From Hoplostethus atlanticus (taxonomy: Eukaryota > Chordata > Actinopteri > Trachichthyiformes > Trachichthyidae), in NCBI GenBank assembly GCA_034670405.1, contig JAXDDX010000001.1, forward strand, positions 18,808,501 to 18,872,500: DNA of 64,000 nt, written 5' to 3'. The notes under the pieces were generated by a model. That model was not told where the DNA came from, made no database searches, and was given only the letters and a program-made list of their open reading frames with translations. Shown here in pieces: positions 1 through 64,000 of the stretch; within the stretch, counting starts at the first letter, position 1; each line of letters begins with the position of its first letter. The translations under genes were made by a program, and so were the position numbers.

Positions 1-639
1 TGCCTGTGTGGGGTTCCCAACGCTATTATACTTTCACCTGAGGGTTTTACTTTGACAGGCGGTTTCTTAACATTTGAGCATAACCTGAGCTCGCTCCGGG
101 GCACGTCGGCTGAGTGTCACTACATTACAATGATATCCTGACTGCAAACAAGTTGCACCACTTGTTCTAATAATGGCAACTTGTCCAACTTGCTATGACA
201 TGAGTAACAACATGGGCGATAGGTCTATGTATTCTTTATACATTGTTGTTGGTCTGCAAAATCTATGTTTGTCTTGATTCTGCTTTCTTGGCCAGGTCTC
301 CGTTGAAGAAGAGTCTTAATCTGAGTAGGATGAACCTGGTTAAAAAGGTTCCATAAAATACAATAAATAAAATAAGATAGGGCTACTGCGGTACTTAATT
401 ACATATACTGATTTATAGACGTCCTGCTACACAGAAAAATATCTGAGCCGTAAATGTTGACACACAAAAAAAAAAAGCTATTACATTTGTAGAAATGAAA
501 GTGAGCTGACAGTCATTATGGCCAAGCACACAAATGGCCGACCCCTAACCAGATCTACCACATGCTCAATTGTGATCCAATATTCTACTTTGTGTGCAGT
601 GTAGTTGCTGGTAAGACAATTTCACCAAACAGTTTTAAA

Positions 640-1790
640 AAAATAATTAATGCTTCCAGACTGAAAAATGATTTAAAAAACACAAAATTTGTACTTGTTT
701 TTATTGAACATATTGTTCAAATGTTGAAAAAGTATGTGAACCAAGAGATTCAGTACCTGGTGGAACCTCCTTTAGCAGCAATAACCTCGACCAAATGTTT
801 CCTGTAGTTGTGATCAGACCTGCACAACGCTTAGGAAGGTGTTTTGGACCATTCCTCCTTACAGATCTGTTTCAGTTCATTGATAATTTGATATTTGTCT
901 TGCTTCAGGTCATGCCACAACATTTCAACAGAGTTAAGGTCAGGGTTCTGACTTCTGTTGTAGATTTGCTTTTGTGTTTGGAGCCATTGCCATGCTGCAG
1001 TACCCAACCTCTGTTAAGCTTCAGATCACGGACCGTTACCATGATATTTTCCTGGAGAATGTCCTGATACAATTGTGAATCCATTGTTCCCTCAATGATT
1101 GAAGCCATCCAGGGCCTGAGGCAGAAAAGCCCCAAACCATGATGCTCCCTCCACCAAGCTTCACGGTTGGGATGAGGTTTTGCTGTTGGTATTCCTCCTC
1201 CAAACAGCGTTGTGTCATGTGTCCACAGAACATTATTCCAGTATCTTTGTGGAACATCCAGGTTGTCATGGAGGTTTTTATGGCGAGCAGTGGTTTCCTT
1301 GGTATCTTCCATGAACACCACTCTTGTTTAGTGTTTTCCTTATTGTGGACATCAGATGTTAGAAAGGTCAAGAGATGCCTGCAGGTCTTCAGCTGTTACC
1401 TTAAGGTTCTTGGTCACCTCCTTGACCATTATGCGTTGTACTCTTACTGTGATCTTTGCTGGGGAGAGCAGCAATGAAGCTGAATTTTCTCAATTTGTAT
1501 ACATCCAAACTTCGTGGGGTTTTAATATGACAGGACTCCTCTAACCCACAGCTGAATGTAATCTCACTGATTGGATCACCTGACTTCAATTACCCCCTTT
1601 CATAGAAGTCATTATCCTAGAGGTTCACATACCTTTTTCCAGCTTAGGCTGTTAATGTTTGAACAATATGTTCAATAAGGAAATATAAAAGTACATTTTT
1701 TGCGTGTTATTTGTTAAATCACATTGTGTTTATTGTGGATGAGATCAAATCATATTTTAGAAGCCATTTATGCAGGAATGCAGGTTCACA
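640..1790 (-). mobile_element. Tc1-like transposon relic
   Basis: Minus-strand fragments between 1471 and 905 read like the second half of a Tc1 transposase (WTHDTTLFGG, then HGLGLFC near 1180-1130 and NRGWVLQHGNGSKHKSK near 950), with stops and frameshifts. Inverted ends share a TTGAACATATTGTTCAA core (704-722 and, reversed, 1660-1680) followed by a GTATGTGAACC motif, typical of long Tc1 inverted repeats. The outer limits are approximate. It sits in the intron after zc3h18 exon 13. Confidence 0.75.
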
Positions 1791-2211
1791 AACGTTTTCT
1801 CGCAACTGGATGTTCAGTTCGCTGCAATTGCTAGCTTAGCTTGACGGTTTAAACTATAGTATAGCTAGCACAGCTTACTATTTGTATCAGTAACATTACG
1901 GTTGTCCCTTAAGGTGCTCAGTATGTTGTTCCACCGTAGAGCACCACTGACCCATAATCTAAGTAGTTTATGGGCAGAACAAACAACACTGGGTGTTGGA
2001 GCTGGGTTTCCTAGAGACTTTCCATGGAGTGACCCATGCTGCCCACACCGCCGCCCACACCCCCGTTTAACCACATACCAAACCACACTCCGTCGCTGTC
2101 CTGCCATGTCCTTTAACTGTTCTTCCTCTCTCGCTGATGTCACACAAACACACACTGACAATCAGCAATGTGTACAAAACTCACAGCTGCATTTTCTTCC
2201 TTCACCCATCC

Positions 2212-2335
2212 ACCCACTCCTTCACCCCCACACATACTCCGTGGTCTCTCCCCACCCCCCCCCCCCACCCACAACTGTTCAGCTGTGCGTAACACGAGCA
2301 CCCACCCACACACACACAAACACACACACAGAATA
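2212..2335. repeat. C-rich and (CA)-rich low-complexity tract
   Basis: CCCACC/CACA-rich stretch with a run of C near 2257-2267 and imperfect (CA)n near 2308-2330. No coding signal in it. Confidence 0.7.
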
Positions 2336-2848
2336 CGAGCTGTGAAACACACTTCTGCTTGATGCAAATCTACCTGCTAAACAGAGTGTCTTTGTCAACT
2401 CCGGGGGATACGTGCCATGGAAGCTCAGTAATCAAACATGCAGGTGAGCCACCGTTCACCCACCTACAAGCACACGCCTGTAACAAATATCACGGCATGC
2501 AGCCTGTTTTCCTGGGCACTTTTTGACATTATTAGGCATAATAAGCCTATTATAACTGGATTCTGAGCACGATGTAACAAGATAAAAATATTTAATGCAT
2601 AATTAATATATAATGCATAACTCATAATGCACAAAAACCTCTGGGGTTGAATACTTTCTCTGGCAACGACATAGATAATCTCACAACACAGTCACAACAG
2701 AGTACTAATGTTTTGATGATGCCTCTGGAATGCACTTGAGGTCAACGTTCCACTGCTTTGACTAAAAAGGGTTTGCTAGGTGCAGTAGTTGCCACCATCA
2801 GCAAACAGTACAAATGTACAATTTATCAGAATAGTAAGTACCACCAAC

Positions 2849-3269
2849 TTAAAGGGTAATTCCGGTATTTTTAAACCTGGGCCCTATTTGTACATATTTT
2901 GGGGTCTAAATGACTAATAGGTACAAAACGTTTTGGAATTGCTCCGGTAGATCGCCTCAGTCGGCAGTCGTGAAACGGGCTGCAATGGCTGCAACGTAAT
3001 CCGCAGGGGCAAGTGCGCCGATCAAAGTACGTCCAATAAAAGTGCTTGTTTTTGCCACTGACAGGCTCAGATTGTTATTGGAAGTGTCTGACAACATGAA
3101 GGAAAGGATCGCTACAGAGATAGACCTTTTTTAAACCAGAAACAGAAGTCTGGCTCAAGGAGAAGTCTTGCTCGCGAGAGGTGAGTTGTTGCAGGAAGAG
3201 GTTAAACAAAGGTCCATCTCTGTAGGGATCCTTTCCATAAGGTTTAAAAATACCGGAATTACCCTTTAA
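2849..3269. mobile_element. TTAA-flanked MITE with nested inverted repeats
   Basis: Perfect 30-nt terminal inverted repeats including TTAA (TTAAAGGGTAATTCCGGTAT... at 2849-2878 and its complement at 3240-3269). A TTAA target duplication is typical of piggyBac- or Kolobok-type elements. A second internal inverted repeat (about 3101-3131 and 3208-3236, core GGAAAGGATC) would form an inner hairpin. No transposase coding capacity. Confidence 0.85.
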
Positions 3270-3850
3270 ATACCTGTACTTTCTCCATTTTCATTCTGGT
3301 TGTTGTTGTACTAAACACTACTAAACAGCTGCCTACAGACTGTGAAACCCCACCTCTGCTTCGTTGTGATTGGTCAGCTCACAAAACAGTGGTCGACGTC
3401 AACTTTAGAAAGGGCTCCAACTTTACCTAAAAAGCAGCCAGGTACAGCATTTCCCCCCGAAGCAGCCGGGTAAGACTAGGCAAGCTAACATCCAGTTGAA
3501 ATTATGCAGTTACAATAGAGGAACTGGAATAAAATTGTGAAGAAAAGCAATTCCTGTTTTGTGCCATAAAGCAATTTCCCTTTGTGTTGTAAAGCAATCT
3601 GGCAGACTTCCAGCTAAATCCGACCTGGTGGCACACAATGTAAAATGCAGCGTAGAGGCTGCCAGTCTTCTTGGCAACGGTCTTGTTTGTTTACAGCAAT
3701 TATACTGATGTGGTAGTGATTTATAGATGTTAAAATTCTAGATGTAGCATCTGCAATTACCATCACTATTGATGATTAGCTCATTTTTAAAAGACAAAAA
3801 AAGCAAATATTTAAATAAAGGTGGGGAAAGCTTGAGGGAAGGACGCCTAC

Positions 3851-4270
3851 CTCCGAGGAGGGTGCTGCTGTCGTTCTTTCCGTCTGCCTTCCCTTGGGTT
3901 GGGAGGCTTCCCGGGCTCTCGTGGTGCCAGGGGTCTACCTCCTCCTCCTCCTCCACCAACACCTGCACTGCCACCTGCACCACCACCAACACCACCGCCT
4001 CCTGCTCCTCCTGCTCCTCCACCACCTCCTCCTCCTCCTCCTCCTCCTCCTCCTCCACCTGCACCTCCGCCTCCTCCTCCTGCACCTCCTCCTGCTCCAA
4101 TTCCTCCTCCTCCTCCGCCCTCCCGGGTATTGGCCGGAGGCTTGCCCCCCTCCGGTGCTGGTTTGGGCGGCCTGCCCGGCTGTCCGCTGGGCGGTGGGGG
4201 GCTGGGCGCCTTCTTCATGGGAGGCTTGTCCCTACGAGGAGGGGGCATGGCACCGGGCTTCAGCAGCATG
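3851..4270 (-). CDS. zc3h18: zc3h18 exon 13, Pro/Gly-rich region with glycine expansion
   Basis: 420 nt. Encodes MLLKPGAMPPPRRDKPPMKK, a proline-rich stretch, then about 60 residues that are almost all Gly with single Ala, Ile, Val and Ser, then RPLAPREPGKPPNPREGRRK and ERQQHPPRR. The end matches human GDPREARRKERPARTPPRRR. Acceptor CCTAAG|CATGC, donor CGGAG|GTAGGC. The plus strand over 3937-4120 is a (CTC/CTG)-type triplet repeat. This is the last exon of the gene I can find in the window. Confidence 0.88.
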
Positions 4271-5176
4271 CTTAGGGGAGGAAAAGGCACTTCTTGTTTT
4301 GTCGGGCATGCAAACAATGACAGGCAGGCATCCACAACTAGCATGACAGAAGAGCCCATGCAATGGTCTAGCTAATGTTGTACTATAAAAAAGGCATGAT
4401 GCAATGTGGTTCAGGTGCAAACCCAGGGCTACCTATAGTGATGTGAATGTCATGTGAGTCTATGTGGAGTAACCCAATACTTGTGTAAGATGTGCGGATG
4501 GAAGCAGATCCCTATAAGTATGACTCACTACAGAAGGGGGGACATATGGATTGAAGGTGTGTAGTGTTACCCTTTAGCTAGCGCAGGAGGCAGGTCCGGT
4601 TTGTTCTTAGCGTTTCTCGGCGCCGCTGGGCTTGGCGAGGGAGAGGTGGAGAACGACCGAGATCTACAAACACAGACAGATCGATTTAAAACTGGTTTGC
4701 AACAGTTTGCTTGCAAGGATTTGAACGGTTTGAACTTGTTCGAAGCCGTCAAGACACCTTGATTGAAGTTTTCAGTAGAATTTGGTTCAGACACTACACT
4801 TGACTATAGGCGTGTCTTTGTTTCTAACGTCAGAATTCAAGAAGTCGGAGAAATCACCGTCCATCGCCGAGTTCCCAAGCGGTATTTACCAGCTGAAGGC
4901 CATCTATCTACTCTGTTTCCCATATGACTTGAATGGAGCATGAAGTGAGTTGTTTCTAAGAGCGTTTACCGACAAATTTATGAATCTATTAATTGATCTA
5001 ATTCATGAATGTATCAGAGTCGGGCCTGTGTAGTAGTCGTACCTGGAGCGGCTTCCACTGAAGGAGCTGCGCTGGGAGGAGTGGCTGGAGTAGGAGCTGA
5101 ACGAGGAGGAGCGGGAGCGTGAACGAGATGACCCAGAGCCTGTGTAGGACGAAGACCGAGACGAAGACCTGCGACC

Positions 5177-5212
<36 letters not shown>

Positions 5213-8200
5213 TAGCTTGTACAAATACCCTTAACACACTCACTGATACATAGCCTCTTAAAGAAACACTCAGGCATATGACTCATACACACACATGGAA
5301 AACTGGCACCAATACCAGGTTTTCTAGATAGTTTCAGTTTTATCCAGACGATAATTGCTTGATTAGATTTGAACATTTTGGCCGACGTTCAGTATGATGC
5401 ATGCTGACAACACCAACTACACCAGGCTACACCAAGTCAGGCTTAAAGCAGCTCATAACCTTTCTGAAAAACAAAGGTCATACAGGTCATGAAGTCACTT
5501 CCCTGAAAGACCGGTTAGGATATGACGCTTCCAGACATTTTGTTGGGCTGCTGCAGAGTTATCTGGAGGGAACTGAACTGATTTATTTGTCTAGAGGACA
5601 GGCTTTGAAGGAGAGCGCTTGATGAGGTTAGTTTTCCTACTCTGTTAGGCTGCTATCAATAATTATTTAGAAATGTATTTGAAGTTTTTTTCTGCAAAGA
5701 GTTTGTGTATTGCTTAGCTATAGTATAAAAGTTGTTCTCCCAATTAGGATTAGTAATAGTTAATTAAATAGTTAATTTACAGTAACCACTAATTAGTAAT
5801 TACTGTAAATTAATGAATAGTGCATGATGTACAGTGCCATTTACTTTAGCTAATAAAATAGAATTCAAACAGCAATTCTTCAAAGATTTAAAGCTTTTTA
5901 GCAATGTCAACTTCATGTCTATTTTGTTTTTCATTGTTCCATGCTAAACAAAGTTTAAAGCAAAACAATTACACCTGCCAAATAATGCAAATCTCACTTT
6001 GGTCACTGTACTGGAATCATAATGTTAAAAGGCGACTGGCTCTGCACAACCAACCTACTTTTTAATCCAGCAGGTAAACTATTTTGCACACGGTTCACCA
6101 TGTTGTACATTTGCTGCTTTGAATATCTGCATGTGTGTTGTAGGCTAAGTAACCATGCTTTCCAGCAAACACACTACAGTAGCAGATGGGTAACAATGAA
6201 TTTGGGCTCCATCAGTCCACTGTGAGGCGAATAATATACAAATAGAGAGCATTTAACTTGACAGTGACTCTGACTAGACGTTGACGTGCCACAAGAAAAA
6301 TATTCAAACTAGTAAAAAAAACAAAAACAACAACCCAAGAATAACATCCAGAGATCTGCAAGCCCCCATTGCTGCACCTGATGTCATCGAGCAGCATCAT
6401 GCATGAGAAGCCAGGAAGAACCTCTACGGGCTGAAAACAACAAAGCTGCCTGTCTTTTGCTTGCCAGAGAATGTTTGGCAGCAGTCCGTGAAACCAAACA
6501 GACGAAAAGCCCAGAAATCTCCCGTCATGTCACATCACCTACAGGTATTTGCATGTGGGAAGAGGATCATCGGAGTTCTTTGAAAAACCGCAGCTATGGT
6601 GAAGATTTAGTTAAATATGTAGTATTGCTGAATAGATATCATAGTTATGTAGTTAAAAGGTATTATTTTCCAAAACTTTCCAAGCCCCTCAATTCCCGTG
6701 ATTTACCAGGATTTCCCTGATTGCAAGGAGGCGCCCCTACCTGGAGGAGTTGGACAGGGAGACGGAGGAGCCCGAGGGCCGGTGTCGCCGGCGGCCTCGC
6801 GGCGGGGAGCCCACCCCGGGACGCCTCCTGGGGGATTTGGACCGACGCCATGGGTCCTTCCACTCATCTGGTCGCCTCATGACTGGGACGACCTCCTTCT
6901 TAACGGGAGGCTCCATCGGTCTGCTGAGGGGGGTTGAGAGGAGAAAAGATGGAGCGTCAGAGGGAGGTAGATTGGAGAGAACAAGAAATGTAAATTCTCT
7001 GGGTGTAAATTCCAATGTCTTGTCACATTCTAATATTTCTTATATATTGCATATGCCTTGATATTTATCGTTATATTTTCCATATATCGTGATACTGCAT
7101 ACATTCTCAGAATTATGTACGTATACCTCCACATTGCACTTATTTCTCAGTAGGTTCTACTGCTGTCACTACGTAACGACCCAATTTCCCCATGGGGCTC
7201 ATTTAAGTTCCATCTAATCTGATCTGGAAGGGCTGAGCTGGAGGGAAAAGGTCAACAGAAGGTCAGAATCATTGCTGAAAAGCAGAAGCCAGGATGCCAC
7301 ATAGAAAAGGTCTTGAGTCAGTCAGTCAACTTCCACTGCACGTTGTCGCATGTTGTTCAGCTTCTGTGTTACGGGACTACGATTTCATGATGACGATGAC
7401 ATGGAACCAAGTTTTACAAGCCACTTATTTACCACTTTATAACCAATGTAAACATCAGTTGCAACTTTATAATAGTGGCTCACATAATGCTGATTTATTT
7501 TTTATTATTTTATTAATAGTTTGTTAATTTTCAATTACCAAAGTATTTGAAAGTGTTTGACTTGGACAATAACAAATGACTAACAAATTGTTACCTAAGG
7601 CAATCAAAAATCATTGATTTAATTTCTTAAGTTATAATACAACATAGATTGATTTATTAAAATTGGTCATTAATCAATGATTAAATATACATTATATCAT
7701 GTGCTATTCATTAGTTAATTTAGCAATATCGTAAACAACATAACTAATCAATTAGTTATTTAAACTATTCAATAATAATAAATATTACATCATTATTAAT
7801 TAACCATTTAATACTGATAATTATTATAAAGTAATGCTGTTTTTTTGTGAACTGACCACTGTGGAAATTGGATACAAAATTCCACAGTGGAATATTTTGA
7901 AGGGTCAAACTGAAACTGAAAGGCCAAAGAGGCATAATGTGTTTTTGTGAACGTGAAATATCTTTGCTGATAGTGCGGCACCTGGGTAACACGGTCTGCT
8001 GATATTTGTGACTGTATTGATTTGAATCCCAGCTCAACCCAGCCCTGCCACGTCACTCATCTCCTTTTCCCGTCTACAGAAACTGCAATGATCTCATAAG
8101 AATTAGTAAGATACTGAAAATGCCCAACTCCAACTCCGAAATCACCACCCACCAAATGCCAGACAACAAACAATAACAGTGGCCAGTATCACTGGCTGTG

Positions 8201-11200
8201 AACATTTTGAGATGATAACATTTACATCCAGTCTTGGTCTTTGCCTGTTGTCAAACATTGTCCCTGCTGGCTATTATTTACTCTGACCATGAGCCAATTA
8301 AATCAAACAGTCTGTAAAACAATGGCTCTGTATCAAACAGCCTGATTGGCTGCCTGTTACGCAGTTCTACAAGTTTACCAGCCCATGGCAAGTGAGCAAA
8401 AAAAGAAAATGCCTAAAGAAACAAACAAATAAATGATGTAAGTATATAAGTATGGCACCTGGCCAAAAGACCACATGGTGCACACATACAGCCATCCATT
8501 CAGTCAGAAAGATGATTCCACACAACGCTATACCGTTTACATATAGGCCGGGATCCCTTTGTTTCAAAAAGGCCATGAGGCAGCTTGAAAAGATCATATT
8601 TTGTGGTTAATTTAATATAAGTTTGGCTGTTACATGAGTCAACAGGTGGTGAAAAGGCTAAAGAGTATTTTTCGATGAAATTCCCGAACCCGAATCTCCA
8701 TGCCTAGAAGCAAAATACTGGATATGCTAAATACGCTACCAAAACGGAAACGTGGGTGTGCCTGCTGCAAAGGGCTTCTGGTAACAACCTAATGACAAGA
8801 TAAACCTCTACAATGTAGTGGGCCATAAATAGGAGCCGGATCCACTTGCAGTTGTTTGTTTTCAAGTCTACGAGGTATGGGAGTTTCCAGAGGGATCAAT
8901 GTTTATTTACACTAAAAAGACAGCTCGATTCAAGGCTTCTGTCCAAATATTTGTTGGAGGAAATGAAGCGGAGGAGTATGGATATTCCCGCTGTGAAAAG
9001 AAGCAGTGTCCCGTGTAACTGAAACTATGCCACTTCAATGCTTGAACGAGCCCCACCTCTGTATCGGTTGCAGCCTGGCTATCCCCTGGGTCGGCACTGC
9101 GGCCGGTGCCAGGAGAACGCTTTGGTTTATGAACACACCCGCACAATACCTTTGGACTTTCTGCTGCAGAGGCGCTTAATGTGTAACAGGAGATGAACAT
9201 TGAACTTGAACCAATATCAAACTGGGACAAGCACGCACACACACAATGACAAAATGAGTGGCGTCATTTTACATGCCACACTGTTTGCACGCACACAGAC
9301 AGAATGAAAAATTCCACAGGCGTGATGCAAGAGCAAGCCTAACCTAACGCGTCACAATACTCCTGCAGCTAAAAATAGAACCACAACACTACAGCTATTT
9401 ATAGCTCTGAAACTTGAACAGAGCTATTTATAGCTCTGAAACATGATTCTGATGACTGGTTCCTATTTCCTTTGAGGAAAGACTAACAGAATAAAGGAAA
9501 TGGTGCATAGAAAGCCAACAAAGCCCACACATTACAACAAAAGGCAGTGGGACGTTTAGGGACCTAAAGTCTTTTGGCTTGAAGAGCCTTCTGGAAAAGC
9601 CCACTCCAGTTTGGAGAAAGTTGGCCCAGTTGCTTATACAAGCTGAAACTCGGTGCATTGCATCAAGCAATGGTATACAGGTTTGTCAGAAACAGGTGTG
9701 GAAGTGGCATTGAATGAACAAACCAGATAAAACGAGGAGATTAGAGGTTTCTGTAAGTTCCAAAAAGTAAAACACAGGAGCAGTATCAGAGAATACTGAT
9801 TTCATCTTCATTTTCCTGGAGGGATTTTCTCCCCCTCCTCCTTATAGAACTCGACCAACTCAGTGAGGTTTGAGGTCTCTCATGCCAATCCAAAACACTA
9901 AACTTCTTCTTCCTGAGCCAAGTTAAGTAAAGTAAAGTTAAGTTCATGCCTTTGCACCGCCTTAATGCATTTACTGGTCTACTTTGTTAACCTACAAGTA
10001 AGCATATTAAACAGAAATGGCAAATAGAAAACATTGTTTATTTATTAGTTTATTATTTATTCAGTCACTAACACATTTCCTGTGGGAAATGCTGATGAAG
10101 ACATGTGGATGCACAGGGACATTTTCTTCTTGACTGGAAGGGCACTACAACTTTTTGTAACATATAAAGCATTTTCTCCATTTTAACAATTTTTCCTTGA
10201 TGCGAACAAGAAAAATGTACACTCATGTTTGTGTGCGTGCGTGGTTGCCAAACGTGTTTCCTTTGGGTCAACTGAATAACCTTTCAACATAATGTTTCCA
10301 ACATCGTATTGTTATGCGTTTGCCCATGACTGTATTGAGACACACGTCAGTAAAAGTCGAGACACACATCAGTACAAGTCAGGTCACGCTTATCCCAACA
10401 AAACGCTTGGGTGTGGCTGTTAGTAGTAGCAAGTGAAGATATGAGTGAGTGTTCAATGGGGGCATCGTAGGAAATACTTTGCCTAATCAAACTAATGAGT
10501 AATAGAAAAAAAAAACCCATTAAAAGTGTGACCTTACACCACAACAACGATACTCGGTACGTCTAGGAACTGCTCTGGGCCTAGCCTTTTTTCATGTGAC
10601 GTCTCTCCCCAACAGGAAACACTGTGCTTCACATCACTCGGCACAATAGCAGCGTGACGGGAGGGTGTTGGCCCATTTCGTGACAGGTCTCCCACTTGTT
10701 GACAGTTAATATGACAGAAACATTATTGTAATGGATGATGCATCCGAGGGAAACCTAGTTCAGTTCCGATATTTCAAAACTTCAAAACCACAAATGCAAA
10801 TAAAATCAGTCTGGTTTCTTCCATGTTGACAAGCACAGGTGCCAAAAAGTGACGTCGGTGACAGAACGGTGTGCAAACTCTCGGTGGTTTAAACGTCATC
10901 TGATGTTCAATGCATTCCAAGAGATGCCTTGTCTGAGTAGCCCCTTACTCAAAAGTCTATTGAGGCAATTGTAAGTGGAGAAATCTCTGCCTCTTCTATG
11001 ATGGATTTCTCCCTGTATGATTGTTGAACGTCGGTGCAAAATGACAAGTACAGAAAGAAGACCTTGCTCTTTTATTCTTTGAATCTGACACCAAAACCTG
11101 ATGTTTACCGTTGATGTTTTAGATCGTTGAAAATTTGTCTCCTATTCAACTCCATTGTAGCTGGGCTGGAAATATCCCGATATGACTTCACGTTTGGCCA

Positions 11201-14200
11201 GTTATCCAAAATCAATGTATCGGTTTGCAAATGTTACAAATGTAGACGAGGAGCAGCGAATTATGGCAGTTTTAAGTTCTGATAGAGTTTCGGTCTCAAT
11301 TTTATCACTTGTCAGATTGGGGGGAAACGATGAAGCAAACAAGCCAATGAAAAGCTGAATGAAGTGATAGTACGTGTGAAAGCAGAAATGAGAAGGACCG
11401 CAATGACAAATGTGCAATCTAACGTGCAGACCACAACACCGCAACACCTTGGTAGGTGAAAAGACATGACCATCTTCATGCTTCATCTATGTGGAAACTT
11501 TCATGCACGGGTTTGGTGGATATTACACAAATAGCGATAATGAACCGATTGCAACTGCTGACAGCTGGTATTCAATATCTTTAAATGTCACCGTTTTCAT
11601 GCCAAAAAAAGAAAAATGTCCAAAATTACATTTATTGCATATTTGATCCACGTCAGGGTGGAAAAGACCGCGTTGAGACCACGGGACATTAAAGGTCCCA
11701 TATTATGGAAAACGGTTTATTCCTGGCGCTTATACATGTTCCACAGGAAATGACTTCCCTAAGCAGCTGAGAAAATTTGAAATCTGGAAGTCAACCCGTT
11801 TTTCTGTATTTTCCTTTTTCCCAAAATGGTGCCAAAGATAGGAGAAAAACAGCCCGTTTCAGAAAATGGTTCCTTTGGACGTCATAAGGTTCAAATCCAG
11901 CCCCTCTCAGAGCATGCCCACGCCCAGGTGAACAACCAATCCCATTTACGTCGTCTCAAAATGCAGCTCACGGCAGCGCCGCAAGCCGTTGCTTATAGTG
12001 CATTCCATTGCACTCGGAAATCGATAATTCCGAGTCGGTATTCCTAACTTCCAATCTAAATGTGTTCCAGTGCATCTGCTCGGGAAAACATAATCGCCCG
12101 CAGCAAACTCATGTTTGTATGGTAAGTCTCAGAATGTTACAAGCATCTAAACTCAACATCAACTACTACAGCGCCATTAGTGAAGAGAATCGGCGCATAT
12201 CACATTCGGACGCCGTTTTTTTCCGAGTACACTGGAATGCACCATTACTTTGCGACGACTGAAGCTAAAACAACATATCAGGAGATATATCAACTCTCCA
12301 GTTATTATTTTGTAGGATGCAGGCAGCAACATAGATCCCTGCACAGTCTCCCAACACGCGAAAATGCAGGACAGAGCGGATTAATTTTATTTTTAACGGC
12401 AACGGCTACAGTTTTTTCTGTGTGTGATGATCAGTCCTCAGACTGCTTGAGCAACGGCAGGATTAGCATCTAAATTGAAGCTTAAAGATGGAGCAATTCA
12501 TAAGGTACGTGACCCATCTGCAAAATTGGAATCTGTAAGTGTCACCATGTTTTGATTTAATTTACCAAATTAGTCTGGTTAGTATATTCACTGCTGGTTA
12601 GCTAACGAGCTAGCGGGGCTAGCCACGGGCTTGTTGGGCGTGGAAGAAGAGAGAAAACTAAAGCTGGAGTCATTAAAAGTAAAGTAAAGTAAAAGTAAAG
12701 TTATTGGTTGGAGTCAGGACTCATCTTAAAGTTATTTGTTGGGACCAGTGTCTGTTTTATAAGTCTGTCGAACGTGTCAGTCTTGGTAGACTTTAGCCAC
12801 CATTAGTACAATCGTGTTTGGTTGTTTGGCTGCGCTGTTTGGATGCAAATAGATTGCATCCAATAATATATTGGCTAACTAGCTCAACAAAATTGTCAAT
12901 CCTAGCTTGTCTGCAAGTTGTATTCAATAAGCTTATGGACATGAGCCATAAATAGACCGGCTACAGCAGAGAGTATCGCTCACACACCCACATACACAAA
13001 CACAAGGCACGAAAGTACAATATTACACAGAATTGTTATCATTGAGAAACTAAGTGGAACCGCCTCAGCTGCCTCTTCCCATTCTGGGTCAGACTCCGGC
13101 TCAAACATGTCCGGTCTCAGTGTTGGTTCTGGAGCGGCCGCCATGGTTATGGTAGATTTCTGCATCAAGCTTATTTGTTTACCTTGAGCAGCATGAGCGC
13201 TCTGCTCTCCGCCTCCGCCAGGCGATTGCGTGTAGGTTGTATGTAATGAGCACTGCTCTGATTGGCCGCCTCACGTCGTGAGTGAGGCGGCCAATCAGAG
13301 CAGTGCTCATTACCTCAAAACAGCCTGTTCTCTACAATGGAGAAAATGAGAGACTGAAACACACCACAGAAGCTGGTTTTAGGATTTTCTTTTATATAGA
13401 CTTCACAAACGTCTTGTAAAGACCCCCAGGAACAGTTTAAATAGCCCAAAATTAGTACAATACCCCCCCTTTAAAACTCTCCATTGAAACCAAGGACAAT
13501 AATAATAACACCACATTCATGCATACTTGTGTGGAATCCGATCAAAATGTTAAATCAATTCAGGTGAAGGGCTTCCCTCAGACAACCCGGCGTAGTATTG
13601 ATCAATTACAAAATTTAAAAAAAGCACAGCGACATCAGTCTAACCCAAAACTCGCTTGCTCACAACACCATCAGTCATTAATGAGTCAGTAACAGTCACG
13701 TACACACACATCATCAATCTAGTGTATAATGTAGGTGTCATCTTTTACAACTTCTTCAAAATGTCCATGCTCCTTGCCACTACTCCCCCCCACACACACA
13801 CCAAACGTCTAGCCTTTCACTGACTTGTACTTTTTAAACCTTAACCTAGAGTAGCATCCCACATGTTCATATCAATAAATGTCTGTTTTTCTGGTAGATA
13901 TAACAGCTCCATGCAGACAACTAATAAATATAGTGCGGTCCAAAAGTCAGAGTCCACTACCACCACTCTTTTGTTTCACCGTTTATCAAAAACTCATTTT
14001 TAGTCAAATTATATTTCTCAAACAAGTTTACTTTTTAACTTTACTTTTTTAAATAATGTAATTAATAATTCTAAAAAAATGTCAACAGAAGTTCTTTTTC
14101 AAAGTTAAAACACCAGCAGTTGCGACAATATTCACAGAGGACCGTATTATTTTAGTCAATATCTGATATTAGAAGTAGCAACTGAGAACTTTTTTTTTTT

Positions 14201-17200
14201 TTTAGTTGTTTTCACCATTAATCAAAAAACAGAAGTTCTTGGTAGTGGTAGCTCTTGGTTTTTGACCCCACTGTACACTAGTCAACAGTTTCACAACAGT
14301 TTTGTCCCCCATCACAAGCAGACTGAAACTACCTTTGAAGGGGAACTGGAAGTGCAAGTAGTGTTTCCCTGTAGGCCAAATTTTGCTGTTGTGCAATTTC
14401 CCTGCTATTCTTGCACAACAACAAAACATGAGATGCTTCCTAACAGGCTCATCTCAGGGGAGCTTTACTAGTGAAACGTAAAGGTAATGCAATCTGTGTC
14501 TGAATAAATAGGCCTCTTTACGCAAGATGATGATAGCAAAATATGACAGGAACCACAAGTCCTGGTTCTGGAAAAACAGGTACTGCAACACCAATGTAAT
14601 GTAGGGATGCTCCCAGCTGACACTGAGCATCGGTATCAGGCACATCCTTTACCTAATCCACTTGATTGGATATTGTAGCGTAGGGTTGGGCCGATAGGGG
14701 TACTTTTCTACACCCCGCCCGCCAAAAAAACACCCAAAAAACACCATGTAACTGGTTTTCAACACTATGTGCTGCTTTGTTTAGTTGATATAAGTCCCCT
14801 CGTGTCTGGAAAAATCACCCTAGCCGCTAGTAAACCATTAGGTGATCTTGTTGTTGTTCATGTACTAGTATACATTTACTGTCCTCAATGCTCTGGTGAT
14901 GTAAAACAAATTCCCTATGCGGCAATAAAGTCTAATCTTATCTCACCTTCTGCTTCGACTGTCTATTACAGCATCTAATTTAATTGTCCCATATTATAAT
15001 TCAAATTTTCCTCAGTTCATATTCAAAAATGATTAACGAGGCTTAATGAAAACATTTTATTTGACTGTTTCTATCCAAAAAAAAAAAATCCACCCCCTTT
15101 TTTTTGCAGGCAGTTTCAGGCTAACTCCAGTAAACACATCCCAGTTGGACTTGGTTCTGATTGGTTCCCCTCACTAAAGAATTCCTGAAATCTGCCAGTT
15201 TGCACCATCTGAACTCAAAAGCCTCGACTCAGCGGGTTTACCTCGTTTGAATTAGAGGAGCTGCTGTTGTCGGCCAATCAGGGTCCAGTAAAAAATGACA
15301 ATATAGTAGCGATGCATCCTCAGTGATCAGTGTCAGGTGTAAGCCTCCATTAAGATTGAATGTAAAAAAAGCAGTTAGAGGCACCGGGATGGATGCAACT
15401 TCGCTCTAGGCAGCTCAAATTCAGGGGAAGTTCTAATATTTCCACTTGAGCGAGACATTCAGCTGACACAGCAAGGCGAAAGCCAATCAGCTTCAAGCAG
15501 GACTATCCAGGTGCCAGTAAATCACCTGGTAGTAGTTACGGTTACAGTAGTTACAATGGCCATTGGGTTTTTGTGACAATAATACCTGTGCAGCAAGTTT
15601 ATAAAAGCTAGATTTCCCAAAAAGACACAGGTGGTGCTGCTGACCGTCTCATAGGGGTGGGCGATATGACTTTTATTCAAACGATTCGATATTTCAAACC
15701 TTTACCTCGATTACGATTAATGAACGATTATTTTATTTGTTTTATTTTGAAATTTCTTTTATTTCGAAATTGACCGGATGCTCTGTGCCGTTCCTGTGTC
15801 TGACTTCCTGCCCGGCTTGACACATTCGCTCGCGGCTCGCAAAAAACGAACGGCCAAAACCTGTCTGAACACGGTGTTAGTTGGACGGGCGGAGGGACGT
15901 GACTGAATACAACGTAGTATTTTTTTAAGGTTCATGAACGCAGCATTGGGGAAAGTATTTGACCCATTCATTCGCGGGAAAGTGATGTTACGTCTGACAC
16001 ACACACACACACACACACACACGTTGCTTTGCTAACTGGCGCTTCTAGACGTTCCTCGTTCTTGTAGCCTAAATAACAATCGAAATCAACGATTTTACAT
16101 AATTAAAATGACGATTACGATTATAAACACGATCATCGCCCACCCCTACCGTCTCATCATTCCTGACCTTTAAAAAAAGAAAAGGCTAACAAGTCAAGAA
16201 AGATGTCAACCAAAACCACTAATCATAATGGCTGGCTTTCTGATGTGTGACGTGGTGGCATCAAAACACGCGTGCACGTAAGCTCGCCAATTTCAGTTGC
16301 TCACTCTTCTAGTCAAGCGATCAAACCACGCGTGCACGGTGAGGACTTACTTGGGCGGCAGGTTGATGGGGGAGCGCAGCTTGAGTTTGTCCTCGTCTTT
16401 TTTCTCCCTGGCCTCCCGGGGGGGACGCATCCTCGGCCTCTCCTTCTCGTCCCGTTTCATCCGGTCCCGTTCCCACTCCTCCTTCCGGCGCATCCTCTCC
16501 TTCTCGCGCTCCCTCTCGCGCTCCCTCTCCCTCTCCCTCTGGCGGCGCTCCCTCTCGCGGTGGTCTCTCTCCCGCTCGCGGTCCCGGTGGCGCTCTCGGG
16601 GGTCGCGCTCCCGTTCGCGCTCCTGCTGGGAAGGACACAAATTTATTTGGTGGACGTTTTTCCTCCCGAAAGACTTTACAGCGCCGTGAAACACATAATC
16701 AAATAAGAGAACAAAAGTAAAAGCACTCCAAAAGACAATACATCAAACCAGCAGGTTCATCGGGTGAAATCCATTTCAATCGTGACTAAAAAAAACAGTT
16801 CCTTATCGAGTCTGCCAGTCAGTTCCTTATCGAGTCTGCCAGTCAGTTCCTTATCGAGTCTGCCAGTCCTATCCACAAGATCAGTTTAAACTCACAAAGC
16901 TGGCACTGACAAAAAAAAAGGCAGTGTCTCTTTACTGTTTTAGTGCTGTCTTGTGCTCAGGCTTTATTCTTACTTGCTCCCATTTTCTTCGGTTGTTGCT
17001 GAAGAACTCAGTTTGATGATGAGGCCCTACGACTTTAAGTTGGCTTTGATGGTTTGACGATCGGACAGTAGTTTAAGCGCACAGGTGGGCATACTCACAC
17101 TGTAGTGGTACGGAAGAGGAGCTTCTGTGTACTGCACTCTGAAGTTTTCATACTGGCCTCCTCGCCATAGAGCCTCCATTTCATAGTCATAGTATGGGTC

Positions 17201-20200
17201 AGCATAGGGATCGCTGCAGAGGGAAACGAACAAGCACAGGAGAATACATGACAAGAGCATTGCTTCATGGCTTCAGCCCACTGTAATTTTTTTCCCTACG
17301 ATTATTTGTATGGCATTTCTGCTTTATTAAGACAGTTCACAGTGAAGCGAGTGGTGAAAGACGACCAACAAAGGTCCTAGGCCGGATTCAAACCCAGGAC
17401 GTTGCAGCTACACGGTACACGCCTTAACCAACTGAGCCATCGGGACTCCCAGCCCACTGCACATTTTGAAATCGATCAGGGGAAAAGGTCAAATGAATGT
17501 CAGTAGTTGCATGTCTGATTAGGAAGAAGCAGGTCCACCCATGACCCATGGGTTGTGATGACTGGGGAACACACTCACAGTGACCTATAGGGGGCGCTGA
17601 TGTGTAATAACATCTCAGAATCCTGGCAAAATGCTTTCTGATGATGATCATTACAAACGTTTGATTAGATTAACACTTTTCAAAGACAGTACTACAATTT
17701 GTATAATAGTTTGTACTAAAAATGTAAAAAAAATAAAGTATATCGAAAAGTGCAGTATCAAAAAAAGGATCACTTGCCAGTAGGTATTTGGCAAGTACAT
17801 AAAATCAAGGTACTGTGCGCTTAAAAAGGCCTGTGTATATATGTATATATGTATGTATATCCTGTTATTTGTGTAGTAGCCATGTGTACCCATGGGGCAA
17901 AGAGGTACAAGCTCTGAGGAAGGCACAGAAAACTGAAGCTTGAGGTGCATGTGTAATTTAGAAGAAAGTTTAGTGAGGTGGTTTATTGGAGAAGTGTGTG
18001 AAACTAGGAGGTGCTGACACTCACCCGTAGATGGGATCTCTGAACTCCATTTCACTAAAAAAGGGGGAAAAACATGCTACGTGTAAACGCTTTGAATATC
18101 ACAACAAAAACTTGCTTAAAAATTAAACCACTGCTTTTAATGTAGACTTGCGAACATCAATATTAGCGACGGTCTAAAGCTTCTGCAGAGGAACGTATAT
18201 TTATGTTTTTTGTTGCTATGTACAACAAGTCAGCACGGCTAGACACTCTCTAGATACGTATGGCCTTCTGTAGATATTTTACATATGTTTTCTCAGTTTC
18301 TTCTACTGCTGTTACTTTGCACAACCTGCATAAATGCTGTAATTCATACATTTCACTTTTCATTCTTAAGATTTTTACTTACTGCGTTCCAGCGCTGCAA
18401 TTGTCGGTGGCGTTATGTTTAATACCTATTTGCTCGATTCTTTTCTTCTACTTTTCTCTGCTGTATGCCATTACTATCGTACAATGATGCGGTTTCTCTG
18501 AGGGGATCGACGCGCTTTCATCTTAATGCATGAAACAATGTGCTGAAGTGCGAGCTGCTCGTACTCTCTGATGATGCGGTAGCTGCGCTCTCTGAAGAAA
18601 TCGTTCTCCTTGTCGAATTCTCTCTCGTCCTCTCCGATGGTCACGTTGAAGCGCTTTTCCTCCAAGTCTGGCTCCTGCTCCTTGCGGATGGTGGCCTTCT
18701 TCAACACCTATGGGGGGGCAAATCTGGTTTAGCGGATTCAATTCAAAGTTCATCAAAATTTACTGCGCATAAATATTAAAAAGGGCTACTGCAAGAACCA
18801 CAGGAAAACCATTCACAAACCAAAGCATCAGAAGGAAACATAATGGCAACTTTGCAAGGAAAAAGCGTCCCATATTAGGCACCGCTTTAATCTCTTAATT
18901 ATCCCAAATAAGACCAAATCAGAGTCAAAAATCAGGCTTTTCAAAATGTGGTCATCAGACTGCCTACAGGTACAGCTGTAATCAGGATCCAGACATGAGA
19001 CTTGAGACTAAACCCTGACTTCTAAAATGAGCTTTGAGACTAAGGAAGTTCTGCATTAAGACAAACCAAGGCCAAGTAAAAAGGCAGAAGTAGTGTTTAC
19101 CTCTTTGGCATGCCTCAGGCCTCTCTCCCAGGCACTCTCCACAGGAGGCTCCACTGGAGGAGGTGGTGGAGGGAGCTCCTCAACTGCAGGCCCAGTCTGA
19201 GGTTGTGGACAGACAAGAAATAATTCACCGATTGCTCCATACATGCACACACGTGGATCTAGCGAACCATTGATAGCATCTGTAGATCGGTGCCCATCCA
19301 GCTCAGAAAGCAGCTGTCCTAATATCAATACTTCAATGACATACTGTAAAACGTTTCATGAAATACTCAGTACTCTAATCGGTTCTGAAATATTGATGCA
19401 CCTCTAATTCATATACCCATACAGAAACGGCACCATAAGAGTGTGTGTGTGACCTACCCAGGGGTTATTGGGCATGAGTGGGTGTGGTCCTCCAGGAGGC
19501 GCTCCATTAGGTGAGAAGAGGTCTGGCTTACTGATGAGGGAGTAGTTACCTTTGTCATTGACTCCGGGATGGATGAACCTACAGTTCATGCCCCAAGTAC
19601 AATTACCTGGGGGAAACACCGGAAACATAGCAGCATTGAACATGTGTTGCATAACAGTGAGAATAAAGAAATAATACTACAATAACAATAACTTCAGCCG
19701 AGATCAACCCTTTATGTTCTTGGGAATTTGGAGTGTTTTTACACACCTGCGCCTCGTCTCCTTGAACCTCGCCTGTTAGCTCGCAGGACGGTGTTATGGA
19801 AAATCATGATGTAAGTGTGCTTTTGATATGCTTAAACTATAAATTGCAATAATATGTATGTATGTGTAGTCTTAGCCAGTGGAAAACCACTGAGCTGAGA
19901 AGAGTGTGTGCCTGTGTGTTCATTTCCTGTGGCCTGGCTGAAAGTTTGACCTAGGATCAAAGAAGGTCAAGTCGTAAAGAGTTGGGCCAGAACTCTTATC
20001 AAAGGGGAGATAACCCCTTCACGGTCGAGTGATGGGGGATGGCCTTGCATATCTTTATTCATTAGCATTTTACTATGTGTGTCTGTAGTACTAGTCATTC
20101 ATGTGTATAAATGTATCTGTGAAACTGAATTCCTCAGCTCATTCTGCAGACACCTCGGTGTGTGTGGTTTCAGCTCTGCTTGCAAGCATTAAAGGCCTAA

Positions 20201-23200
20201 GAGACGAGGGTCTGACGAATATTGTGTTATAGCTTTATTGAGCTGATCTCACCAACTAGACAAAGTGCAACTGACTTAAATTGCCACAACGGTTGCCGTC
20301 ATTGCACAGGTATTTGGACTCCGTGAACTCCTAGTTTAACTGCTACTAGTTTAACTGACTAACTACAGCTGAGTGCCCATTGAAACATCTTACTAGCATA
20401 TTATAGAGCCGTAATTACAGAAATAAATTCTGAAATAAATGAGTATGGAAATTAATGAAAATGGAAATTATATTTGTTGTGGATTACACAGTTTTACTCG
20501 TGTTTATTGAATTGTTTTCACTTGTATTGTTTCATTTATTAACAGATTTCTTTGCCTATTATTTTATACATTTATTTTTAATTTATTAATAGATTTATTT
20601 ATTCTCTATTTCTAATTATGGCCAATGCTGCCCTCCATATTCTCTTGGATTAAGACATGGAAATGTAAAGTGGCCTTTTTTAGACTTTTTTTAGGCTAGA
20701 CTACAGCCCAATTACCTTAACAGTTTTCAACATATCAAATATGGAATATAGGACTTAGACATGGACATGGCTTTCTGTTCTTTACTCATTATGGCAACAA
20801 GTTCAAGAGCGGAGAACCTAACTGTATCTGAACGTCAATTAAGCTGCTTTCATTTCAAGAAGTACAAATATTTTCTTGGTCAGTACACACTACTACAGGC
20901 AGAGGGAGAAGAAGCCCAAGTACAAGGGCTCCCCCTACTGTAAAACACCAGGTGCTGACACAAAGAATGAAAAATCACAGTCAGTTTTGTTGTTATAGTT
21001 ATGTCATGTTGTTATATGTGTACTGTGCATTAGTGAATGACGCATACTGCATTTGTGTGTGCATGTATACTCAACAGTATGTGAACAGTGAGCACACACA
21101 CAGCTGAGAAGCTGAGAGGTGAACAATGGCGGGCATATTGGCACATGCAGGGTTTCCCCACATCCCTTTCTATATCCAATACTTATTACATACGCTTTGG
21201 GTCAGTCAAGTGAGTGTTTGAAGACTTTCAGTCTTCACACAGTCATCTATTGATTTACAACAGCACATGATCAAACAAGAATTTAAAAAAAGAATTTTAA
21301 GAATTTTAAAGAATTTTTAAAAAGTGGCCATGATTATTGTCACCCTTTAGAACAAAACAGATCAATCTTGTTGGAGGAAATAGACTCTGCAGTGTAATTG
21401 AAATTGTGTTTAAATAGAAATTGTTGTTAATAAAACTGGTGGTGGTGGATAGCATCATTAAGCTAGCACCATAATATATCAAATTCCCATATTCTACAGT
21501 AGAACCGACTCAAATAAAGAGATTTTCATGCAATCGCTGGCCTGCCAAGCACCATCAGAGCAATTGACTGCATATGTGTGCATCAACGCACCGTCTCCAA
21601 AAGCTTTTCCTTATATAAATCACCAACAACAACACCCCATAAACATGCAATTGATGCCCACCTACACCTCCTAATTGTGGTTTCCCGCTGGCCACAATTC
21701 GTGATGCAGAACAGCAGCGTGCTGGAGATGCATGGCTCAGTGATGAGTGACCTTTCCACTGACTGAATGTAAGTTAAATGAACCAGGGTCTTTCTGCCAT
21801 GCTCGCACTCTCTCCACTACAGAGTGAGCACACAGATGTGCTGAAAGGCCCCTGGATGTGCTTGGACACTTGTTTTTTTTTGCCGGTTACGTCAGGGAGG
21901 GTACATGTTAGCTCTCATTCTCTCACTTGTAAAGCTAATGAAATTAGGTAGTAAGGATGGCAATGAAAATATGACATTTATTTTTAATACTAAACCCCCC
22001 CCCCCCCCCCTGAATCCTGCTGCTTCTGCAATTTGACAGAGCACTGATGCCAACGATAAGGAGGAGGAACTGTCAAACCAGCAGGATTCCCCTGTTGGAC
22101 CCGTACCTGCTCGTGTCAAAGAAACAATCTCACCAATACAATCTTCAAATAGACAGCAGTTTAATAACTTCTGGCTGCAAGAAGTTCCATGGTTGTGGTA
22201 TGATGAGACAAATTAGAAATTTGGTGATTTTTTGTAGGAAAGCAGGAAAGGTTGCTGGTAGGACAAATTGAGTTGATGGGACTAAAACAGTTCATAGTGG
22301 AATTGTCCTACTCTGCATTGTGGGAAACCACACAGCTCTGATTTCAAGAATGTACTGCATTTAGTTGAACTTAGGCTTGTGCTGCACATCAGTGCTGCTC
22401 AATATGACAAAACAGGATGAAGTCCAAGGTACGCAGTGCACTGCATGTTTCAACATTAGAGGGATTGGTGAGAATCAGCACAGAGGGACCAACACTTGAC
22501 CTAACCTATGGCGGCATATGAGTGACAAAATCCGCAAGCGCAATTCAAACAGCCGCGCACACATATTATTTTTGAGAGCGCTTTCACAGCACTCGCTGTG
22601 TAACCTTTGTAACCTGCGAGGAGAAATCCATGCTTTGAGCGCGCGCGCAGAATCCGAAGCAGCGCGCACAACTATCATTGCTCTCCTGCTCACGAAACTT
22701 TCACCTGCTCGCTCTAGTGATGGGCGGAAAGGAACGAACAAATCTTTTTGAACGAATCTTTTTAGTGTCCGGTACGTACCGGGTTAGCAAATCGAATGGA
22801 CCGAGTGCTCATGAATCCCGACTCACACTGCCCACGCCCGCTCGCTCACTGTTGGGTACCGCTCACGCTGCCTGCTATGAGAGACTGAGCGGCTCGCGAA
22901 CCGGTCAGTCTCTATCGGACTTCTCGGACATCGGACATCTCGGACATCTGCTCTCTCGGTTCGCGAGATGTCCGATGTCCGAGAAGTCCGACTGAACATC
23001 GGACATCTCGCGAACCGAGAGAGCAGATGTCCGAGATGTCCGAGCGGTTCATGTCTGATGAACGAGAGAGACTACTTCCGCGTACCCGCCGGATCAAGGA
23101 GCCATATTAGATCGTGAAAAAGGCCAATGTAATAATGTAGCGATCTATTCTGCACACATTGACAACAGTTTTTGTTGTTTAAGATGTTGTTTAATAAATT

Positions 23201-26200
23201 AACTGGTAATTGGGTAAACTATAAGCCATTTAACATTGGTCAACAAAACTGTCTCTATTAGAAAAAGAAAGTCAAGAGCACACAAAATAAAATTAAATCA
23301 ATAGCAATACTCTGTGTAAATACTATAAATATTATTATCATTAACCTGTGATTTAGTTGCCTGTTTTACAGTTGAAACTCGAAAAGTTCGATACATTTCC
23401 ATGTATCAACTCGAAGGAATCGATTCTTTGAAAAGATTCGGTCCGCCCATCACCTGCTCGCTCGCGAGTGTTTTTTCTTTTTGGCAGTAAGTGGGCGGAC
23501 CCAGTCACAATGGTATCCCTAAATCTAATTGGTTACAGTCCTCGTCTTCAGTCCTCTCGCAACCAGAGACAGCTCGCCTTCAAAGTAAAAGTTGCGCGTT
23601 TTGAAGGGTGTTGGCTGCAGCAGAGGTCAATTTAAGGACAGCTAAACTAAATAAACAAATAGCCTAAAGAATGAACATAATTCATAACTGTTATACAGTA
23701 ATATTTCTGCCACTTTCCCATAACTGATTGTGAATAAATTGCCAAAGGGCGCGAACACTGGAATTATTATAGTGATGTATGTATGTAATGATTCATGTAT
23801 ATATATTCATCAACGTATTTATTTAATTAAGGCTACTTAGGCCGAATCCCATTTCTCATTTTCACCCCTACGACTCCTTTTCAAGTGCCCCTCGCCCTTC
23901 GGCTTGGCCCTCGGAACAGAGTCACAAGGGGTAGTGGTTGAAATCTCCCCCTATGAAATGGGACAACCCTTCAAGACCCTGATACGTCATCGATGACGTT
24001 TACGTAAACAGACGCGGCACGTTTGTTATCGGACATTACACACATCACAGTGACATTTGCCGTTCATCTGATGGAGATAGAGAAGCATGGACGCTCGCGA
24101 TTCGTTCACAACTTATACGTTTCACGCTATCAATCGATCAAACAAGTCATCAAATAAAAAAGACCACTGCTTCATTACCAGTCCACTTCATGACAGAGGT
24201 CAAGGTATCAAGGTATTCAAGTGGACATAACTCTTTTTTTTCTTCCATCAACCACTTCATAGAACATAAAGCTTTATTGTTTCTCCTTCCTTGTTTACTT
24301 GCGCCGATACAAAAAGGCCAATCACTGTAACCAATTAGATTTAGGGATACAATTGTGACTGGGTCCGCCCACTTACTGCCAAAAAGAAAAAGCAGGTGAA
24401 AGTTTTGCGAGCAGGAGAGCAATGATAGTTGTGCGCGCTCAAAGCATGGATTTCTCCTCGCAGATTACAATATTGCGCGCGAGTGCTGTGAAAGCGCTCT
24501 CAAAAATAATATGTGTGCGCGGCTGTTTGAATTACACGCGCCGTGATCTCAATTGCGCTCGCGGATTTTGTCACTCATATGCCGCCATACTAACCCTTCT
24601 ACATTAGAGCAGATCGATGATGAAAGATTTAGGGGTAGTATGAGCCGAGTGGGTAGACAATTTAAAAAGTGTCGACACCCCCGACTGGAGATGGGGGGAA
24701 ACATTGATGAGAGAAATCCTCCACCTCAAAAGTGCGCCGAGAATCCATTATCACTCTACATTGTGTGTTAGCTAGCTAGTAGGCTCATCTCAAGTATGTT
24801 GTCAAATGGATGTCAGAGGTGCACAGGCCCCGCCCCCCATTTTTACAGACACGTATCTCAGTCTCACCACTCAAACTGGCATTTCTGCTGGGTGAGGCTA
24901 AAACCATGTAATTCATTACTCTCTAAATATGTTGCTCTAGATCTGTCCATGTTGCATGCGATTGGCCATTTGTTACAAACCCCGCCCCTTTTATGTGAAC
25001 ATTCTTAGCTGGACTGCAAAGTCCTGGATTGACAGAGTGAGTTGATAACTGCCTTTGTGAGACCAGTTGCCCGAGTGCTGTTGTTTGGTTTTCTGAAGCC
25101 AACTATCGCAAAGACACCTTGACTATGTTGAACCTGCTTTGTGAAACAGGCCCCAGGTCTGTGCTTTGTGACAAACTACCTTTGACGAAGAACCTGCAGA
25201 TGGGGCGTGGTCTGATCTTCCTGTCCATGGGATCTTTGACTTCCCCCTCCTCCAGGTCATCATCCTGCCCAAACACATCACAGCACATTATAACACCTTA
25301 CAGCATGCTACAGACTAAAGAGCATGCTATAACAATACACAAAAACTACAAACACATTAATCTTAGCATTACTTGTTTAAACCTCCTAGTAAATGGTAGA
25401 CTGTAGGCCTTTTCAGTAACGGTTCAATACACGACCAGGCAGGACTGCATATTAAAACATATGCCATCACAGGGTTTTCTCATGACTTTTCTATGGTTAT
25501 ACTACTAGAAAATACAATTAACCTTGGCTTTCAGCTGGTAAATACTACTAAATAGTACAACTCAGGGTTTGTTGATGAAGCCTGACACCAACTTCCTGAA
25601 TTTTGAAGTCACCAACAAGAAATTGCCTGTAGTTAAGTGTGGGGGATGATATATTAATTGGGTTTTTGGTTTTGTGGTTGACATTGTAAGGTTCCTGTAA
25701 AATATAAACTCAGACGTATCACTCTAAAGTGCACGTGTGTTAAGTCTACAAAAAAAAACTTCAATCAGCGCATTTTGATGGATTCAAATGAGTTTCAAGT
25801 TCGAACACGTGAATGTCGCCAAGTCACTGCTTTTAACCGACAAGTGGTTCACATGTTTTTTCCCCATATGATGTAAATGCAGGACAAGATCATACTACAG
25901 GGCCTCAGATGGATCCAAATAAGATCACTTTAGGTTTGCATCATGTAGTGGTAAAAAAAAACAAAAAAACAAGGAACACAAGGACATTATAACCTTATCC
26001 TCAGATCAGGAATCATCTATGTGACACTATGCTACCAGACATCGGACTATACAATAGGGTCATAAAAACACAATAAATATCATACATACGTACATATAAA
26101 TGGGAAACACGCCACAGTAAATTAAAACTGTATTAGATAAAGATAAAGTCCCCAATGATTTCTAATTGATAACAAATTTTAAATCATCATAATAATTAAA

Positions 26201-27606
26201 AAGGTTTGTCTTGAAAATGTGGGGCTTCGCATTCCTCATTTCCTTAGATGAATGTGGAAAACAATCAAAATAGGTCAATAAGAGAAAAGTTATCTCTGGT
26301 AAAAACACCCTCATGAAGTGTAACGGTACATCTGGAGATACCTCTGGCTAGGGGAATATTGAAACAACTGGATATTGCAGTCTGGACACACAGCAGTTTT
26401 ATTACACGAAGTTGGGTATAGATGCAAAACTCTTCATCGAACTGAAAATGCAAAAGTCCAGACAATCAGAACAGCTGAAGATGAATAACCATAGGGCAGG
26501 ATTTGACACAGTCAATGAATGCGGTGTAATTAGAGTTCAGTGTGCAATCGCAATTAATTGTTTTATACCATCATTCAAATTAAGAACAACTAGTACTGAT
26601 TACTTACATCAATCTCTCCTTCATCAATCTCTCCATCATCCTCCTCCTTCTTCTTGTCTCGGAAGGAATCTCTCCGCCCCCTCTCTGGCCCTTTGGACTC
26701 CTCAGTCTTCTTGGACTGGTTGTGTCTTGGAGATGGAGGGAGGATGGGCTTCTTCTCCTTCTTTTTGCTACTGCTCTTGTCCTCTCTCTCCTCCTCTTCA
26801 TGCCCGTGCGGCTTGACGTCATCCTCGTCCTCCTCTTCCTCGTGCGCGGGGATGCTGGGCTCCTCGGGGACCTCCTCGTCATAATCCAGTTCGTGTTCGT
26901 CCAGCTCCCGGGAGACGGACGCCGAGTCGTCCTTCATCTCCCTCGCCACGACCGCCCTCCTCCTCCTCCTCTCTTCTTCCTCCTCCGCTCGCCTCCTGTC
27001 CTCTTCCTCCTCAGCCCTGTTCCTGTCTTCCTCCTCCTCCTCATCATCCAACTCTGCTGCCTCAGCACCAGGCTCTGCTGAGGTCTCCTTCCTGTTGTTC
27101 CCGTATCCCTCTTCTCTCTCTTCATCCTCCCCGTCTTCTATATCGTCTTCATTGAAGAAGCTCCTGCCCTGTTCTGGTTCTGAATCAGGAGACTGTGGGG
27201 TGTCAATGACTCTATCCTCTTCCTCCTCTCCTTCCTCCTCTTCAGGTGAATGGTTACCCTGTGGACCATCATCATCTCCCTCCATCAGCATGATGGCCTC
27301 GTCCTCCTGTCCCATCCCTCCTCCTTCTCCAGCAGGCCCTTCATCCTCTGGGTCAGAGATAAAATCAGGGACCACCTCGTCCTCTTCCTCCTCTAAATCT
27401 GAATCCCTTCCTCTACCTCGTACCCTTTCTTCTTCTTCCTCCTCCTCATCCTCCAATGCCCCATTCTCCTCATCGTGGTTTATCTCGTTGTCTGAGATGA
27501 CCCCGTCGTCCTCTTCAAGAGAATCCAGCAGCTCACTGTCAGAAATGCCCTTCTCCTCCTCCTCGGGCGACTGAGGGGACTGGGTAGGGCTTTCAGGAGT
27601 ATCCAT
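3851..27606 (-). CDS. zc3h18: zc3h18, zinc finger CCCH domain-containing protein 18 (12 coding exons, 3' end outside window)
   Basis: Spliced minus-strand gene. Joining 27606-26608, 25264-25180, 19606-19458, 19196-19101, 18707-18565, 18054-18025, 17213-17099, 16625-16351, 6923-6741, 5168-5043, 4663-4571 and 4270-3851 gives 904 codons plus two bases with every phase matching. Domain order: acidic Glu/Asp-rich N-terminus (1-333) containing the family block DEHELDYDEEVPEEP; one CCCH finger (C356-X7-C364-X5-C370-X3-H374); a conserved central block (about 412-539); an Arg/Glu repeat (540-600); an RS-type region (690-760); and a Pro/Gly-rich region (766-904). The human protein is about 950 residues and continues with a Ser-rich stretch and a basic C-terminus, which should lie left of position 1. 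Family knowledge: a nuclear factor that bridges the cap-binding complex/ARS2 and the NEXT-exosome RNA decay machinery. The identification is firm; exact splice choices at two tandem acceptors are not. Confidence 0.95.
3937..4120. repeat. Coding trinucleotide repeat (CCT/CCA/CTG) in zc3h18 exon 13
   Basis: Imperfect triplet repeat, purely pyrimidine-rich on the plus strand. It is read as GGN codons on the gene strand, giving a glycine-rich tract whose longest pure run is about 15 Gly. Being a multiple of three it does not break the frame. Confidence 0.9.
4571..4663 (-). CDS. zc3h18: zc3h18 exon 12, RS domain part 2
   Basis: 93 nt. Encodes SRSFSTSPSPSPAAPRNAKN and KPDLPPALAK. Phase 1 + 90 + 2. 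Acceptor TTTGTAG|ATCTCG, donor AAAGG|GTAACA. Matches the human RSRSFSSSPSPSP segment. Confidence 0.9.
5043..5168 (-). CDS. zc3h18: zc3h18 exon 11, RS domain part 1
   Basis: 126 nt. Encodes SSSRSSSYTGSGSSRSRSRS and SSFSSYSSHSSQRSSFSGSR, an RS-type region very similar to human. Acceptor GTCGCAG|GTCTTC lies right after an (AC)n microsatellite in the intron; donor CTCCAG|GTACGA. Confidence 0.92.
5178..5210. repeat. (AC)n microsatellite
   Basis: About 16 uninterrupted AC units, 10 nt from the acceptor of zc3h18 exon 11 (GT-rich on the gene strand, just upstream of its splice site). Confidence 0.95.
5401..5626 (+). other. Unrecognised 73-codon open reading frame
   Basis: An ATG-started open frame (MLTTPTTPGYTKSGLKQLIT...) of balanced composition lies in the intron between zc3h18 exons 10 and 11. 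I do not recognise a family. It could be a fragment of a transposon or chance. No splice or promoter evidence. Confidence 0.15.
6150..6530 (+). mobile_element. Tc1-like transposase fragment (degenerate)
   Basis: In broken frames the sequence reads like the N-terminal half of a fish Tc1 transposase: NPRITSRDLQAPIAA near 6330-6375, then EARKNLYGLKTTKLPVFCLP near 6408-6465. Several frameshifts and stops. Ends not located. Confidence 0.5.
6741..6923 (-). CDS. zc3h18: zc3h18 exon 10, DEWKDPWRRSKSP block
   Basis: 183 nt. Encodes RPMEPPVKKEVVPVMRR, then PDEWKDPWRRSKSPRRRPGV and a Ser-rich end. The PDEWKDPWRRSKSP block is diagnostic for ZC3H18. The acceptor is again a tandem CAGCAG (start 6923 or 6920; Asn-Arg versus Lys at the join). 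Donor TCCAG|GTAGGG. Confidence 0.93.
6924..11688. other. zc3h18 intron 9, right-hand part: no gene seen
   Basis: AT-rich intron sequence between exons 10 and 9. It has an AT-rich palindrome-like stretch near 7540-7830 and short local duplications (9398-9442; 10336-10380). A possible SINE-like B box (TTTGAATCCC) is near 8020. No supported coding sequence. Confidence 0.6.
9398..9442. repeat. Short direct duplication
   Basis: CTATTTATAGCTCTGAAAC occurs at about 9394-9412 and again at about 9424-9442. Confidence 0.8.
11996..12244. mobile_element. PIF/Harbinger-like MITE (249 bp, TTA target duplication)
   Basis: Terminal inverted repeats TAGTGCATTCCATTGCACTC and (complement of the right end) TGGTGCATTCCAGTGTACTC, about 22 nt each, flanked by TTA at 11993-11995 and 12245-12247. 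A 3-bp TWA duplication is typical of PIF/Harbinger. It is inserted in the older TTAA element. Confidence 0.75.
13243..13313. repeat. Perfect 32-nt palindrome
   Basis: Arms 13243-13274 and 13282-13313 are exact reverse complements with a 7-nt spacer. The arms contain the CCAAT-box-like core GATTGG/CCAATC. Located near the right end of the TTAA element. Confidence 0.95.
13931..14273. mobile_element. Tc1/mariner-type MITE (TA target site)
   Basis: Left end TAGTGCGGTCCAAAAGTCAG, right end (complement) CAGTGGGGTCAAAAACCAAG, each followed by a ...CACTACCA... stretch; a TA dinucleotide abuts each end. About 340 bp, AT-rich, no coding sequence. Confidence 0.7.
15652..16148. mobile_element. hAT-like MITE with 8-bp target duplication
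   Basis: Ends TAGGGGTGGGCGATATGAC... and ...ATCGCCCACCCCTA are inverted copies. CCGTCTCA is repeated at 15644-15651 and 16149-16156. 497 bp, containing an (AC)n microsatellite at 15997-16022. An 8-bp duplication plus this terminal sequence is typical of non-autonomous hAT elements. Confidence 0.88.
16351..16625 (-). CDS. zc3h18: zc3h18 exon 9, Arg/Glu dipeptide-repeat domain
   Basis: 275 nt. Encodes alternating RERERERD-type sequence, then RKEEWERDRMKRDEKE, and ends RSPINLPP plus two bases at donor CCCAA|GTAAGT. Predicted long single charged helix or coiled coil. The acceptor is a tandem CAGCAG, so the exon may start at 16625 or 16622, adding or removing one Gln without changing frame. The base composition is strongly biased because of the repeats. 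Confidence 0.9.
16796..16868. repeat. Three-copy tandem repeat (24 bp unit)
   Basis: TTCCTTATCGAGTCTGCCAG is repeated three times head to tail in the intron between exons 9 and 8. Confidence 0.9.
17099..17213 (-). CDS. zc3h18: zc3h18 exon 8, DPYADPYYDYE block
   Basis: 115 nt. Encodes DPYADPYYDYEMEALWRGGQ, then YENFRVQYTEAPLPYHYS. The Tyr-rich DPYADPYYDYE and RGGQYENFRVQYTE blocks are signature sequences of the family. Two overlapping donors exist (ACA|GTGTGA and AGT|GTGAGT); the second is stronger and keeps phase 0. Confidence 0.9.
17290..17450 (-). mobile_element. tRNA-derived SINE
   Basis: The minus strand begins with a tRNA-like head: A box TGGCTCAGTTGG (17439-17428) and B box GGTTTGAATCC (17393-17383). 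It ends with the AAAGCAGAAATGCCATA tail (17325-17305) seen in a widespread acanthomorph SINE family. It is not a tRNA gene: no acceptor stem closes. Confidence 0.8.
18025..18054 (-). CDS. zc3h18: zc3h18 exon 7, 30-nt microexon
   Basis: Encodes EMEFRDPIY with a split codon on each side. Acceptor TTTTTAG|TGAAATG and donor CTACGG|GTGAGT are both strong, and the phases fit exons 6 and 8 exactly (1 + 27 + 2 nt). I do not recall this segment in the human protein at the same place (there the text runs RDVRDTVLEPYADPYYDYE), so it may be a fish-specific or diverged microexon. Skipping it keeps the reading frame. Confidence 0.82.
18565..18707 (-). CDS. zc3h18: zc3h18 exon 6, VLKKATIRKEQEPD block
   Basis: 143 nt. 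Encodes VLKKATIRKEQEPDLEEKRF, then NVTIGEDEREFDKEND and FFRERSYRIIR; matches the conserved central region of ZC3H18. The donor was chosen at AGAGA|GTACGA. Only this choice leaves the two-base overhang that fits exon 7 and recreates an 'IIRD' sequence like 'IPRD' in the human protein. The reading frame stays open past the donor into the intron, so an unspliced reading would give a spurious longer exon. Confidence 0.88.
19101..19196 (-). CDS. zc3h18: zc3h18 exon 5, proline run and ESAWERGLRHAKE block
   Basis: 96 nt, phase 0 at both ends. Encodes a six-proline run followed by the highly conserved ESAWERGLRHAKE block of the family. Acceptor CCTCAG|ACTGGG, donor AAAGAG|GTAAAC. Confidence 0.93.
19458..19606 (-). 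CDS. zc3h18: zc3h18 exon 4, second half of the CCCH finger
   Basis: 149 nt exon beginning with the last two bases of the Gly codon, then NCTWGMNCRFIHPGVNDKGN and ending NNPW. It supplies C364, C370 and H374 of the finger. It is nearly identical to the human region around the finger. Acceptor CCCCCAG|GTAAT and donor CCTGG|GTAGGT. Confidence 0.94.
19790..20295 (+). mobile_element. Possible solo LTR
   Basis: A region of about 500 bp starts TGTTATGG. It has a TATA-like TGTATAAATGT at about 20103, then CATTAAAGG (a poly(A)-signal variant) at 20188 and a GT-rich segment: the order expected of U3-R-U5. The right end and target duplication are unclear (CGG on both sides at best). No internal retroviral sequence is adjacent. 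Confidence 0.3.
21222..21410 (+). mobile_element. Tc1-like element end (solo fragment)
   Basis: Same sequence family as the left end of the relic at 30310: AACAGCACATGATCAAACAA, CACCCTTTAGAACAA and TTGTTGGAGGAAATAGA are shared in order. An AT-rich slippage stretch (21282-21320) interrupts it. Confidence 0.7.
21993..22010. repeat. Poly(C) run
   Basis: About 18 consecutive C bases in an intron of zc3h18. Confidence 0.9.
22715..23455. mobile_element. hAT-like element nested in the larger transposon (8-bp target duplication)
   Basis: Ends TAGTGATGGGCGGA and (complement) AGGTGATGGGCGGA. GCTCGCTC is duplicated at 22707-22714 and 23456-23463. Removing it restores the left arm of the outer element. 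It carries an unusual hairpin cluster at 22916-23043. No coding sequence recognised. Confidence 0.8.
22916..23043. repeat. Overlapping perfect hairpins (26-nt and 48-nt arms)
   Basis: Hairpin A: 22916-22941 pairs with 22965-22990. Hairpin B: 22931-22978 pairs with 22996-23043. Both are perfect. They share bases, so only one can form at a time. The units are permutations of CGGACATCT/GAGATGTCCG. Confidence 0.95.
25180..25264 (-). CDS. zc3h18: zc3h18 exon 3, first half of the CCCH finger
   Basis: 85 nt exon encoding DDDLEEGEVKDPMDRK, IRPRPICRFFVK and the first base of a Gly codon. Acceptor TTTGGGCAG|GATGATG and donor CAAAG|GTAGTT are clear. The exon carries the first zinc-binding Cys (C356); the other ligands are on exon 4, so a phase-1 intron splits the finger. 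Confidence 0.93.
25886..26046 (+). repeat. Dispersed repeat, copy 1
   Basis: Shares GATCATACT.CAGGGCCTCAG, then TCATCTATGTGACACT with the copy at 29507-29642 in the same orientation. Spans an intron of zc3h18. Family not recognised. Confidence 0.7.
26608..27606 (-). CDS. zc3h18: zc3h18 exon 2, start codon and acidic N-terminus
   Basis: Encodes residues 1-333, starting MDTPESPTQSPQSPEEEE. The ATG (complement of 27604-27606) sits 14 nt inside the exon, whose acceptor is at 27620. The segment is extremely rich in Glu and Asp with Ser-Glu and Ser-Asp sites that suit casein kinase 2. It ends with DDGEIDEGEID just before the donor GAT|GTAAGT. The conserved family signature ASVSRELDEHELDYDEEVPEEP is present (written here in two pieces in the literature as ELDEHELDYDEE and VPEEP). 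Low-complexity acidic repeats make length variation between species likely. Confidence 0.93.
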
Positions 27607-27620
27607 CAGATAATGTTCTG

Positions 27621-28955
27621 CTGCAAACAGAAGAGCAATATACAGCCAAACCAATCAGATACTAATAGAGCTATTTTAGAGCAGCCAGAAGGCAAAAGGA
27701 CTTGGATCTTGATCATAAGCGTAACCTTATGTAACGCATAGCCCCAATACATGATGTTCTCCATCATCCATCTTTGGAACATCACTCTAAACGCCATGCA
27801 AAAAAGTGTCAATTTAATTTCGCCTTTGCATATCAGCAAATGTACATACCTGGGGGATTATGACTTAAGTACTTTTACGTATCTGTAGGGTCTGGTAAAT
27901 GTGGCATATAGATCATCCACTAAGCAGTACTTTATTTCAATAAAATCTGTTATAATTGTCTCATACTGCTTGCTACTGCCCTCCGTGGTGTATTTTGATG
28001 GAGGAAGAGTGTGGGAATAACAGGCAAAACAATTCTAAAAGTTCAAATGTTATTGCTTGGTCTACTGGATGTATGCCAAATTGAAGAGCGGCTCATAACA
28101 ACTCCTAACAGGTATTAAGACATGTTCAAATAGGAATGTACCTTTATGATTAGCAAGGCAACATTACACTGGCAATTTTAAAAAGGAGTTTGGCATAACA
28201 TTCCCCCCATACAATAGCGATACTGGGCTATGTATCACACATGTATGAAGGCTGGGTACTGATTTGGCCTTTCCATGAGCAAATAAATAAATAAAAACAA
28301 AACAAATCATGTTACCTAGCCAGCTAACAACCAGGCTACCTATTATGGCTACCTATATGACGATGGCTAAAACTTAATTTGCTCCTAATTTCTTGAGTGG
28401 GAAATATACCTAACTATGTGCACACAAACAACACATCGATGTTTTTAAATGCCACTTATGGTGTTACTTTCCTGTCATTCCCTGAGAGAAAAAAATACCC
28501 CAATTATCTAGCTAACAAACTGGCTGCATATATGAAAAGGTCTAAAACATAATTTCCTTCAAATACCTCAAGTGAGAACTATGTTATACATACTTGTGGG
28601 TACCTTGTAAACAACACGTCCAAGTTTTAGAATGCTAAATTAGTTAACATGCAGTGTCTGCTAACATTGTTGCTAATAGTTGGCTCGCGCTAGTTAGCAA
28701 CAACAAGGCCCAAAACCTGTCAACGCAAATCAAACTGGCTGACTAGTGATAAGCCTGCCATGATGAAACACCAAACCTTTCTTAAATACAATTAACCAGT
28801 AAACAGGCTAATTAAATGACATGACGACACGCACAATATTGCCGTATGATCCGACACGGTAGCATGCTCGCCTGTCTTTCAATTAACAATGCAACCTCCC
28901 CTTCTACCCAGTAGCTTTGCTAGCCTGCTAGCTAACAGCCACACATTTTATTCAC
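27621..28955. other. zc3h18: zc3h18 intron 1
   Basis: Single-copy-looking AT-rich intron between the non-coding exon 1 and exon 2, with no recognisable transposon or second gene. Contains GCTAGC/GCTAAC-type short motifs near 28900-28940, common in fish intergenic DNA. Confidence 0.6.
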
Positions 28956-29115
28956 CTCGCCGACCCGGACCTCTTTGAAGACAGGTTGCCTCGTTAAGAA
29001 CTGCCCAGTCGCTATGGAATTATATTTTACACTGTGCAATGAATATTATACAAGTTACTTTATCCGCTGCGGTAGAGAAAATAAAAAACCCTACACGACA
29101 CGGCGAGAGCGGCCA
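28956..29115 (-). other. zc3h18: zc3h18 exon 1, non-coding 5' UTR (upper edge approximate)
   Basis: Reading the minus strand, a strong donor (GAG|GTGAAT) ends an exon at 28956. The GC-rich sequence just above it, including a GGTAATGGCCGC motif near 29108, looks like a housekeeping transcription start region. The coding exon 2 has a clear acceptor right before the ATG (TTTGCAG|CAG at 27620), so an upstream non-coding exon is required, and this is the only good candidate seen. The upper edge is a guess; no initiator or TATA box fixes it. Confidence 0.55.
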
Positions 29116-29165
29116 TTACCTTGACGTCATCAACATACGACAGCTTGTGAGAAAAAGCCGCGCTG
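29095..29165 (-). promoter_or_regulatory. Probable zc3h18 promoter with CRE and YY1-like motif
   Basis: A perfect palindromic CRE/ATF site (TGACGTCA) lies at 29122-29129, immediately upstream of a GGTAATGGCCGC stretch that resembles a YY1 core. The local sequence is GC-rich in an otherwise AT-rich neighbourhood. TATA-less promoters with CRE or YY1 elements near the start are common in housekeeping genes such as RNA-processing factors. The role is inferred from position and motifs only. Confidence 0.5.
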
Positions 29166-29506
29166 GAGATGAATGAAGACAGATCTGGGATCAGATTGTG
29201 GATGAGATCCTTACATTGTGACATTTGAACAGGAGAACTAAATCTGATCTGGATTCAGTGACACCGGGCCACCTGGAACGCGGCACCCTCACCGATGATG
29301 CGTTTTTACAAAATATTTAAAATATTTAATATAATACTGTTTTATTTCATTATTATGACATCATTACATACTGCAAGTATTACATACCGGTATTACTATA
29401 TATTATTATAATAAATAATTGTATTATGACAAATCTATTATATTATATTATATTCAATATAGGTCAATATTTCAACACCCATAGGATCAATTTTACATAT
29501 CAGTTC

Positions 29507-29642
29507 TAGATCATACTGCAGGGCCTCAGATGGATCAAAGTAACAACGTTTTTTAGTTTCGCATCATTATAATTTAAACAATTTGACAGGCCTAATCCAC
29601 AAATCCAGAATCATCTATGTGACACTTTGCTGCCTGACACAA
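29507..29642 (+). repeat. Dispersed repeat, copy 2
   Basis: Same order of blocks as copy 1 at 25886. The copies lie on either side of zc3h18 exons 1 and 2. Confidence 0.7.
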
Positions 29643-29656
29643 TTTAGGTTACAAAC

Positions 29657-29738
29657 TTTTTAAGTTCATCACAAACAACAACAACTGAAGCCTTTCTTTT
29701 TAAGTTCATCACAAACAACAACAACTGAAGCCTTTCTC
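29657..29738. repeat. Two-copy tandem duplication
   Basis: CTTTTTAAGTTCATCACAAA...GAAGCCTTTCT occurs twice in a row, without visible differences. Confidence 0.85.
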
Positions 29739-30309
29739 GCTTATTTGAAATTGAAAAAGAAATCACATCACAATTATAGCCTACGAAAACAAATAATAAT
29801 AATACTACATCTTATTTGTATAGCGCTTTTCTCAGTACTCAAAGACGTTTTACATTAAACACAAACATTTAGATTTTTTTATTTGTGTATAAACCATTGA
29901 GTACCATAAGATATTTTTATTTGATTTGCAGTAGTAACAATTTGTACCTTTCAGCAAGTGATTTCATAATAATCTTTGGAAATATGAATTCAATATTTTA
30001 TATCTCTGCAGTAAAAACATTTTATTTTTAAGTTTCTATATATTTTCCAAACAGTCTCTAATATTTTCACCTTAATCTAGCCTACAATCTTCTCAGCAGG
30101 TCAAAAAATATGGTGGAGGCATGAACTTCTAATCAAAAACTAACTAACTAGATCAAACACCTAATTTCCATTACTCAAAACCAGGCCATGCTGAGCTGTG
30201 CTGGGCTGAACCTGATAAATTCACAAGGGTAGAGATAACATATTCAGCTGTATTGATGACGATCATCTGGTCTTTTAATATACAACATCTTCTGAAATAA
30301 ATGGAAATT

Positions 30310-31160
30310 GAAACAACTGTTGGTCTTCACACATTCATCTGTTTTATTTAACAGCACATGATCAAACAATGATTATTGGCACCCTTTAGAACAATTCAGA
30401 TGAATTTTGTTGGAGGAAATAGATTCTCATTTGCAGTGTAATTCAACTCACCTGTGACAGGTTGCAGGTGCCCACATGGTATAAATGAACCAATTATCCA
30501 TTTTAAAGTGATAAAACAGTTTGTTCTGCCTCCCTGGTGAAGAGAAAAGAGTCTGAGGATGTCAGAAAAACTATTATCACCAAACAGAAGCGTTCACAAG
30601 GCTAGAAGGCATCTCTAGAGACCTTGGTGTTCCTGTTTCCACAGTTCACAATGATATTAAGAAGTTTGCTGCTCATGGAATGGTTCAGAATCTCCCAGGA
30701 TGAAAGAGGAAAATTAAGGTTGGTGCGAAAAAACCTTGCATGACATTCAAAGATCTCAAGGCTGACCTGGAGAGGTCTGTGGTAATGGTTTGAGCCCATA
30801 CCATATGCCAGACACTGAACCAAGAAGGGCTGTACAGTCGGAGGCCACAGAAGACCCCAAAACACAACCTAAAGCACCCAGGAATGGTTCAAGAGAAAAT
30901 GCTGGACTGTTCTGGAGTGGCCAGACACCTGAAATGTGCAGTTGGTCAAAGGAATCCTTCAAACATTGGAAGAACTGGAGTGGGTTGCAATTGAAGAGTG
31001 GGAGAAACTGCCAGCAGAAAGGTGCAGGAAGCTTATTGATGGTTACAAGAAATGTTTGGAAACATCATCATTGACAAAGGCTGTGGAATTAAGTATTTGA
31101 AAATGGTGCCAATAATCACAGCCATAGCCACTTTTCAATTTTGAAGCCATACAAGTGTTT
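30310..31160 (+). mobile_element. Tc1-like transposon with internal deletion and decayed transposase
   Basis: Inverted ends share GATTATTGGCACC (30370-30382 and, reversed, 31118-31106). In broken frames the middle reads like a Tc1 transposase DNA-binding half (KKFAAHGM at 30660 onward; GLYSRRPQKTPKHNLKH near 30830-30880). It then jumps to the C-terminal end (EEWEKLPAERCRKLIDGYKK near 30996-31055). The catalytic DDE core is missing, so a non-functional remnant. Confidence 0.8.
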
Positions 31161-31169
31161 GTTACCTGG

Positions 31170-32826
31170 TTGTTTAGCTGTGCCACTATGAATCATCCTC
31201 CCAGCAACAGCGAGGTAAAAGGTAAGACTGACGTTCTCCCCCTCTGAGAACACAACACCAGTACTACCAGAAGATCATAGCTAAAGCAAGTGAAATATAA
31301 CAGGGACAGCAATGGGACAGCCCTAGTGGATGTTTTTACAGGCATGTAACTCACAGCCTGGTTTCCAAGCTCACTTTGACCAGTAACCATCACTTTATCC
31401 AGTGCCCCCATGGCATTTCCTGACATGGCAAGGACCTTTTGTTGGTCAGTACTTTATGTTTCTGCCCTGAGTCGTTCATACCCAAATGGAACAAGACTTG
31501 GTGACAGAGGTCAGAGGTCAGTATGCTCGCCCATATGGAATGAGCTGCTGAACTGGTGTAGGAGAATTCTGACAAATGCCATAATTTGCTTCTCTGTGTT
31601 GCTCGATACTAGATGCCTATGACTACGAACTGTCTGTGGAGAGAACACACACAAGCCCTGCCCATGAAACCTGTTTCAGTTCCTGTTTTAAAATGTCAGC
31701 AGGTTCCGTGTCTGGTCGCAAATGTTTCAAATGCCAATCCATGTACAAATGTTTAATTTCATGCTCTCCCTAGTATTTCTATATGAAATAAAACCAATCA
31801 TTGATCAACTTCTAAATGGAGACCTTTCCTTTGACACTTGGGCTTCAACTTATGAAGGAAAATCATCATAAAGGCTTTTAATAATAAACAAGGACATATT
31901 CAACTTGTTCAAGTAATGTGGACACTGACTTCCAGGCACGTTCAGGAAATATTCAAGATATTGTGAAAGCAAAACAAATGCAGAAAATGGATAATGGAAA
32001 CAGTAGGTGTTTCCATTACTGTAGAAATGTAGTCAAATCAACATTCTTATAATATAAGAATTTCTTTGAATTTTGATTGATTTTCTTGATGATTTTTTTT
32101 ACTCTGACAGTACATTTTAAAGGTGTCTGCATGATAAATACATTTCTTGTTGTAATTACGGCACATTTTACTTAAAACTGTAGAAAACTACCTCTTGCCC
32201 CAATGCACTGTTAGTGCCACACTCTACCTGTTGATAAATACAAGAGTGGTCATTTGGCTCACACAGTCATTATCAAGCCATATAATATTTGCTAAAAGTT
32301 GTTATAAAGATGAGTATGGATATATTGACTTATCAAGGCTAGGTCATTGCAAGTTTTTACATCTCAAGCATTTCCAATAGATAATGAAATCCTCACTTCC
32401 ATGAAGATATCAGATTCTTATGGCAGCCATCTTATACTGGAGAGGACTATCATTACACAGCAGTAAGCTCTCTTTATACTGCTTCTAAATGTGATAAATA
32501 GCATGGGATTCTCCTATTAGGAAATGCCACCTGGCCATTCAGGGTGGCATTTGTGAAGTTATCCAGCACATCGCGTCCAACTTCAGAAAGACATAACCTG
32601 GGGCTAGGCACTTCAAAGAAAGTCTGTTGAAGGAACAGAATCCATCAGCTGAAGTCACAGCCCCAATTCAAGCGTTCGGGTTCAACTTTGTGAACTGAAT
32701 ATTTACCACATTGTCTTGTGCTTGCTTCAATTTCCCTCAGCAGAGTCTGGTCAGGCTGGGTGAGGAAATGCAATTTCTGGGCAGGATTTGCTGGAATCTA
32801 TCAAGTAGATAATGGAAAAATAAGCC

Positions 32827-32867
<41 letters not shown>

Positions 32868-33220
32868 CAGAAGCAATAGCGTGGTTGCCTGAATATTAAA
32901 TGTACTCCTTACCTCAAAGACATGTTCCTTCTCTTTGAGGACAGGCAGGCTTTAGGGTATTATGGTAAATAACAGTAATTATCATTAATTATTAGTAATT
33001 ATCATTATCAATTATCATCATCATTAGTAGTAATTGTAGTTGTAGTAGTAGTAGTAGTAGAAGAAATAGTAGTAATAGTAGTAGCTGTAGTAGTAGTAGA
33101 AGGATTAGTAGTAGTATAGGGGGTCGTAGTAATTATTGTTGTAGTATTAGTATTATTAGTATTAAATTAGTAGTAAAAGTAGTAGATGTAGCAGTAGATG
33201 TAGTAGCAGCAGTAGATGGG
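31170..33220. other. Intergenic stretch, no gene seen
   Basis: AT-rich DNA with an (AC)n microsatellite at 32826-32869 and a degenerate TAG/GTA trinucleotide tract at about 33013-33215. No recognisable coding sequence. Confidence 0.6.
33013..33215. repeat. Degenerate (TAG)n trinucleotide tract
   Basis: About 200 bp of imperfect TAGTAG/GTAGTA sequence, including AGCAGTAGATGTAG variants at the end; directly precedes a LINE 3' fragment. Confidence 0.85.
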
Positions 33221-33221
33221 T

Positions 33222-33530
33222 TTTTATTGTCCTGAGGGGAAATTGCAGTTATGCAGCAGAAGGTGTACAAAGCAAGGGAGAAGCTAGATGGATCTGATTT
33301 TAGACCTCATCCTGCCCTCAGCTACCTCCTCCAGGCTGTCCAGGCTCTCTCCCACAACCGAGCCAGCTTTCCTGACCAGTTTGTTGATCTTGTTGGCATC
33401 CTTTGCCTTGATGCCACCTCCCCAACATACCACAGCAAAGAAGAGCGCACTGGCCACCACAGTCTGGTAGAACATGCGTAGCAGCCTGTTGCACACATTT
33501 GAGCCTCCTCAGGAAGTACAGTCTACAGTT
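33222..33530 (-). mobile_element. LINE reverse-transcriptase C-terminal fragment
   Basis: The minus strand reads LLRMFYQTVVASALFFAVVC, WGGGIKAKDANKINKLVRKA and GSVVGESLDSLEEVAEGRMR, the conserved C-terminal end of fish non-LTR retrotransposon ORF2. The 3' end has the TTTATTGTCC..GGGGAAATT motif typical of such tails. 5'-truncated, as usual. Confidence 0.85.
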
Positions 33531-34029
33531 GTAGCATTAGTAATAGTAATAATAATTGTCCTTGTTGCAGTAGCAACAATAATGTTTAACTTCATTTCAA
33601 ACTCAACTTCTCATTATGCAACATAATAAGAAGCGTATTAATTAATTTAGCTTGACAGGCTGTGATTGGGTCACTGGGGCTCTACATCATGAAGCTCATG
33701 GCTGTTTGGAAAATCCTCTGCATTCACCCTCAGCTAGTTAGCTAGTTAGCTAGTTCCACGTGTTCTGTTAGCTTGTTGGCTAGTAGCATATCTACAAACT
33801 TCAAGCTGTGTTCAAGATGTGGGGTGCACATGACCCAAACAGACACTCAACCTGTGTGTGTTCGCTGCCTCGTTCCTCCTTGAGACCAATTCTGGACCCG
33901 AGGACAGAATTGGTCTAATGGACTGGACTAATGTTGAGGACCCAACATCAAAGCTTCTACTTTGAATGTTAACACACCTTCGCCTGTCCAGGTCTATCTG
34001 ACTGGGAGACTGGTTCACTTTGAAAGATG

Positions 34030-35720
34030 TTTTAAAGATGTTTACTTTCACATGGCAATTGTGGCGATGCACAGGAAATATCTGAGGTTTGCTTTTCAAG
34101 ACATTTTGTGTTCTCCCACCCGGCCTCTCACTGGCGGCTAAGAATGTTTTAAATTTGTGTATATGCAGCTATTGTCCCTCTGCATGCTCAGAGAAAAAAA
34201 TGTGTCCTATCTGGACGATCTCCTTTGGTAGCGGGCTCAAAGGAGTGCATTGTATTCTTCGGTCTTGACGTGCCCGACCCAGATATGGAGACTGACTGCC
34301 ATGCGCACACTGTAGTGGCACAAAGTTACCAAGGTGTGGTTATCGTGTTGGTGGCTCAGCTGCAGTCCCATTGGGTCTATTCAGAATGAGACCCCTCTGG
34401 CGTTGGTTTATCAGTCAGCGGGTTCACCCTACCAGGGATCGTTCTGGGTACTGGCCATGATGCAGGAGTGTCGAGACGCAGGAGTGTCGAGTTTTCTGGC
34501 TCTTATTGAAGGTTATCGGTCGGGGTGGTGACACTCCATCTAGTGATAGATGGTTGGGGGCCATATGTGAGGGTTGTACAGTCAATGTACAGTGGGGATA
34601 ACCGTTACATGTTGGAGGTGGTCCTCTTGGCTCTGTTGCATTTTGCACCACGAGTGAGAGGACACCATTTTCTGATATGTTCTGACAACACCGCTAAGAT
34701 TGCTTATGTCAGGTTGGTGTCCACTTTCTAGCCATGCATCAGGTGGAGGCTCAGTTTTTCCTGTGGGCACATGTTCATCTACGTTCATCTACGGCAGGGG
34801 CTCTTAACCTGGGCGAGTCACAGGGGGGTCGCGCATTCATCCCCAGGTCATACATATGATCTGGCATTGTTTGCGTTGTGCAGACAGGGACCTGTTCGTT
34901 CCATAAGACACAGCTAACTGTCCTTTGTCGTATTTCATTCAGGGTGACAGCCGCCCATTGGGTCACGACGCCCTGGCTCATCACTGGCTTCTAGCTGTAT
35001 GCATTTCCTTCCATTCCCCTGCTGTAGCAGGTGCTGGGCAATGTGAAGCTGATCCTGGTGGCTCCCTATTGGCCGACACAGACTTGGTTTGCAGACCTAA
35101 AGAGTACCCTGGGCACTGCCCCTTAGTGCTGACCTTCTGACACAGGCAGGGGGGAGAGATCTTCTATCCTGCTCCACAGAAATGTAAAATGGTTGCCTGG
35201 ACCCTGAGTGGGAACATTTGTTCGGAGGATGAAGGGTTGCCTTTGGAAGTTGTGGAGATAATGCAAAGTTCTAGGTCTCCTTCAACTAGAGGTCTCTATT
35301 CATTCAAATGACAAGCCTTTGAATGCGGGTGTGCTGCATGGGGTGATGTCCCATTACATTGTGGTGCTGGGGTCACACTCAGTTTCCTTCAAGGTCTGTA
35401 TAAGAATGGCTGCCATAGTGGAATAGATGGCAAGCCACCAGGTAGCCACATTGTGATGCCTCGGCTTATGCAAGGTGCCCACCAATTACACAACCCAACA
35501 TGTTCCTTGACCCGGAAGTGGGATTCTGCCTTTCAGCCCAAGAGCTGGATTCAGGCCAGAAATTATTGAACTTGCTGCTTTTCTCTCCCCTTCCCTTTCA
35601 CTCAGTGGAGGACGAAAGGTTACACACATACCTTCTGTTCTGGGCCACAGACAATTGGCAAAGCCTTTTCTAAGGACCGTCCGTTACTCCTCAGCAGGAT
35701 GGGAGGAGCCCCCAGAGGGA
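34030..35720 (+). mobile_element. DIRS-like retrotransposon relic
   Basis: In broken frames: HRKYLRFAFQD (34071-34103) and SYLDDLLW (34204-34227), the catalytic YxDD of reverse transcriptase; then IDGWGPYV near 34546, and YMLEVVLLALLHFAPRVRGH with LICSDNTAKIAYV (34588-34710), matching the RNase H domain of DIRS-type elements. Many stops. A GGCAGGGGCTCTTAACCTGG sequence at 34793-34812 resembles an hAT end and may be an insertion. Confidence 0.65.
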
Positions 35721-36229
35721 CTAAGGGCACACTCCGCTGGCCACTTCTTGTAGTATGATGCAGCATGGAAAAAATATCAGTTTTCTAAGACAGGTGAAAT
35801 CATTTGCTTCTTAAAATAGCACACACTGTATATCATATTATTAATACAGTTTTATATAGTCATTGATAGCTGTGTCTCTGTTTATCCATTGCTCAACCTG
35901 AACTGAACCAGAGAGACAAAGGGAGATGAGGGGAGAAGAGAAATAAGAGAAGAATTCAGACGGGACAAGTGAGGAGAGAGACAGCAACAGATAGGACAGG
36001 CAGCACACTACAATATATCACCGTAGGCCTGTACCGACTGCTGTAGGGTAGGACCCCCTCCCCCTGTTTTCGGCGTTACCATGAATTTGTACCTGATTAT
36101 CTGGTTGGTTAACGATGTAGGCCTATATGTAGACTTAGGCCGTGAAAATCTATTTTACAACATAACCACTGGTAGGATGATGTAACATATTGTTGCAGGC
36201 TGTTCTCATATCAAGTTTGTGATTATAGT

Positions 36230-36729
36230 TATAAAAAGAAAGGCACTGTTAAGGATGCAAGATCGCCTTATTTTTCTGATCTTATCGCAAAGAACTCCCA
36301 CAACTCCAGGGTGCCGTTTAATGTAATTTACTCTGTCATCAGCCCCCCTGCAGCCATCACAATGAAGCCTGCCCTGAAAAATGTGAGGAGTTTTACTAAA
36401 AAATGGAGGATATCAGGGTCCAGATTTCCCCCTGCTGCTTGTGTCTTCTCTGTGTTCCCTGAACACTCTGCTGCACTGAACTGTTTTCATCCCATTACTC
36501 TTCATCCCATAAATCTTTTTCAGTGGTTATAGGGAACGCCTCCGCTCATCTTGAGTCTGGTATTCCCCAAGGTTCAGTTCTAGGTCCCCTAGTGTTCTCT
36601 ATCTATATGTGTCATTTAGGTCACATCATTCGCAAACCCAATATATCCTTTGAGACCTATGCAGATAACGCATAGATATATGTTCCCTTAAAAGCCAGCA
36701 GGGAAGTCTGCCTTACAGACACCAGGCGT

Positions 36730-36771
<42 letters not shown>

Positions 36772-37060
36772 CTTTATTGATCCCAGGGGTGAAAGTCTGG
36801 GGGGAAATTCGGGAAATTCTGGTTAAGCATTTAGGTGTCCCAAAATTTCCTTCAATTTCCCCAATTCTATTAATCGCCTCACCTTGGCAGTCTCTGAGCT
36901 AATATTAAGCGTACTGCTAGAAACCTGGGAGTGATTTTTGATCCAAAACTTTGTTTTGATGATCAAATTAAATGAAATAAATGAACATATTCAACAGAGA
37001 AGTTGTCTCGCTTTTCAAAGGAACTGAGAAGTTATACCAGTCTACTTCTATATTCAAAAA
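36230..37060 (+). mobile_element. L2/CR1-type LINE relic
   Basis: Reads FFSDLIAKNSHNSRVPFNVI near 36272-36330, then SGIPQGSVLGPLVFSIYM (36555-36610) and FETYADNA (36650-36671), then VRNLGVIFDPKLCFDDQIK near 36920-36970. The catalytic YADD is YADN followed by a stop. A (GATA)n tract with ACTTTATTGATCCCAGGGG (36730-36790), a typical LINE 3' tail, is spliced into the middle, so more than one copy is involved. Confidence 0.75.
36730..36771. repeat. (GATA)n microsatellite
   Basis: Ten uninterrupted AGAT units followed by ACTTTATTGATCCC. Confidence 0.95.
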
Positions 37061-37925
37061 TAGAATATTTGTATGAGAAGAAAATCTTTCCAGAATTTAT
37101 TCACAATAGGACATAATAAAAATAACAAATGAGAGCAAGGTGTTATAGATCTCATGTCTTTATATTTAGTGATAGTAGAGTTAGATGGATATATCTTGTG
37201 TGAGATCTTTGTTTGAAATGCAATACTTGTATGGGAGCATCACTCAAACTTGGAATGCCCTCAAACATCAGGGCATTCCAATGAAATGTACCTCTAGGTG
37301 TCACTCTGTTTTCCTTTTGGAGAATATCTGTAATATGTTTATTATTACATTTCTTGTCCAGAGGAAAGATTCCATCTAAGCTGATATTGGGTTTCCTAAG
37401 GGCACGGTTGTCAAAGGCAAGCTGGCTTTTATTGAGAGACTGTCACAGTTTTGAATTCTGTAAAAATCAATGGGAAGCAAATTCATAAAATCTTTACACT
37501 TCAAAATATTCCCATTCTAATCAAACACATCCATCAAATATATTATATTTTTTCCATGCAGTGACTTGTTTTTAACAGCAATATCCACATTGTTCCATAA
37601 CAAGTATGTGTGTGGTGAAAGGCTTGTTGATGAAACTTTGAGAGTTTGATGGGAAATATTATGAATTATAGTTTTTTGAAGTTACTACCAAATACCACAA
37701 TTACCAAATACCACTAGTAAAATATCACATTGAGTCTGATTACATCTTACACATCTTTTTAACCAGTTGACTTTAAAGGTATTATTGGACAATTGGACTT
37801 TTTTGCTTCAAGAAGAAACATCTTCTTCAATATGAAATTACAGAAATGTTTGTTAATGTTTTTAGATATTAGATCAGAGCTCATTATTTGTGTCACACAC
37901 ATAAAACACATACATTTCTCATGTA

Positions 37926-40491
37926 CAACCCCGATTCCCAAAAAGTTGGGACGTTGTGTAAAACGTAAATAAAACAGAATGCGTTAATTTGCTAATCCTT
38001 TTTGACATATATTCAATTGAAAACAGTACAATGACAATATATTGTCAATATAATGACAGTATCTATAATATAATGTTTTATCTTATTAACCTTTTATCAA
38101 CTTCATTGATTTTTGTAAATATAAGCTTATTCTGAATTTGATGCCAGCAACACGTTTCAAAAAAGTTGGGACAGGGGCAACAAAAGACTGGGAAAGTTGT
38201 GGAATGTTCCAAAAACACCTGTTTGGAACATTCCACAGGTAAGCAGGTTAATTGGTAACAGGTGATAGTATCATGATTGGGTATGAAAGGGGCATCCTCG
38301 AAAGGCTCAGTCGTTCACAAGCAAGGACGGGACGACTTTGTGAAAAACTGCGCGGGCAAATAGTCCAACAGTTTAAGAACAACGTTTCTCAAAGCACAAT
38401 TGCAAGGAATTTAGGGATTTCACCATCTACCATAATATCATTAAAACATTCAGAGAATCCGGAGAAATCTCTGCACGTAAGGGGCAAGGCCGAAAACCAA
38501 CATTGAATGCCCATGACCTTCGATCCCTCAGGCGGCACTGTATTAAAAACCGACATGATTGTGTAAAGGATATTACTACATGGGCTCGGGAACACTTCAG
38601 AAAACCGTTGTCAGTAAACGCAGTTCGTTAAGACTCTACCATGCAAAGCGAAAGTCATATATCAACAACATCCAGAAACGCAGACTTCTCTGGGCCCGAG
38701 CTCATCTGAGATGGACTGACGCAAAGTGGAAAAGTGTGCTGTGGTCTGACGCAGGGGCGAATTAAAAGGCATGTTACTCCCCTCTGTTATAGTTAGCTAA
38801 CATTATCTAGCTAGCTACAACACTCACTAACTTTGTAACTTGCCAGGTATAATGTTAACAAAAATGACTGAAATGTCAGCTTCTCTCATGATAGCCAAAA
38901 AAGTACATATAATATCCTACAAATAAACCTGTTTCTCCATAGATGGAGATAAGAAAGTACTTGATGAAAAGCAGCAGAACCACAGAATGTACAGCAGCCA
39001 GGTAAGAAAGTGATCAGGCAGGACAGATGAGAGAGGAATCTTTGAAGTAGTACTATTTCACCATGATGAGACTACAACAGCTCTAAGATGTACCCCCAAT
39101 AGAACAGAACTACTGTTACAACTGGACCTTTGGCTGGATACGATATCCATGCAAAGTCAATGGATCCTTTAATTTGAACCTAACACACTAAAACAATAAG
39201 TGAAAGGAACCAGGTCCTTTGCATGGCATACCAGTCTGTTTCTCTGGGCTAAATCTATCACAGATTTCTTGTACCCTTCTGGAATATGTTGTATCCATAC
39301 CTCCTAAAAGGCTTTATGCACTATACAATAATATAATATAATAATAAGGAAAATATTGTTGAACTTAAAGCAAATTTGTAGTAAAAAACATTGGAAAAAT
39401 GAAAAACATGAGGAAAAAACATAATATTCCTATAACGGCAGTGAGTTTATAGTGAATCCTACTTGATGGTATTTTCTAACGTGCTATGGTATTCTTATAA
39501 TATTTCTATCGGGTCTTATTTTTTTAAATGATATTTATATACCTAGTATCCTTCTAAAATCTGTTCCAAGATACTTTAGTACCTGCTCCTCAGTGGTTTC
39601 ACTGAAACCTGAGTGTCATGGAGAGGATTTCTTGTCCCCTTCTTGACTACATTGTATCCATACCTCCTAAAAGGCTCTATGCAGGTCTATAGATGTTCTG
39701 GTCACTAGCTGTTGACCTACTAGTTTTACTCTATTTGAGTAAATCCCCTGGTCTGACGAGTCCACATTTCAAATTGTTTTTGGAAATCATGGACGTCATG
39801 TCCTCCGGGCTAAAGAGGAAAAGGACCATCCAGATTGTTACCAGCGCAAAGTTCAAAGCCAACATCTGTGATGGTATGGGGGGGTGTTAGTGCCCATGGA
39901 ATGGGTAACTTGCACATCTGTGAAGGCACCATTAATGCTGAAAAGTACATCCAGGTTTTGGAGCAACATATGCTGCCATCCAGACGTCATCTTTTTCAGG
40001 GATGTCCCTGCTTATTTCAGCAAGACAATACCAAGCCACATTCTGCACGTGTTACAACAGCGTGGCTTGGTAGTAAAAGAGTGCGAGTACTAGACTGGCC
40101 TGCCTGCACTCCAGACCTGTCGCCCATTGAAAATGTGTGGCGCATTATGAAGCGCAAAATACGACAACAAAGACCCGGAGAGCAACTGAAGTTGTATATC
40201 AAGCAAGAATGGGAAAGAATTACTCTTTCAAAACTTCAACAATTAGTGTCCTCAGTTCCCAAACGCTTACTGAGTGTTGTTAAAATAAAACTTTTTTGGA
40301 ACGTGTTGCAGGCATCTAATTCAGAATGAATGTATATTTACAAAAAACAATAAAGTTTCAGTTTGAACATTAAATATCTTGTCTTTGTACTGTAATCAAT
40401 TGAATATAGGCTGAAAAGGATTTGCAAATCATTGCATTCTGTTTTTATTTACATTTTACACAGCGTCCCAACTTTTTTGGAATCGGGTTTG
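37926..40491 (+). mobile_element. Tc1/mariner transposon, interrupted by an hAT-like insertion
   Basis: About 75-nt inverted ends (CAACCCCGATTCCCAAAAAG at the left; complement of the right end CAAACCCGATTCCAAAAAAG), flanked by TA at 37924-37925 and 40492-40493. The transposase reads in pieces: QIVQQFKNNVSQSTIARNLG (HTH, about 38348-38410), RRLLWARAHLRWTDAKWKSV (38685-38740), then after the insertion SVMVWGGVSAHGMGNLHICE (39866-39925), CLFQQDNTKPHSARVTTAWL (40010-40066) and DLSPIENVWRIMKRKIRQQR (40117-40176). DD and E-like catalytic region motifs are visible but frames are broken, so inactive. Confidence 0.9.
38752..39750. mobile_element. hAT-like non-autonomous element inside the Tc1/mariner transposase
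   Basis: Starts CAGGGGCGAATT and ends AAATCCCCTG; GTCTGACG is duplicated at 38744-38751 and 39751-39758. 999 bp, no transposase seen. An internal direct repeat of about 55 bp (39264-39320 and 39628-39681; TATCCATACCTCCTAAAAGG) lies within it. The insertion cuts the host element's transposase right after the LWSD motif. Confidence 0.9.
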
Positions 40492-41100
40492 TAGATGAAT
40501 GAAGCTTTAAACCAGATGCATTAAAAAAGACAGTAACCAGTTCCTTATTGTGTAATACACTGAGTTATCATCAGAAATAAAAAGGGACTGACGGGACAGC
40601 GCTGTCAAAGGCCTCTATTCGTGAAAAATGATGTGTTCATGTTTGGAATAATGGAGCTATTCATATCTTTGTATACCATCTTAATCACAGTGCGGTCATG
40701 CAGGTGAGGTGAGGTGAGTAGTGTGGGAGTTTTCTTCCTTGAACACAAGGTGGAGACGTGAGTCCTGACAGCAGAGCAGCGCTGGACCGACCAGCTCAGA
40801 GCTCACTGGAGGCAGCGGGCTCACTGAGTAACCAGAGTCAAGTTAAAGAGAATGAAACACACAACCTGCGGTACACATTTTCAAAATAAAACCCTTCCTG
40901 CTCAAAACGTTTCGTTTCATTTATTGAGTCATACCATAGGTCGTTTATGATGGAGACTACGTAGTTTTATGTACGATTATATTGGAGTTTTTATAATGGC
41001 GAGCAAACAAAAAGCAAAATCTATGTGAAATCTATTTGAAAGCTATATCTGAAAAGAATCCCACCAGGGGAGCATTCAATACTCAACGTTCCCTCTAAGG

Positions 41101-41283
41101 CCTAGGTCTTCAACCCTGGTCCTTGGGACCCACAGCCCTGCTGGTTTTCATTCCAGCCTTCTCATCAGGGGCTGATTAACATGGCTGATTCACCTGGCAC
41201 ACCAGGTGAATCTAATTAACTAGCTGGTAGGAAGGAAAACCAGCAGGGCTGTGGGTCCCGAGGACCAGGGTTGAAGACCACTG
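41101..41283. mobile_element. hAT-like foldback MITE, 183 bp, 8-bp target duplication
   Basis: Nearly the whole element is one inverted repeat: CTTCAACCCTGGTCCT at the left and its near-complement AGGACCAGGGTTGAAG at the right, with GACCCACAGCCCTGCTGG inside both arms. CTCTAAGG is duplicated at 41093-41100 and 41284-41291. Confidence 0.9.
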
Positions 41284-42086
41284 CTCTAAGGTGATAATAA
41301 TTTATCACATAGACCAAGTTTTGGTGGCAAATGATGTTAGATGATAACTTAGCTTTCACAGCACATAGCGGTTGGTTATCATCATACGGCAAATAATCCA
41401 CAACATTTTTAAAATCAAATATATTGATTAATTATCTTTCTTTGTCCCTAAAAGACACAATCATCTATTATATATAACAAACATCCCTTTGATTCTATTC
41501 AATATGATATATAACCTACTATAAATTTAGGTGGTAAACTCTATTCCTGCAAATAAAAAGGTGGGTAAACTGATTTTAGGTGGGTTTATTTGGGCTTTTA
41601 TTTTGAAGGCAAAATCGCTTATTCCCCGGTACTATTCTGACTATATCTGTCCGGCTTGACACAGCTCAGTAAGTAGTAGGCAGGGTACTGTCTGGTAGCC
41701 ATACAACTGTTAAAGCATGTCTATTCTGCCCATCTAATTTTAACCGCCAACTGAGACGACACCATAGTGCCCAGGGAGAAAATAGTATTTTACTTTCCGA
41801 AGATTAAGATAGACTTGAAGAAATTTTTAAAGAATTGGGTCTGCCTGAAAGATGGACAAGGTAGGTACATTTATTTTCTCCTGTCAAACAAGTGCTCAAT
41901 ATCAGATGATGATGCGAAATTCTGACTGAATAATTATTATTTGCAAGTCAGAATTAATTATTCTGTCTCACCCCAATTACTGTCACCATTAGCTGCAGCT
42001 ACCGCCATGCCAATGTATGATTTACGCACGGCGTGAGTTATCAGTGATGCCATCCATTCATTCAATATGTAAATGAAAAGTGTCGG

Positions 42087-42106
42087 AAGGAGGGGAGGAA
42101 GGAATT

Positions 42107-42138
<32 letters not shown>

Positions 42139-42175
42139 GGGAAAAAGAAAGAAAGAAAGAACGAAAGAAAGAAAT
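42087..42175. repeat. (GAAA)n purine-rich tract
   Basis: Imperfect GAAA/AAAG repeat; open frames across it (KERKKERKKEG) are artefacts of the repeat. Confidence 0.9.
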
Positions 42176-42476
42176 CCTAATAAGACAGTCAACCTCTTTC
42201 TGACACACCGGAGCAATCGTGGGGGTTCAGTGCCTTGCTCAGGGGCACCTCGACCGCAATTGGACGTTACTCATTCGATTTCCCCCCCAGTCGCTTTTTT
42301 TCCAGCATGGTCCAGGGATTCAAACCGGCGACCTCTCTTATGTTTAACCAGATACCAGACATCTGCTATCACAGCGACCCCAGGGGAGCGAGTGGATCAC
42401 AATTCAACTCAGGCAGGAAGTAGTAGAGCCCATTGGCGGTAATGATCGTCGGGCTTGAGATGAATGAGCAGACTCA

Positions 42477-42480
<4 letters not shown>

Positions 42481-42522
<42 letters not shown>
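42481..42522. repeat. (GA)n microsatellite
   Basis: About 20 GA units. Confidence 0.95.
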
Positions 42523-42524
<2 letters not shown>

Positions 42525-45034
42525 TTACATTAGACCACAAGAGAGAGATGACAGGCATCGCGTTAGTTGGGTTTGGCAAGGTGTGTCAAGTCAGGTTTAT
42601 TTCTGTAGCCCTTTATCACAAGCAAGCCTAACCAGGACACGCTCACGGACCAGATCGAGACCGGATCAGATTTATGACGCAATCAGTTATTAATTATAAA
42701 TCAAATTATATCAATTGTGGTGTGCCTCCGCCTGAGTCCAGATTTGGTCTTGTAGTTTTTAGCATTATATCAGAGAGGAAAAGATCGAGCAAAATTGACT
42801 TGACAGCCATATCTAAAAATACAAATCAAATCCGTCTGATACTTTATCACACTGACCAACTAATAATATCTTGTCAGTCATCATCCATCGCTCCACTTTG
42901 ACCCCATGGAACTGTCTATTTATAAAAGCGGGTTTGATAGTTTTGGTGGAAGTTTTAGTAAATTGACGTAGCAGGTCTTCATGAAGTAAACTGTGAACGT
43001 CTGAAGCTGCTCTATAGACATATACACTTTACAGGTCAGAGTTCATCATCTAAATATCAAACAACGTTCACCTGGGTATAAAAACGCAAGGAAAAGGAAT
43101 CCCGTAATATCAGTCTCTCGTGTATTGTCTATGGAGCAGCTTCATGTAAGCTCTTCAATTGATAGGTATTCCCCTTTATTCTCATCTAGAAATAACTGCT
43201 TTACGTGTAAATCACAGTTATACAGGAAGCCCGTCAACATAGCAACGTCGGAGAAAATGCCGTCGCTCAGCCCGGCGTGATGGATCAGGCCCGCTAAGTT
43301 GTGGATTTGTGCGTAACGGAGGGCAGAGTGTGGGATGCCGTCTGATTGATGGTGGAATACTGGAGCGAAATTACTTTTCATCTCATGTCCACCTCAATTT
43401 ATTAAAGGCAGCCCTCAGGAGGGGAGGGCTGGTATGTCTGAGTGAGGAGAGCAACAGATGCCCGTTAGCTTTCAGCAGAATCCGCAAACAGCCACTCCTC
43501 AGGACCAACAGTTCCGTAATGCTGTTCATCCATCATTTTTTTCTTCCTCTTTCTTTCCGTAGAAATAGTTGAATTCATTCGTTTACATGGTGATGTAGTA
43601 TATTTTAGGAACTAGGGTGATGCCTAACTTGAAGTGCAGTGGGAGGCATCATAAGTGCATCCAGGCATAAGTACACAGCCTTGGAGTATTTCTAGACTGT
43701 GTGTGTCATAGCGTGTTATATTAAAATGATTCAAATGCGCTCATAACATGCTCATAATGCCGGATGAGCGACACCTCAAGCAAAGTGTTAGTGGAATTTG
43801 ATATGCTGCATGCTCTGCAGCGTCAAAATGCCCATTTGAATGTTAAAGCCTGTTAACTGACATTGGTTAACATTAACATTGGTTGTTATTGAAGCTGCAA
43901 TAATGAAGATTTCTATGTAAAAATACACTTGTCACATCAGCCTAAACCACAAAGTGCTGCTGCCATAGAGAAAAGCGTCCCACCATAAAGTCACCCTATT
44001 TGCCCCAATTCAATTCTGGTGTTGGGTATGGTCACTTCTCTGCCCACAGGAAGTGACAAATCTGAATTTCAGAGTAAAATCTGAAAAAACTGTCTCCTGA
44101 ACTGTCTCCGTCCAGAGAAAGCTGGACTCACCAATGTTTCCTCTCTCGTCCCTTTGGTCTCCTTTGGTATGAATCATCACAGACCGGCCCGGGTTGGCTA
44201 ACATGAGAGTCCTGTGTGCAGTTCACTGACGTCACCTTACAGGATTTCTGGGTTTTTTGAAGTTCAAATTTGCCAAAAAGTTACCTCTCGCCGCCATTTG
44301 GGGCCACCGACGTGCAAAGTTGCCTAGCGCGGCTTTAATGTTCTTTGCAGAAAACAGTTCCCAACCTGGCGTTCAACAGAGGCTGACTAGAGAGCAGAGT
44401 CACTGATTATACTGTGGCATTTTTACCACCGTATGATTTGGCTGACTGCAGGAGCACTTTCAGCGCGATTACCAAAAACCAAGAAGCATTTATCATTTCC
44501 TTCCCACCATGAGACTCCAGAGAGAAAGAAAGCATGTGTGTGTGAGTGTGTGTCTGAGACATTAACATCTTACCAAAGCCAGGCCAAATGCTATTCCTTG
44601 CTTGTCCAATTAACTTCACTTATTTTCTATTTCCAGGTGGACCAGTGGGGGCCTCTTTAGTGTGTGGGGAGGTTGGGACCGGAGCCAAGGGATAATTACC
44701 CTCTATGTTGCTATTCAACATTAGTTCAGACAAAATCCAAAGCACTACCTGCAACGCAGAGGAGGAGAATGAGAGAAGGAAATGGTAAAGTAAAGGAGAA
44801 ATGTAATAGCAGACAAGAGAACAGCCTGTATCAAAACCTTTATTCAAATATTGCTGCCTTTTTGAACAAGCCAACTGCAAACAGCTGCTAGTCAATCCAC
44901 GCAGCATGCAGCTCTTAATTAAACTGGTGAGGTTTAAGAGTCGCGGCCCTCATCGCTTAACGTTAATCGAATGAACGTAACCTTTGGCTGATTAATTGAC
45001 ATTGGAGGAGCTAAAAGGCCGACCATTACCAGAC

Positions 45035-45417
45035 ATGGCGGACAACGTGAGCTCCAGGATCGACACGCCGACCAACATCTCGCTGAATCCGAGCGACAGC
45101 GTCTCTGAATCCCTGGAGTACAAGACGGTGTCGGTGTTTCTGGTCCTGCTGGTGTGCGGCGTGGGCATCGTGGGGAACATCATGGTGGTCCTCGTGGTCC
45201 TCACCGCGCGCCACATGAGGACGCCCACCAACTGTTACCTGGTGAGCCTGGCTGTCGCCGATCTGACGGTGCTGGTGGCGGCCGGGCTGCCCAACGTCTC
45301 GGACAGTCTGACGGGCACGTGGGTGTTCGGCCACGCCGGCTGCCTGGGGATCACCTACCTGCAGTACCTGGGCATCAACGTGTCCTCCTGCTCCATCACT
45401 GCTTTCACCGTGGAGAG
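45035..45417 (+). CDS. trhr2: trhr2 exon 1, N-terminus to the end of TM3
   Basis: Encodes residues 1-127 plus two bases. The start is ATG at 45035 (G at -3 and G at +4, a good context). The open frame upstream back to 44996 has no ATG, so this is the first possible start. It contains TM1 (about 31-56), TM2 (67-87) and TM3 (104-125). The donor GAGAG|GTGAGG splits the Arg codon of ERY. Confidence 0.93.
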
Positions 45418-48400
45418 GTGAGGAGACAATTACAAGTCGCTCTCATTGCTGTGACGGAGGAGCTATTTTGTGAACTTTTCAGCTATTGGATTGTGGCCCA
45501 GTGGTTGAATGATTGGCATGAAGGCTCTCAGAGTTGGCATGCTGATCTCGGATCACTAACCAAATCCACTTTACCATCTCATTTACCAAAAACGATCAGT
45601 TCCTGCCTTGATAATTGGCCTCCCTGTTTGATTCAAGATGACCTGGTGTCTTTTGTCCGCCCAACCGGCGGTTCTCAACCACGTGAGACCCACAAGTCAG
45701 CAGGTTTCCACTCCAACAATACAGCAGCTCACTGATTAGCACCTTCAAGCAGAGAGGGAGCTAATAAGTGAAATCAGTTGCTGTAGCGTTTGGAATGAAA
45801 GCCTGCAGACTCTCGGGTCATGATGTCACGTGACACACTGCCCTGAAAGTTAGCATCTGTACATGGGAAAACGTTGCACAGTGGAATCTACTTGGTAAGC
45901 AGTTTGTTGCCAATCACAGACTACTGATTGCTGCAGCCTGATCTGATGTGATGCCTCCAAATGTAACACTTGAACTTTCATCACGTTAAGACCAGCCGCC
46001 GCCTCTCTCATCCGCAGGTACATAGCTATCTGCCATCCAATGAGGGCCCAGACGGTGTGCACGGTGTCCCGGGCCAAGCGGATCATCACCGGCGTTTGGA
46101 TCTTCACCTGTGTCTACTGCATGCTGTGGTTCTTCCTGGTCGACATTCAGGTCAGAGGAATACATTCTAAACTGCATGTTGCATTTCAGGCATTTAGCCG
46201 ACGGTCTCATCCAGAGTGACTCGCAAGGAGCTGCAGTGATGATTACAAGGCATTCAAAAATAAGGAGGGCAGGTCAGAGCCTTAATGCCCTTACAATGTT
46301 ACTGCGACCACAGAGTGATCATGTGCTAGGAAAGTGCGATGTGCAAGAACATGAAATAGAATGGGAGCTGGGGAAACAAATAGAAGGGATTTGGGTTTTT
46401 TTATCGTCACAAATTGGCCCATTTTGCAGGGGCTGCATAGTGTTTCAATCAATACTGTATATCAGTCATTAAAAAGTAAAGAAATACAAGTTATAGGAAG
46501 AGTGCAGATGATTGTACGATTGCACTTGAAATGACTCTCTCTTTAGAGTTTTTGATGCAGTAGCAAAGGAAAATGAAAAGGCAGCTTGAAAAGATGAAAA
46601 GATGAAAAGATGAGCTCTATGGCATTTCTGAGATCGATACTGCATTGTTGAGAGGGATGTGATTGTACCCATTACATGCATCTTAGCCAGTGTCCGAAAT
46701 TAACTTTTTGACTCACCTAAAAAAAAAAAAAAAGAGTAATTTTACCGGCCAAAATGATTCATGTACATTTTCCATAGGAATATGCCACTCTACCCATTTT
46801 CAATACTATTTAATGTATAGAATCGGGTCCTCTGTGTTAATTTGAACCATGCTCACTCACTTATACAGTGGGTCATGTTTGCAATTCATCATGAAGTGCA
46901 ACAAAAACAGAAGTTTCGACACTATTGCTTTGTGTAGAGTGACTCGACAGAGCTTGATACAGAGCCATTGTTTTGCTTTCGATTTGAATTGGCTCGCAAC
47001 TACGTGTGACACTCAGGTCAGCCAGGACGGACATGTGCAGTGTGGCTACAAGGTGAAACGGGAGCTCTACCTGCCCATCTACCTCATCGACTTCGCCATC
47101 TTCTACGTCGTCCCGTTGCTCCTCGCCATCGTGCTGTACGGCCTGATAGCACGGATCCTCTACCTGAGGTAACAGCCGCAGTCTGGCCGCCAACAGGGAT
47201 CGTGTTTAAGTCTTCATCAGCAAAACAGGGGGAAGGAAACGATTAAAAAATCACATGTCAGTGTGGTTCACCTCTGATATGATGATATGTTGATTGATTA
47301 AGTATTTAATTAAAAATTGATCAATACTACACTGGTTCTCTATGGGAAGCCATTAACCTGAATTGATTTTGATTGGATTCCAAGTAAGGATGAATGTATT
47401 GTTATTATTGTTGTAGTAGTAGTAGTAAGTATTAGTATCCTGGGTTTCAATGGAGAGTTGTAGTGTCCTGTGGTCTAAATTCTGGGGGAATTTTGTTGTA
47501 ATGAAAATGATCAAATGTAAAGATACTGAATATTGAGACAAACTATCGGCAAAATATTGACCCAGGCTTTCCAGACCTGCAAAGGAACCCTGCCAATACA
47601 ATTGATTACATATGATTAAACCCTAGTTTCTGCAACAATTTGCAATGCTCATGCCAACACACTAATCCAACCAACCAACCAACCAATCAATGCTTATCGT
47701 TCTCCATTGAGATGAATGGTCTTACATGCTGGGTTGTGTCCCCGCAGCCCTCTGCCCAGCCGCCCCGACACCGGCGCCACCGCGCTGCGGCGAAGTTGCC
47801 GGGAAGGCTCTGAACCGGGGAAGGGGGGTCGCCAGAGCCGGCCAAAGAGCGCGCTGTCCTCCAGGAAACAGGTCCGTGCGTCACCCCACAATCACCCCCC
47901 CTCCCGTCGCTACCCTGTCTTGTTGTTCCTATCTTGTTTTATCTATCAGGTAATTGCCGTATGATAGCTTTGGTCACATTTGACCCCTGGCCACGTCTTC
48001 GGCTGTGTGCGCGCTCTGCTGGGATTAGGGGGGTGGGGTGGGGGGGGGCATGATTCCCTCTGTACAGCGCGGTGATGATGCTCCCGCTGTCCATTGCCTC
48101 AGATAAGTGTCCTTTCATGGGCTCCGTCTCCCGGCTGTTCCCGAGGCCCCCGAGGGCACCGCGGCAGTAATGGTTTCTTTTCCTCGAGGCTGTGGAGTGA
48201 AAGGTTTCTTACCGAGGAGCCCTCAACCCCAGATTGTGTAGCTTTGTCTCTGTGCTCTTGGATGTAGAATACACTCCCTCTCTCAGGCTAGAATATGTTC
48301 TCTCCGTCTTAAGAGCCTCCACCTCTATATCCCTTTATCCACTCAAGAGGAAGGTCTTTTTTTTCCAGAAGTACTTTGTCTCTATATTATGGTATTTTAA

Positions 48401-50217
48401 AAAGATGGATTGATTTTTTTTTTCTCTCCAAGTTTAACCACTGGATCTCAATATGGGCATTAAGCTAGAGACGCATTTAGCCTAGACGTCTGTGAATTTC
48501 CAAAATTCATCATTTAGTCACTTACTAGTCATTTGTAAGATGAATATCAAGCCAATAGCAAATTTGTTTTACTGACATTTTACTGAAACTTTGTAATTTC
48601 AGATGCAGATAAATATAACTTTGTCTCTGAATGTCAGAGGTGTTTTAATACTACTTTAATACTTTCAATTTCACAACCTCACAACCGTACTAAAAAACTA
48701 AACTAAACTAAAAACGGCCAAAGTTATGGAATTGGTGAAACCAGCCAAATGCATCGAATGTATCCCCTCCATTACGTTGTCCAATAACAATGTGAAATAT
48801 GACAAGATTTACATCTCTCCGGGACTCCTAATATCAAAGCATTCATTCTCACACTGTACATCACGGATTGGATGCCAGTATTCATCCTGTCATAGAATAA
48901 GTGTGATGAGATAAGTGGATATGTTAACCTGACACTCATTAAAGGTGTCTCCACTTCGCTAGAGACAAGCCATTAGGGCCCATTAGTAAGTCATCAGACA
49001 CCTTGCAGCTAAAATCAATTCTCTCACCCTGCGTGGTGGATGAGTGAGTTGTGGAACTTTTCTTAAAGAAGATTTTTTTTTTATGGCATTTCTGCTTTGC
49101 TAGATACCACCATAGGGGATAGAGTAGATCATTTTTCAATCTTTAATCTCTCCCAGTGGAATTTGTCTTTGCACATCAAGTGAGGAATCAATGCCTACAG
49201 TGACTGTTCATTGCCTACGTTAGACCACAGTTCATCCATTGGTGACAAAAATGCAGAATGACATGCAACATAGTCTATGAGCCATGACATAGCGCATGCA
49301 TAGCCCTCGGAGCCACCAACATGCCCCACAATGCCCCTTTGGTATTAGAAACATGGGCATTTAAAGGTGCGATATGTAACATTTTTCCTGCCCCGTAGCA
49401 CAAAATGACCAAAATATATCTGTGGAGGGTTGATAGGGTTGTTGATTAATACCAATGACTCAACCATTACATCACCAGGTGCTGAGATTTCTGGCTTTCA
49501 AAACTCACTTTCTGTCCCGTACTCTTATTTTGGAACAAATTCAATTGATGTTGCAATTCCGACTGCTCCTGTAGAGGTCGTAGATTACTTAATATCGATC
49601 TTTTTTTTTTTTTAGCAAAGTCAGTGTGTTTTTATTCCAGCTCATGAATCAACTTTGAGACGTGCTACAGTGGAAAATCCGATTAATCCACAGTACGACA
49701 TGCTGCAAAGGCTAAACACCACCTGTGACAGTACAATTAAAGAGGCGCAGGACAAACACACACACATACACTCCCCCAGTCCACCTGCCTCCCTACACAC
49801 TGAAGGGACTTATGACTGAGGTGTCCACATGGACGCTGGGTAATGAGGTTTCAGAGCTGACATGAAAAACATCAAACCAAAGCAGTGTGGGCCCCATAGC
49901 ACAAAATGACCATAATCTATCTGTGGAGGGGGGGTGATCAATACCAGTAACTCAACCCTTGAGATTTCTGACATTGACATTGTCAAAAATAGTCAGTATT
50001 AGCGTTGCACATAGTTATTATTATTATTATTATTATTATTGTTATTATTATTATTATTATTGTTGTTGTTGTTGTTGTTGTTGTTGTTACACCCCTATTC
50101 ATTTTAACATTAGACTGAAAGGGGGAGGAATGATGTCATGCTTGAGAGGGCAATTGCAGTTGCACATACAGGCCTTCTAACTCTGACAGAGGGTGTTTCC
50201 ATGTGACTGTTTGCCTA

Positions 50218-50254
<37 letters not shown>

Positions 50255-51828
50255 ACGTGTGTGTGTTTGTGCATATGCGCGTAGTCACCGGCCAGTCTGA
50301 AATCTCACGCGAGAGCAGAGTAGATCCTAATCCGATGCGTTCAAGGGTCTCCATCTAAGAGTAGAAGATCTGCATAATGTGATTTGGGATTTACATTGAA
50401 GTGGGCTTTAACGCCGCCGCCGGTTTCGCCCTCTCGCTTCTTCAATAGGCACTTCAGGCTCTTTCATTCATCGTTTGGATGGGCCGATTCAATCTGATCC
50501 GAGTTTGATAAACGTCCGCATACCAAAGAGCGGAGATGAAGACGGTGTGCGGTGAGATTATCGCACAGTTGCAATCTCTGAGAGTCTTTTCTTTTTTCAC
50601 GTCTGTGATCGCCTCGAGTGCACGTTGAGGAAGAGAGATCGGTCGCGCTTGGTCGTTGTTGCGTGGGAAGGGGGGGGGGGCGGGGCAAGTCGAGCATCCG
50701 AGGCCAAACGAGAATTCTTCGCTGGCGTTTTCGCCCCCGACGGTTCCTTCGGTCGGACTCGCCCCGGTTAGCAGAACGCTCTAGCTTGTTTGTCATGTCG
50801 GAGCGCTGCAAGCTGCCACTGCACGGTGACAGTAATAGTATGCATATTCAAAATGTCACCCCGGTGCTTTTTGTCTCATTATCGCAACGTTGAGATAATT
50901 AGAAACCGCCCCTCCCCACCTCCTCCCCTGCTCAATTAAACGCTTTATTGTGCAGAGATTTTTTTTTCACCCCCCTTTTAATCTACCTGCTGAGGTGGCT
51001 GTCACCGGCTTGCCGCTGAAGGCAGGGACAGAGACCCTTATCTCCAATAGCATTTAGCCGAGGAGAGACGTGTGCACGATACCGGTATCAAGCTGCCCAA
51101 ATTTCTTTTTTTCTTTTTTTTGCTGTGATTTGAAAAACATAGGGCGCTGAGCAAAATGCAACCATGCTTCAACAAAATTGTTATGGCACGGTGAAGGGGT
51201 GGGGGGGGGTGTGAGGGCTTTAAAATGGCTGCAGATGGAGGGAGGGGTGAGGCTGACAAGGGAAGGTGTGTAGCGCTGTTGGGGACTGATAAGGCTAATT
51301 ACTGGAGTCTTACAGGCTGACTGGTTCTGTTCCCCCTCTGTCTCACCGGGGTTCAGGAATGTCTGAGCCGTCGCCATGGTCACCAGCCCATGGTGGCGGC
51401 GGCGATGGGGGGGGTTCATCAGACGCCGAGGGATGCTGCACACACACGCTCCATCGAGAGAGAGAGTTTGCTATTTGTTGCGTTGGAATGTCCTCGCTGT
51501 CCATCTTGTTCTGTCGCTTCGCTGTGTTGTGGCTTTTTTATTACATTTGATGGGTGTGATGTATTACGACATTCTTTAGCTTTTTGGTACTTTGCCCTCC
51601 TTTTCTATCTATTTTCCACCTTTCTTTCTCTTTGTCATTCTGTGTTCTCCCCCTTTCCTTTCCTTTCCTTTCCTTTCCTTCCTTCCTTTCTGTCTTTCAC
51701 TCCTCAAACAGCCCAATTAACTAAGAAGCCTCACTTAACCCTGTTAACATAGAATCACACATACGCAAATAAAACATTATCACTGTCACAAACTCGCACA
51801 AGCACGTATTCTTTCTCCCTCTCACACT

Positions 51829-51860
<32 letters not shown>

Positions 51861-54705
51861 TCCTTTGCGACTGCTAATGCTTCATCTGAAATGTAACGAT
51901 CATTCAAATCATCATGAAGCAATCAGAGCTAATCTGAGAAATTATAGCGATGCATCAGGCCATATTGCACTGGGCTTTGGGGCACAAATGTTTATCTGCT
52001 CATGCATTTCTACTTGGTTGTTTTGGATGAATATCAATGTAATTTCCGAGGCTAGTTGAAAACTCTAGTGCCGTACATATTTGTTTCCAGCCATTTTCAA
52101 CGCTGTAATATAAACCCTGTATTAGATGAAGTGCTACATGCATCGCTCATTCTTGAATGCTATGCGTAGCGTTTTAACATCAGCGAATCACATAAATGAT
52201 GAGAAATTACTGTAATTACCGTAAACAAACAAGACCATCATGGAGAAGATTGGCAGCCTCTACCAGCCTCTACACTGCACTTAACGTGTGTCACTGTTCT
52301 TCCAGCGCTAACGAGTTTCTAGCAACGGTGGAAAGAGTAAAGCCAGGGAGGGTTAGGGTTTAGAGAAGGCTCAGTGTATTCCAGCGTCCTGGAACCACCC
52401 TCCTCTATGCCACTACCTCTCCTCAGACTCAGTCCAACGTTACCCCTGGAGGGGATACGAACCCTATTTAGGGTAATGGACGGGGGTGGGGTGGGGGTTA
52501 ACCACCGGCTGAGTATGATCCCTGGTTTGAGATTTGAGTGTGTGTGAGTGTTTGTTCCCTATGCTTGACTGAAGGGCACTTAGCTAGCTAGCAGTACAAA
52601 CCCTCAATACCAAATACAAGCACTAACTCTGCCTACAGCTACAATGGAGTTCGATAGCAGTGAACTTCAGGGATCTAAACCATCAACATTTTCCATCAGA
52701 AACCATCAGAATCAAAGAGCAAGGGATTTCTTTTGTAGACTCACCGTTTTGCACTGATGTATGCACCAACAATCATACAGGGAGAAATTCATCATAGAAG
52801 ACAGAGAGATGAGGTGCCCTGGTGCCTCAGTGGTCTAAGACACATACCATGTAACCAACAGCAACATCATGGGTTCAAATCCAGGACCTGGACCTTTGTT
52901 GCATGTCGTCTCTCCCTACCCTTAACCGTCCAATAAAGGAAAAATGCCCAATAAATAATCTTTAATAAAAGAAGAAGACACAGAAATATCTCTCCACCGA
53001 CAGTACGCTCAATAGTCCACAATGCAATGCAGCCACAAGACATGTTCTGTTGAGTACAGGGCGTGACCCTCGCAATTGTTATTGGAAATACCCTCTCCAC
53101 CTACACGTTTAACCCACAGCTGAATGAAAGTTCACGCCCCTTCCCCGGGTGTTGTCGAAAGCCACTGTGTAGAGAAGGAAAGGTCACAATGCAGAAAATC
53201 TAAATTACTGTAGGAAATGTAGGAAATTAGATGTACACAAGGCATGTTGAGGGAAAGTGGTTACACCAACAAAGTAAATTACAACACTTCACAAAATAAT
53301 TTAATTCACTGAACATCACAGATTGATGACATTTAACGGAGTAAGAGTGGAAGGTGGATTTTTCCTTTAATGTTGAACATCACAGACTGATGACATTTAA
53401 CAGTGTAAGAGTGGAAGGTGGGTTTTTCCTTTAATGTTGCTCTCTGCTTGTGCTTCCCACCTGTAGGTGACTAAGATGCTGGCTGTGGTTGTGATCCTAT
53501 TTGCCCTGCTATGGATGCCGTACCGTAGCTTGGTTCTGATCAACTCTTTCATGTCCACGCCCTATCTGGACGCTTGGTTCCTCCTGTTTTGTCGGACCTG
53601 CATCTACGCCAACAGCGCCATCAACCCCGTCATATACAACGCCATGTCCCAGAAGTTCCGCTCGGCATTTCGCGGGCTTTACCGTTGCCAGCGGCCAGAG
53701 GGAAACCAGAGGTCGCTGTCAATGATCCAGACTGGTTACAGCACCGTCCGAGACCCACGAACCTCCCTGCCCAATAGCAATGGAACCAAAGAAAAGGCCA
53801 GAACGGCGACCCTTTGTATTGCCATGCGCATGGTCACAAAGCAGAATGGAAGTGATCCTCTTGAGGCAACCACACACAATGGCAGGAAAGCAGAAGATTG
53901 CATCGACACCAGCCCCGCTGCTTTCATCTTTGGTATGGATCCCGTTGAAACCTTGCCACCCAGTGATAGGAAGGACGTGGAACCAACTAATCTCTCTTCA
54001 TCAAATGATAGCAGAGCTTTAGATGTTACCGACACCCTCACAGCAAATGATCAGGGGGGAAAGAGACATGTAAATATTTCCACATTAAATGATAGGAAAT
54101 CTGTGGATTTGACAGAATCCCACTCAGCCCACCCTGACACATCGTTATCCAGTGAAAAGAAAGCTGTGGGCTCTGCAGAACTCTCCTCATCCAGTGACAG
54201 GAAAGCTGTGGGCTCTGCAGAACTCTCCTCATCCAATGACAGGAAAGCTGTGGGCTCTGCAGAACTCTCCTCATCCAATGACAGGAAAGCTGTGGGCTCT
54301 GCAGAACTCTCCTCATCCAATGACAGGAAAGCTGTGGGCTCTGCAGAACTCTCCTCATCCAATGACAGGAAAGCTGTGGGCTCTACTGTGAGGTCCACGG
54401 AACTCGGTTCATTCAATGACGTGAAAGCTGTGGCTTACTCATGCATAGGGTCTTCTTTAGATAATGATAAAGGCGAGAGGAAACCTGGTGACCTCCACTC
54501 ATTCAATGATATAAAAGTAGTGGATTATATAGAGTCCTCCTTGGACATTGATGTTAGGTGTAAAGATCCCATTAACTCTGGTACAGAACGGAAAGACTCA
54601 GATTGCTGGATGGACGATAGAAAAAACACAACCAATGATGGGATCACATTCACCCCTGGCCAAAGACAGAAAAGGAGGGATGCCACGATTCATACTGTGG
54701 TGTAG
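45035..54705 (+). CDS. trhr2: Thyrotropin-releasing hormone receptor, TRHR2 type, with extended C-terminal tail (5 coding exons)
   Basis: Joining 45035-45417, 46018-46150, 47017-47168, 47748-47871 and 53467-54705 gives 676 residues with all phases matching. It is a class A GPCR of the plasma membrane that binds TRH and, by family knowledge, couples to Gq/phospholipase C. Seen in sequence: two N-terminal NxS/T sites (N4, N14), GN in TM1, D76 in TM2, a C103-C181 disulfide pair, Y111 and N115 in TM3, ERY at 127-129, WMPY at 280-283, R307 and NPVIY at 317-321. These match the ligand-contact residues known for TRHR (Tyr106, Asn110, Tyr282, Arg306 in TRHR1). [11 protein letters not shown] and GHAGCLGIT resemble TRHR2 more than TRHR1. 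The tail from about residue 340 is far longer than usual and contains a 14-residue tandem repeat. Whether it is trhr2 or another fish paralogue needs a tree. Confidence 0.93.
45655..45835. mobile_element. Possible diverged foldback hAT fragment
   Basis: CGGTTCTCAACCACGTGAGA, CAGCAGGTTTCCACTCCAAC and TCACTGATTAGCACC follow the same order as the foldback element at 41101. A partly inverted right side ends near 45830. Lies in trhr2 intron 1. Confidence 0.4.
46018..46150 (+). CDS. trhr2: trhr2 exon 2, second intracellular loop and TM4
   Basis: 133 nt encoding [20 protein letters not shown], then [20 protein letters not shown] and VDIQ. Acceptor TCCGCAG|GTACAT, donor ATTCAG|GTCAGA. Phase 1 + 132. 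Confidence 0.93.
47017..47168 (+). CDS. trhr2: trhr2 exon 3, second extracellular loop and TM5
   Basis: 152 nt encoding [20 protein letters not shown], then [20 protein letters not shown] and [10 protein letters not shown]. It contains C181 for the TM3-ECL2 disulfide. Acceptor CACTCAG|GTCAGC, donor CTGAG|GTAACA. Confidence 0.92.
47748..47871 (+). CDS. trhr2: trhr2 exon 4, third intracellular loop
   Basis: 124 nt encoding [35 protein letters not shown] and LSSRKQ, a basic loop. The SSRKQ end directly before VTKMLAVVV is a TRHR signature. Acceptor CCCGCAG|CCCTC, donor AAACAG|GTCCGT. The frame fits on both sides. Confidence 0.92.
49366..49610 (+). repeat. Dispersed repeat family (AAAGGTGCGATATGTAAC), copy 1
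   Basis: Starts TTTAAAGGTGCGATATGTAA, then GTAGCACAAAATGACCA, ACTCAACC and CTGGCTTTCAAAACTCA. The same blocks appear inverted at 60795-60992 and partially at 49896-49980. Confidence 0.75.
49896..49982 (+). repeat. Dispersed repeat family, partial copy 2
   Basis: TAGCACAAAATGACCATAAT, TCTGTGGAGGGGGG, GATCAATACCAGTAACTCAA: same order as copy 1 but truncated. Confidence 0.7.
50014..50088. repeat. Compound (TAT)n(TTG)n microsatellite
   Basis: About 15 TAT units, one GTT interruption, then about 9 TTG units. Confidence 0.95.
50220..50270. repeat. (GT)n microsatellite
   Basis: Long GT run with a single GCAC interruption. Confidence 0.95.
51651..51687. repeat. (TTTCC)n microsatellite
   Basis: Five to six CCTTT units grading into CCTTCCTT. 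Confidence 0.9.
52808..52965 (+). mobile_element. tRNA-derived SINE
   Basis: A box TGGTGCCTCAGTGG near 52820, B box GGGTTCAAATCC at 52871-52882, followed by GGACCTTTGTTGCATGTCGT and an AATAAAGGAAAAATGCCCAA tail. Same family as 17290-17450 in the other orientation. Confidence 0.8.
53311..53438 (+). repeat. 64-bp tandem duplication beside the trhr2 exon 5 acceptor
   Basis: Copies 53311-53374 and 53375-53438 (GAACATCACAGA..GATGACATTTAAC...TTTTTCCTTTAATGTT) differ at only a few positions. The duplicated 3' end is pyrimidine-rich and ends 28 nt before the acceptor. Confidence 0.93.
53467..54705 (+). CDS. trhr2: trhr2 exon 5, TM6, TM7 and long repeat-bearing tail
   Basis: Encodes residues 265-676. 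TM6 ([20 protein letters not shown]) and TM7 ([20 protein letters not shown]) are very conserved, followed by [13 protein letters not shown] (helix 8 and a possible palmitoylated Cys). After a short conserved QTGYSTVRD segment the sequence becomes low-complexity, Ser/Asp/Lys-rich, with degenerate 'NDRK-V' units and five near-identical 14-residue repeats (54154-54363). The stop TAG is at 54703-54705 after RDATIHTVV. The acceptor CTGTAG|GTGACT is 28 nt downstream of a 64 bp tandem duplication. Confidence 0.92.
54154..54387 (+). repeat. In-frame 42-bp coding minisatellite in the trhr2 tail
   Basis: Units start at 54154, 54196, 54238, 54280 and 54322, with a truncated sixth at 54364-54387. The peptide unit is [14 protein letters not shown]; the first copy reads EKK..SSSS. 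The four middle units are nearly identical at DNA level, which points to recent expansion. Confidence 0.95.
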
Positions 54706-54943
54706 AAACAGGTCTACCTTATAAAAAATATTTTTCTGACATGTCTGCTTTATTTGACACCCTACAACAGAGGGTGACAGGAAAGAGAGAGCATGACTTA
54801 TGGCAAAGGTCATAAGCCGGATTTGAAACCTGCAACCTCACGTGGTTATTTCCCTTAGCCTTGTCTAATGCTGCCTAACACTGTCACATATTATTCTACA
54901 CAGGAAATTTGATATTTTACGACTTTAACATTCTTAACCTGAG

Positions 54944-54949
54944 AATAAA
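54944..54949 (+). promoter_or_regulatory. Candidate polyadenylation signal for trhr2
   Basis: AATAAA 239 nt after the stop codon, the first canonical hexamer downstream of it. Inferred from position only; fish 3' UTRs may run much further. Confidence 0.4.
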
Positions 54950-56015
54950 ACATTAGAAATAGAGAGAGGATGAAGACTGCTACCTTTTGATACGCTTGTG
55001 AATAGTTTGTAACGTTGAAGGTGCTCATTTGTTTTGGGATTATGAAGGAGACCATATTGTTTAGCCGAGTCAACTTTGGTGAAATATACAGTCCTTGAGA
55101 ACGACCTAGCAGAATTGAAAGGCAGGGGTGGAAACGCCATGGAAGTGTTACTACTTTTTAAATAGGATTTATTTGGAAAACCTTGATTCATGGACACAAT
55201 CAAGACTTGGTTGAGAATAAGCACTTCAATGAGCAACACAAGGATTAATTGGAGTGGAGAGATTTGGGCTTTTAATGAACACAGATTTATTGTACAAAAT
55301 GTATTGTTAAAAATTCCTTTAATTTGTCTTCATCATTAACATCATTATCAACAATACCAAAAACAGCAGTTATCGTAGTCATCATTCGTCACTACTCACC
55401 AATGGTTTCCTCACATTCTCCTTCAGTCAGTCCAAGGCTTCTCTGTTCATTTAAGGAGACGACCCCCTGCTGGTTGTCAGGCTCAGAGAAGGCGTTTGAT
55501 TTGATGTTGGGACAGAGCTCACCATTCAGTCAGCTTTAATGGTCGTTAATGAAACCAGCACACTACTTTCCTCATTGCACCATTTCCTGTCTTTTAAACA
55601 GAAAAGGTATGTTTAAAATAAGAATAGCAACCTAGAACTATAGAGACTGACTAGCGTCTTGCTGGTTGTTTGGTCCTTTATTTGGATAGGGATCAAATTA
55701 ATTTGGATAAGGATAAAATACTGATATTTTTGGATTGAAGATAGTTGATATTTTGTGATAATTTTGTGTAGTATTCAGAATTTTATTCTTGACAGGTTGG
55801 AAAAGCCTCTGAAACAGTATTTAAATATGGGAGACCAAAACTTTTTGAAAGTTTCTGACAAAAAATCCAATATCAGCCCGATATATTGGTATTACCCTTT
55901 TGGTCTGAGAGGGTTTGTTCCATATGAAACCTCCTCACCCTCCTCATGCTCACTAAAACAAACAACATGAGGAGTGTTGGGAATGCTGGGGGGAAAGCTT
56001 GAGTGATCATGAAAC

Positions 56016-56050
<35 letters not shown>

Positions 56051-58224
56051 CTCTGTTTCTGACCTAGGTTAGCTGCTACAGCAGTTATCATCCATTTGTT
56101 AAGAATAAAAGCCTCAATTCGAGACATTTGGGGATTTTATTACCTTTGCCACTGTGCCAAGAGATCAAATTGTATTTTCTGTTCTGCAGTTTAGGTTTCA
56201 AAGGTCATAAGAGTCAAAAGGAATCATACAGAGAAATTTCCCCAATGTACAAACCCTGTCTGTTGATTTACGATGTTTGGGCTTGCTGTCATGAATTATC
56301 CATTAAACAAATGTTTGGCAAAGCTATGGGCGATAGCATGCTACCCTTTCAGATTGTAAATGGCTCCCTCGATGCAGTGAAAGCACAGATAAGGGTTTAA
56401 ATTATAGAAAAGGTAGCAATGGCACACCTAACTGCAGTGTGTATTTGAAGTAAATCTGACCGTGGGTGTGGTGCAGCCATCATTCACGGGACAAAAACCT
56501 TTAAGTGTCATCAGACTTCTTTCTTTGGATACTTTCTTTGGAGACCTGCTATCACCCAACACAGTGTGTGCTAAAGTGTTAAATATTAAACTCACGTATT
56601 TTGCAGTTTGTAGTTTAAATTTGACATTCTCTCCTACATAAAGGAAGAATGTCATAAAGTACTATTATATCTTAGTAAATTAAATTGAGTTTAAATGGTG
56701 CAAGAAATGTAATATTAAACAATGGACAGTTGTTGACAAGTTTTTACCAAGAGTATTGAAAAAATAAGAAATGGCATTAGGGAAAAATGATCGCAGACAA
56801 CTGATATGAGTAGAAAGTATTGATTTCAAAGTTTCCAATCTGGTTTCCATTCATTACACAGTGCAGAGGCTGTTTATGAATTGCCTATCACCTGCAGATG
56901 CTGGTAATTTGTGTTCTTATTTCTAAGGAATTCAGAATGTGCAGCTACACTTCAAAATAAACTGAAAGAGCTGTTCTTTAATTTCTTTAAAAAAAAGTGT
57001 ATTTAAATACATTGCCTTCAGGGTGAATACAGAATTTATGTTAGAACTTTGATGATACATTTTATTGCTTTTGCCCAACACTATTATATAGAACCTTTGA
57101 CTCCCTATGAACAGAATAGCTTTAAGTCTACAGGCAAAACTGGTACAAAAGTCATATTTTTTTTTATTAAAGGACAAAATCGCAATGAAAACACACAATC
57201 TATCGGTAATGGGAGTATTGGTGTCCCCTGTTGAAACACTGTGTCCCACCTACTGGCTTTGTTTACATGGTGATTTATTAGGGGCCATTTTTTTATATAT
57301 AATGACTGACAGCATGTAACAGCTAAATGTGACTTTTGCATGCATTCTGAGGCTGTAAAAAAAACATGTTTACATTTGCAATGAAGGATTAAGAAAAGTT
57401 CCAAAAAGCTTGCGTTCCTTCTACACGTCAGACTCTTGAAGAACATACTGTATGTAAATATGACCAAAACCTGTTTGTCTTTCTAAATTATGTACTGTGG
57501 TATAAGTGACACTATGTAATAGCATTGCTTTTTCTTGCAGCAGTTGAACTGGGACTCCTGAATAGCATAGCATGCCCGAATTGAGCCAGCAGGATCACTT
57601 GTTGTTTTTTCACGTTACACAAATTCTATTTGTAATTTTTTGCTTTAAAAAGTTAAATGGTATTAAGTCACACATAAATATGGGTATGTGGCAGCGGTGG
57701 TGGTGTGTTTTACGGGGAAAAAAACACTTGTCATATTGAGGTGATGATGGCTACTTAAAGTGTTTTGTTTGCCTCAGTTCCTGCCGATCATTCCCATGCT
57801 ATGATCTTTTTCGACCCACCTGTTTGTCCCTTGGAATCTTTTCAAGTGTTTACTTTCAGACTGGGACGGTAAGAGGGCAGGCGGCAAACTGAGTGGCGTT
57901 CATTTTCAGTGAGTGATGAAGGTAAAAACCTTGCTACGTGGAAGGAGCTGCAGCAAACATACAAATGTTGGGCAAAGTCCTTGTTCCCATTCATACCGGT
58001 GTGTTGAGTTTGTCATTTTCTGGCGTGCACTTTTGAAACATCTGCTCTATACAGGCAAGCCGAGTTAGTTTGTGGTTCATTTTAATGTCGTTTCATGAAC
58101 TAGTCAAAGCTCAACTCAACCTTGTCTCGACAATATAAACACGCGGATTGGCTCACCGCTGAATTCATTTGCTTTTCAAAAACCTTTATTTCACTGATTT
58201 TGTGCACGTGTGTTTGTGCATGCT

Positions 58225-58269
<45 letters not shown>

Positions 58270-58529
58270 CTATGCGTTTTGGAGGGGGTTAGCTGCCAGC
58301 AGGGACAGTGCAGACGGAGTGGGAAATGCCATTGAAGTGCAGCCAAGTAAAAATCCATTTATGGATTATAAAATCCCTGATGTGGGATGAGATCATTTGA
58401 TTACTTTTAAAAATCTCAAACCACTGGCCGAGTGACTCGCCCTCTTATTTCTCCTCCCGGTCACCTAATAACACATTTTTGAAATAACTTATAGTGCATA
58501 TGACAAGCTTTTCCTTTTGGATTATTACA

Positions 58530-58595
<66 letters not shown>

Positions 58596-59927
58596 GTAGG
58601 TGTGGGCGCCTGTTTGCGTCTGATTCTGTCATTATTTGGCCCTGGAGAGCTGCTGGCTTGTGTTATCAATGTGTTGTGTTACAAACTGTTTGATTTTCAA
58701 AGTGGCTTTATTGGTACCGCTAAGATAATGTTTGATCGTTATAATCAATATGCAATGTGGTGTGTGTGGTTTCTTGGTATATACGTGCAGTACAGTGGCT
58801 TCCTTTCAGTATTTTCCCAAAATTCAATAAAAAAATAAAAATAAATTACCAAACCGAATGTCTCTTAGTCATGTCTGTCTTAACATAATGGCTTTGCACC
58901 AGTTGTGGCATCTGAGGACTGATCAATCCCCAGCAGCCATCCGTGACCCTGCTCACACATCCGAACTTCATAGAGCTGAGAATAATCCTCCAACCTCTGC
59001 GCTCTCCGGAGGTAAACTCATTTGCAATAAGGTTTCACTGAAGTGTCTGGAGCTTGAACTCGAAATGCCTGGTGGTATTTCAATATATGGCATCAAAAGT
59101 AAAAATGTTTTTGCTAGTTTCTATCACTGATTGGTATAACACAGTAGGGATTCAACCACTAGCCAGGTCATGAAAGCTTTTCCATTTTGCTGTTCTAAAC
59201 AGTGTCTGGTAGGTCTTGGAACAATTCTCTGGAGACAGGAAGTGATGCGTTTTTACGTTTCCAGCAGCAGTAAAATCAGATTATTTGGAATAAAGAGAAG
59301 AAGAACCGGGTAGTTAGCATGAGCAGCGATAGCCACCGTGGCTGAACAGACAAAGAAAAGAGCGCCACCTACAGGAACTCAAACTTATAACTTACAAATA
59401 ACAGCCTGGCTGTATGTGCAACTACCTTGCAATTGAAGAAGGCTGAGAAGTGCAAAACGTTGTGTAGTGTGTGTTCTTCCTAGAAAGCCCTACAGTACTA
59501 CGGCATGCAATATTCATACCCATGTACCATATATAATGCACATAAATTATGTATGAGGTATGCTACCACCTGTACTGGTGATCCATCTGAGAAAGCACTA
59601 GGTGTTAATCATTCCTCCATGCAGGCTCCATGACTTCAGGCTAATCTCTATCGTTTGTGACACTATATTGAGCTTCTTCCCAGCTTCTTCCCAAGGTAGT
59701 ACTTTTGTCAGTCGTCACAAATATTTACAGGTGTGATATTGTTTTTCTGGAAAGAAACCTAGTTAGTCTTTAATGTGTTATGTTCTTGCAAATGGACAAA
59801 GAAAACATGCTTATTATCAAAAACTTTTTCAAAAGCTTTTAAGAAACATACACACACATCCATCCACATGCAACCACTACACACACACACACAACTATGC
59901 TCAAGTATGTATGATTCCCTTGGGGTG

Positions 59928-59949
59928 ATCTCTCTCTCTCTCTTTCTCT

Positions 59950-59997
<48 letters not shown>

Positions 59998-60112
59998 TAG
60001 TTTCTCAGTCGGGGTGTTGATGTGTGATGGTGTCTGGAGAGGCGAGATTTTTGGCTGTGACAAGAAGATGGGCAGATAGCGACAGATGAGTTCCTTAGAG
60101 TGGGCTAACAAC

Positions 60113-60184
<72 letters not shown>
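59928..60184. repeat. (CT)n and (GCAC)n(AC)n microsatellite pair
   Basis: (TC)n at 59928-59993, then 120 bp later (GCAC)n at 60113-60143 passing into (AC)n up to 60184. Confidence 0.93.
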
Positions 60185-60188
<4 letters not shown>

Positions 60189-60794
60189 ATCTACTCCTTA
60201 TCACAATCTAGCCCGTCACCCGGCAGCATTTTATTTATATCTTTGTCTCTCCCCGTGCTTTTCTGCGCTGATGAAATGGTGTTATCGATGGCCTATCTCT
60301 TTCCAGGGGAGTGAAACTCCTGACAGAAACAACCGCCGCTGCAGAGCCAGATGAGCTCCCTAAGTGAGTTGGAAAGAGATATTTGTCAAGGGAAAAGAAA
60401 CTCCGGTCATTTTTAATGCCGAGTTCTTCATGACCTGAGGGGAGAGCGCAACTGGCATTCCTCTGATCCATCGGTCCATGACACATCCTTTATTTAGCGG
60501 TAAATAAAAAGGGGTGTACGTTATGACCTCCAGTCAGTGGTCATCATAAGGCGAACAAATCACAAAACAGAAACAAAAATCATTGATATTTTCATGAGTA
60601 GATAAGCAATCTACTGTATCGACCTTTATGATCAGCAGGTCTCTGGCTCCCACCCCCCTCCCACACCTCCCACCCCCTTCAGCTAGGGTGGCCTGTAATT
60701 GACACAAACAACTGAGTCCCAGTAAGCTAGCTAATTATAGCAGCGCTGCAACAGAGAGAGAGTCTGGTGAAGAGGTCATCATCATCTCATCATA

Positions 60795-60992
60795 ATCATA
60801 TGGGGGGGGGGGGGGGTTACCAAAACAGAGTACAGGCCAGAAAATGAGTTTTGAAAGCCAGAAATGTGAGCAGCTGGCCAAGTAATGGCTGAGTCATTGG
60901 TATTAATCAATAACTCTATCAACCCCTGCTGATATATTATGGTCATTTTATGCTACAGGGAAGTGAAAATCTTACTTATTGCCCTTTTAAAA
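60795..60992 (-). repeat. Dispersed repeat family, inverted copy 3
   Basis: The minus strand gives AAAGGGCAATAAGTAAGA, CTGTAGCATAAAATGACCA, TTGATTAATACCAATGACTC and TCTGGCTTTCAAAACTCA, matching 49366-49510 in order. Confidence 0.75.
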
Positions 60993-61859
60993 GACCCTAT
61001 TCTCATATAACATTATCAGTGTGATTCTACTTTTGCTCCAAACCACACAGCTACACGAGTCTGAATGTCAAAACGGTGGAGCAGGGACGCTGTCAGTGTT
61101 TATCAGGTCACGCTGAAGGGATGAATCTGGAACTGAAGAGCCCTCTTCACCTGGACACATTTTCTTATGCTAATTTATCCTATGAATTCAAATAGCCCCA
61201 TCTAAATTGTAAATCTCTCCATTTGTCCTCTAAATGTTACAAAAAGACAAAACAGAAAAGTTAGCTGGGAGCGAAGTGGAGACGCAACTGTATTCAACAT
61301 GTGAGTGCTTGGACCGTATTCAAATGGGCCACTCTGCTTTTCAATAATTATTCTGCAGAATGTATTTTCAATTAATAATGTACTTCTTTTTTTTAGCACA
61401 TTCGTTATTCTATTACTTTAGAGGCATTGTTGGCCAGCGCAGTGGTTACAACACGACAAGAAGAGGAGAGGACAGCGTGTGCTCTTCAAATTGAATCGGA
61501 TTAAATCACTGCCGAGTGTTGAGAGGTCTGTCGAAGGTCCATCCTTGCAGAGTCATATTGAGATAGAGATAAACAAGCAAACATGAATGATACAGTCCCC
61601 CGCTGGGCCAATGAGTAACAAATATGTCATTTCATGGTTGTTAGTGCGAGGGACAGGAATAACTGAAGGGGAGCCGTCACTCAGCGGATTGGACCTTTTG
61701 AAATGCGCTTACAATACTTATTTAATTGTTCACAGATTACAGAACACAGGTTTAACAGCTGTGTAGGTAAACAAATAAAAAGTATTTGGTCAGCGGTGAC
61801 GGGCAACAAACACATGAATGAAACATTATCAGTGCAATCAATGAAAATGCTGGAACACA

Positions 61860-62090
61860 CTGATGAGATGCATTATTCTCCCACGTTTCATCAAAATCTG
61901 ATAAGCAGTGTCAGAGATATCATGTGTGATGGATGAACAAACGAAAGGACGAATGAACGGACGTTGTAGTGGAGGACTTGGACCAATCAGTGTCATTTTG
62001 AAAATGTCACAATGATGTGAGATGCATTATTCCCCCAGGTTTCATCCGGTTTCATGCGATCGGTTTTGATGGATGAACAAATGAACAAAG
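61860..62090. repeat. Diverged direct duplication
   Basis: GAGATGCATTATTCTCCCAC at about 61865 recurs as GAGATGCATTATTCCCCCAG at about 62020, each followed by GTTTCATC and a GATGGATGAACAAA stretch. Confidence 0.75.
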
Positions 62091-62239
62091 TAATGAAATT
62101 TTGACTAATAATGAAATTAAATCATGACTAGTCAAAATGTCAACAATTCAGGTATTACTAGTCAAAACGTGAATTCCATACAGCTCTAATGCAATTGCGA
62201 ATTATGCCGAAATGGGTCGAAATGTGTTTTCTTGATATT

Positions 62240-62535
62240 TACAATTCAATTATGACTAATCAAATTATTAATTCTATATATCTACATACCTGCAATTATG
62301 ACTCGTCAAAATGTTAATTCTACATATCGACATACCTGCAATTATGACTCGTCAAAATGTTAATTCTACATACATACCTGCAATTATGACTCGTCAAAAT
62401 GTTAATTTTTTATATCTACATACCTGCAATTATGACTTGTCAAAATGTTAATTCTATATATATATATATACATACCTGCAATTATGACTCGTCAAAATGT
62501 TAATTCTTTCTATCTACATACCTGCAATTATGACT
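62240..62535. repeat. Minisatellite of about 50-bp units
   Basis: Six to seven copies of CATACCTGCAATTATGACTC followed by GTCAAAATGTTAATTCTA and a variable TATA spacer. Unit length varies from about 43 to 55 bp because of the spacer. Confidence 0.9.
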
Positions 62536-63249
62536 GTAGAAGAAATGTGTGTGTGACAGAGGGAGTTAGAGAGACTCCAAGAGAGGACTAGAGGGAAGAC
62601 ATTCTCCACTTCAATCTCTGTCGCTCAACTCCTTCACCGGATTACCTATCACATTTGGGGGGGTGGCTCACAGTACTGCTCTGTAATTGCCTGTTGCTCC
62701 ACACTGTTTCAGTCCCATTAGGCATACTCCAGCAGGGAGTGTTACTCACCCTGTAGCCCACCTGTCACTCAGGTCTCTGGAGTTGCCACCGGGAGACTGA
62801 AGGATTTTGTATTACTTTTTATTGAATATTTCCATTCTCCTGCCACCTTCGCGAATCTGAGCTGAAAGAGGGCATTGCCTGAGAGGAGGAAAGAAGCAGA
62901 GAGTTTCCACTCAACCAGCAGGATGGATTTCAATGCACATTCAGTCTTGTACATTGTCCCTATTCTGTACATATGGCTTGTCCACCTGAGGTTTGGACAG
63001 CTGGTAATGTACGTATCCAAATCTGCACATTGTGTACATAAATACATAAATACATACATAAATTATCTACATCTATAAAGTGAATATATTTAATAAAGTG
63101 TTTTTTTTCACATCTATATATACTTATATATATACTTTATTCATATATGACCTTCTGTAGATCTGTAATACAAATACAATGCGCCTTTTGCACATCCTCT
63201 ATTTAGTTACATATTCATTACATATTTCATATCTATTGAGATTTTTAGT

Positions 63250-63385
63250 TTAGAGTGAGGATTTGGTTTAGGGTTAAGGTTAGTATTAGGTCTAGACTAG
63301 GATTAAAGTTAAAATTAGTTTAGGATTAGGGTGGAGAACTAGGATTAGGTTTAGGTTAGGGTAAGGGTTAAAGTTAGGGGTTCGG
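63250..63385 (+). repeat. Degenerate telomere-like (TTAGGG-derived) tract
   Basis: Dense TTAGGGTTAAGG, GGATTAGGGT, TTAGGTTAGGGTAAGGGTTA motifs with point changes, interspersed with TTTAG variants. Confidence 0.8.
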
Positions 63386-63544
63386 AAATGAGCGTAGTTA
63401 ATGAAAGGTCCCCACAAGTATAGCAATCCAAACATGTGTGTATGGGTGTGTGTGTGTGTACCTGTCCCTTGGATGATCTCCTGTCCCACTGAGCCCATAT
63501 GCTGCTGCAACCAGCCCCACCAGGACAACCAAGGCTAGGACATC

Positions 63545-63725
63545 CTCAGACCTCAGAGTAAACGGCATCGTTCCTCGGACTAAACGTTGTCAGTTCTCGT
63601 GTCTCACAGTAAACAGCATCGTTCCTCGGACTAAAATCCTTCAGTTGTTGGCCAAAAGTTGTCAAGTCTCAGGTCTCCTACAAAAGGGCATCAGACCAAA
63701 CGGCCTCAGACCAAACGGCCTTGCA
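63545..63725 (+). repeat. Local direct repeats
   Basis: AGTAAAC[G/A]GCATCGTTCCTCGG followed by ACTAAA occurs at about 63559 and 63610, and CAGACCAAACGGCCT occurs twice at about 63692 and 63707. Confidence 0.8.
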
Positions 63726-64000
63726 TGAAATTTTTTTTTTTGACGGTACTGTTCTTCCGAAGTTGCGTGGAGTGCAGAGGTGAGTAATGTCTGTTATCAT
63801 TAATTCACTTTGCAAATTTTATACGGGTTAAAATCTTACACTGGAGAAAACACAATATATAGATTCAATGTTTGCCAGTGTTAATGTTTACTTAGCTCGT
63901 CTGCAATACTTTTGCAAGCTAAAGTTAGCCTAGTAGATGTAGCTAACGTTAGCCACCAAAGATATCCAAAGTTAGCTAGCTAGGTGGCTAATGTTAGCTA

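Follow-up and report, generated by a model that had tools for sequence, protein, structure and literature searches.

A repeat-extended, predicted disordered cytoplasmic tail ending in a putative PDZ ligand in a teleost TRHR2 of Hoplostethus atlanticus

Why does the reading frame of a TRH receptor gene of Hoplostethus atlanticus run on for hundreds of residues beyond helix 8, and what might such a tail do for the receptor? We addressed these questions in a 64,000-nucleotide stretch of contig JAXDDX010000001.1 (the window). Its receptor gene is a teleost TRHR2 with five exons (Table 1) and, in the gene model, a spliced protein of 676 aa; homologue rows, tblastn and the gene model all agree with the initial annotation on this identity. 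Nearly all named rows of the protein search are fish TRHR2 or TRH receptor, a few being labelled otherwise (some 'hypothetical' or unnamed products and one 'galanin receptor 2b-like'). Exon 5 scanned alone gave a Pfam 7tm_1 match of 35.8 bits (cut-off 30.5), and the region from TM6 to the proximal tail matched solved TRH receptor structures (7x1t, E 8.8e-35). In the gene model the exon 1/2 junction falls inside the Arg codon of E-R-Y, and an intron at the (D/E)RY motif is known for TRHR2 of rodents and fishes, according to the accessible text of PMC3151243. The 7-TM core is 82.6-94.1% identical to those of 33 relatives hand-picked from 120 homologue rows, with Polymixia TRHR2 at 94.1%, and the core tree groups the window gene with Lampris at weak support (0.56); a 34th relative, P0011, lacked a recognisable helix-8 pattern and was left out of the tree. 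TRH binding and Gq coupling would be traits of the family to which this receptor belongs.

Table 1. Exons of the TRHR2 gene and parts of its cytoplasmic tail (positions in the window).
Feature	Position	Strand	Content and evidence
TRHR2 exon 1	45035..45417	+	Start codon, N-terminus, TM1 to ERY region; tblastn with four relatives, GT donor, open spliced CDS
TRHR2 exon 2	46018..46150	+	tblastn, gene model; AG/GT ends
TRHR2 exon 3	47017..47168	+	tblastn, gene model; AG/GT ends
TRHR2 exon 4	47748..47871	+	Third intracellular loop (SPLPSRPD...SSRKQ); tblastn, gene model; AG/GT ends
TRHR2 exon 5	53467..54705	+	TM6-TM7, helix 8, entire cytoplasmic tail and stop; last exon
Proximal tail	53689..53949	+	After YRC cysteine (QRPEGNQR...NGRKAED...); common to percomorph TRHR2; profile alignment
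Four diverged 14-aa modules (56 aa)	53950..54117	+	Module-matrix matches at exact 14-aa steps
42-bp (14-aa) tandem array	54147..54384	+	TRF; unit list; local pattern search
Possible diverged modules, 14-15 aa, weak	54403..54576	+	Hand cut; one matrix match at 54451
Distal block, last 42 aa	54577..54702	+	Alignment against relatives with and without array
C-terminal HTVV	54691..54702	+	Class-I PDZ-ligand pattern

The frame of exon 5 is open over 53467-54702 (412 aa) and closes with a TAG at 54703-54705, giving a tail of 338 aa past the helix-8 (YRC) cysteine, or 354 aa past NPVIYN, and confirming the long open tail and the stop at 54705 that had been claimed. From the base composition, 334 open codons would arise by chance with a probability of 2.3e-8; no frame of such length survived in 20000 base shuffles, where the maximum was 181, and the two remaining forward frames contain 12 and 31 stops. 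A minus-strand frame at 54054-54434 was dismissed as a gene, being a probable by-product of the repeats, and an Rfam search for structured RNA over 53400-55500 gave no match. Because the tails of Myripristis murdjan (370 residues past NPxxYN, 354 aa past the cysteine) and of the protein P0002 (314 residues past NPxxYN) align along it in frame, we regard the window tail as coding; the related long tail that the initial annotation had hoped to see in relatives is thus present. Judged from the sequences, the tail is a real, translated part of a teleost TRHR2.

Tails of teleost TRHR2 vary widely in length. After the cysteine they have a median of 111 aa in percomorphs (IQR 104-118; 77 of the 80 named rows measurable), 148-175 aa in 17 of 18 ostariophysan rows (50 in the remaining one) and 97 to 354 aa in the named non-percomorph rows (26 of 27; a partial model has 50). 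Three paralogous exons of the same genome, read to the first stop, have 83, 45 and 75 residues past NPxxY. The 'few dozen residues' initially given as the usual tail may fit mammals, whose TRHR1 tail is short, but teleost TRHR2 tails are longer. In the rat, TRH-R1 has a longer tail than TRH-R2, as stated in the accessible part of a review. The TRHR2 tail is an old, length-variable region and no oddity of a single genome.

Its proximal part has counterparts in percomorphs, as a percomorph tail profile aligned to window tail residues 1-122 with 125.4 bits, compared to at most 92.5 for 100 decoys with a shuffled distal part. By this profile mapping, percomorph tail models stop at about window position 54054, inside the third diverged module. 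Pairwise mapping of percomorph C-termini, which placed 25/44 in module 3, was set aside as uninformative because the shuffled control placed 18/44 there. Lampris has a 97-aa tail after the cysteine in which the last ~40 residues are kept and the module array is absent, indicating that block and repeats evolve separately; used as a search query, this tail matched nothing besides Lampris itself. A tail-profile search returned 11 matches, including 4 new proteins, and was swamped by repeat words. All three salmonid and pike tails tested (P0084, P0087, P0088) carry a different, 9-aa unit of the GQNEIKSTP type.

Between the proximal tail and the distal block lie the repeats. TRF reports a single array with a 42-bp unit, 5.7 copies and 98% matches, which from 5' to 3' begins with a unit bearing 3 differences and one bearing a single difference, followed by three perfect units and one partial unit; its 14-aa product is the 'NDRK-V' unit of the initial annotation. 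Residue autocorrelation over the whole tail reached 0.287 at lag 14, while shuffles did not exceed 0.129 at any lag from 5 to 30 (n=400). The pre-array stretch alone gave 0.185 at lag 28, a value reached by 0/400 shuffles, and the post-array stretch showed no significant periodicity (0.141 at lag 14, reached by ~41/400). Diverged 14-aa modules before the array, together with the periodicity of that stretch, support the proposed amplification of an older module. The view that the extra tail is built of repeats holds for the array and the diverged modules, but the array proper covers merely 238 bp and the rest is older and diverged. A 14-aa period exceeded all 400 shuffles in 6 of 7 long tails examined; Myripristis murdjan, Osmerus and two unnamed sequences have tails with such a period. 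Scores of the module matrix are a rough guide, since its best matches in P0087 and P0014 are SNGT-type words; some of its 30 training units are likewise proximal SNGT-type words and no true modules. Structure prediction returned coil throughout the tail, with pLDDT mostly 41-57, and we consider the spacer to be predicted disordered and built at least partly of 14-aa modules.

The C-terminus of PDZ type is a feature that the initial annotation had overlooked. HTVV fits the class-I PDZ-ligand consensus, S/T-x-hydrophobic, as given in the accessible text of PMC10604838. An [HY][ST]x[VIL] end, which from tail composition would occur by chance at ~0.001, is found in 22/27 named non-percomorph rows (16/18 ostariophysan, 3/4 salmoniform/esociform), 9/17 unnamed rows and 0/80 named percomorph TRHR2 rows. 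Polymixia TRHR2 ends in AVYSRE, and Myripristis ends in PGVV and is thus without the Ser/Thr of the motif. The distal block is kept in four relatives: the alignment scores of the last 42 aa with Myripristis, P0002, Lampris and Aplochiton were reached by 0/2000 shuffles each, and by 0, 0, 0 and 1 of 2000, respectively, once the last four residues of the target were removed. The match of P0037, by contrast, rests on those four residues (5/2000 shuffles with them, 180 without). No clear similarity of the distal block was found to pike (53/2000 shuffles matched the score), smelt (334/2000) or any of three rows from ostariophysans (161/2000, 174/2000 and 634/2000). When 30 C-terminal 22-mers from other rows were combined into a profile, it did not recognise the window end (-2.3 bits, equalled by 336/2000 shuffles) and did recognise P0002 (8.6 bits; best shuffle, 6.0).

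The reading that we somewhat favour as a whole is a disordered, repeat-extended tether carrying a putative PDZ ligand. The tail would consist of three parts, namely the shared proximal tail, a disordered spacer built at least partly of 14-aa modules, in which tandem duplication may add or remove units, and a conserved distal block with HTVV at its end. Such a tail would most likely act as a flexible tether, the HTVV of which could be caught by a PDZ scaffold beneath the membrane that holds or recycles the receptor, while repeat number would set the reach of the tether and provide no sequence-specific signal. Long disordered GPCR tails have been proposed to enlarge the capture radius for PDZ partners (in the accessible text of PMC10604838). 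In favour of this reading stand the in-frame homologous tails, the distal block kept in four relatives, the distribution of the end motif among rows, the 14-aa period of most long tails, the predicted coil and the shorter tails of the three paralogous exons. Counting against the tether are the variable tail length, the missing Ser/Thr in Myripristis, which by its tail is the closest named relative, the AVYSRE end of Polymixia, and the percomorphs, which manage without the motif; the 22-mer profile that misses the window end and the weak resemblance of the distal block to the ostariophysan, pike and smelt rows also speak against it.

Alternatively, the tail beyond its proximal part might be dispensable and disordered, its coding minisatellite lengthening and shortening by slippage or unequal exchange and its end motif a fading relic, a tolerated drift that we deem possible if doubtful. 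Such drift would accommodate the spread of tail lengths, the different salmonid/pike unit, the early ends of percomorph models, the Ser/Thr lost in Myripristis and the near-identity of the window array units, as expected from fresh slippage; it sits less well with a distal block retained in Lampris, Aplochiton, Myripristis and P0002 despite variable repeats, and with the end motif retained in most ostariophysan and salmoniform/esociform rows. That exon 5 is misassembled, or that the tail is spliced out of real transcripts, seems extremely unlikely: near-identical 42-bp units can be misassembled in copy number, and the Polymixia and percomorph models end early, but Myripristis and P0002 have a matching tail of similar length with the same end region, and exon 5 begins at a proper splice acceptor and is free of internal stops.

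We consider it improbable that the Ser-rich repeats add phosphosites that alter arrestin binding and desensitisation, which had been the initial reading of the tail. The window tail does have 78 Ser/Thr in 338 residues, PxPxx[P/E/D] is above expectation in two long-tailed relatives (P0002, 9 vs 5.8±2.2; P0081, 7 vs 3.7±1.7), and for mammalian TRHR1 the accessible text of PMC3521152 describes arrestin binding to two regions of the tail that are phosphorylated. In the window, however, PxPxx[P/E/D] (2 vs 6.8±2.4) and PxxPxxP (0 vs 4.0±2.1) lie below the expectation from 200 tail shuffles, and the long arrestin code (8 vs 6.7±2.2) and CK2-type sites (15 vs 11.7±2.7) lie near it; PKC-type sites are few (6 vs 10.7±2.8). 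As arrestin-type codes are not enriched, the functional guess gains no support, and we do not retain arrestin or kinase motifs as an explanation of what the repeats are for. PMC3521152 reports that distal phosphosites of TRHR1 alone are insufficient for desensitisation and internalisation.

Extending the tether reading, we tentatively suggest that non-percomorph teleost TRHR2 might be a PDZ-scaffolded hormone receptor in which a fast-changing coding minisatellite determines how long the tether is. Percomorphs would then have lost the whole scaffold-binding end by an early stop, so that at this node a neuroendocrine receptor was rewired from anchored to free. The window species would have one of the longest tethers and probably be polymorphic in repeat number. 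If fish TRHR2 has a PDZ ligand, its trafficking rules would differ from those of the mammalian model receptors, and the percomorph loss would amount to a deletion experiment done by nature. With repeats altering the tether length between better-kept ends, the 'capture radius' idea, as worded in the accessible part of PMC10604838, would moreover become directly testable by species comparison.

Comparison with known receptors places the window tail among partly similar ones. Myripristis murdjan TRHR (P0001) shares the 14-aa period, the distal block and a tail of comparable length (354 aa), but its modules are diverged, without near-identical units by eye, it ends in PGVV rather than HTVV, and its gene model lacks exon 4. 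Percomorph TRHR2 has the proximal tail in common with the window, which differs by its 338-aa tail, 14-aa array and PDZ-type end, whereas salmonid/pike TRHR2 resembles it in having in-tail tandem repeats and an HTVL or YTVL end, and differs in the 9-aa unit and a tail of 169-173 aa. The β2-adrenergic receptor is a GPCR with a C-terminal PDZ ligand, and the window TRHR2 resembles such receptors in that its predicted disordered tail closes with S/T-x-hydrophobic; its spacer differs in being repeat-built and variable in length, and its PDZ binding is putative. The ERY-splitting intron is common to the window gene and to the fish and rodent TRHR2 of PMC3151243 (accessible text). Mammalian TRHR1 is represented by the solved structures that match the window from TM6 to the proximal tail, and while the accessible text of a review (PMC3521152) describes TRH receptors as having no predicted PDZ ligand, the window TRHR2 has an end of PDZ type.

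The TRHR2 gene in the window is complete, its five exons (see the table) giving a spliced frame of 676 aa, and its long cytoplasmic tail is a real and old feature that is richer than first described. The initial annotation had claimed a frame open for about 335 residues after helix 8 and had proposed a search for related tails in other fishes, and both points are borne out: a TAG stop closes exon 5 338 codons past the YRC cysteine, and long tails recur in relatives. The start of exon 5 matches Pfam 7tm_1, with the TRH receptor chains 7x1t and 7wkd as its best solved relatives (E 8.8e-35). By composition, an open run of 334 codons has a probability of 2.3e-8, and 0 of 20000 base shuffles stayed open over this length; because the stretch was chosen for being open, homology is the better evidence for coding. 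In the TRH receptor P0001 of Myripristis murdjan (order Holocentriformes, checked), NPIIYN is followed by 370 residues, with 57% identity to the window over the tail (alignment A1); the corresponding figures for a second relative, P0002, are 314 residues after NPxxYN and 47%. The public P0001 model misses the SPLPSRPD...SSRKQ exon (exon 4 in the window) and carries an unrelated stretch, GINLVHKEIHLTCGPLMYLSSHLQ, in its place, probably an annotation error. A search of the fish's own genome returned 56 matches, including three further exons at E < 1e-32 that are 61-63% identical (loci L002, L003 and L004) and that end, read to the first stop, 83, 45 and 75 residues after NPxxY; the long tail is found only in the window's exon among four TRH-receptor-like exons, as read in this way.

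Elsewhere in the window, a frame with a DDE_3 endonuclease match lies upstream of TRHR2 and is probably what remains of a DNA transposon. Two long open frames overlap on opposite strands, neither with a Pfam match at E 0.001; we suspect repeat or low-complexity DNA there.

Coordinates of TRHR2, its tail elements and other open frames in the window
Feature	Position	Strand	Remarks
Long open frame	26593-27654	-	354 aa
Long open frame	26885-27571	+	229 aa
DDE_3 frame	39814-40326	+	stop to stop; Pfam PF13358, 49.9 bits
TRHR2 exon 1	45035-45417	+	AG/GT at internal exon ends
TRHR2 exon 2	46018-46150	+	AG/GT at internal exon ends
TRHR2 exon 3	47017-47168	+	AG/GT at internal exon ends
TRHR2 exon 4	47748-47871	+	AG/GT at internal exon ends
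TRHR2 exon 5	53467-54705	+	TM6, TM7, helix 8, tail
Percomorph profile match	53689-54054		tail residues 1-122
Four diverged modules	53950-54117		exact 14-aa steps, upstream of array
Tandem array (TRF)	54147-54384		42-bp unit, 5.7 copies
Possible modules, four of 14-15 aa	54403-54576	+	cut by us, 3' of array
Stop codon	54703-54705		TAG

The single array detected by TRF opens at its 5' end with a unit bearing three differences, followed by one with a single difference, then by three perfect copies of the 42-bp unit and an incomplete copy, and it looks like a recent in-frame tandem duplication. Lag-28 identity in the pre-array stretch (0.185) was matched by 0 of 400 shuffles. As periodicity after the array was not significant (~41 of 400 shuffles match), the modules there are uncertain, and the repeated amplification of an ancestral module proposed by the initial annotation is upheld for the recent-looking array and the four older modules upstream, with the post-array part in doubt. 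Across whole tails, lag-14 identity was higher than in any of 400 shuffles for the window and for P0001, P0002, P0037, P0050 (Osmerus mordax) and P0089. It failed to exceed every shuffle in Aplochiton taeniatus (P0081), in Polymixia lowei (P0003) and in all tested tails of ostariophysans (four) and percomorphs (two). In salmonids and pike the period is 9 aa instead (three of three tails); in Coregonus P0084, Salvelinus P0087 and Esox P0088, a 9-aa repeat of the GQNEIKSTP / GQTEINSTP type fills the tail up to the HTVL or YTVL end. A module matrix built from P0037, P0050 and P0081, a training set that holds some non-module words, gave best scores in the pre- and post-array parts of the window that were each matched by 2 of 500 shuffles (whole tail, 5 of 500), and it also scored a proximal word of salmonid P0087. 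Given the lag-14 periodicity and these scores, the 14-aa unit is likely to be old and common to osmeriforms and the window fish, with convergence as the alternative.

The last 42 aa of the window protein form a distal block whose scores against the C-termini of P0001, P0002, P0041 (Lampris incognitus) and P0081 (Aplochiton, Galaxiiformes; both checked) were matched by 0 of 2000 shuffles, and by 0, 0, 0 and 1 of 2000, respectively, upon removal of the target's last four residues. For P0037, 5 of 2000 shuffles match, and 180 of 2000 without these residues. The block is not clearly similar in smelt P0050 (334 of 2000 shuffles match), pike P0088 (53), milkfish P0083 (161), P0098 (174) or P0106 (634). 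Lampris has the block in a tail of just 97 aa with no module array, which argues that the block is retained independently of the repeats, to go by a predicted Lampris model that may conceal an unrecognised exon stretch.

The window protein ends HTVV, and counting it together with 124 database proteins, 32 close with an end of the form [HY][ST]x[VIL]; the database proteins are a sample made up of the best 120 of 739 matches plus four from a tail-profile search, and the expectation from tail composition is ~0.001. Under clade labels that we assigned from genus names (five species were checked), and with rows that are not independent (species such as Channa argus, Xyrauchen texanus and Silurus meridionalis recur two or three times), it is found in 22 of 27 named non-percomorph rows of the sampled set: 16 of 18 in Ostariophysi, 3 of 4 in Salmoniformes/Esociformes, and all three orders sampled by one row each (an osmeriform, a galaxiiform and a lampriform). 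It is lacking in P0082, the partial P0093, P0100, Polymixia P0003 and Myripristis P0001, and present in 9 of 17 rows without a species name. None of the 80 named percomorph rows sampled has it, some of these models being partial or mispredicted-looking, and three end in another S/T-x-V/I/L. P0062, P0068, P0077 and P0092, which form, with weak support, a TRHR2 group outside the sampled acanthomorphs in the core tree, are also without a PDZ-type end, and the species of this group bears on the timing of motif loss.

A profile of 43 tails of our choosing (42 named percomorph rows and P0124, a row without a species name) aligned over positions 1-117 of 121 to the window tail at 125.4 bits, against a median of 85.4 and a maximum of 92.5 bits for 100 decoys in which the first 60 residues were kept and the rest shuffled; it reaches only its position 98 in P0001, 99 in P0002 and 104 in Polymixia. 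As the profile match ends at 54054, the percomorph tail models end opposite the window's third module, TLTANDQ, and the window sequence past it, including the PDZ-type end, is missing from them, models alone being compared. Pairwise mapping of percomorph C-termini to the third module was uninformative (25 of 44 versus 18 of 44 in the shuffled control). Four percomorph models, P0010, P0022, P0024 and P0071, have tails of 212-403 aa, and 14-aa modules were absent by eye in P0024 and P0010; we suspect that all four are fused or mispredicted.

We favor the notion that the tail acts as a tether, in which a disordered spacer, its length shifting with repeat number, would terminate in a putative PDZ ligand. 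A structure model of exon 5 (pTM 0.26, mean pLDDT 53.0) renders the whole tail as coil, where pLDDT lies mostly at 41-57 and reaches 59-63 in the 22 C-terminal residues; as this model is of low confidence and lacks TM1-TM5, it just agrees with disorder. Drift of the tail, rather than tether function, stays a serious rival because PDZ binding is only putative and because Myripristis is without a Ser/Thr at -2. The effect on arrestin binding, phosphorylation and desensitization suggested initially gained no support, as arrestin-type codes are not enriched in the window tail. CK2-type sites lie slightly above expectation there, and one arrestin-type code exceeds expectation in P0002 and P0081.

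Among the papers listed in searches of the open-licence literature on TRH receptors, teleost TRHR2 and PDZ motifs, we noticed no account of the tail or of its end motif, and an earlier description elsewhere is possible. A review (PMC10604838) proposes that a long disordered tail lets a GPCR capture its PDZ partners within a wider radius. According to another review (PMC3521152), TRH receptors have no predicted PDZ ligand, a statement that the fish TRHR2 ends reported here do not fit.
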